This document shows positions 1-34,077 of a DNA stretch of 34,077 nt, piece after piece; the first letter of the stretch is position 1, and every line of letters starts with the position of its first letter. The notes below the pieces were generated by a model. It ran no database searches. It was not told the origin of the DNA and saw nothing but the letters and a program-made list of their open reading frames with translations. The stretch is from IMG/VR virus record IMGVR_UViG_3300035665_000149, positions 1 through 34,077 of that record; one strand, given 5' to 3'. The DNA is from a virus. A program made the position numbers and the translations under genes.

Positions 1-2
1 CG

Positions 3-140
3 AACGGGATTGATTTGGCCAATGAGGTACACGACCTGCGCGATCTGACCGAGCGGTATTGGCGCATCATACAAGCGCAGCACGTTCGGATCGCGTTGCT
101 AGAGAACGAATTACGATGTGCGAAGACTGCGAAGCCCTAG
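3..140 (+). CDS. Small phage protein, 3' end only
   Basis: The reading frame is open from the window edge and ends at TAG 138-140, giving at least 45 residues (ends LRCAKTAKP). It is charged and probably helical, with Leu spaced as in a short coiled coil. The 5' end is outside the window. Its last 25 bases overlap the next gene, which starts at 116, as is usual for tightly packed phage genes. No family is recognised. The main doubt is that it is short and cut. Confidence 0.45.
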   Translation, partial: NGIDLANEVHDLRDLTERYWRIIQAQHVRIALLENELRCAKTAKP

Positions 141-298
141 AGGAGGAGGCCGAGTTTTATGCGAGTGATGCCGCGCGTTGGCGGGAGATGTATGAAATGT
201 CACATAAGCGGGAAAGGATGTTGGCCGAACAACTGTCGACGTTGCTCGAGAGCCTGCGTAGGGTAGCGCGAGAGGCGCGCGGAGTTGGGCGGAATTAG
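116..298 (+). CDS. Small CxxC helical protein, unknown function
   Basis: This is a 60-residue protein starting at ATG 116; the frame extends upstream to a TTG, but the ATG leaves a shorter overlap with the previous gene. It begins MCEDCEALEEEAEF, so it has a CxxC pair at residues 2-5. The remainder is acidic, then basic, and strongly helical (coiled-coil-like). A single CxxC is not enough for a full zinc ribbon. It is the last plus-strand gene before the terminator at 310-334. No function can be assigned. Confidence 0.6.
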   Translation: MCEDCEALEEEAEFYASDAARWREMYEMSHKRERMLAEQLSTLLESLRRVAREARGVGRN

Positions 299-309
299 GG
301 CAAAGGAAA

Positions 310-334
310 GCCCCTAGGCGCGAAACCTAGGGGC
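310..334. terminator. Hairpin terminator between convergent genes
   Basis: A perfect 9-bp stem, GCCCCTAGG / CCTAGGGGC, encloses a 7-nt loop (CGCGAAA). The plus side is followed by GTTTGTGTG. On the minus strand the stem is followed by CTTTCCTTTG. It lies between the plus gene ending at 298 and the minus gene ending at 350, so it probably stops transcription from both sides. The T-tracts are imperfect, so the efficiency is uncertain. Confidence 0.75.
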
Positions 335-349
335 GTTTGTGTGCGTAGG

Positions 350-580
350 TTAAACCATACCGCGTATTACGTTCCTATAAAGCGCGCGGTTTTCCGAGTG
401 AAGCCGGACTGTTGCCTTGTAAAGCGTGCGTCTATTGGCCCTAGAAAGCGTTTGCCAAAAAGCTGGCTTGAATCGGCTTCGAACGTACCGAAAAGCGCTG
501 GTATAGGTGTCGGACACGTGCAAGCGCGCTACGATGGGATGTAGTTGCGAGATAGCGTGAGAGAGGGAAATTCTTTTCAT
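350..580 (-). CDS. Basic 76-residue protein, unknown function
   Basis: The 76-residue protein starts at ATG 580 and ends at the stop 352-350. It is very rich in Arg, Ser and His (pI clearly basic), has no Cys and no clear membrane segment, and could bind nucleic acid. It starts four bases after the stop of the Gp88-like gene, so the two are in one minus-strand operon. No SD is visible. No family is recognised. The next feature downstream is the shared terminator at 310-334. Confidence 0.6.
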   Translation of the reverse strand: MKRISLSHAISQLHPIVARLHVSDTYTSAFRYVRSRFKPAFWQTLSRANRRTLYKATVRLHSENRALYRNVIRGMV

Positions 581-584
581 AAGA

Positions 585-1385
585 TTAGATGGAAACTACA
601 AACCCGGATGTGGATCGCTTTGCTTTACCCTTCGCGGTTAATCCGACAACGCAACCTTTCGGGTCCAAAAAGCGAAGGTCGGATTCATCGCCGACTATAA
701 CCCGTTTGCCAAGGTACCGCTTCGGCAGTGTTTTCCGAAACACAACCGCCACGTTACCGCGCGCCTCAAGAACCCGCTTGCAATCGGCTTGATTAGTTTC
801 AGAGCGTGAAAACACCAAACGGTAGTTTTTTGGGTGTTTCCCGGCCGCATTATCAAGCGCGCGCTTGGGATTCTTTGTGTAATCATAGAACGCAACCCGT
901 GGAAAAAGTTCCATTAAGTTAATGTTGTTCAACTTCAGCTTTTCCCAGGCAATATCACTGGTCCCGTTTAGACGTACTACCGGCCGCAGCCCAAGCTTAA
1001 GCGCTTTCAACTGTAGGGCGTGAATGTCTAAGGCTAAGTTACAAAGGAAGGTTGCGTTAGCCTTGAAGAAAAGGGCGGTTTTAGCGCGCCTTGCCTTTTG
1101 CACCGAATTGAAAGCGCCCCGGCCGGCCGAGTTAAGGCAATCGGCAGAGCAACCCGGTGAAGCAAAGGGGCAAAGGTTGCCAAAGCCGCCGAGGTCCAAA
1201 GGGGAAAGGTATAAGATACCCGTAAGAAAACCGAAGCTTTCCCCCTTAACAGTCTTTGCATCGTTGCTAATGCCTAGCAATTCGCGACGCTTGAAGCCGC
1301 TTGGCAAAGATAATCCTAGCAGATGGGCGCGACGATAGATGCCGCGGCCGATAGTGTGGAGGCAATGGGATTTGTGTGCATTCAT
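585..1385 (-). CDS. Phage Gp88-like Cys-motif protein
   Basis: The 266-residue protein resembles the family named after mycobacteriophage gene 88, which occurs in many phages and whose function is unknown. Visible conserved blocks are SFGFLTGILYLSP (50-62), a Cys cluster C72-x6-C79-x3-C83 within NLCPFASPGCSADCLN, GRG...VQKARRAKT (88-103), PVVRLNGTSDIAWE (135-148), FYDYTKN (166-172), LVFSRSE (190-196), NVAVVF (211-216) and the C-terminal LRFLDPKG..VGLTAKGKAK. The three-Cys cluster could bind a metal or Fe-S centre, but that is inference. The start ATG 1385 has no SD; it is preceded by CACACTACAAAAAAACACACTT. The length is similar to other family members, so the gene looks intact. The name is from memory of the family pattern. 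Confidence 0.8.
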   Translation of the reverse strand: MNAHKSHCLHTIGRGIYRRAHLLGLSLPSGFKRRELLGISNDAKTVKGESFGFLTGILYLSPLDLGGFGNLCPFASPGCSADCLNSAGRGAFNSVQKARRAKTALFFKANATFLCNLALDIHALQLKALKLGLRPVVRLNGTSDIAWEKLKLNNINLMELFPRVAFYDYTKNPKRALDNAAGKHPKNYRLVFSRSETNQADCKRVLEARGNVAVVFRKTLPKRYLGKRVIVGDESDLRFLDPKGCVVGLTAKGKAKRSTSGFVVSI

Positions 1386-1422
1386 AAGTGTGTTTTTTTG
1401 TAGTGTGTTAGGTTGCTGAGTG

Positions 1423-1554
1423 TTATTTGCTGGCGTCTTTAATGGCTGACAGCAAAAGGGTTGCGGCTAGCAAAAAACAGCCTGCTGCAAAGAATTGCAG
1501 TGCAAGGCGCACATATGCAATGTGTTCTAGTGTGTTCATATCGGATAGGTTCAT
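1423..1554 (-). CDS. Small single-span membrane peptide
   Basis: The 43-residue ORF runs from ATG 1554 to TAA 1425-1423; a second in-frame ATG at 1539 would give 38 residues. It reads MNLSDMNTLEHIAYVRLALQ, followed by FFAAGCFLLAATLLLSAI and a polar tail KDASK, so it has one clear transmembrane helix of about 20 residues. It fits snugly between the Cys gene (stop at 1568) and the Gp88-like gene (start at 1385), in the same orientation. Frame, hydrophobic profile and position support a real gene. The role is unknown; small phage membrane peptides of this kind include superinfection and lysis factors, but nothing here decides it. Confidence 0.6.
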   Translation of the reverse strand: MNLSDMNTLEHIAYVRLALQFFAAGCFLLAATLLLSAIKDASK

Positions 1555-1567
1555 AAGTTTGGCAGTG

Positions 1568-1771
1568 TTAGGCGTTTACGCAATCGTCTTCCATGCCGCA
1601 GTTAAGCAGCGCGTTCATATTCTGTTCAAAGCCACGAGCTTCGAACTGCGACTCGGTATCGATGCCGCTGGGGTCCATGTAGTCGCCCCACAGCTCGAAG
1701 TGTGACGCTATATCATTAAGATGGTATGATTTACAGGTTGGACACAGAGGGATGTGACGGTAGGTGATCAT
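1568..1771 (-). CDS. 67-residue Cys-containing protein, unknown
   Basis: The frame is open as far as 2044, but only the part after ATG 1771 looks like protein; the upstream part is a low-complexity Arg/Thr/His string over GTGC repeats. From ATG 1771 it gives MITYRHIPLCPTCKSYHLND and continues to DDCVNA. There is a CxxC at residues 10-13, and Cys 58 and 64 could complete a small metal site. Asp and Glu are frequent. The start is preceded by CACACTACAACAC, very similar to the leader of the Gp88-like gene. It is the first gene of the minus-strand operon. The function is unknown. Confidence 0.55.
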   Translation of the reverse strand: MITYRHIPLCPTCKSYHLNDIASHFELWGDYMDPSGIDTESQFEARGFEQNMNALLNCGMEDDCVNA

Positions 1772-2407
1772 GTGTTGTAGTGTGGTTGAGGTTGGACTGA
1801 CGCGGGCAACCATAGCGTTGCGTGATACGATAGCAACAAAAAAGTAACGATGGGCAAAGATTAGTGCGTGCGTGCGAGTGAGTGCGGCTCGGTGAGTGCA
1901 CGAGAGGCGCGACTGTGGGACGTGCTGCGCAGTGCGTGCGTGCGTGCGTGCGGTGGAGATAGTTCGTGTACGAAGTAAATGCGTTACGGCCCCCACGCCA
2001 CAAGCAACGACCGCGCGCGCTCGCGGCAGCCTCGCAGCTCGCACTCTGCAGCCCGTTCCGGCACGTCAAATGTGGCCTTTCCGAGCATCAAACGGACCAT
2101 CCCGTCACCTCTCGTTTGACCGACCCTTGCAAGCGGCTGCGGCTGAACACGTTGGCCATAACAGTTTACAACACATATCATATAGAGTGGGGATTTACTC
2201 TGTTGGAGTGCATTTTGACGTGCCAAAACCGGAGGCAGGGGGGGAGGGGGTCGCGCCTGGCTGACTGGCGACGACAGCGACGCATAGCCCCCCTCAGACT
2301 TTTTTTCGCCAACTGGCCCCCTTCGCACTCGGCTCGTGCACCCGTCGCCATGCTACGCTACACCTTGCTTGTGTAATTGGCCGACCCAGTGTACCGTCGT
2401 TCGTACT
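1772..2407. promoter_or_regulatory. Gene-free divergent region with simple repeats and G/C tracts
   Basis: About 636 bases separate the minus operon (starts at 1771) from the plus genes (start at 2408). ORFs here on both strands are low-complexity shadows. Visible elements: GTGC repeated three times at 1864-1875 and five times at 1932-1951; an inverted repeat TCAAACG (2088-2094) / CGTTTGA (2113-2119); a G7-A-G5 tract at 2238-2250 that can pair with the C-run at 2288-2295; and T7 at 2300-2306. Promoters for both operons should lie here, and tandem repeats plus tracts would also suit an origin or protein-binding region. No convincing -35/-10 pair was found. Confidence 0.45.
2244..2306 (+). terminator. 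Possible intrinsic terminator or attenuator
   Basis: GAGGGGG (2244-2250) can pair with CCCCCTC (2289-2295). The enclosed loop holds a smaller CGCC/GGCG hairpin, and a T7 run (2300-2306) follows four bases after the stem. This resembles a terminator pointing towards the gene at 2408, so it could attenuate it. The loop is long (38 bases), so the call is tentative. Confidence 0.3.
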
Positions 2408-2815
2408 ATGACCAAGTACACACTAAGCGAGAAAACGGTTAAGCAGCACTTAGGCCCGGCGTATCGGCCTATGTCGTACAAGCAGGACGTGGATTACATC
2501 GAGCGGAAGGCGTTTCGCGGTGTGCGCCGTATCTATCGCAGTGACCTGTTGGATGGCACGCTGGCTTGTGATGTGGCCGAGCAGGAGCAGCCTGTGGAGG
2601 AGCTTGTGCCGGTGGTACAGGTGACACCTGTGACAGAGCCGCAGCAGTTGTCCGTAAGTGATGAGGTTACGGAACAGACAATTGTCATGTTATATCCGAA
2701 CAGTCGTTGGGTTAAGACTGATATGGCTGACAAAGTGTTTGTGGGTGCTAGAGGGTTTAACTTTCGCAAAGGACAGAAGATTCGGGTTAAGAACAAGACT
2801 ATATGCATAAGGTGA
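2408..2815 (+). CDS. 135-residue protein, unknown function
   Basis: ATG 2408 (MTKYTLSEKTVKQHLG) is the likely start; the frame is open from 2336, but residues before this point are Cys/Pro-rich and unlike the rest. The N-terminal 50 residues are basic and polar, the middle is Glu/Val/Pro-rich and looks like a flexible linker (about 55-95), and the C-terminal part (VMLYPNSRWVKTDMADKVFV...) looks like a small beta domain ending basic. It overlaps the next gene by 13 bases. It is not recognisable as a small terminase subunit, although it precedes the terminase by about 700 bases. Confidence 0.65.
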   Translation: MTKYTLSEKTVKQHLGPAYRPMSYKQDVDYIERKAFRGVRRIYRSDLLDGTLACDVAEQEQPVEELVPVVQVTPVTEPQQLSVSDEVTEQTIVMLYPNSRWVKTDMADKVFVGARGFNFRKGQKIRVKNKTICIR

Positions 2816-3006
2816 CGCTCAAAGACAAGTTGGCAGTATATGACACGCTTGATCGGCTTAAGAGTAAGTTTAAGTCGCTTATATTCGCATTAAGCGCAGG
2901 TTATATGCTGCATATCGCGCTTAAGTGTGTGTTAAGCTTGGTAAGCGCCGAGTATACGCCACTTAACACGTTTGAGTTGGCTATACTTTGGATTATCTGT
3001 TCTTAA
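2803..3006 (+). CDS. 67-residue membrane protein, unknown
   Basis: The gene starts at ATG 2803 inside the end of the preceding gene (13-base overlap), which supports translational coupling. The N-terminal 25 residues are charged (MHKVTLKDKLAVYDTLDRLK). Two hydrophobic stretches follow, about residues 27-48 (LIFALSAGYMLHIALKCVLSLV) and 57-66 (FELAILWIIC). One or two membrane spans are likely. Alu-like TTAAG-rich bases are conspicuous in the gene. No family is recognised. Confidence 0.6.
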   Translation: MHKVTLKDKLAVYDTLDRLKSKFKSLIFALSAGYMLHIALKCVLSLVSAEYTPLNTFELAILWIICS

Positions 3007-3095
3007 GCTAGAGCTTACTTTTTACTGAGTAGTTAAAGTTAAGCTTTATCTTAAACTCTTGTTTTGTGTTGCCGTTCGCACTAGGCTTCGCCCAG

Positions 3096-3216
3096 ATGCT
3101 CACTCTCGCAGCTAACGCTGCTCACCGGAGGAGATAAACAATCCGGCAAGGAGAGTTGCGAGTGAGCATAGTACCCCCAAGACTCAGCATTACTGCCTAT
3201 CTTGGGGGAGTACTAT
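3096..3216 (+). ncRNA. Candidate structured RNA upstream of the large terminase
   Basis: Outer stem: ATGCTCACTC (3096-3105) pairs perfectly with GAGTGAGCAT (3160-3169). Inside it are a perfect hairpin GCAGC-TAAC-GCTGC (3108-3121) and a second one CCGGA (3125-3129) / TCCGG (3142-3146), forming a multi-branch junction. Directly after it, ATAGTA-CCCCCAAGA (3168-3182) pairs with TCTTGGGGG-AG-TACTAT (3200-3216): 15 pairs, one 2-nt bulge and a 17-nt loop. A short GGC-TTC-GCC hairpin precedes at 3084-3092. No T-run follows, so it is not a simple terminator. It may be a leader element, a processing site or an independent RNA. Confidence 0.5.
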
Positions 3217-3281
3217 ACAAAAATGAGATTAACGATCCGTATAAGTGTCGTCGTTTCGTTTCGCAATTACAGTCGTGAGTG

Positions 3282-3386
3282 ATGGCTACCCGTTCAGGAA
3301 ACTCTTGCCCTTCTCGTAGGCGTGACTGTCAGCACTCTGCAACTTTGAAGCCGAAGCAGATGTTTAATCCAACTCAAGAGGAATAG
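3282..3386 (+). CDS. Possible 34-residue ORF in the terminase leader
   Basis: ATG 3282 to TAG 3386 encodes a basic, Ser/Arg-rich 34-residue peptide (starts MATRSGNSCPSRRR). It overlaps a 19-codon ORF in a TGATG arrangement. Neither codon pattern nor any family supports it strongly. It is listed because it is one of the few plus-strand ORFs in this gap. Confidence 0.2.
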   Translation: MATRSGNSCPSRRRDCQHSATLKPKQMFNPTQEE

Positions 3387-3415
3387 TTGGAACCATTTAG
3401 TCGCTCGTGCGTCCG

Positions 3416-3502
3416 ATGTTTCAGGTGGCGCAGAAGGTACACGGTCGTTTATTTGACGACACAAGGAATTTAGAGCATCTTCAGGGAAAGTCAACTGTAT
3501 GA
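3416..3502 (+). CDS. Possible 28-residue leader ORF coupled to the terminase
   Basis: ATG 3416 to TGA 3500-3502 gives MFQVAQKVHGRLFDDTRNLE and eight more residues. Its stop overlaps the terminase start as ATGA, the usual arrangement for coupled phage genes. The coding look is acceptable but the size is too small to be sure. It is not a known small terminase subunit. Confidence 0.25.
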   Translation: MFQVAQKVHGRLFDDTRNLEHLQGKSTV

Positions 3503-5217
3503 ATGAAGAAAATCAGGAAATTATTGAGAAAGTTTTAGCCTACAAGCTGGAGGAACATCCAACGCTCCCGGCACCGAACAAGCGGCAGCGGCTGGAGATG
3601 ATCGAGAACATTGGCCCGGAGAAGGTGCTCGATCTTTTCCTCATGCGGGAGAACAAGATTAAGGCTGAGCAGAACGATCCGATGCGCTATGGCCACGAGC
3701 TGCCGCACTGGCCCGATGCAGATAAGCTGCTAGACCGCTTTAACGAGATCGTCGTCCTTGGGGGGAACAGAAGTGGCAAGACTGAGTACGCTGCCAAACG
3801 GATGGCCCAGGCTTTTGTAGGGACTGACCTTAATGGACAAGCGCCGTCTTGGGTAAAGGAACGCTACAACAAGCGCAACATCCGCATCTGGTGCTTTCAC
3901 ACTAACCACATGACAAGTGTGTCTGCCCAGCAGAACGTCTTCTATAAGTACCTACCGCCTGAGATACGAAATATTAAACGTACTAATCATACGCAGATTA
4001 GTTTTAGCCAGAAGAACGGGTTTAGCGACAATACGGCGGTGTACATGGGCAACCAGATCTGGTTCCTTAATTACGCCCAGGACATCAAGGTCGTCGAGGG
4101 TGGCGAGGTGGACTACGTCTGGTGCGATGAACTTGTCCCGCAGAACTGGCTCGACACCCTGCGCTACCGTCTGGTGACTAGGTCTGGGAAGCTGATTGTT
4201 ACTTTTACGCCGGTGCAAGGGTACACCCAGGTTGTGAAGGAGTACATCAACAGCACCAAGGTGACGGCTACCCGCAAATCTCCATTATTACCCAATAACA
4301 ATGTTCTAACCGTCCCCAAGGGTGAGATGCCATATCAAGCGGAGAACTTGTATGGCAGACATGCCTGCATTTGGTATCATACGGAACTTAACCCGTACAA
4401 CAACTGGGAGCGCATGAAGCAGGAGCTTTCTGGCAGATCCAGCCACGACATTAAGATCCGCGCTTACGGTTGGGCAGATCAGACGGCTGGCTCCGAATTT
4501 CCCATGTTTGGCGACCATAACCTATGGAAAGGTGACGCGGAAGAGGTTATTCCAGAGGGTAGCAACTACATGGCTATTGACCCGGCGGGTGCGCGTAACT
4601 GGTTTATGCTCTGGGCTAGAGTAGACAAGCACGGTATACTATGGGTCTACCGGGAATGGCCGGATCAAAGCTATGGGGAATGGGCGCTTCCTAGTGACAA
4701 GGCGGATGGTCGGGCTGGCCCGGCACAGAAGGCTGGAGCAGGAAGGGGTGTGAACGAGTATACTGACTTGATCTGGAGCCTGGAGACGGCTGGAGACAAG
4801 CGTGAGATGATCGTGGACCGTTGGATTGACCCAAGGACGGCTGGAACGGAGACGATCACCAAGGACGGCGGCATTACAGTGTTGGACTTGCTTTATCAGA
4901 CTGATAATCCGCTTATGTTTACTCCTGCGGCTGCCATGCCAATTGAGGAGCGTGTGATGATTATCAATGATCTTTTGTCATGGAATGTAGAAAATCCAAT
5001 GGTAAAAGGTGTAAATCATCCAAAACTAATGGTTCACGAGTCTTGCCAGAACTTAATATACAGCTTAAAGGAATGGACTGGACAAGATGGACAAAAAGGT
5101 GCTAGTAAAGATCCAATTGACGCCTTAGGGTATATGGTGGTAATGCAGCCACAATATTTTGGAGGCGAACAATGGGAAAAGCAGATGAAGCAAATGGCTA
5201 AATGCGGTTCCTATTGA
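3499..5217 (+). CDS. terL: Terminase large subunit (packaging ATPase/nuclease)
   Basis: The 572-residue protein has the two TerL domains. The ATPase domain has Walker A GGNRSGKT (88-95), Walker B VDYVWCDE (204-211, with catalytic Glu 211) and the coupling motif VTFTP (234-238). The RNase H-like nuclease domain has candidate acidic metal ligands at MAIDPAG (Asp 361), WIDPRT (Asp 444) and KDPIDALGYM (Asp 538/541). TerL powers DNA translocation into the prohead through the portal and cuts concatemers. It begins the structural operon and is followed 13 bases later by the portal. The leader AGGGAAAG is at best a weak SD. No recognisable small subunit gene is found upstream. The length is normal for the family. 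Confidence 0.95.
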   Translation: MNEENQEIIEKVLAYKLEEHPTLPAPNKRQRLEMIENIGPEKVLDLFLMRENKIKAEQNDPMRYGHELPHWPDADKLLDRFNEIVVLGGNRSGKTEYAAKRMAQAFVGTDLNGQAPSWVKERYNKRNIRIWCFHTNHMTSVSAQQNVFYKYLPPEIRNIKRTNHTQISFSQKNGFSDNTAVYMGNQIWFLNYAQDIKVVEGGEVDYVWCDELVPQNWLDTLRYRLVTRSGKLIVTFTPVQGYTQVVKEYINSTKVTATRKSPLLPNNNVLTVPKGEMPYQAENLYGRHACIWYHTELNPYNNWERMKQELSGRSSHDIKIRAYGWADQTAGSEFPMFGDHNLWKGDAEEVIPEGSNYMAIDPAGARNWFMLWARVDKHGILWVYREWPDQSYGEWALPSDKADGRAGPAQKAGAGRGVNEYTDLIWSLETAGDKREMIVDRWIDPRTAGTETITKDGGITVLDLLYQTDNPLMFTPAAAMPIEERVMIINDLLSWNVENPMVKGVNHPKLMVHESCQNLIYSLKEWTGQDGQKGASKDPIDALGYMVVMQPQYFGGEQWEKQMKQMAKCGSY

Positions 5218-5230
5218 ACTTTTATTATTT

Positions 5231-7348
5231 ATGTATTCAGCTTCTTCAGATCCTTTAGCGATAGCAACAGCCGTCCCTGACGTAGGGGATTTGTTAAGTG
5301 AGTACAATCGCGCAATGATTAACTCGACGCAGGGTAACCTGACGACGAAATTCGATGATGTGCGTTTTGCTCGGTGGGCCGGGCAAAGTGATGACGGGAA
5401 AAAGCATAGTAATTTGCGTAACGAAGGTGACCCAGCCTGGCCGTTTGAAGGAGCCAGCGACGTTCGCAATCGTTTGATCGACTCTACCTGTAACGAGCTT
5501 TCGTCGCTGTTGGTAACTGCCTTTGAGCGTGCAACCATTCGCACGAGTGGCATCGACATGAACGACATGACGGTCAGCGGAATTGCCACGACACTTTTGC
5601 ACTGGATTCGCGACAGCAAGATGCCGCTGGAGCTTCGACGTGAAGCTGAGCTTGGGGCGCAGTACGCTTTCCAGTACGGGTGGACAGCTTTTTTTATTGG
5701 CTGGAGACAGAACATCAGCAAGCGTGAACAGCCGGTGACGATGAATGAGATTGTTGCTTTGGCGCAGCAGTCACAGAGTCCAACGCTCATGCAGTTGCCA
5801 GACTTGATCATGCAGCAGTCTGATGAGGCTGCGGCTATTCTTGAAGCAACTATCCCGAATTTAACTGCCACTGACGCAAAGCGAATGGTCAAGGAATTGG
5901 CTGAAACTGGAGCTACGACTAGAGATGAAGAATACGTTAGCAAAAACCTTCCTGAGATTATTGCTCTTAAGCCTTGGGATGAAGTTCTTGTTCCGCCTGA
6001 GACAGCGGACTTGCAACGATCCCGTGTAATTTTTCGACGGACGTGGATGTCTGAAGTGGAGATTCGCGAGAAGATCACCACAGAAGGCTGGAACAAAGAC
6101 TGGGTGGAGTTGGCTGTGCAGATGGCTGGTAAGAGCAGCACGATGTACAACACGAACATCCTGCCAAGCACTGAGCTTCTTGTATACAACGGGCTCAACT
6201 ACCAGAACATGATTGAGGTGGTGTACTGCTACACTAAGAGCTTGGATGGCAAGGCTCCGTGTATTTACTACACGGTTATCTGTCCACAGGCGGCAGTCGA
6301 TCACCGGAAGGAACAAATCTCGTATGCTATCCATGAAAGACTCGATTACGCGCACGGAGAGTATCCGTTTGTGGAGTTCCGTCGTGAGTGCATTCGCCGC
6401 GCTATTACTGATACTCGCGGTGTCCCTGAGCTTGCTCACACGGATCAGGATGAAGTTAAGGCGCAACACGATTCCATCCGGGATCATACTGCCTTCTCGA
6501 CTCTTCCTCCCATTAAAGTCGTCAAACGGATTGGCGCCATCAATCGAGTTGGCCCCGGAGTCCAGTTACCTGTCGTAAATCCGTCTGACTACACGTTCAT
6601 GGACCCACCGGCTCGCGAGCCTAGTGTGGCGTTTAATTTGATTAACCGCGTTGAGGCAAGTCACGCAGCTTACTTTGGCACGCTTAATTCTGGTGTAGAC
6701 CAACGTAAGACGCAGCTTAGTCAGCAGATGATTGTGAACACTTGGCTGCTTACTTGGAGGACGATCTTCAGGCAGATGTTTAGCTTGTGTTGCCAGTACA
6801 TGTCTCCTGCGGAGATACAGCGTATCACTGGCGGACAGTTGCCGCAGAGCTTGTCTGAGATCCACAACGAATTTGATCTTACGGTCAAGTTTGACGTGAT
6901 GGACTTGGATAAGGACTACATTGCGCAGAAGATCGACTTTCTTACCAAGGTTGCTCAACTCGACACTGGTGGAGTTCTAAACAGGAACAAGCTCACCGAG
7001 ATGATGATTCAGGCGATTGCTCCAGAGGTAGCGAAAGACTTGATTCTTAATCCGCAGGATGCAAGCAAGCAAATGTTTAAGGATGTGCAGTCTGACATCG
7101 GCAACATGCTGCTTGGCAACGAGGCTCTCTACCAAGAGAACGATCCTACAGCGCAGACCAAGTTGCAGTACACACAGCAGATTATGCAGTCCAACCCCAA
7201 GGCTCAAGCTGCGCTGCAACAAGACGAGAACTTTAAGGCGCTGTTTGAGAACTACGTTAAGAGCTTGCAAATGTCGATTATGCAACAGCAGAACGCGCAG
7301 ATTGGCCGGATTGGCGTAACTCCAGTGGCGCAACAAGCGCAACAGTAA
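5231..7348 (+). CDS. Portal protein
   Basis: The 705-residue protein is in the standard position between TerL and scaffold/capsid genes. The N-terminal part contains DPAWPFEGASDVRNRLIDST, a block typical of large podovirus-like portals (target-cell DNA entry, dodecameric ring at one vertex). The middle is a long mixed alpha/beta body, with acidic helices around 'MSEVEIREKITTEGW' and a region near 'DYTFMDPPAREPSVAFNLIN'. The C-terminus is Gln-rich and helical (ends TPVAQQAQQ), as expected for a portal barrel. The start ATG 5231 follows CTTTTATTATTT with no SD. The stop is one base before the next ATG. A large antisense ORF over its start is a shadow. Confidence 0.88.
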   Translation: MYSASSDPLAIATAVPDVGDLLSEYNRAMINSTQGNLTTKFDDVRFARWAGQSDDGKKHSNLRNEGDPAWPFEGASDVRNRLIDSTCNELSSLLVTAFERATIRTSGIDMNDMTVSGIATTLLHWIRDSKMPLELRREAELGAQYAFQYGWTAFFIGWRQNISKREQPVTMNEIVALAQQSQSPTLMQLPDLIMQQSDEAAAILEATIPNLTATDAKRMVKELAETGATTRDEEYVSKNLPEIIALKPWDEVLVPPETADLQRSRVIFRRTWMSEVEIREKITTEGWNKDWVELAVQMAGKSSTMYNTNILPSTELLVYNGLNYQNMIEVVYCYTKSLDGKAPCIYYTVICPQAAVDHRKEQISYAIHERLDYAHGEYPFVEFRRECIRRAITDTRGVPELAHTDQDEVKAQHDSIRDHTAFSTLPPIKVVKRIGAINRVGPGVQLPVVNPSDYTFMDPPAREPSVAFNLINRVEASHAAYFGTLNSGVDQRKTQLSQQMIVNTWLLTWRTIFRQMFSLCCQYMSPAEIQRITGGQLPQSLSEIHNEFDLTVKFDVMDLDKDYIAQKIDFLTKVAQLDTGGVLNRNKLTEMMIQAIAPEVAKDLILNPQDASKQMFKDVQSDIGNMLLGNEALYQENDPTAQTKLQYTQQIMQSNPKAQAALQQDENFKALFENYVKSLQMSIMQQQNAQIGRIGVTPVAQQAQQ

Positions 7349-7349
7349 T

Positions 7350-8294
7350 ATGGCTGACAAGTCTATATTTCAATTAACATCAGATGCCGTTAAATCTTTT
7401 TTTGAACAAAGAAAAAAAGAGGAAGCAGAGCGCAATCGTGTTAAAAATTATCAGGATTTAATGGAATATGCAGCACAGGCTACCGCTTCATTTCCTCAAA
7501 ATGTAAAAATAACTCCACTAGAAACTGCTGCCCCATATTATGGAAAAGATGTAAGTTCTCAGCTTAATGCTGCATCTCAATACGCTGAACAGCTTGCACA
7601 GCAACAGGCTCCAAGGGTAATTGTTAATCCTGAGTATTATAATTTAATCAGACAGCAAATTCCAGTTACTCAAGATTCTTTTTCTGGATATTCGCACGAC
7701 GAAAAAAGAATGGTGCTTCAGCCGCCACCAGAGATTCAAAAAACAATATCTTCTCTTTCTAATGCAAGAAGGCATTATGCAGGGTATGGAACAAAAGCTC
7801 AAACTGCTGATTATCTCTTGCCGGAAAATGCGCCGCAAGTGTTTAGAGATGTTGCCGAGCATGAGGCGTTTCATTCATTAGATAGGCAAATAAATTTTTT
7901 AGACAAAGATACTGAGGATGAGGGATATATGGCAACAAATGAGCATATCCCAACTGGACTTGCAAAAGTGCAAAGAGAACAGTTCGCAATGACTGGAAAA
8001 AGGTTTGAAAGCCCAAATGAGTTTAAGTCATTTATTGTAAATTTAGCGCAATCGCAAGATCCAGAAAAAACAATGTCTGGATTTACGGAAGAAGCAAAAA
8101 GGGCGCTTAGAACTCAAGTAAAAAACATTAGATCGGACATTCGGCTAATTCCATATTTTATGGACAATCCAGAAAAACTTGAAAGGTACGATTTTGGCGA
8201 AAGAATAAAATCAAAATTAAACTTTCTTGAAAAAAGCGCACAGTTAATTCCGGCGCTTGTGCAAGTTGACAACCGCTACAATTCTAACGTATGA
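7350..8294 (+). CDS. HExxH putative zinc metallopeptidase, head-region
   Basis: The 314-residue protein has a zincin motif HEAFH (His 171, Glu 172, His 175) in VAEHEAFHSLDRQ. A downstream EHIPTGLAKVQREQ block (197-211) supplies possible third ligands (Glu 198 or Glu 210). The N-terminal 90 residues are helical and charged; the C-terminal 100 are helical and basic. The position between portal and scaffold is where many phages keep a head-maturation protease, so cleavage of scaffold or capsid is a reasonable guess, but this is not an S14/S49/U35-type protease. It starts one base after the portal stop and overlaps the next gene by 4 bases. Codons are visibly more A/T-rich than in the portal or capsid gene. 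Confidence 0.6.
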   Translation: MADKSIFQLTSDAVKSFFEQRKKEEAERNRVKNYQDLMEYAAQATASFPQNVKITPLETAAPYYGKDVSSQLNAASQYAEQLAQQQAPRVIVNPEYYNLIRQQIPVTQDSFSGYSHDEKRMVLQPPPEIQKTISSLSNARRHYAGYGTKAQTADYLLPENAPQVFRDVAEHEAFHSLDRQINFLDKDTEDEGYMATNEHIPTGLAKVQREQFAMTGKRFESPNEFKSFIVNLAQSQDPEKTMSGFTEEAKRALRTQVKNIRSDIRLIPYFMDNPEKLERYDFGERIKSKLNFLEKSAQLIPALVQVDNRYNSNV

Positions 8295-8542
8295 CAGATA
8301 ATCAAAAAACAGCTTTTGGATTTTCAGGGAAAAACTTACTTTGGAGCGAGCTTTTGCTGCATTTAAACGAAATTCAGACAGCATTAACGCTTCAGGCTAT
8401 TGGTCAATCTTCCAAGGGAGAAGATAGAGTGCATCTATGTGGGCAAGCTGATGCTGTTAACTATGTTATATCATCTTTGATAAATATCAGACAAGAGGCT
8501 AGACAATTAAATGGCTTGACTCCTGAAAAAGATTTGGCATAA
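8291..8542 (+). CDS. 83-residue protein between protease-like and scaffold genes
   Basis: ATG 8291 overlaps the preceding stop as ATGA. The protein is helical, with a hydrophobic central segment (LLLHLNEIQTALTLQAIGQS) and a second helix (AVNYVISSLINIRQEARQLNG); it has no Cys pair beyond a single Cys at 'HLCGQ'. It shares the A/T-rich codon use of the gene before it. No family is recognised. Its position in the head module suggests an accessory assembly role, which is inference. Confidence 0.6.
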   Translation: MTDNQKTAFGFSGKNLLWSELLLHLNEIQTALTLQAIGQSSKGEDRVHLCGQADAVNYVISSLINIRQEARQLNGLTPEKDLA

Positions 8543-8568
8543 CGCCACTAACGGACCTTCCAGCGTTA
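8540..8568 (+). promoter_or_regulatory. Hairpin before the scaffold gene
   Basis: TAACGC (8540-8545, containing the stop of the previous gene) pairs with GCGTTA (8563-8568) around a 17-nt loop that has an internal GGA/TCC pair. There is no T-run, so a terminator is unlikely. It could affect mRNA stability between the two genes. Confidence 0.25.
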
Positions 8569-8605
8569 CTGGATTGAATTAAAAAGGGCTTGCTACCGTT
8601 ATAGC

Positions 8606-9607
8606 ATGAATAACACAAACACACAGCCTGACGCCGGGAGTCAGGAGGCAGACAGTACACCCGTTGCAAATAACCTCGGAAAGATTGACGAATACAGCCT
8701 AGCTGATTTTGTTAAATCTAATTTCCTAAACGAGGAGGAGGCGGCTCCAGCCAAAGAGGAGCAGCAGGCGGAACCTGAGGTCGAGACGGAAGAGACAGCG
8801 GAAGCTGAACCTGAAGTCAAAGCTCAAGCGGAAGCCGATCAGTCCACCGATGAAGAAGGTGAGCCTGAAGAGAGTTCTTTGAGCCGAGGCGTACAGAAGC
8901 GTATCAACAAGTTAGTTGCTGCGAAGAAGGCCGCTCAGGCGCAACTTGAAGAGAGAGAAGCCAGATTAGCGCAAATGGAGCGTGAGTTGCAGGCATTAAA
9001 GTCTGTTCCACAAACCAGTGCGCCAACCGTATCTGACGCTGTAGAGGCACTTGGTTCCGTCGAGGAAGTAAATTCCGAACTTCAGCGAGCATTATATGTG
9101 TTGGATTGGTGCGAAGATAATCCTGATGGTGGTGTAATTACTGACCCGCAAGGTAATCAGATTGAATTAGACAACCTACAGGTTCGCGACATGCGAAAGC
9201 TGGCTAGACGTAGAAAGGAAATTGAACTGCCGGCCAGGCTTCAATATTTGAACCAAAAGTCTCAAATAGAGCCAGTGCTAGCAGCCAAACATCCTTGGAT
9301 GCGTAAGCCGGAAAGCGAAGAATACAGGGTCGCCCAGCAAGTGCTGCGTGATTTCCCTGAAGTAAAGCGCCGCCCGGATCATATGCATCTGGTTGCCGCA
9401 TTGATTGAAGGGCTAAAGGTTTTTGCAGAACGAGATTCTGGAAAGGCTAAAGCCGCACCAATCAAACGAGCGCCAGCACAGCCAAGCGTCAAAGCTCCTC
9501 CTAAAGTTGATAAAGATGACTCTTCTCGCGCACAGAAGTCCTTCCTTAAGGATCCTTCAAGCAGAGATGGATTGAGTGACCTAGTAAAAGCAATGGGGTT
9601 TGTGTAA
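8606..9607 (+). CDS. Capsid scaffold protein
   Basis: The 333-residue protein lies just before the major capsid gene, as scaffolds do. Residues about 43-90 are very rich in Glu/Ala/Gln (acidic, likely disordered), 92-132 form a charged coiled coil (SRGVQKRINKLVAAKKAAQA and EEREARLAQMERELQALK) and the C-terminal 60 residues are Lys/Pro-rich, with a basic patch (KAKAAPIKRAPAQPSVKAPP) that could contact the capsid lattice. The protein would form the internal core and be lost or cleaved on maturation. Start ATG 8606 has no SD. There is no sign of fusion to a protease. The role comes from composition and position, not from a catalytic motif. Confidence 0.75.
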   Translation: MNNTNTQPDAGSQEADSTPVANNLGKIDEYSLADFVKSNFLNEEEAAPAKEEQQAEPEVETEETAEAEPEVKAQAEADQSTDEEGEPEESSLSRGVQKRINKLVAAKKAAQAQLEEREARLAQMERELQALKSVPQTSAPTVSDAVEALGSVEEVNSELQRALYVLDWCEDNPDGGVITDPQGNQIELDNLQVRDMRKLARRRKEIELPARLQYLNQKSQIEPVLAAKHPWMRKPESEEYRVAQQVLRDFPEVKRRPDHMHLVAALIEGLKVFAERDSGKAKAAPIKRAPAQPSVKAPPKVDKDDSSRAQKSFLKDPSSRDGLSDLVKAMGFV

Positions 9608-9648
9608 GCCCCTTCAATTCAACAACCCAACTCAACTTATTTAGTATT

Positions 9649-10701
9649 ATGGCACTTCTAACTGAACCTAATCTTAGCGGTCGCGGTAAACGCGAAGACC
9701 TGATGGACATGATTGCGCTTGTCGATGCAAAAGACACGCCGTTCACGTCGATGGCCCGTAAGGGCAGCAAGCCCGGAAACATGTTTTTCCGCTGGCAGGC
9801 AGACAGCAATCCTGCTCCCCAAGTGGGCGGCACGGTTGACGGCACGGACGTTAGCTCGTACACCAACTGGGACGTGGGCTATCGCGCCGAGCTGGCCAAC
9901 TACGCTCAGGTATTCCGTATGCCTGCTGTGCGTGTGTCCAAGCTGTCTACTGACATTGCTCAGGTGGCAGGCGTGCGCGACGAACTGGCGTATAACGTCA
10001 GCAAGTCCATCCTTCAGTGCAAGCGTTCGATTGAGACGACTCTCTGCTCGAACCAGACTGCACAGCAGGACAACGGCTCCGTTCCTTACCTTACGGCTGG
10101 GATCCAGACTTGGATCAGCACCGCAGGAACCGGGACGCCTACCGTTGGCGACATTCCTTCACAGTTCCGCACTCCTTCCGACTCAATCCTCACTGGTGCA
10201 TCCAGCGGGTTGACTGACACGGCAGTGCAGGGCTTGCTCAAGAGCATCTACAACCAGACTGGCCAGTACCGCTCGTTCGATGCCATCGTTGGCACCGACC
10301 TCAAGCGTGCGTTCACCAGCCTGCTTGGCACGACTCAGTTGACCACGACATCCACCAGTGGAGTTCTGGCTGCTGGCGCAACCAAGGTGCAGACCTTCCA
10401 GCGTGACGCTGCTGCTGAGACCTACATCCAGTCCGTGGACGTGTTCCAAGGTGACTTCGGTACGGTTAAGCTCCACCCCACGGTGTTCCTCGGCACGATC
10501 AGCTCCGGCTCGTGGACGGTTACCCCGTACAAGGGTCTTGTCCTGAACATGGACTTGATCGAAGTCCGCTACGGCGGAAACGTAGCCGCTGTGCAATCGC
10601 TGCCTGACTTCGGTGGCGGTCCTGCTCGCGTCGTAGAAGCCGTCTGCGGTCTTGTTGTCGGGAACCCATTGGGTCTTGGCAAGTTTGACTTCAGCTCGTA
10701 G
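9649..10701 (+). CDS. Major capsid protein, SU10/DUF5309 type
   Basis: The 350-residue protein follows the scaffold gene. Its N-terminus contains GKREDLMDMIALVDAKDTPF and a run FFRWQAD..., followed by the DVGYRAELANYAQVFRMPAV segment, all typical of the SU10-type (DUF5309) HK97-fold capsid proteins. Later parts (YRSFDAIVGTDLKRAFTSLL, GDFGTVKLHPTVFLG, DLIEVRYGGN) fit the family's P-domain and C-terminal region. The GC-richer, strongly biased codon use fits a highly expressed gene. The start ATG follows CTTATTTAGTATT with no SD. It is followed by a 236-base structured region before the next gene. Confidence 0.9.
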   Translation: MALLTEPNLSGRGKREDLMDMIALVDAKDTPFTSMARKGSKPGNMFFRWQADSNPAPQVGGTVDGTDVSSYTNWDVGYRAELANYAQVFRMPAVRVSKLSTDIAQVAGVRDELAYNVSKSILQCKRSIETTLCSNQTAQQDNGSVPYLTAGIQTWISTAGTGTPTVGDIPSQFRTPSDSILTGASSGLTDTAVQGLLKSIYNQTGQYRSFDAIVGTDLKRAFTSLLGTTQLTTTSTSGVLAAGATKVQTFQRDAAAETYIQSVDVFQGDFGTVKLHPTVFLGTISSGSWTVTPYKGLVLNMDLIEVRYGGNVAAVQSLPDFGGGPARVVEAVCGLVVGNPLGLGKFDFSS

Positions 10702-10710
10702 GCCTTCTGA

Positions 10711-10935
10711 GCGACACCTGCCATTACGCGACTGAGGTTGCGTTTCTCGAAGTGGTGTATGTGACCGTTCCCGCAGTATACTAGGACGGATCGAACGCCG
10801 GAAGCCCGCTAGGCGTGACACTCTGGAGAGACAGAGATAATTTTGCGACACCTGCCATTCTGTGTAACGGAATGCATGGTCTGGGAATTCCCAGACGACG
10901 AGTGGTGTGACTGCTCGGAGAGTGAGAGCACCATT
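10711..10935 (+). ncRNA. Tandem structured element downstream of the capsid gene
   Basis: There are two related units. The 15-nt sequence GCGACACCTGCCATT occurs at 10711-10725 and 10845-10859. In each unit ACACC can pair with a downstream GGTGT (10714-10718/10754-10758 and the equivalent 10848-10852/10904-10908). Unit 1 has the stem ACGCGAC-TGAG-GTTGCGT (10726-10743) and ACGCC/GGCGT (10795-10799/10812-10816). Unit 2 has CATTCT/GGAATG (10856-10874) and a perfect palindrome (10879-10896). Both end in a hairpin with GGAGAG in the loop: CTCT/AGAG in unit 1 and TGCTC/GAGCA in unit 2, followed by ATTTT. A processing site, attenuator or translation-control element is possible. Confidence 0.55.
10879..10896. 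repeat. Perfect 18-bp palindrome
   Basis: GTCTGGGAATTCCCAGAC reads the same on both strands. As RNA it makes a 7-bp stem with an AATT loop. It lies in unit 2 of the element downstream of the capsid gene. It could be a hairpin, or an operator for a dimeric protein. Confidence 0.6.
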
Positions 10936-10937
10936 TT

Positions 10938-11285
10938 ATGATTGATATCGACCCTAGTCTAATTCCTGCAATGGAAGCTGAGTTCCGTCGCGGCTGGCAA
11001 ATGAATCGTATTCAAGCGGAGATTGACTCCAAGAACTCTGCCAAGTTTACAAAGATGCGCCACAAGTCGATTGATGGCATTGGCCAGAAGGTTGGCAGCA
11101 TTCCTGGACAAGCGTACCACTTTTGGGGGCAGAAGCTCGGATACCAATGTTGGGATGACGAAAAGTTTCTTGCTGAATTCTGGAGAGATAATCCTCAGTG
11201 CAAAGTTAATTCTGGTGGTACAAAAGAAATTAGTGTAGGTTGGGTTCCATCCACTAACGTAAGATCCCGCACCGTTTACGCATGA
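10938..11285 (+). CDS. 115-residue protein after the capsid gene
   Basis: ATG 10938 opens directly after the ATTTT that ends the structured element. The protein begins MIDIDPSLIPAMEAEFRRGW, has a helical N-terminus, and a central segment (IPGQAYHFWGQKLGYQCWDD) that is aromatic-rich and looks conserved. It has two Cys. It overlaps the adaptor gene start by 4 bases (ATGA). Small genes at this position in related phages are usually head-associated, but the function is not recognised. Confidence 0.65.
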   Translation: MIDIDPSLIPAMEAEFRRGWQMNRIQAEIDSKNSAKFTKMRHKSIDGIGQKVGSIPGQAYHFWGQKLGYQCWDDEKFLAEFWRDNPQCKVNSGGTKEISVGWVPSTNVRSRTVYA

Positions 11286-12472
11286 AGACAGTCCCATTTA
11301 GCGATATCCTTGCAGAAGTCTGTCAGCTTATTGGGCTAGACCGCACAACGCTAAATGAAAAGAGCTTTGGGGCTATTCGCGACTTCACGTCACGTCGCAT
11401 TGGCACGATCTGGGATCGCGAGGAATGGCCGGACACCAATAGGTTTTTGCGCACCTTCCCCGGCAATCCGATTCAGTCAATTGAGTTTATTGATTTGCCG
11501 CCACTGACAACGGAACTTGACGATATTCTTACCACGGAAAATAACATTGATCTATGGGTGCAGACCTCGGCAAACACTCAAGATTTGCGGCTTACTTTAG
11601 ACACTAACTTTCCAAGAATCTACGCTGAAGATTTTTCAAACGACGCCTTTCGTCTTGATACCATAGCATCTACAGCAATTAGTTTTCAGAACCCATTTTA
11701 CTACAATTTTAATGGGCAACTTGAAAGTGTAGCAGACATTAAGTCGATGTCTGATTATGAAACTGCACAAGACGAAATAGGAAATTATATTTATCAAGTT
11801 GTTATTTCGCTGCCATACGGATCAACTGTTAGTTTTCCGCTATATCAAGGACCGAATGGCAAGCTGACAACTACGATTGTTTTTGAGAAAAACCCCAAAA
11901 GAATTGTTGAGCTTCCAACAAATTCATTACAGGGCTTGTCTGCATGGAATGTAGATCCAAGAATTACTACTCGATCTGTGCCAGTAGACTTTATGGTTGA
12001 GGATTTAACCAATCCCCAAAAGGAAGAAACCACTTATTTAAACTTTCTGCAAAATGGAGAAAAGTACATCCAATATAGGATGAACGCAGAAAGACTTTTT
12101 GGAGTAGAATTTAATTTTGGCCAAGTTTATTTTGAGAAAGCTCAAGTATACTACGACACGCTTCAGGGATCTTCTAGTTATAGTTCATTTTCTATAACAT
12201 CTGGAACTGCTGGAGATTTTTGGAACTGCATTTCTCCAACAGCAAGTGATCCAGAACCTCAAAGTTTATTTTGGCAAAGAGTAACCATTCCATATCGGTT
12301 TAAAGACTACTTGGTTAATGGAGTGAGCGCAGATTTCTTAAAGTCTGAAGGCAGAGCAGATGAAGCTGTGGCGTTGGATCAACTGGCCGAGATGGCTGTG
12401 CAGCAGCAAATTGACGTGTTGATTAGACAGCAGGGTCAGAATCAAAAGCTGAACATGGCTTACACTTACTAG
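11282..12472 (+). CDS. Head-tail adaptor / tail-tubular-A-like protein
   Basis: The 396-residue protein starts at ATG 11282, inside the end of the previous gene. The N-terminus (MKTVPFSDILAEVCQLIGLD, followed by DFTSRRIGTIWDREEWP) and the C-terminal helical segment (IPYRFKDYLVNGVSADFLKS, then ADEAVALDQLAEMAVQQQID) match the adaptor / tail tubular protein A pattern of podovirus-like phages, in which a helical bundle contacts the portal. The middle is beta-rich. It would join the portal ring to the tail. Position after the capsid gene supports this. The family assignment is by resemblance only. The C-terminal half is more A/T-rich than the capsid gene. Confidence 0.65.
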   Translation: MKTVPFSDILAEVCQLIGLDRTTLNEKSFGAIRDFTSRRIGTIWDREEWPDTNRFLRTFPGNPIQSIEFIDLPPLTTELDDILTTENNIDLWVQTSANTQDLRLTLDTNFPRIYAEDFSNDAFRLDTIASTAISFQNPFYYNFNGQLESVADIKSMSDYETAQDEIGNYIYQVVISLPYGSTVSFPLYQGPNGKLTTTIVFEKNPKRIVELPTNSLQGLSAWNVDPRITTRSVPVDFMVEDLTNPQKEETTYLNFLQNGEKYIQYRMNAERLFGVEFNFGQVYFEKAQVYYDTLQGSSSYSSFSITSGTAGDFWNCISPTASDPEPQSLFWQRVTIPYRFKDYLVNGVSADFLKSEGRADEAVALDQLAEMAVQQQIDVLIRQQGQNQKLNMAYTY

Positions 12473-12473
12473 T

Positions 12474-12683
12474 ATGATTGGCAAATTCCTTACACGAAGA
12501 AACGGGACTGAGGCCGCGCCGGGGGTAAAGATTGTTGCTCGTATTGGAGTAAAGGGCGATAAACACACTTTTAGATTTCGCAAACAAGCGTACAATCCAA
12601 CTCCTGTATTAGAAGATCGAATATTGACTGAGTCAGGAGACTATCTTAACAACGAAGCAAGCGAACGCATCACCACTGGTTAA
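12474..12683 (+). CDS. 69-residue basic protein, unknown
   Basis: ATG 12474 begins two bases after the adaptor stop (TAGT-ATG). The protein (MIGKFLTRRNGTEAAPGVKI...) is basic and probably beta-rich, with no Cys and no membrane span. It ends two bases before the fibre gene. It could be a small tail or head completion component by position, but no family is recognised. Confidence 0.6.
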   Translation: MIGKFLTRRNGTEAAPGVKIVARIGVKGDKHTFRFRKQAYNPTPVLEDRILTESGDYLNNEASERITTG

Positions 12684-12685
12684 TT

Positions 12686-14944
12686 ATGGGCATCAGAATT
12701 ACAGACTTAGCCTCGGCCTCAACGGTTGGCTTAACAGACACACTTGTACTTGTTCAGGCTGGAGACACTAAAAAGTGTGAAGTCTCGCAGGTTAAAACGC
12801 TCAACGCATCAGAGATTGTCAGCGGCACTCTTGGTGTAGCCAGGCTGCCTGTTGTTCCAGTTTCGCTTGGTGGCACAGGATCGGTGGACGCTACGTCTGC
12901 GGTTGCCGCACTTGGCGCACAGCCTGCGCTTACTTCGAGCGCTCCGGCTGCGATTGTGCAAGGTGGCACAGGAGCGACTACAGCAGTGGCTGCACTGGAT
13001 GCACTTGGTGGGATTACCTCTGCTGTGGTGCCGTCGCTAGTGACCGCTCAATTGTCTGCGTACACGCTTCTGACGCAATCGGCTGCTTACCAAAACAGCG
13101 AACAAGTTCTTGCGCTTGCTTCTGGTCAAATCGCAGCCATTACTCCCGCGTCTATTGGAGCCTTGCCAACGGAAGCCGCTTCTGGTTTTGCCACAACTGC
13201 TCAAGTTGTTGGGATTGCAAACACAGCTCAATTAGCAGCATTTCAAGACAGCGCACAAGTCCAAGCGTTAACCGTATCGCAACTTAGCGCAATTAGTATT
13301 ACTGCCGGGGCGGGGCTTGTAGGCGGAGGACCATTGTCCAGTAGCAGCATTATTGCGCTTGAAACAACTGGAGTTTCGGCAGGCACATTTGGAACAGCTA
13401 TCAGTGTGGCGCAGTTTACGGTTAACGACAAAGGTCAGATCACAAATGCCACGAATGTTGGCATATCTGGGACTGCTGGAGGAACGGTTGTATCTGTCGG
13501 CGCAACATCTTCCACGCTGGCAATTTCAAACAGCCCTGTAACTTATTCTGGGGCGCTACAGCTTGAGTTGTCTACTACTGGCGTGCCTGCAATCACAGCA
13601 GGATCAAGCACGCAGTCAGCAGTTATCACAGTTGACGCTTACGGTCGAGTGACGGCCCTTGAGACGCAGGCAATACAATCACTTTCTCCAAGCGGAGTTG
13701 TTTCTGGATCTTACGGTCATCCTGAGCGTGTTGCTCAGTTTACGGTAGATACAAATGGAATTATTACTGGCGCAACCGAGGCTGCTATAGCCATTCCTGC
13801 TGCCGCCGTAAGTGGGTTGGCTGCTTCTGCCACCAGTGACACGACTAATGCTGGCAACATTATTACTGGCACACTAAGCTCTGCAAGAATCTCGGTGCTG
13901 GCATCTTCTCAGATTTCTGGCATTTCAGCAGCACAGGTTTCAAGTGGGATTACGTCGGCACAGGTAACGGGACTTTCTGCTTCGCAAGTAGGATCTGGCA
14001 TCACATCTGCGCAAGTTACAGGTATAACAGCAGCGCAGGTAGGAACTGGTATTACATCTGCGCAAATTGCAGGAATAAGCGCAGCTCAAGTTGCCACTGG
14101 CATTACGTCAGCGCAAATCACAGGCTTATCTGCCGCTCAGGTTGGAACTGGAATTACGTCTGCTCAGATTAATACGCTTCCAGCAACCAAAATTGCCACA
14201 GGTATCACATCAGCGCAAATAACAGGTTTATCTGCTGCACAAGTTGGAACAGGTATTACATCAGCGCAAATCAATACACTTCCAGTAGCTAAAATTAGCG
14301 GGCTTGCAACATCGGCTACAACGGACACAACAAACGCTACTAATATTACCACTGGAACACTTGCTTCTGCCAGAGTTGGGACAGGATTAACATCAGCGCA
14401 AATTGTTGGGTTATCAGCAGCTCAAATTAGCACGGGAATTACTTCCGCACAAATAACTGGAATTAGTGTTACTCAAGTTGGTTCGCTTGGAACTGGCGTA
14501 TCTACATTTTTACAAACTCCATCAAGCGCAAATCTTCTTTCTGCTGTAACTGACGAAAGTGGAACTGGAACACTTGTATTTTCCACATCTCCGACAATTG
14601 CTGCACCTACAATCAACGGCTATACGGAGGGCACTGTTGCGCAGGGAACGGTTGGAGCAACGGCAACGCTAGCCATTACGGCAGGCACGGTTATTACGGC
14701 AACGCTTACATCTGCGACACCTTGCACATTCACAATGCCAGCAGTTGGAGTTGGAAAGTCGTTTGCAGTGTACCTTAAGCAGCCTGCCACTGGCACTGCA
14801 ACAACAGCTACGTTTACAGGAGTTAAATGGGCATCTGAAGTGGCTCCAACAATTACAGCAGCACTTGGAAAAATGGATATTCTTTCATTTACTTCTGACG
14901 GAGTAAATTGGTATGGCTCATTTATTCAAAACTTTACTTATTAA
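12686..14944 (+). CDS. Long repetitive tail fibre, copy 1
   Basis: The 752-residue protein is Ala/Thr/Ser/Gly/Ile-rich and low in Cys and Trp, as in trimeric fibres. The N-terminus (MGIRITDLASASTVGLTDTL) is a likely attachment domain also common in phage fibre/spike proteins. Residues about 421-600 hold a 17-residue repeat, GITSAQ[V/I]TGLSAAQVGT-like, in at least seven consecutive copies and two more after a short spacer. The C-terminal about 130 residues lack the repeat and look globular (LAITAGTVITATLTSATPCT, FAVYLKQ); they may be the receptor-binding or capping domain. It shares the IAAITPASIGA motif with the fibre at 16108, so the two are paralogues. It acts outside the cell in host attachment. 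Confidence 0.8.
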   Translation: MGIRITDLASASTVGLTDTLVLVQAGDTKKCEVSQVKTLNASEIVSGTLGVARLPVVPVSLGGTGSVDATSAVAALGAQPALTSSAPAAIVQGGTGATTAVAALDALGGITSAVVPSLVTAQLSAYTLLTQSAAYQNSEQVLALASGQIAAITPASIGALPTEAASGFATTAQVVGIANTAQLAAFQDSAQVQALTVSQLSAISITAGAGLVGGGPLSSSSIIALETTGVSAGTFGTAISVAQFTVNDKGQITNATNVGISGTAGGTVVSVGATSSTLAISNSPVTYSGALQLELSTTGVPAITAGSSTQSAVITVDAYGRVTALETQAIQSLSPSGVVSGSYGHPERVAQFTVDTNGIITGATEAAIAIPAAAVSGLAASATSDTTNAGNIITGTLSSARISVLASSQISGISAAQVSSGITSAQVTGLSASQVGSGITSAQVTGITAAQVGTGITSAQIAGISAAQVATGITSAQITGLSAAQVGTGITSAQINTLPATKIATGITSAQITGLSAAQVGTGITSAQINTLPVAKISGLATSATTDTTNATNITTGTLASARVGTGLTSAQIVGLSAAQISTGITSAQITGISVTQVGSLGTGVSTFLQTPSSANLLSAVTDESGTGTLVFSTSPTIAAPTINGYTEGTVAQGTVGATATLAITAGTVITATLTSATPCTFTMPAVGVGKSFAVYLKQPATGTATTATFTGVKWASEVAPTITAALGKMDILSFTSDGVNWYGSFIQNFTY
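13946..14302 (+). repeat. 51-bp coding tandem repeats in fibre copy 1
   Basis: Seven consecutive degenerate units of 51 bases (17 codons) begin with GITSAQ[V/I] and mostly end in QVGT or KIAT. The units are similar in protein but silently divergent in DNA, so they are old or under drift. Two further units lie at 14384-14485. Confidence 0.8.
14384..14485 (+). repeat. Second block of 51-bp fibre repeats
   Basis: Two units of the same 17-residue repeat (GLTSAQIVGLSAAQIST and GITSAQITGISVTQVGS), separated from the first block by a linker ending LASARVGT. Confidence 0.75.
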
Positions 14945-14947
14945 AAT

Positions 14948-15763
14948 ATGTTGTTTTCTTCTAAAAATACATTTTTTTCCAGTTTAAACTTTTCATTAGT
15001 ATTAGATTATCTTGTAATTGCTGGTGGTGGGTCTGGGGCTAATGCTTCTCCGGGTTTTTATTGGGGAAATGGCGCAGGTGGAGCTGGCGGTTATGTGTCT
15101 GGATCTTATACAGCTAGATATCCTTTTAATTACATTGTAACAGTTGGCGCTGGAGGCACTCCTCCGGCTGTAAACACTGGAGGAAATGGAACATCAAGTT
15201 CAATTTCTTCTGGTTTAGAAGTGTCAGCAACAGGCGGTGGTGGAGGCGGGTTAAATGGTGGCTCTGGCGGTGGATCACATTATATATCTGCAGTTGGAAC
15301 TGGAATTGCGGGACAGGGATTTGATGGAGCAAATGGCCCAGGAGATGCACAAATGGGGGGAGGAGGCGGCGCAGGTCAGGCAGGAGCCACAGGGGCAACC
15401 ACAGCTAAAGGTGGAGATGGATTAACATGGTTAGATGGAGTTACGCGAGCTGGCGGAGGTGGGGGAAGTAGATGGATTAATGCTGGTGGAGCACTTAGTG
15501 GTGCTGGAGGTGCAGGCGGAGGAGGTAGAGGAGCAAATTCTGACACTATTCCAACGTATGTTGCTGGAAATGGAACAATAAATACAGGATCTGGCGGCGG
15601 AGTTGGATTTGCAGTTCCAGGATATGGTTTGGCAGGATCTGGCGGATCTGGAGTTGTTGTAATTAGATATCTTGGCACACCAAGAGCTACTGGCGGAACA
15701 ATAACTCAATCTGGCGGGTATACATATCACACATTTAATTCATCTGGAACTTTTTCTACTTAA
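14948..15763 (+). CDS. Glycine-rich fibre-tip-like protein
   Basis: The 271-residue protein starts at ATG 14948, three bases after the fibre 1 stop. After a short hydrophobic N-terminus (about 20 residues, FFSSLNFSLVLDYLVIAGGG) it is dominated by Gly (GGG runs) with short aromatic and Thr/Ser segments, and ends GTPRATGGTITQSGGYTYHT. It matches the glycine-rich domain found in phage tail-fibre tips, and resembles the C-terminal domain of the fibre at 16108. The DNA is A-rich at silent sites. A receptor-binding or adhesin role is expected. The N-terminal hydrophobic segment does not look like a signal peptide with a clear cleavage site. Confidence 0.7.
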   Translation: MLFSSKNTFFSSLNFSLVLDYLVIAGGGSGANASPGFYWGNGAGGAGGYVSGSYTARYPFNYIVTVGAGGTPPAVNTGGNGTSSSISSGLEVSATGGGGGGLNGGSGGGSHYISAVGTGIAGQGFDGANGPGDAQMGGGGGAGQAGATGATTAKGGDGLTWLDGVTRAGGGGGSRWINAGGALSGAGGAGGGGRGANSDTIPTYVAGNGTINTGSGGGVGFAVPGYGLAGSGGSGVVVIRYLGTPRATGGTITQSGGYTYHTFNSSGTFST

Positions 15764-15764
15764 C

Positions 15765-16103
15765 ATGGCCCATTTTGCTCAAGTTGAAGATGGCATAGTC
15801 AAACAAGTCATTGTTGCCGAACAAGACTTTATTGATCTTGGCGTGTTGCCTGGAATTTGGATACAGACAAGTTACAACACTTATGCAGGCCAACATCCCC
15901 AGGGTCGTCCGCTTCGCAAAAATTACGCTGGCATTGGCTATGTGTACGATGAAGTGCGTGACGCTTTTTATGCGCCCCAGCCGTATCCATCTTGGGTGCT
16001 AGATGAACAGACTTGCACTTGGCAGCCGCCTGTGGCATATCCATCTGACGGCAATAAGTATAGCTGGGATGAATCTTCTGTTTCTTGGGTTTTAATTAGT
16101 TAA
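15765..16103 (+). CDS. Small conserved fibre-region protein (cyanophage-like)
   Basis: The 112-residue protein begins MAHFAQVEDGIVKQVIVAEQ and contains PSWVLDEQTCTWQPPVAYPS and KYSWDESSVSWVL. This pattern occurs in small proteins encoded next to fibre genes in cyanophages and other marine phages. It is aromatic-rich and mostly beta. It lies between the glycine-rich protein and fibre copy 2. It may be a fibre chaperone or a small structural part; this is inference from position. Confidence 0.7.
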   Translation: MAHFAQVEDGIVKQVIVAEQDFIDLGVLPGIWIQTSYNTYAGQHPQGRPLRKNYAGIGYVYDEVRDAFYAPQPYPSWVLDEQTCTWQPPVAYPSDGNKYSWDESSVSWVLIS

Positions 16104-16107
16104 TTGT

Positions 16108-18999
16108 ATGGCCGACATCAAAATCTCTGCACTTCCATCAGCAGCCGTTGTTAACCCGGCTGATATCGTTGTTCTTAACCAAGGCGGCACGACTAAGACC
16201 GCGACTCAATCGCTTGTTGTAGCTGGACTAGCAACTACCAGCCAGATCTCCGGCCTTGCTACGACAGCTCAACTGTCTGGATTTGCAACTACTGACCAAA
16301 TTAGCGGGCTTACAAACACGGCACAGGTTGAAGCAATCACGTCGGCACAAATTGCTGCAATTACTCCTGCTTCTATTGGCGCACTGTCTACGGATGCTGC
16401 ATCCGGGTTTGCCACAACGGCTCAGATTGTTGGCATTGCAGTTACCTCACAGCTTTCCGGCTTTGCGACTACTGACCAGATCAGTGGGTTCACTAACAGT
16501 GCTCAAGTTCAATCACTAGCATCCGCGCAGATAGCGGCTATCACGCCAGCTTCTATTGGAGCTTTTGCTACAAGCGCAATCATTGGCATTGGCAATGGCG
16601 GCACTGGAGCCACAGACGCACCTAGCGCACTTGCTGCATTAGGCGGGATTACTTCAGCTCAAGTGCCAGCTTTAGACACGGCTCAGTTGTCCGCTTATGT
16701 GCTGAAAGCTGGGTCCACGATGGATGGTCGCCTTATCATGGCGGCAACCACAGCACAGGCTAAAGCTAACATTGGAGGCGCTCTTCCCGGAGTTGCAGCA
16801 CCATCCACTTCAATTGCTGGAGACGTTTGGGTTAGCAACCAAAGTAAGCTTACGTTTTCTCCAAGCACAGGCGTAGCAGTAGGAGTTGCCGGACTTACTC
16901 AAGCAAACACGTTTAATCAGACTCAAACTATTGGCGTTGGCGGAACGGTAAACGCGCTTACGGTTCAGCAAAACGGAACAGGTAAAGCGGCCTCGTTTTC
17001 TGCTGCTAGCACTACTGCTGCCGTGTCAATCACGCAGACTGGCATTGGTGAAGCCTTCCGAGTTGAAGATGAAACCAGCCCGGACACAACTGCATTTGTT
17101 ATCTCTGCTTCTGGCCGAGTGGGGATTGGAGCAACTCCAGATGCAGTCACTGCTCTAGCTGTGGATTCCGGCGGGATTAAGTTTGGCGACGGCTCCATTC
17201 AGACAAGTGCTGCTGGAGCATTTTCTAGCGCACAGCTTTCTGGCTACGCAACTACGACGGATATTCAAGGGATTGCGGTTACTTCGCAGTTGTCTGCGTT
17301 TGCAACGACTGATCAGCTTAGTGGATACGCCACAACAACAGACATCCAAGGTATTGCGTTTACTTCGCAACTATCTGCATTCATTAACAGCACGCAAGTT
17401 CAATCATTAACCTCCACTCAGATTGCTGCAATCACTCCAGCATCGATTGGCGCGTTTGCTACAAGTGCTATTATTGCTATCGGAAACGGCGGGACAGGAT
17501 CGACAGACGCTGTAAGTGCACTAGCTGCGCTTGGCGCTGCTCCGTTAGAATCTCCTGCTTTTACTGGCACGCCCACGGCTCCAACTGCTGCTGCTCACAC
17601 TAGCACGACGCAAGTAGCCACAACTGCGTTTGTGATGTCCAACTCGGGAGATCGTTACCTGACAACGTCTACTAGCACAAATACTATTGGTAATGGCACA
17701 AAGACATTTACGGTTGAACCCGGATTAAGCTACACGCCAACCCAAGATTGCACAATTGTCTTTGACGCAAGCAACCATATGCACGGTCTTGTGTCGTCTT
17801 ACTCAGGTACAACGCTTGTAGTAGATGTTACGCAGCATACTGGATCAGGCTCGTACAGTGCGTGGACAATCAATGTAGGCGGACTTACGACGGCTGCTGG
17901 AGCACTGTTATCTGCAAACAATCTGTCTGATGTTGCTAGTGCATCAACCTCACTAACCAACCTTGGCGGCGTGTCTACGGCGAGGACAATCTCTGCCGGA
18001 ACTGGGTTGTCTGGTGGTGGTGACCTGACGGCAGACAGAACTTTATCTTTGGCAGATACATCAGTTACGGCTGGATCTTACGGGTCTTCTACGCAAATTG
18101 CCGCGTTAACTGTAGATGCTCAAGGTAGGTTGACTGCTGCTTCGAGCATCGCGTTTACATCCCAAAATGTTCAGACTTTTCCAACTGTAGGAACAGCAAC
18201 GTGGACAAAGCCAGCCGGAGCAAAGCGAGTTCGGGTTCAGCTTTGGAGCGGAGGAGGCGGAGGCGCATCAGGAAGAAAAGGAGCTGCTGCAACAATCAGG
18301 TGCGGCGGAGGTGGTGGAGGGTCTGGGGCTTACTACGACAGCATTCTCGATGCATCAATTTTGGGAGCAACCGAGACGGTCACTATTGGTGCAGGCGGAA
18401 CCGCTGGAGCATCAATGGCCACAAACAGCACTAATGGACTAGCTGGAGGCCAAGGCGGAACTACATCGTTTGGTTCCCATGTATCGCTTTTTGGTGGAAA
18501 TGGAGGATCTGGTGGAACTAATACAACAGGAAACGCAGGCGGAGGAGGTGTTGGAGGAAATACAGGAGGGGGAGCAAGTACTACTGGAGCTAATGGTGTC
18601 AACGGGACTCCATCCACGACAGGAACAACTTGCACGCAAGCAAGCGGAGGTGGCGCAGCAGGCGCTGGAATTACTAGTGCTGACGTAGCAAGTACTGGCG
18701 CAGCAGGCGGAAGATTTCCATTGTTGAACTATGCAGGCGGCGCGGGGGGGAGCATTAACGGAAGTGGAGGAAATGGAACTTCAATGGTTGCATTGCCCAC
18801 AACTGGCACACCATGTGGTGCGTCTGGTGGTGGATCTGGCGGCTCTTCAATCACTGGCAATGCAGGCGCTGGCGGGAATGGTGGATTCCCCGGCGGTGGA
18901 GGAGCAGGTGGCGGAGCAGCATTGGACAGTGTTGGAAACTCAGGCGCAGGCGGAACTGGCGGCGCTGGAGCAGCAATTATCACAACATATTTTTACTAA
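16108..18999 (+). CDS. Long repetitive tail fibre, copy 2, glycine-rich tip
   Basis: The 963-residue protein starts MADIKISALPSAAVVNPADI. Its N-terminal two-thirds repeat short blocks such as FATTDQISGF, VTSQLSAFATT and IAAITPASIGA, with two long internal duplications (around residues 30-190 and 375-480). APLESPAFTGTPTAPTAAAH is a common phage fibre block (from about residue 482). From about residue 685 (QNVQTFPTVGTATWTKPAGA) it changes to a domain rich in Gly triplets, the glycine-rich fibre tip. It is paralogous to the fibre at 12686 and shares its tip type with 14948. It probably binds the host surface. The Gly-rich part may be prone to phase or length change. Confidence 0.85.
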   Translation: MADIKISALPSAAVVNPADIVVLNQGGTTKTATQSLVVAGLATTSQISGLATTAQLSGFATTDQISGLTNTAQVEAITSAQIAAITPASIGALSTDAASGFATTAQIVGIAVTSQLSGFATTDQISGFTNSAQVQSLASAQIAAITPASIGAFATSAIIGIGNGGTGATDAPSALAALGGITSAQVPALDTAQLSAYVLKAGSTMDGRLIMAATTAQAKANIGGALPGVAAPSTSIAGDVWVSNQSKLTFSPSTGVAVGVAGLTQANTFNQTQTIGVGGTVNALTVQQNGTGKAASFSAASTTAAVSITQTGIGEAFRVEDETSPDTTAFVISASGRVGIGATPDAVTALAVDSGGIKFGDGSIQTSAAGAFSSAQLSGYATTTDIQGIAVTSQLSAFATTDQLSGYATTTDIQGIAFTSQLSAFINSTQVQSLTSTQIAAITPASIGAFATSAIIAIGNGGTGSTDAVSALAALGAAPLESPAFTGTPTAPTAAAHTSTTQVATTAFVMSNSGDRYLTTSTSTNTIGNGTKTFTVEPGLSYTPTQDCTIVFDASNHMHGLVSSYSGTTLVVDVTQHTGSGSYSAWTINVGGLTTAAGALLSANNLSDVASASTSLTNLGGVSTARTISAGTGLSGGGDLTADRTLSLADTSVTAGSYGSSTQIAALTVDAQGRLTAASSIAFTSQNVQTFPTVGTATWTKPAGAKRVRVQLWSGGGGGASGRKGAAATIRCGGGGGGSGAYYDSILDASILGATETVTIGAGGTAGASMATNSTNGLAGGQGGTTSFGSHVSLFGGNGGSGGTNTTGNAGGGGVGGNTGGGASTTGANGVNGTPSTTGTTCTQASGGGAAGAGITSADVASTGAAGGRFPLLNYAGGAGGSINGSGGNGTSMVALPTTGTPCGASGGGSGGSSITGNAGAGGNGGFPGGGGAGGGAALDSVGNSGAGGTGGAGAAIITTYFY

Positions 19000-19259
19000 T
19001 GCCTAGAAAATCCGTATCCTTAGCAGTTGGCCGAGGCGAGAAGCTGCCTGTGTCTAAAGGCGCAGGGCTTACAGCCAAAGGTCGAGCCAAGTACAACCGA
19101 GCCACAGGCAGCAACCTCAAGGCTCCTGCACCTAATCCAAAGACAAAGGCTGATGCTGGCCGCAAGAAGTCATTCTGTGCTAGAATGGCTGGAGTTGTTG
19201 CCAAGGCCAAAGGCCCGGCTGAACGGGCCAAGGCAAGCATGAGACGCTGGAAGTGCTAA
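18999..19259 (+). CDS. DUF6321-like small basic protein
   Basis: The real start is ATG 18999, sharing its A with the fibre stop TAA; the longer upstream frame is a shadow. The 86-residue protein contains KGAGLTAKGRAKYNRATGSN, then RKKSFCARMAGV, and ends ERAKASMRRWKC, the pattern of the DUF6321 family common in marine and freshwater phages. It is Lys/Arg-rich. The function is unknown; the composition suits nucleic-acid binding, but that is inference. Confidence 0.85.
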   Translation: MPRKSVSLAVGRGEKLPVSKGAGLTAKGRAKYNRATGSNLKAPAPNPKTKADAGRKKSFCARMAGVVAKAKGPAERAKASMRRWKC

Positions 19260-19263
19260 CTTT

Positions 19264-19410
19264 ATGAAGAAGGGACTCTACTCAAACATCCACGCCAAAC
19301 GCGAGCGGATCGCTGCTGGCAGCAAGGAGAAGATGCGTAAACCCGGCAGCAAGGGTGCGCCAACTGCAAAGGCATTTAGACAATCAGCCAAGACAGCTAA
19401 AAAGAAGTAA
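19264..19410 (+). CDS. 48-residue Lys-rich conserved phage protein
   Basis: ATG 19264 to TAA 19410 encodes 48 residues, NIHAKRERIAAGSKEKMRKP followed by GSKGAPTAKAFRQSAKTAKKK. This strongly resembles a small, widespread phage protein of unknown function. It is almost entirely basic. It lies four bases after the DUF6321-like gene. The conserved look makes it real despite its size. Confidence 0.8.
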   Translation: MKKGLYSNIHAKRERIAAGSKEKMRKPGSKGAPTAKAFRQSAKTAKKK

Positions 19411-19412
19411 GT

Positions 19413-19592
19413 ATGGACGAGTTCATTACAAAGGTTTTGAACCACATATTTGAACAAGGCCTGACGGTATCTTTGCTGGCGCTGGCGCTGTATTATTTGC
19501 ACAGTAAACTAAACAAACTAGAAGTGAAGATCTCCGAGTGCGAGCAAGACAGGCTCAAACTTTGGGAACGAATCGCTCAACTCAACGACTAA
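19413..19592 (+). CDS. Holin-like small membrane protein 1
   Basis: The 59-residue protein starts at ATG 19413. It has an amphipathic N-terminus (MDEFITKVLNHIFEQ), one transmembrane helix (about 16-30, GLTVSLLALALYYL) and a charged coiled-coil C-terminus (KLNKLEVKISECEQDRLKLW). One span plus a charged tail, placed two genes before an endolysin, fits a holin or a spanin-like helper. Which of the two small membrane genes is the holin cannot be decided. Confidence 0.6.
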   Translation: MDEFITKVLNHIFEQGLTVSLLALALYYLHSKLNKLEVKISECEQDRLKLWERIAQLND

Positions 19593-19593
19593 T

Positions 19594-19749
19594 ATGAAAG
19601 AGTATCTCAAGCAACCATCTACTTGGCTCGGGCTTCTTAAATGGGTTCTAGCTGGATTCGGCGTAAAGACTGGCCACGTCGATGCTGTTGGTGCCGCCGC
19701 GCTAACCATCCTTGGAACGATCGACGTTATCCGCAACGAGAAACGGTGA
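19594..19749 (+). CDS. Holin-like small membrane protein 2
   Basis: The 51-residue protein starts at ATG 19594, one base after the previous stop, and ends at TGA 19749. It has two weakly hydrophobic segments, about residues 11-23 (WLGLLKWVLAGFG) and 31-45 (AVGAAALTILGTIDV), and a basic C-terminus (IRNEKR). Its last bases overlap the GTG start of the endolysin gene (GTGA), so the lysis genes are translationally coupled. Short DUF-type holin-like proteins of this size exist. The function is inferred from position. Confidence 0.6.
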   Translation: MKEYLKQPSTWLGLLKWVLAGFGVKTGHVDAVGAAALTILGTIDVIRNEKR

Positions 19750-20222
19750 TTGACGAGCGGTCAGCAAAACACATTAAGAGCCTGCTTCCTGAAGTTCAGG
19801 ATGCATTTACGGAGTTTTTGCTGGAAGCTAAAGAGTTGGTGGCAAAGGAAGGCTTGGATTACAAAGCAATCTCTGGTCTTCGCTCTTGGGAAGATCAAGC
19901 GGTGCTATACGCCAAGGGGCGCACATCACCTGGGCCAATCGTCACCAACGCCAAGCCAGGTTCATCCATGCACAACTTCGGACTTGCCATCGACTGCGGA
20001 GTTTTCAAAGGTAACGTGTACATGGATGACGGGACACCCGCTGACAAAAGGACAGCGGATCTTATGCATAAACACGTCTCCACGCTGTGCGCAAAGCACA
20101 ACCTTAGATGGGGCGGCAACTTCAAGAAACTTTATGATGCGCCTCATTTTGAGTACAATACTCCTTACGCTCTTGCTGACCTGTGTGTTCGCCGGGGGAA
20201 AGGACAATCTTTAATCGCCTAA
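19746..20222 (+). CDS. Endolysin, M15-type L,D-peptidase
   Basis: The GTG start at 19746 overlaps the stop of the holin-like gene; the frame is open upstream to 19641 but that part is an implausible Trp/Arg-rich stretch. The 158-residue protein has the M15C (VanY/L-Ala-D-Glu-like) features: SGLRSWEDQAVLYAKGRT (43-60), the metal ligands in SMHNFGLAID (His 76, Asp 83), and RWGGNF...DAPHFE with His 134. It should cut peptidoglycan stem peptides, releasing phage progeny. It has no signal peptide and would pass through a holin lesion. The length is typical for a single-domain enzyme. Confidence 0.88.
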   Translation: MIDERSAKHIKSLLPEVQDAFTEFLLEAKELVAKEGLDYKAISGLRSWEDQAVLYAKGRTSPGPIVTNAKPGSSMHNFGLAIDCGVFKGNVYMDDGTPADKRTADLMHKHVSTLCAKHNLRWGGNFKKLYDAPHFEYNTPYALADLCVRRGKGQSLIA

Positions 20223-20226
20223 CTAT

Positions 20227-20484
20227 ATGCCTAAAACTGATGCTAAAACTTTATTGATGATTCTTGGAAGTCCTATGGGATCCAGAAAGAAGTCCTGCCC
20301 TGAGTGCGAGTCTCCTTTGGAAGAGAACGGCTGCTGCTCTGAATGCGGCTATGGTGAAGAAGAAGGTGAGTATGAAGATGACATGGGCGAAGAAGAAGGT
20401 GAAGACATGCACAACGAGCGCATGATCGAGCTGCGTGACGATCTTCAGCGCATTGTGGACAAGTTGAGTAAGCTTATTTCTTAA
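20227..20484 (+). CDS. Zinc-ribbon acidic small protein
   Basis: The 85-residue protein has C24PEC27...C37SEC40, a zinc ribbon, followed by an acidic stretch (EEEGEYEDDMGEEEGED) and a C-terminal helix (RMIELRDDLQRIVDKLSKLI). The first 20 residues are basic. Its stop shares a base with the start of the nozzle-like gene. No function is recognised; zinc ribbon plus acidic tail suggests protein or nucleic-acid binding. Confidence 0.7.
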   Translation: MPKTDAKTLLMILGSPMGSRKKSCPECESPLEENGCCSECGYGEEEGEYEDDMGEEEGEDMHNERMIELRDDLQRIVDKLSKLIS

Positions 20485-22403
20485 TGCCGTCACAACCACA
20501 AGCTGAATCCGACAACAGCTATATTGGCTTTGCCAGTAGGCTTGACCCTGCAAACTTGCCGCAAGGGATTCTTCAGGCTGCTCAGAATGTAAGGCTACAG
20601 AGGGGGATTGCACAGCCAAGAAAGGGCTGTCAGCGACTTACAAGTACCGACCTTGATGATTTGACAATGGTGGGGTCCGCCGTTTGGATTGACTCTGCTG
20701 GTCGGGATAACATTGTGCTGATCTTTACAGGCAGCATGTATCTATATCGGCCTACTCAGGCTGGTTCAGCCGCTGTACTGCTTGGACCCTACAACTTTCC
20801 AACATCAAGAACCATAGCGGCTGGCGGTGTAGCAGATGCTGTGCAGGCTCTGAATAAGTTGTATATCTTCCGAGGACAGGCTGACTCTACTATCTTTACG
20901 GCAAGCGTCACTAACCCAGATATTGGCATTGGCGCTACCGGTACGATTACTGTTACGACGACTGCTCCGCACGGCTACTCTACCGGCAACGAGGTCACTA
21001 TACGATCGAGCACATTTAGGACTCAATCGGCACTTGATGGCAATTATGTCATCACGGCAACCGGGGCAAGCACGTTTACATACCAGTTCACAAATACAAC
21101 TGGAGTTTTATTTACGGCCAACACAGCCCTTACAGGGTTCACTACAGTGCGCGGCAAGCCTCCGCTAATCTGGGACTCAAACACACTGACGTTTAGTGTG
21201 GCATCTCAGAAGTACACAAATCCAAGCAGTGGCACTGCACTTACATTTTTGACTGTATCTGTTCCGCCGGCGGACTTTGGGATCTACTTTCAGAACAGAT
21301 TAGTCATTAAGGGAGCAAACCAGCAGATCTTTGTTAGCGACATCTTGTCTGAGCAGTTTGACCTTCAGTTAAACGATTTTTTGATCAACCAAGGAGGAAA
21401 CGATTCAATCGTTGGATTCCTGCCATGGATCGAGAACCAGTTCTTGGTGTTCATGCGGAACTCAATCAATCTGGCGTACATTGACCCTAGGTTTGATGTC
21501 ACGGTTCCAAGTAAAAGCCAAATTACTGTTGTTACCAACCAGCTTGGGTGCCTAGCTCGTAGAACGATCGTCAACGCTGGACAGTACGTTTTGTTCTTAA
21601 GCGCCAAGGGGGTTTACCTTTTGACTCCGCAGCTTGATCTTAAAGTCATCGGAAACACGATGCCACTAAGTGAGCCTATCGCTGACTTCTTTGACAATCT
21701 TGATTACAGCCTTGTTGCCAACTCAGTTGCTAATTATTACGACAACAGGTTTTACATTGCAGTTCCCGTTATCGAAGCAATTGATCCAAGTCCTATTCAG
21801 AGTCGGAACAATAGGATACTTATATACAATCTTCTTAATAAAAACTGGGAAAGCATTGATGTTTATCCACATGGATTAAATGCAGATAACTTAGTTGTTT
21901 CGCTGTATGAATATCAGCGTAGGTTGTTTATTCTGACCAACTTTAATGGGAGTATTCCTGAAGAGTTTGGAGGCATTTTTCTTGAGGGAGAGAGAGAAAA
22001 CGGAGATATCTATCAAGGAGGCGAAGGAGCAATATTACCATTTAATTTGCCTGAAGACTTAAATTCTGGAGGAGTTATTAATCAAATAACATCTATTGTT
22101 CGCACTAGAGAGTTTACATTTAATTCACTGGCAGAAAAGCGATACAGCCGCGCAGAGTTTCAGTTTAGCAACGTATTGAATGACGTGTTGTCTTTAACGG
22201 CCACAACGCACGACCCAGACTCTTCGCAGCAGATTTTGCTCTACAACTTTGCTGGAAACTCAGATGGAACACTTCGCCCTAGAGTAGCAATGAGGGGGTC
22301 GTCAGTGGACTTTACTGTAAACTTTTTATACGGCAGACCATCCTTGAAAGGAATTACTGTTCATGCTATTAGTGCCAGCCGTCCGATGATTAGTCAGGAG
22401 TAA
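20484..22403 (+). CDS. Tail nozzle-like / tail tubular B-like protein
   Basis: The 639-residue protein begins with SRLDPANLPQGILQAAQNVR and GIAQPRKG, a block common in tail nozzle (gp12-like) proteins of podovirus-like phages. A middle insertion, TTAPHGYSTGNEVTIRSSTF followed by GNYVITATGASTFTYQF, is a small beta module found in many phage structural proteins. The remainder is beta-propeller-like, with repeated YL/FI strands (NIVLIFTGSMYLYRP, DNRFYIAVPV). It would continue the tail channel after the adaptor. The start ATG 20484 overlaps the previous stop by one base. The role is by resemblance and position. Confidence 0.65.
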   Translation: MPSQPQAESDNSYIGFASRLDPANLPQGILQAAQNVRLQRGIAQPRKGCQRLTSTDLDDLTMVGSAVWIDSAGRDNIVLIFTGSMYLYRPTQAGSAAVLLGPYNFPTSRTIAAGGVADAVQALNKLYIFRGQADSTIFTASVTNPDIGIGATGTITVTTTAPHGYSTGNEVTIRSSTFRTQSALDGNYVITATGASTFTYQFTNTTGVLFTANTALTGFTTVRGKPPLIWDSNTLTFSVASQKYTNPSSGTALTFLTVSVPPADFGIYFQNRLVIKGANQQIFVSDILSEQFDLQLNDFLINQGGNDSIVGFLPWIENQFLVFMRNSINLAYIDPRFDVTVPSKSQITVVTNQLGCLARRTIVNAGQYVLFLSAKGVYLLTPQLDLKVIGNTMPLSEPIADFFDNLDYSLVANSVANYYDNRFYIAVPVIEAIDPSPIQSRNNRILIYNLLNKNWESIDVYPHGLNADNLVVSLYEYQRRLFILTNFNGSIPEEFGGIFLEGERENGDIYQGGEGAILPFNLPEDLNSGGVINQITSIVRTREFTFNSLAEKRYSRAEFQFSNVLNDVLSLTATTHDPDSSQQILLYNFAGNSDGTLRPRVAMRGSSVDFTVNFLYGRPSLKGITVHAISASRPMISQE

Positions 22404-22405
22404 TT

Positions 22406-23083
22406 ATGGCTCAAATTCAAAAAGGAACAACTTATTCAGCAGGTAGCCCTACTGTAACAATTGATAACTTAAATGCGCATGTAGACAATGCGGCCTTGTT
22501 GCCGGGATCTATTACAGATCAAGCTGCAATTGCTACCTCGCAAGTTAATTCGCTTTCATCTGCCCAAATTGCCATCGTGACTGGTGGCGCATTAAGAAGT
22601 GCAACGCTTAGTCAGGCTGTAAACGGAACTCTATCTCCGGCCACAAATGGGCAGCTTCTAATCGGCAACACGACTACCAGTCAGTTTACAAAGGCAACGC
22701 TGACTGCTGGATCCAATCTGACTGTCACCAACGCTGCTGGAGCGATCACCCTCGCTGCTGCGCCGCTAGCATCGTTTGCAACAGCTTCACTGTCTGGAAC
22801 CGCTACGCAGACATTAACGACTACATCTACATTCTCACAGTTCTACAAATACACTTTGGCTGCTTCGGCTGTGCAGACAATCAAGTTGCCGGGAACCTGC
22901 AAGAATGGTGCAACGTTTAACTTTAAAGTGGCATTTTCTGGCAGCGCCACGATCAACTTTCAACCAAGCGCAGTTGCCACAAACATAGTAACAGCTACAG
23001 CCACGAGCGGCACCCAAGAGTTTGTTTTTGTTGCTCTTCAAGATAACCCAACCCAAGTTGCACACTGGGGATCATTTAACTAA
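22406..23083 (+). CDS. Short fibre-like structural protein
   Basis: The 225-residue protein begins MAQIQKGTTYSAGSPTVTID and NLNAHVDNAALLPGSITDQ, a segment common in fibre/spike proteins of related phages, then continues SAQI/ATLSQ-type repeats like the long fibres. The C-terminal half is beta (TFSQFYKYTLAASAVQTIKL). It follows the nozzle-like gene by two bases and shares vocabulary with the fibres, so it is probably a tail spike, head fibre or short fibre. AGGAG lies 9 bases upstream of its ATG but is within the preceding coding sequence. Confidence 0.6.
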   Translation: MAQIQKGTTYSAGSPTVTIDNLNAHVDNAALLPGSITDQAAIATSQVNSLSSAQIAIVTGGALRSATLSQAVNGTLSPATNGQLLIGNTTTSQFTKATLTAGSNLTVTNAAGAITLAAAPLASFATASLSGTATQTLTTTSTFSQFYKYTLAASAVQTIKLPGTCKNGATFNFKVAFSGSATINFQPSAVATNIVTATATSGTQEFVFVALQDNPTQVAHWGSFN

Positions 23084-23091
23084 TTAATCGT

Positions 23092-25239
23092 ATGGCAGAA
23101 CCTACTCTTGCTACATATTTAGGGCCATATAGCGCCCTTTTTAGTGGAACGCCGAAAGAAGGGCAAACTCAAGGCGGATACACATATGATGGAACTCGTT
23201 GGGTTCCAAGTGCAGAATATGTAAAAAAACAATCTGCAATGACGCTTGGCGAAAAACAGCGCAATTTTTTAAAACAAGTTAACGAAATAGCACTTCCAAA
23301 ATTACAATCAGAAAAAGCAAGGGACGGAGAATATCTTTCTCAGTGGAATAACTTATATTTAGATTCTAAGAATAGATTACAAGAAATCATATCTGATTCT
23401 GGAAGTTATTCTGCTGAAGTCAGAGCTTTAGCTGGCGAAAAGCTCAAATTACTTGAGTCCTCTTATAAGACAGGCAGCACAACTGCTTACGCTGCCTTGG
23501 GCAAAAAGCCCGGAGACAAAGACACGCCCACCATCGGACAGCTAGCTGTATACGCCAAGTCTCTTCAGCCTCCCGACACAAAGGCTATTCTACAAGAGAA
23601 CGTAGATGCCATGAAGGCCGTCTTAGGAGAGGCGGCAAACCTTGAACTGCAATACGCACCGCAGCTAGCTCAGGTCACAGGTCAGGCTCAACGCGAGCAG
23701 ATGATCAAGAACATTCAGGCTGCAACAGACACGCCTGAAGTTAGTGCGCTTCGCAGTAAGCCCGAACTTACCGCAGCAGAACAACAGACGCTTGCTCAAT
23801 ACGACGCTCAGTTTGCCAACATTCCTACTGCCGAGCTGGCAGCACGCGCAGACACGCTCTTTAACCAAGCTATTCAGCGGGGCAAGTTGGGGCAGTATCA
23901 AGAGTTGATGCCTCAGTATCAAGAGCAATATCTTGAGCAGATGCCGGGTGCGGAGCAAACGCTTGCATCTCTTGGTCAACTTGGCACACAGATGGCGCAG
24001 CGGGCAACGCAAGCTCCGCAACTTACAGCGTTTGAGCAACAGGTAGCAGGGCCAACCTATGGCCAAGAGCTTGGTAAGGTTGCAGGTCCACAGCTACAAT
24101 CCGATCTTGGCACGATTAATCAAAATCTTATCAACCAATACATGAGCGCAATGCCCGGAGTTGAGGAGGGAGCGCGGCGTCTTGGGCAGCAAATCAACTT
24201 GGACCTATCCCTTGGAAGATCTTTAACGCCAGAACAAGAACGTCTGGCCACCCAAGCTGCTCGCGAGGCTTACGCTGCCCGTGGAATGGCTCTTGGCCCG
24301 CAGGCAATCACCTCGGAAGTACTCAATCGGGAAGAGCTCGCAAACCAACGGTATCGTGAGCGTCAGGCTGCTGCCCAACAGGCAATGGGCACAATTTCCA
24401 ATTTGTATCAGCCAGCTTTGGCACAGACATACGCCAGACAAGCAGGAGCCGAGCAATACGAATTAGGCGCACAAGGCCAACAGTTTGGTCAAGCTGCTAC
24501 TAGAGAGCAACAACAAGCTGCTATTCAGGGCCAACAGTTTGGTCAAGCTCTTGCCAGAGGAGAAGCCGAGTCTGGTCGCTTGCAGGCTGCAAACACGCTA
24601 CAGTCAAATGCGGCTAACATTGCCGCAAGCACTCTTGGCACACAACAACAGGCGCTGGCCCCAGCGATGGCCGCATATTTTAATGTGCCGCCAACACAGG
24701 GCGCTTATGGCACGTCTGCTAACCAAGCGCAGAATCAGTACGCTCAAGCCGGGCTAAACATTGCTAACCCGACTAATCCTGTGATTACCGGGCTGAACAT
24801 GCTGCCTTATCAAAACACGATGAGTCAGTATAGCAACCAAGCAAACTTTGCTGCCTCATACCTACAAGGAAGAGCAAGCCAACCTTCAGGAGGAGGAGGA
24901 GGAGGCCTATGCTGCTTTATCATGCTAGAAGCTCGCTACGGGAATGGCGTGATGGATGAAGTTGTACGCCGCTACAGAGACGAGCATGTGACGCCGCGCA
25001 ATCGTCGTGGCTACTACAAGCTGGCAGAAGTGTTTGTGCCCTTGATGCGCAAGTCTAAATTGTTTAAGTTTACGGTGTCTAAACTGTTTGCAGATCCGCT
25101 AGTGTCATTTGCCAAGTGGTACTACGGCCAGAACAAACACGGCTGGGTGTTTAAGCCAGTTGAAGGATTTTGGATGAATGTCTTTGATTTGCTTGGCGAG
25201 GATGTGCCGTTCATCCGCGAAAACGGTGAAATTGTTTAA
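23092..25239 (+). CDS. Ala/Gln-rich virion protein with CFI-like C-terminal domain
   Basis: The 715-residue protein has a helical N-terminal half and a long Ala/Gln-rich helical centre (about 200-560), typical of internal or ejection proteins. After a six-Gly linker (about 600-605) comes a distinct C-terminal domain: L-C607-C608-F-I-M-LEARYGNG, VVRRYRDEH, RRGYYKLAEVFVPLMRKSK and DPLVSFAKWYYG. This resembles the CFI-box C-terminal domains and a conserved phage variant; the role of the Cys pair is unknown. The linker suggests that the domain is a module added to a virion protein. It lies eight bases after the short fibre-like gene. Confidence 0.6.
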   Translation: MAEPTLATYLGPYSALFSGTPKEGQTQGGYTYDGTRWVPSAEYVKKQSAMTLGEKQRNFLKQVNEIALPKLQSEKARDGEYLSQWNNLYLDSKNRLQEIISDSGSYSAEVRALAGEKLKLLESSYKTGSTTAYAALGKKPGDKDTPTIGQLAVYAKSLQPPDTKAILQENVDAMKAVLGEAANLELQYAPQLAQVTGQAQREQMIKNIQAATDTPEVSALRSKPELTAAEQQTLAQYDAQFANIPTAELAARADTLFNQAIQRGKLGQYQELMPQYQEQYLEQMPGAEQTLASLGQLGTQMAQRATQAPQLTAFEQQVAGPTYGQELGKVAGPQLQSDLGTINQNLINQYMSAMPGVEEGARRLGQQINLDLSLGRSLTPEQERLATQAAREAYAARGMALGPQAITSEVLNREELANQRYRERQAAAQQAMGTISNLYQPALAQTYARQAGAEQYELGAQGQQFGQAATREQQQAAIQGQQFGQALARGEAESGRLQAANTLQSNAANIAASTLGTQQQALAPAMAAYFNVPPTQGAYGTSANQAQNQYAQAGLNIANPTNPVITGLNMLPYQNTMSQYSNQANFAASYLQGRASQPSGGGGGGLCCFIMLEARYGNGVMDEVVRRYRDEHVTPRNRRGYYKLAEVFVPLMRKSKLFKFTVSKLFADPLVSFAKWYYGQNKHGWVFKPVEGFWMNVFDLLGEDVPFIRENGEIV

Positions 25240-25251
25240 CCTGTTATTTAT

Positions 25252-26247
25252 ATGCAAGGATTTTCACAAGTTAACGCTGGAGATTATTTCCCGCAAGAAA
25301 TTGCCAGTCAAATTGCCAGTGCGTACTCAAGAATGGGAGCGGGGCAGGCTGGCATTGAAAATAGAGAAGATGCTATAGCCGAACAAAAGCGGCAGAAAAA
25401 AAAGGCGTTGCAAAATATGGCAATTTTAGTTGGAGCAACGGCACTTACAGGTGGAGCTGCTGCTTTAGCTGCTCCGGGGGCAATGGCGGGCGGGCTTGGC
25501 GCTGGGTTATCTACTTTTGGCAAAGGTGCGCTTGGGGCTTTTACAGGTGCAGGGTCGGTTGCTCCGAACGTTAAAGGGCTTGCTGGTGGATTGAGCACTA
25601 CTGCTGGCGCTTTAGGAAGAGGAGTTACGGGTTCTTTGATTAACAGTGCAGTTATGGGAGCAATGGGTGGAGGAGCTGGAGGCGGAGGCGGAGGCGGTGG
25701 TAGTGCTATGCCACAACAAGCAATCGCTGGTGCAATTGGGTCTTACTTTCAGGATGTACAGTCGGCAAACAAAAGTAATCGCATTTTAGAAGGAACGCTT
25801 AAAGATCCTGCTGTTCGCGAGGCGTTGTACCCGGGAGTAAAACAAGAGCAAGTTGACGCCTTGATGAAGTACAAGGACACGCTTGGCACAATTGATGGCG
25901 CACAATACTTGCAACAAACACTGCCAATGCTATCGCGAGCTGCTGCTGGCAATGTAGAGTTCGATAGGCAGATGCAGTTGCAGGCTCGGCGCAACGAGCC
26001 AGACTACGCAAGAATACAAGCTTCTCAAAAATCGCCAATTGATATCTCTGGAATGGCGTCTGGTCTTAAGGGCGCAATTGCGACTCCTTCTCCAGCGACT
26101 CCTGCTCCAATGCCAGGGTCTGAACTTGACTTGCAAGATGCTGTTGGAAAACTTGAATCTTTTATGATTCAAAAATACGGGCCAGATTATAAGGCAAGAA
26201 GAATAAGTCCAACGCAAAAAGACATAAACGAATTTGGCATGCAGTAA
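25252..26247 (+). CDS. Gly/Ala-rich putative internal virion protein
   Basis: The 331-residue protein has a charged N-terminal helix (about 33-52) followed by a long Gly/Ala/Val hydrophobic region (about 56-155), ending in GGGAGGGGGGGGS (about 139-151). This could insert in membranes. A helical C-terminal half (LMKYKDTLGTIDGAQYLQQT) follows, then a Pro-rich segment (TPSPATPAPMPGS). Small ejection proteins of podoviruses have such membrane-active parts. The start ATG follows CCTGTTATTTAT. No enzyme motif is present. Confidence 0.5.
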   Translation: MQGFSQVNAGDYFPQEIASQIASAYSRMGAGQAGIENREDAIAEQKRQKKKALQNMAILVGATALTGGAAALAAPGAMAGGLGAGLSTFGKGALGAFTGAGSVAPNVKGLAGGLSTTAGALGRGVTGSLINSAVMGAMGGGAGGGGGGGGSAMPQQAIAGAIGSYFQDVQSANKSNRILEGTLKDPAVREALYPGVKQEQVDALMKYKDTLGTIDGAQYLQQTLPMLSRAAAGNVEFDRQMQLQARRNEPDYARIQASQKSPIDISGMASGLKGAIATPSPATPAPMPGSELDLQDAVGKLESFMIQKYGPDYKARRISPTQKDINEFGMQ

Positions 26248-26253
26248 TTTTTT

Positions 26254-27216
26254 ATGCCGTATACACCTGAACAGCTTAATCAAATTTTAAAGGCGTTTAA
26301 TTCGCCTGTAGCTGAAGCTGCGCCTGACACAAGTGTTCGTGATCTGCGTGCGCCTGTTGAGCCTTCTGCGCAGGAAAGCGTGGAAGCTCCACCGCCATCT
26401 GTATATGACGAGTATCAAAAGAAATATTTGGATACGCAAAAAAAGCGAGCTGCTGGAGAGTTGTATATTGCGCAACAGATGCTTGCAAACCCAGGCCAAC
26501 AAGAGGCAATAGATAAAGCTCTTAAAAGAGTATTGAATGCAGATGTTCCAGAAATGCCTGCATTTGAACAAACCGAGCCTGCAAAGAAAATAATGGAACG
26601 GTTGCCAGCTTTTGCAAACAAAGATTATGTAATTAAAAACATAAAAAAAGAACTTGATGCTGCTGATAAAATTAAAGATTCGCAAGAAAAGCTGCAACGC
26701 ATTTTTACAATCTTGCCAAAAATGATTCAATCTGCCGGAACTGGCGGAACAGACGCGCTGCAACCTGCTGAAATTATTCTTGGATTGCCTGAGGCTCAGA
26801 CAATTTTCACATGGGCAACTGCTAACAAAAAAGATTTAACCTCTCCAACAACATGGTTGGAAATTACAACTGACCCAGTTTTAAAAAATACATTTAGCGC
26901 AAACCCAGACGCCTACATTAAAAAAGCAAAAGGCGCTTACAATACAATTTCATCTACTCGTAATGAAGAGTTGAATCAATTTGAGCGCATGTCTTCAAGG
27001 GATTGGGTTCGCAAAAACACAGGGCTTCAATTACTAGAACAATATCAAGATGACGACTTGCAACAAATTGCACCTCGCCCATCTACGGCTGCAACATTTT
27101 CAACTGGGCTTGGTGGTGCGGTTCAGCGTACCGAGGCAGCACCGCAGCAACAAAGCGCTGCGCCTAACTTAAAGAAGGCATATCGCAATGCTGCTGGCAA
27201 ATGGGTAATACCCTAG
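26254..27216 (+). CDS. Putative internal virion protein, unknown
   Basis: The 320-residue protein begins MPYTPEQLNQILKAFNSPVA, then a Pro/Ala/Glu-rich flexible segment, then a long helical body rich in Lys/Gln (YLDTQKKRAAGELYIAQQML), and ends with a Gln/Pro/Ala-rich tail and a short basic end (KKAYRNAAGKWVIP). It has no Cys, membrane span or enzyme motif. It sits in the block of large virion genes, so an ejection or core role is likely by position. It overlaps nothing; the start ATG follows TAATTTTTT. Confidence 0.5.
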   Translation: MPYTPEQLNQILKAFNSPVAEAAPDTSVRDLRAPVEPSAQESVEAPPPSVYDEYQKKYLDTQKKRAAGELYIAQQMLANPGQQEAIDKALKRVLNADVPEMPAFEQTEPAKKIMERLPAFANKDYVIKNIKKELDAADKIKDSQEKLQRIFTILPKMIQSAGTGGTDALQPAEIILGLPEAQTIFTWATANKKDLTSPTTWLEITTDPVLKNTFSANPDAYIKKAKGAYNTISSTRNEELNQFERMSSRDWVRKNTGLQLLEQYQDDDLQQIAPRPSTAATFSTGLGGAVQRTEAAPQQQSAAPNLKKAYRNAAGKWVIP

Positions 27217-27222
27217 TACTTT

Positions 27223-29604
27223 ATGGCACAACAAATACAGCTTCCAGACGGCAATATCGTTGAGTTTCCAGATGACGCAACAAACGAAGATATTTCGGCT
27301 GCGCTAAATGAGTACGTCCCTGCGCAGCAAGAGGGCGTTCCATCGTTATCTCAGCGCGCGCTAGAGGCTGCTGCACCATACATTCGCGGAGCAGGGCCAA
27401 CGGCGTCTGCTGCACTGGCGGGCGCTGCAATTGGAACTGCGCTTCCATTTATTACGCCTCCAGTAGGAGCGGGATTAATGGCAATTGCAGCAGAGGCAAC
27501 ACAAGTACTTGGTGACCCAGCAGTGCTTGTGCTTAATAAATATCTTGGCACTGACTATACCCCACCAAGTCAAACGATTCAGTCGTTTCTGTCATCCATT
27601 GGATTGCCTGAAAGTAAAACGCAAGAAGCTAAATTAACAGAAGCAATGGCGCGTGGCACGGCTGGAGCTTTAGCAACTAGGGGACTTGGAACTGCAATCA
27701 AAGGATTAACGCAAGCCGCCACTGGCGAACGCAGTGTAGCCGCAGAAGTTGGCAGAATGCTTGCGGATCAACCCGGCAGACAGGCTGTTGCTGGAGCAAC
27801 TGGTGGAGCGGCATCGGAAGCCACAAGGCAGGCACTTGAAGGCAAGCAAGCTCCAGAGTGGATGAAGGAGTACATATTCCCTGTGCTGGAAATGGGAGCG
27901 GGAATGGTTGGTGGAGCAGGCGGGTCTTATCTTGCTGGGAAGACTCAAGCCGCTGCATCAATGCGAAGTGGCACATACCCTGGAGCGCCCGGACTAACGC
28001 CAGAACAAACAGCACTTGGCGTGCAGGAGCTGGAAGCCAAGGGGCAACAGATTCCGACTTCGTATTTATTCCCACCAAAAGGTCCAGTAGGAAAAACGCT
28101 TCAACGGCTTGCTAGAGCTGGAACTGCCGGAGAACTGGATCAAGAGCTTATTGCTTTTAGGAATCAGGAGATTGAGAAGTTCTTTGCTGATAAGGGAATT
28201 ACCCCTGGGCAGGCATCACTTGCAAAAGTTACAGAAGATTTAAATGCGACTAGAACAGCAAATGTAAGACGGTTGTCAGGGATTAATGATGAAATCATTA
28301 AGGACGCAGACAAAACAATTAAAACAGTTTCTGTTCAAAAGTCGCTTGCTGCAATTGACAAAGAGATTGAAACTCTAAAAAAGAAGTACCCAACTGATCA
28401 CATTGTAATTACAGATAAGTTGGAAAAAATTAAAGACGGAATTGCAGGTGCGCCTATTAAGCCTCCAGTTCTACTTGATCAGTTTGGAAACGAAATAAAT
28501 AGACAACCAATAAGACAAGGGCAGTCATTTTCATCTGTTGATGCAAATAGAGATAAAGTTGGTGCTATTACAAAAGATCCATCTTTGGCTGCAATAAAGC
28601 AAGATGAGCTTAAAAGAATATCTACAAAAATTTACGGCATCATTAAAGATGACATGCGTAACTTTTTAAAAGACAACAATCTGAAAGCTGACTTATGGGA
28701 TTCCACTACAGCAGAACTGTATGAGTCTGCTGGGCAATTAGACGTCAGCGGATTGCGCCATATATTAAACATGGGAGATGTTCAGCCAGAGGCTGCATCG
28801 AGGCTGTTGTTTAGCGTCAAGCCGAGTGAGGTTAAATTGGTGTATGACAATCTCAGCCCAGAAGGCAAACGCAATGCTCAGTATGCAATGCTTGAAAAGG
28901 CGTTGAGCGATTCTATCAATCAAACCACGCTAGAACCTAGTGCGGCTTTAGTTGAAAAAAGACTTAATCAACTTAAAAAGGATTCTAACATCTTCTTTAA
29001 GAACACACTTCAAAAAGACGAAATTGAAGGGTTAACTCGGATGCTTCGCCTGACATCACCTGCTGTAGAATTGCAGGCAGATCCGGCCACGGGGCAGCGG
29101 GCAGTTGCTCCAATGGCAGCAATGGCAGCATTGGCTGGTCAAGGCGCAGCAAAAACAATCGCCGCCGCAACGCTGCTCGATCGAGTCGCTAGCTTTTACG
29201 AGTCGCCAGTTGCTCGTAAAATACTAAAGGCTATTCCTAAAGCGCCAAAAGATTCCCCGGAAGAATTTGCGCTGACTAAACGGTTCATGAATGCATTTGA
29301 AATTCACAACGACCAGAAGTCCGTTGAGGATCTTGAAAAAAAGCGTATTGCAATGGCGTTTTTGCCAGATAATACAACAAATGAACAAATGCCAAACGGC
29401 AGTTTCATTAAGGTGGACAACAGTCTTGGTTACAAAATGATCAAGCCAGCAAATGGCGGGATTAAATTGTTTGATAAAACTGGGACTCAAGTTCCTGGTA
29501 TTTTTGCAGACGAAAAAACAGCCATTCAAAAGGCCACAAATTTAACGTATCGCGAAGTCATTCAACAAATTCGAGCAAAAGAAAAAGCATATGCCTCTGA
29601 ATAA
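27223..29604 (+). CDS. Large internal virion protein with membrane segments
   Basis: The 793-residue protein begins with IQLPDGNIVEFPDDATNEDI, an N-terminal block (LPDG..FP....E.ISAAL) seen in phage ejection/core proteins. Three hydrophobic Gly/Ala stretches, about 60-92, 220-240 and 627-650, could cross a membrane. The middle (300-600) is a long, charged coiled-coil-rich region (AIDKEIETLKKKYPTDHIVI). It is probably released into the cell envelope during DNA entry. No lytic transglycosylase motif was found. The last bases overlap the next gene by 14. Confidence 0.6.
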   Translation: MAQQIQLPDGNIVEFPDDATNEDISAALNEYVPAQQEGVPSLSQRALEAAAPYIRGAGPTASAALAGAAIGTALPFITPPVGAGLMAIAAEATQVLGDPAVLVLNKYLGTDYTPPSQTIQSFLSSIGLPESKTQEAKLTEAMARGTAGALATRGLGTAIKGLTQAATGERSVAAEVGRMLADQPGRQAVAGATGGAASEATRQALEGKQAPEWMKEYIFPVLEMGAGMVGGAGGSYLAGKTQAAASMRSGTYPGAPGLTPEQTALGVQELEAKGQQIPTSYLFPPKGPVGKTLQRLARAGTAGELDQELIAFRNQEIEKFFADKGITPGQASLAKVTEDLNATRTANVRRLSGINDEIIKDADKTIKTVSVQKSLAAIDKEIETLKKKYPTDHIVITDKLEKIKDGIAGAPIKPPVLLDQFGNEINRQPIRQGQSFSSVDANRDKVGAITKDPSLAAIKQDELKRISTKIYGIIKDDMRNFLKDNNLKADLWDSTTAELYESAGQLDVSGLRHILNMGDVQPEAASRLLFSVKPSEVKLVYDNLSPEGKRNAQYAMLEKALSDSINQTTLEPSAALVEKRLNQLKKDSNIFFKNTLQKDEIEGLTRMLRLTSPAVELQADPATGQRAVAPMAAMAALAGQGAAKTIAAATLLDRVASFYESPVARKILKAIPKAPKDSPEEFALTKRFMNAFEIHNDQKSVEDLEKKRIAMAFLPDNTTNEQMPNGSFIKVDNSLGYKMIKPANGGIKLFDKTGTQVPGIFADEKTAIQKATNLTYREVIQQIRAKEKAYASE

Positions 29605-29743
29605 ATCCGCATCCGACAAAGCATTCACTCAAAATCTTAAGGCTGAACTTGGCGCTGGTAAGCCAAAGAAGCAAGCACTTGCTATTGCTTACAGCGTGCA
29701 GAAGCAGGCCGCAAAACAGCAGGCTGCCCGCAAGCGCAAATAG
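29591..29743 (+). CDS. 50-residue basic phage protein
   Basis: ATG 29591 to TAG 29743 gives 50 residues with GAGKPKKQALAIAYSVQKQA, a motif common in small phage proteins of unknown function, and a basic end (AARKRK). It begins inside the last codons of the large virion gene and ends three bases before the phosphoesterase start. It could bind nucleic acid, but that is inference. Confidence 0.7.
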   Translation: MPLNKSASDKAFTQNLKAELGAGKPKKQALAIAYSVQKQAAKQQAARKRK

Positions 29744-29746
29744 CCT

Positions 29747-30499
29747 ATGGCAAACATAACACGGAAGTGGAAACGCTTCCTTGCGGTATCGTGCAGCCAC
29801 GGCTACATGGCCGATCGGGCTGTACTCAAGGAAGTCCTTCGCTTTCGTGATAGGTGGAAGCCGGACGCGGTGCTGCATCTGGGTGATGCCATCGATATGA
29901 CTTGTCTGCGCACCGGCGCACTCACTAATGACAACGCCGACTCAGCCGTCGATCCTGAGGCTGACTTGAACGACGGTCTAGCGTTTATCTCAGCACTACG
30001 TCCCCAGCACTACCTACTCGGCAACCACGAGGCTCGGCTGGTCACGCTGATGAGTCACCCCAAGGCGATTATCTCGGCGCTGGCGACTCGTGTCTATCAC
30101 CAGATCCACGACAGAGCCAAGTCGATTAAATGCAAGGTGTACGACTACAAGCTCAAGATCGGCTTTGTTGGGTTAGGCGATGCTCTTTTCCAGCACGGCT
30201 ATCTTCACAGCGAGAATGCGCTGCGGGATTCCGCCGAGCGTATGTGTCACGGACGGTACACCAAGCTTGTCATGGGCCACATTCACCGTGTACAAATCGC
30301 TGAAGGTCGGCGCATTAAAGGGGTGACTGGCTACTCTGTTGGGTGGCTAGGAGATCCCGAAATGGCTGGCTATGCGGAGAATAGAATCGCAACCACCGCA
30401 TGGAGTCGAGGTTGGGCGTGGGGTGAATATACTGACAATGAGACAATTGTATGGCTGACAAAAGAAACAAAAGACGGAAGCTTCCGGCTCCCCGTGTAA
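29747..30499 (+). CDS. Calcineurin-like metallophosphoesterase
   Basis: The 250-residue protein shows the dimetal phosphoesterase motifs: SCSHG (15-19), GDAID (46-50), GNHE (92-95), a single His in FQHGY (His 150) and GHIH (177-180). The first motif normally reads D-x-H; here the Asp position is Cys 16, a substitution at a key ligand that may weaken or change metal binding. Other family members show variation here, so this may be a variant and not a dead enzyme. Phage members occur with replication genes; the substrate is unknown. The next gene starts 49 bases before the stop. Confidence 0.85.
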   Translation: MANITRKWKRFLAVSCSHGYMADRAVLKEVLRFRDRWKPDAVLHLGDAIDMTCLRTGALTNDNADSAVDPEADLNDGLAFISALRPQHYLLGNHEARLVTLMSHPKAIISALATRVYHQIHDRAKSIKCKVYDYKLKIGFVGLGDALFQHGYLHSENALRDSAERMCHGRYTKLVMGHIHRVQIAEGRRIKGVTGYSVGWLGDPEMAGYAENRIATTAWSRGWAWGEYTDNETIVWLTKETKDGSFRLPV

Positions 30500-30708
30500 A
30501 GGGAGACTGGCTCGCGCAGCTTGCCGAAACTCTGCACGCAAAGTGTGCTCCTCCGGGGTGGTACACGCTCACTCAAATTGCTCAACGCCTAAACATGGGC
30601 AGAACTGCGGCGCGTAATGTCCTTAATCGAAACAAGGCTGCCGCACAGACATTTTTGCACAAAACGTGTGACGGCAGGATTATCCCCACGGTACATTACA
30701 AGCTATGA
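30451..30708 (+). CDS. HTH-like DNA-binding protein
   Basis: The 85-residue protein overlaps the phosphoesterase by 49 bases and starts at ATG 30451. The N-terminus is very basic (ADKRNKRRKLPAPRVKGDW); the middle contains a helix-turn-helix-like block, WYTLTQIAQRLNMGRTAARN. It is probably DNA-binding, and may be a transcriptional or replication accessory protein. No partner is evident. The start is upstream of the natural stop, but no later in-frame ATG covers the conserved part. Confidence 0.65.
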   Translation: MADKRNKRRKLPAPRVKGDWLAQLAETLHAKCAPPGWYTLTQIAQRLNMGRTAARNVLNRNKAAAQTFLHKTCDGRIIPTVHYKL

Positions 30709-30977
30709 GCCCGCAAGAATCTGAACGCCAAGCCATCATCCAACGTGCAAAAGACATTTTGTCTGAGTACTTTGAGTGTGGCGAGATTCTGGTGCAGGCG
30801 CAGAACGAACTTGATAACGACAACACAGATCGCTACGAGGCCGGTTGGGGCAACCGTTTTGCTCGTGATCGCCACATCCATCTCATGCACCAAGAGCGTG
30901 TGCTAGAACATTCTTGGTCAGAAGAGTGTGATGATGAAGATGATGACGATGATGATGAAATTCGTGCAAAAAAGTAG
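30705..30977 (+). CDS. 90-residue acidic-tailed protein, unknown
   Basis: ATG 30705 overlaps the preceding stop by four bases (ATGA). The N-terminus is helical, with Glu/Gln-rich segments; the middle has the aromatic string WGNRFARDRHIHLMHQERVL. The C-terminus is a run of Asp/Glu (CDDEDDDDDDE) and ends RAKK. The acidic stretch is encoded by GAT/GAC repeats. It could act as an antirestriction or DNA-mimic-type protein, but no evidence beyond charge supports that. Confidence 0.6.
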   Translation: MSPQESERQAIIQRAKDILSEYFECGEILVQAQNELDNDNTDRYEAGWGNRFARDRHIHLMHQERVLEHSWSEECDDEDDDDDDEIRAKK

Positions 30978-31031
30978 TTGCGCGTAGAAAAGCAACGTGT
31001 AGGTTGCTGGCATTCGGCAGATGGTCTGCTG
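30977..31031 (+). promoter_or_regulatory. Mutually exclusive hairpins before the ssDNA-binding gene
   Basis: AGCAAC (30991-30996) pairs with GTTGCT (31003-31008) around GTGTAG. CGGCAGA (31015-31021) pairs with TCTGCTG (31025-31031), seven pairs with one G-U, around TGG. The upstream GTTGC at 30977-30981 can instead pair with GCAAC at 30992-30996, so two folds are possible. The gene starts 17 bases later. It may control expression of the OB-fold gene. Confidence 0.4.
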
Positions 31032-31047
31032 ATGAAACTTAACAAAA

Positions 31048-31692
31048 ATGAAAGTAGCAACAATTGCAGATCTTGCTAACCTAGCTGACGGGTCCGTCAT
31101 TGGGGAGATGCGAGTAACAATCAAGACGGTCTATCCTCCCCGCACTGGGCAGGGCAAATTCGGTGAATGGCGCGTACAGAACTGCGTTATTCAGGACAGC
31201 ACAGGTGAGGCTAAAGCTTCATTTTGGATCCCCGACGAGATGAACGATCTTAAGGGGCAAATGGTGACTCTGAAGTCACAGCCCGGAAAGAAAGGGCTCG
31301 ATGGTCTGTCGGTTAAGACTAGCACGCACTCCGGCGAGAACGAGCTCAAGGTCACGGACAAGGCGGCCATCATCGACGACGCAAGCGGTGCGTCACCAGT
31401 TGCCAGCCCACGCAAGCCTGTGCAGGCTTCGTCACCTGTGTCGCTGACTGTGGCTGATGCCAAGCGTGCGCTATTCCAAGCGGCACAGCTTATGGCTGAA
31501 GCGATCAAAGCAGCCGAGTGGGTTGGCTCACAGGCGCAGGTCACACCGGAGCAGTTGCAGGCGATTGCCACCAGCCTGTTTATCTCCGCAGATCGTGCGG
31601 GATTTGCGAAGGCATTCCCCTCAGCGCAGACTAAACCGGCTGCAAAGAAGGAAGAAGTACCTGAGTTAGAGGAGGACGATCTCAAATGGTAA
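31048..31692 (+). CDS. OB-fold ssDNA-binding protein
   Basis: The 214-residue protein has an OB-like N-terminal domain (about 5-108): IADLANLADGSVIGEMRVTI, GEWRVQNCVIQDSTGE and ASFW, like replication proteins that bind ssDNA. A helical region follows (about 134-190), then a Lys/Pro-rich linker and an acidic tail ending PELEEDDLKW, similar to the acidic C-termini of SSBs, which recruit partners. It lies in the replication block and the next gene starts 7 bases before its stop. The single-stranded DNA role is inferred from fold and tail. Confidence 0.7.
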   Translation: MKVATIADLANLADGSVIGEMRVTIKTVYPPRTGQGKFGEWRVQNCVIQDSTGEAKASFWIPDEMNDLKGQMVTLKSQPGKKGLDGLSVKTSTHSGENELKVTDKAAIIDDASGASPVASPRKPVQASSPVSLTVADAKRALFQAAQLMAEAIKAAEWVGSQAQVTPEQLQAIATSLFISADRAGFAKAFPSAQTKPAAKKEEVPELEEDDLKW

Positions 31693-31874
31693 AAGCTAAA
31701 GACATTGCTGCAATGGCAAACGTCAGCCTTCAGACAGTCCTGAAGTGGGCGCGTGAAGGTAAGATTCCTCATCACCGCATCAGCGCACGTTGTTTGCGGT
31801 TCAGCATGGAGGAAGTTAACCATTGGCTCCAAGTCAAACGAGATGCCTATAAACAGTCGAGCCAAGGGGTGTAG
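31686..31874 (+). CDS. Excisionase-like winged HTH protein
   Basis: The 62-residue protein reads IAAMANVSLQTVLKWAREGK and IPHHRISARCLRFSMEEVNH, the excisionase/MerR-type HTH pattern (HTH_17). It starts inside the end of the OB-fold gene and its own end overlaps the nuclease gene. In temperate phages such proteins direct excision, but no integrase is seen here and this protein may be a replication or transcription factor. It is complete at this length. Confidence 0.75.
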   Translation: MVKAKDIAAMANVSLQTVLKWAREGKIPHHRISARCLRFSMEEVNHWLQVKRDAYKQSSQGV

Positions 31875-32238
31875 AGGCGAACGCCTCTGGCGCGACGAGT
31901 TGCGTGCGGCGGGCTTCACGGCCCGTCGTGGGCAACAGTTTGCCGGAGGTGGCGACAGCCCGGATGTGGTGTGCGAGGAGCTGCGCGGACTACACCAAGA
32001 GGTGAAGTTTGTCGAGAACCTCAACCTCATCAAGGCCACTGAGCAGGCAGAACGTGATGGCGCCGGAAAGCCGTGGATCGTTGCTCACAAGAAGAACCGT
32101 ACACCCTGGCTAGTCACGATGAACGCTGAGTTGTTCTTCCGGCTGCTCAGGGATGGGATGGATACTTTTGCAACACTCTCTGACGAGAGATCGGGAACGC
32201 CGCCAAGAGTCAATGGGCGTGACACTGGGAGAGACTAG
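31843..32238 (+). CDS. PDDEXK nuclease, Holliday-junction-resolvase-like
   Basis: Using ATG 31843 the protein has 131 residues; the frame is open from 31753, but upstream residues overlap the HTH gene and look unrelated. It has GERLW with Glu 13, then GGGDSPDVV with Asp 41 and HQEVKF with Glu 53 and Lys 55, so it has the E, D, E-x-K catalytic set of the PDDEXK fold. Basic residues near Lys 8-Arg 31 would bind DNA. Related phage proteins resolve or cut branched DNA before packaging. Substrate choice is not shown. Confidence 0.75.
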   Translation: MPINSRAKGCRGERLWRDELRAAGFTARRGQQFAGGGDSPDVVCEELRGLHQEVKFVENLNLIKATEQAERDGAGKPWIVAHKKNRTPWLVTMNAELFFRLLRDGMDTFATLSDERSGTPPRVNGRDTGRD

Positions 32239-32256
32239 GCCAACTAAAATAAAAAT

Positions 32257-32571
32257 ATGCCCAAGATCAAAGTACATACAAAGACATTTGAAGACTTTGC
32301 TACATTAACAACATCAATTGGAACAAACTGTCCACAGGGCGGGGATTCTGGACATGGCGGAAGAACCGTTTTCCGTTTGCTGTGTGACAGTGGAGACATG
32401 AATGTTAGAACAAACTTATTTCCAGAATTACAGCATGTGGAATCTATTGAAATTGTTTTTGGAGGAGACGCAGAGTGCAGGGTTTTTGCAGAGGCGCTAG
32501 AGTTTGCGTTGACAACGCTTCATAAGGTTTGGCGAAATCAAGAAACGTCGAACGAAGAAGAGTTTGAGTAA
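32257..32571 (+). CDS. 104-residue protein, unknown
   Basis: The ATG follows CAACTAAAATAAAAAT (no SD). The protein (starts MPKIKVHTKTFEDFATLTTS) is alpha/beta in look, with conserved-looking GGDSGHGGRTVFRLLCD and FGGDAECRVFAEAL segments and an acidic end (NEEEFE). It has three Cys (Cys 25, 43, 74), not as a ribbon. Its stop overlaps the upstream frame of the next gene. No function can be assigned. Its codons are more A/T-rich than its flanking genes. Confidence 0.6.
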   Translation: MPKIKVHTKTFEDFATLTTSIGTNCPQGGDSGHGGRTVFRLLCDSGDMNVRTNLFPELQHVESIEIVFGGDAECRVFAEALEFALTTLHKVWRNQETSNEEEFE

Positions 32572-32614
32572 TTCTGCACACAGCAGGGGTGCGCCTGCAC
32601 AACGCACACATTTT

Positions 32615-33163
32615 ATGAACATCAGCATCAATATAACATACAAATCCGGCACCAAAGTCGAGCTGGTCGTCCCTCTCGAGGAGCCATGCCAGATCGTTAG
32701 CGAGCCAGAATCACCTGTGACGCCTGAGCCGGTACAGTCTGCACAGGACTTGGCTGACGCCATGTGCATCGTCACGAACAAAGAACTCGAGTCGTCAGGT
32801 AAGCGGTACACGTCCGTTAAAGAAATGGTGGACGAGCTTTGCCAAGGCCCCGAGTCAGGCAAGACGATGAGCATGTACAACATGACATTCCAGACTCAAG
32901 ACGGAAAAGACTGGCAGGTGCCTCCCGGCCTGATGAAAGATCTGGTCATCATCTACGGCGAGAAGACCGTGGAGCAGGAGCTACTAAAGGCTCACGCCTG
33001 GCTCGAAGCTGACACTCACCGGCGCAAGACCGCTCGCGGCATGGGGCGCTTTCTCAATGGCTGGCTATCCCGTGCATCGTCAATGGTGCGTACGCCAATC
33101 AAGACGCTTCTTAAGCGCGACACTTTAATGGCATCAAATGGAAGCACCCAAGAAAGCTGGTAG
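32615..33163 (+). CDS. Helicase-loader-like replication protein
   Basis: The frame opens with TTG at 32564, but ATG 32615 begins the plausible protein (MNISINITYKSGTKVELVVP), 182 residues long. The C-terminal half, VPPGLMKDLVIIYGEKTVEQ then HRRKTARGMGRFLNGWLSRA, matches the helical 'arrangement' found in phage replication/helicase-loading proteins (DnaT/replisome-organiser-like). It lies immediately before and overlaps the DnaB gene, so it would load the helicase. The C-terminal tail is basic and Ser-rich. The assignment is by pattern. Confidence 0.65.
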   Translation: MNISINITYKSGTKVELVVPLEEPCQIVSEPESPVTPEPVQSAQDLADAMCIVTNKELESSGKRYTSVKEMVDELCQGPESGKTMSMYNMTFQTQDGKDWQVPPGLMKDLVIIYGEKTVEQELLKAHAWLEADTHRRKTARGMGRFLNGWLSRASSMVRTPIKTLLKRDTLMASNGSTQESW

Positions 33164-33848
33164 GCGTAAGCCTGTAGAGTTGCCACCCGACACGGTGGTG
33201 CCAACCGCGAGCGAGGCTGAACGTGGGATTGCGTCGATTGCACTGAACCATCCAGAGGTGTTCTTGCATCACATCTCGGAGAAGAACTTCAAGGTGGCGG
33301 ACATTTTCGATCCGCTCAGTCATAGGGTATGCGAGATCATTTTGCAGCAGCAGAGCCGCAACGCCAGCTCGGAGATCCGTGTCGTATTTGAGAAGGTGCG
33401 CGAGACACTGCCTCAGGTGCAATTCCACGAACTGAGCGAGCTCTACACGCTCATGCCGATTGCGTCAGCAATTGGTGACCTCATCGAGATAGTCAAGTCC
33501 ACGGCCAAGCGTCGCACCTTGCAGCATGTTGCTTACGAGACGCTCATGGCTATCGGCGACCAGACGCAGCAGACGCCGGAGCTGTTAAGTGATGTCGTGA
33601 TGAAGGTTGAGAGCCTGTCCCGTGAACTGGCCCCACCGAAAGTCATGGATACGAAGGCGCTCTTGCTTAATGCGCTGACACGCTACGAGACTGGCGATGA
33701 CGAATCTATGCGGATCAAAACCGGCTACTCCGCTATCGACAACATCTGCCCGATCAGATACGGAGACTTTGTCGTCATCGGTGGCGAAACTAAGTCCGGC
33801 AAAACCATGCTGGCACTCAACATCATTGCAAACTTAATAAATGAATAA
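33138..33848 (+). CDS. DnaB-like replicative helicase, truncated after Walker A
   Basis: ATG 33138 overlaps the previous gene by 26 bases. Residues about 22-120 resemble the DnaB N-terminal domain (SEAERGIASIALNHPE), and 190-236 begin the RecA-type ATPase: TGYSAIDNICPIRYGDFVVI then GGETKSGKT (215-223, Walker A). The frame ends TAA 33846-33848, only 14 residues past the Walker Lys, so Walker B, H4 and other motifs are missing. The following DNA encodes a different protein in frame +1, and no helicase sequence continues in another frame up to the window end. It may be a split gene, a decayed gene, or one completed outside this window. Confidence 0.75.
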   Translation: MEAPKKAGRRKPVELPPDTVVPTASEAERGIASIALNHPEVFLHHISEKNFKVADIFDPLSHRVCEIILQQQSRNASSEIRVVFEKVRETLPQVQFHELSELYTLMPIASAIGDLIEIVKSTAKRRTLQHVAYETLMAIGDQTQQTPELLSDVVMKVESLSRELAPPKVMDTKALLLNALTRYETGDDESMRIKTGYSAIDNICPIRYGDFVVIGGETKSGKTMLALNIIANLINE

Positions 33849-34077
33849 GCTTATCAACCTTACCCCTCATGACATAGTCATCACTGGCTATGGCATCGTC
33901 GAGCCTAGCGGAAACTCAGTCAAAGTACACTCACACTTGTCTAAGGTGGACGACATAGACGGTGTACCCATCATGTGCTGCAAGGACGCTCGTGTGAGCA
34001 ATCTGCCTGATCCAATTAAGGGTGTACTTTACATTGTGCCGGGCTATGTGCGCACTGCACTGCCGCACAGGAAAGAT
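33841..34077 (+). CDS. INLTPHDIVI-type phage protein, 5' part
   Basis: ATG 33841 overlaps the DnaB stop by eight bases and runs to the window end (79 codons without stop). The sequence NKLINLTPHDIVITGYGIVE and VRTALPHRKD is the hallmark of a small phage protein family common beside replication genes; no activity is known to me. It is a separate gene, not a continuation of DnaB. It may extend a little beyond the window. Confidence 0.75.
   Translation, partial: MNKLINLTPHDIVITGYGIVEPSGNSVKVHSHLSKVDDIDGVPIMCCKDARVSNLPDPIKGVLYIVPGYVRTALPHRKD

What the first reader, a model, noticed from the sequence alone, without database searches (positions are those of the whole stretch)
33138..34077. Replicative helicase gene interrupted 14 codons after Walker A
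Seen: a DnaB-like N-domain and Walker A GGETKSGKT are followed by a stop at 33846-33848, and an unrelated phage gene begins 8 bases earlier in another frame. DnaB helicases are about 450 residues, with Walker B, H3 and H4 motifs after this point. Inference: the ATPase domain is split, moved or lost. The P-loop region is also a favoured insertion site for inteins and introns, so a displaced second half downstream is plausible. If the second half is present further on, this is a natural two-piece helicase.
Basis: partly seen in the sequence, partly recalled or inferred. Interest (0 to 1): 0.75.

Follow-up and report, generated by a model that had tools for sequence, protein, structure and literature searches.

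The report
Phage DnaB helicase in two pieces
A clade of phages, known so far from metagenome contigs, carries its replicative DNA helicase as two separate genes, cut through the ATP-binding core with other genes lodged between them, and both pieces are strongly conserved, so the enzyme is probably assembled from two protein chains.

Summary
The window (an IMG/VR phage contig) ends 229 bp after a 236-aa DnaB N-half that stops 13 residues after Walker A. The contig breaks before any second half, so I looked in relatives. All 80 relatives fetched first show the same break. All 69 loci with enough downstream DNA carry the missing half: an ATG-started ORF (194 aa in close relatives) with catalytic Glu, Walker B, H3 and Arg-finger motifs, on the same strand, 1.3-3.6 kb further on (up to 3.8 kb in other relatives). 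In 19 of 19 near-full records DnaB_C is tiled by exactly these two pieces, with no third copy; five have overlapping ends and look like complete circles. Both halves are under strong purifying selection (median omega 0.05 and 0.04; 0.019 for the Walker A piece). No intron was found, no intein lies at dnaB, and in the compact form the genes between overlap or nearly abut. A more distant relative keeps an intact 431-aa gene. Best explanation: a genes-in-pieces replicative helicase whose RecA core forms from two polypeptides; assembly and activity are inferred, not shown. It is a new variant of a known phage phenomenon (split NrdA, gp43, topoisomerase). I found no earlier report of a DnaB split this way.

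The parts
33138..33848 (+). dnaB N-half: N-terminal domain, linker helices, first RecA strand, Walker A and following helix (236 aa)
33780..33806 (+). Walker A, GGETKSGKT, on the N-half only
   Evidence: last 45 codons of the N-half have omega 0.019
33828..33848 (+). break point: end of the N-half (ANLINE then TAA) overlapping the ATG of the next gene (AATGAATAA); lies in the loop between the P-loop helix and the next RecA strand
   Evidence: compared with intact L257 and DnaB structures
33841..34077 (+). first gene of the intervening block (MNKLINLTPHDI..., unknown function), cut by the contig end; 104 aa in L007
   Evidence: present in 69/69 loci; phrog_30542
32597..33163 (+). upstream ORF overlapping the start of the N-half by 26 bp; no PHROG match; a weak homologue sits in two contigs that carry the intact dnaB

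Best explanation
This is the front half of a natural two-gene (genes-in-pieces) DnaB replicative helicase. The ancestral single gene was opened in the loop between the P-loop helix and the next strand of the RecA-type ATPase domain, and a gene block now lies between the halves. In the compact form the block is an INLTPHDI gene, an exonuclease VIII/DUF3799-type nuclease and a small gene; other lineages add or swap a Mom-like protein, a C5-methyltransferase-like gene, a dNMP kinase and others. The parts form a same-strand run of genes with ATGA-type overlaps, so they are probably translated from one mRNA. The two polypeptides (about 236 and 194 aa) then probably bind each other: the N-half supplies the collar domain, linker helix and P-loop strand-helix, the C-half the catalytic Glu, Walker B, H3/H4 and Arg finger, giving a DnaB-like ring of two-chain protomers. 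Shown: the split, conservation of both halves, the order, the selection, and the absence of any other recognisable DnaB. Inferred: single mRNA, physical assembly, hexamer, helicase activity.
For: Same break in 80 relatives. C-half in 69/69 loci with enough downstream DNA, same strand, gap 1.33-3.65 kb, always starting with ATG, often right after an in-frame stop; more relatives. The two profiles tile the same DnaB chains: 2r6a 7-227 and 233-429; phrog_19 154-377 and 381-580; DnaB_C about 2-46 and 46-255, exactly two matches in 19/19 records, five of ten tested with 123- or 127-bp end overlaps. Median omega 0.051 (N), 0.040 (C), 0.019 (last 45 codons with Walker A). Catalytic motifs conserved across both halves. 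The intact relative L257, 431 aa, aligns across the break with only about a one-residue loop difference. Compact locus L012: genes overlap by 4-8 bases or are about 13 bases apart, leaving no room for an intron. AlphaFold leaves the P-loop segment of the lone N-half unstructured, as expected if it needs the partner, though the alignment was shallow.
Against: No protein-level evidence that the halves bind or work. The C-half lacks the Lys two residues before the finger Arg (IP[IY]QRNGP instead of GKQRNGP), a departure from DnaB that the intact relative L257 does not share. AlphaFold models are weak beyond the N domain. The window itself does not reach the C-half.
Confidence: 0.82

Rival explanations
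1. The halves are joined at the RNA level: the 1.3-3.8 kb between them is a giant self-splicing intron carrying genes, or is trans-spliced, giving one DnaB polypeptide.
For: P-loop regions are known insertion sites for introns and inteins (general knowledge); joining the halves would give a full-length DnaB without loss of residues.
Against: No Rfam match at gathering scores in six loci, and no intron family even at E<=5 in the compact locus L012. In L012 the interval is almost wholly coding, with 4-8-base overlaps or about 13-base spacing. The C-half has its own ATG. The sequence just upstream of that ATG differs between phages, unlike a conserved 3' splice site.
Confidence: 0.05
2. The two fragments no longer form one helicase. 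They act separately, for example as a loader, inhibitor or partner that captures the host DnaB.
For: The N-half alone has a fold that matches DnaB N-domain chains; loss of the finger-proximal Lys; phages are known to hijack host DnaB (general knowledge).
Against: Walker A on one half and catalytic Glu, Walker B, the H3 Gln and finger Arg on the other are kept over large divergence (N halves down to about 52-60% identity), and the Walker A segment is the most constrained part of the N-half. Neither piece could hydrolyse ATP alone.
Confidence: 0.1
3. Assembly error, pseudogene or recent frameshift.
For: The contig ends just after the break.
Against: Recurs in all fetched relatives from more than 60 data sets; median omega 0.04-0.05 in both halves; same structure in contigs with end overlaps.
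Confidence: 0.01
4. The halves are ligated after translation, by a split intein or another enzyme.
For: DnaB-type helicases (gp41) are known hosts of split inteins (general knowledge; Dassa et al. 2009 is not held here).
Against: The N-half stops at host sequence with no intein N-fragment, and the C-half starts directly at host sequence. Intein_splicing profile matches in 22 records were all sub-threshold and none lies at dnaB; the one read through is in terL.
Confidence: 0.02

Closest known systems
Aeromonas phage Aeh1 NrdA (split by the mobE homing endonuclease; Friedrich et al. 2007, as described in PMC2988022)
   Same: An essential phage replication/nucleotide enzyme cut through a functionally critical region into two polypeptides that must reassemble.
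   Different: There a homing endonuclease is the insert. Here the constant insert is a three-gene block without one; an HNH gene lies in the gap in only one of 22 records checked for HNH_3 (L033/G021). Here function is inferred.
T4-like gp43A/43B DNA polymerase and T4 gp39/gp60 topoisomerase (PMC2988022)
   Same: Split replication proteins in phages; split gp43 of phage 25 co-purifies and is active.
   Different: Different enzymes and folds. Here the break is inside a P-loop ATPase core and separates Walker A from Walker B.
DnaB replicative helicases (2r6a, 6t66, 6bbm; phage P1 Ban)
   Same: Both halves align to them over nearly their full length.
   Different: One polypeptide in those; two here. 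The Lys before the finger Arg is lost and the loop between H3 and the RES motif is about 11 residues shorter.
gp41/DnaB genes fractured by split inteins (Dassa et al. 2009; from memory, not held in the library)
   Same: A DnaB-type helicase gene in two distant pieces in environmental phages.
   Different: No intein fragments here, so no protein splicing expected.
Intact dnaB of L257/L256/L253/L255 and of phage C75C1 (OQ984151)
   Same: Closest uninterrupted relatives found: N-half 29-34%, C-half 43-44% (L257 group); C75C1 shares the terminase, portal and capsid families.
   Different: One ORF of 431 aa (L257) or 441 aa (C75C1), no inserted block.

Membership tests
DnaB replicative helicase (SF4) | N-terminal collar domain | tested here: met
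   phrog_19 from profile position 154; A2 profile on 2r6a 7-227; Foldseek prob 1.0 to DnaB chains; PF00772 only 14.5 bits, below cut-off
DnaB replicative helicase (SF4) | Walker A with Lys-Thr | tested here: met
   GGETKSGKT in the 11 aligned N-halves; GGPEKSGKT in L159, L164, L166
DnaB replicative helicase (SF4) | Catalytic Glu (SLEM), Walker B Asp, H3 Gln, DNA-loop RES | tested here: met
   SLEM, VDYIQL, ITQLN and RES conserved in the C-half alignments
DnaB replicative helicase (SF4) | Arg finger with the preceding Lys (KQR) | tested here: inconclusive
   Arg invariant, Lys replaced by Ile or Tyr in the alignment; effect not testable here
DnaB replicative helicase (SF4) | Single polypeptide | tested here: not met
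   Two ORFs 1.3-3.8 kb apart
DnaB replicative helicase (SF4) | Hexameric ring with helicase activity | not testable with these tools
   needs purified proteins
Phage genes-in-pieces enzymes (Aeh1 NrdA type) | One domain encoded by two separately translated, conserved ORFs | tested here: met
   two conserved ORFs; separate translation is read from starts and stops, not measured
Phage genes-in-pieces enzymes (Aeh1 NrdA type) | Homing endonuclease as the inserted element | tested here: not met
   HNH_3 in the gap in one of 22 records (G021/L033); GIY-YIG none; PF01844 one match, outside the gap
Phage genes-in-pieces enzymes (Aeh1 NrdA type) | Halves assemble into an active enzyme | not testable with these tools
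   needs co-expression
Split or fractured intein gene | Intein N- and C-fragments at the break | tested here: not met
Group I or II intron | Conserved ribozyme core in the interruption | tested here: not met

The most novel reading that the evidence does not exclude
A replicative helicase whose RecA-type catalytic core is normally built from two independently translated chains, Walker A on one and Walker B and Arg finger on the other, fixed in a phage clade, with the break serving as a landing site for exchangeable DNA-modification and recombination genes.
Probability: 0.7. Interest if true: 0.75.

Novelty: new variant of a known kind. Interest (0 to 1): 0.62.

Why it matters
DnaB-type rings are treated as homohexamers of one chain. 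A stable natural split through the ATPase core would give a two-component helicase for studying assembly, mixed-subunit rings and subunit firing order, and a natural split site for engineering. It shows that phages can tolerate, and keep over long divergence, interruption of an essential motor at its P-loop without splicing. It also warns annotators, who may call the N-half a truncated gene and the C-half a P-loop-less orphan.

Tried and rejected
Intron: Rfam gathering on six loci and E<=5 on L012, nothing intron-like. Intein at dnaB: none. Other helicases in six records: PF00271 none; PF13481 only weak matches to the N-half itself; a third PF03796 match: none. N-half relatives in bacterial genome contigs: none. 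Cultured phages: no N-half match, C-half matches all under 60% identity (best listed 36%). Literature: no split DnaB without intein found in five searches of open-access papers; this is not proof of absence. Tree of C-halves: the intact L253/255/257 form one well-supported group apart from the split rows, but outgroup branches are extreme and the base is unresolved, so a single origin of the split is compatible, not shown. AlphaFold of each half alone is too weak past the N domain to say more. My first Walker A regex was wrong and its output was discarded. The long ORF of cargo cluster 8 is probably a wrong frame over a C5-methyltransferase-like gene.

Full report
What was seen. The window is an IMG/VR phage contig of 34,077 bp. 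Its last complete same-strand gene, 33138-33848, encodes 236 residues ending ...GGETKSGKTMLALNIIANLINE-stop; the next ORF (MNKLINLTPHDI...) begins at 33841 in another frame and runs off the end. The protein matches phrog_19 (DnaB-like helicase, 6e-16, profile 154-377/621) and the first 44-46 of 255 positions of PF03796. PF00772 is below its cut-off, but the predicted N domain matches DnaB structures. The contig itself does not reach a second half.

The break is real and shared. The search for related loci gave 80 relatives (57-100% identity in the best segment) from more than 60 metagenome data sets. In those read, the N-half ends after the P-loop helix; the exact stop shifts by 0-3 codons, or about 25 in one lineage that reads into the next gene out of frame.

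The other half is downstream. In L007 an ORF MNKGILVISLEMPANQIIDRL...VDYIQLV...ITQLNEQGKARES...IQRNGPCGV begins 2.7 kb after the N-half. A tblastn check found it in 69 of 69 loci with enough downstream sequence; the rest (13 entries, including the window and its copy L001) end within 2.33 kb. Strand and order never vary. The gap runs from 1,327 to 3,645 bp, up to 3,789 bp in further relatives. The ORF starts with ATG in nearly all loci (L170 is not resolved) and an in-frame stop sits just upstream in many, so it is neither fused to an upstream gene nor given a second P-loop.

The two pieces make one DnaB. Profiles of the halves align to the same solved chains without overlap: 2r6a 7-227 (N) and 233-429 (C). 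phrog_19 is covered 154-377 and 381-580. In 19 of 19 records of 37-44 kb, PF03796 is hit exactly twice, by positions about 2-46 and 46-255, and nowhere else. Five of ten tested records have 123- or 127-bp exact end overlaps, consistent with circular, complete assemblies; in G013 the break straddles the record ends. PF00271 and PF13481 show no other helicase in six records tested. Other helicase families were not tested.

Both pieces are functional by selection. In the close clade median dN/dS is 0.051 for the N-half (68 sequences) and 0.040 for the C-half (48), and 0.019 for the last 45 N-half codons carrying Walker A. Walker A, catalytic Glu, Walker B, the H3 Gln, RES and the finger Arg are conserved. 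One departure: the Lys two residues before the finger Arg is Ile or Tyr here, while the intact relative L257 keeps it.

What lies between. The constant genes are the INLTPHDI gene (69/69 loci), a nuclease (phrog_412 exonuclease VIII, 1e-54; PF12684 DUF3799) (69/69) and a small gene (66/69). Variable genes include Mom-like, dNMP kinase and queuine-transferase-like proteins, and by sequence a C5-methyltransferase-like gene and, in L033, an HNH gene. The sequence right upstream of the C-half ATG differs between phages, so the block seems to be exchanged up to that codon. In L012 the three genes fill the 1.33-kb gap: N-half and INLTPHDI gene overlap by 8 bases, the nuclease starts about 13 bases after the INLTPHDI stop, and both nuclease/small gene and small gene/C-half overlap as ATGA. 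There is no room for an intron, and Rfam finds none.

Origin. An intact relative exists: L257 encodes a 431-aa DnaB, 29-34% (N; including L256) and 43-44% (C) identical to the split halves, reading GKTMLALNIVANILRQGAPGACVICSLEMP across the site; L257 and L256 share other genes with these phages (a RusA-like gene 78-90% identical, a dNMP kinase). C75C1, which shares the terminase family, has a 441-aa annotated DnaB. The split form is therefore probably derived, by insertion of a gene block in the loop after the P-loop helix; the tree does not settle whether this happened once.

The window's own genome. The homologue of the window's ORF at 59-298 lies about 3 kb past the C-half in L012, so if the genome is circular the window lacks just the stretch that would hold the C-half. 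L006, 97.3% identical over window 33081-34077, has the C-half 1,330 bp after the N-half.

Comparison. Splitting of essential phage enzymes into separately translated halves is known: NrdA of Aeh1, gp43A/B, T4 topoisomerase (PMC2988022). This case works like those by inference. It differs in the enzyme, in cutting Walker A from Walker B inside the RecA fold, in lacking a homing endonuclease in the constant block, and in being found in every member examined of a broad clade. As DnaB, it fails the single-chain criterion and has lost one Lys near the finger. As an intein- or intron-split gene it fails the defining tests.

Noticed in passing
L260:1432-4092 (G001), compare window 3499-5217: In the close relative G001 terL carries an intein-like insert of about 320 aa exactly in its P-loop (GGNR/SGKT), and a 237-aa ORF with an HNH_3 match lies on the opposite strand inside that insert (1808-2521); the window's terL has no insert. 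Similar matches in G004 and G022.
   Followed up: partly
between the dnaB halves, e.g. L056:8016-8705, L261:2302-3952, L077:1396-2603: The break site is a cargo hotspot: Mom-like DNA modification, C5-methyltransferase-like, HNH, dNMP kinase and queuine-transferase-like genes come and go.
   Followed up: partly
C-half, L007:9392-9976: The Lys two residues before the Arg finger is replaced by Ile/Tyr in the aligned split C-halves but kept in the intact relative L257.
   Followed up: partly
window 33841-34077; L007:6704-7018: The INLTPHDI gene of unknown function (phrog_30542) is the constant first gene after the break in 69/69 loci.
   Followed up: no
window 59-298 and L012:11723-11905: The window's left-end ORF is homologous to an ORF about 3 kb past the C-half in L012, so the contig probably lacks only the dnaB-break region of its genome.
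   Followed up: partly
window 12686-14944 and 16108-18999: Long ORFs rich in short GITSAQ/ITPASIGA-type repeats, probably tail-fibre-like proteins.
   Followed up: no
window 31753-32238: RusA-like resolvase (phrog_244) sharing up to 90% identity with the contigs that hold the intact dnaB, suggesting gene exchange.
   Followed up: no
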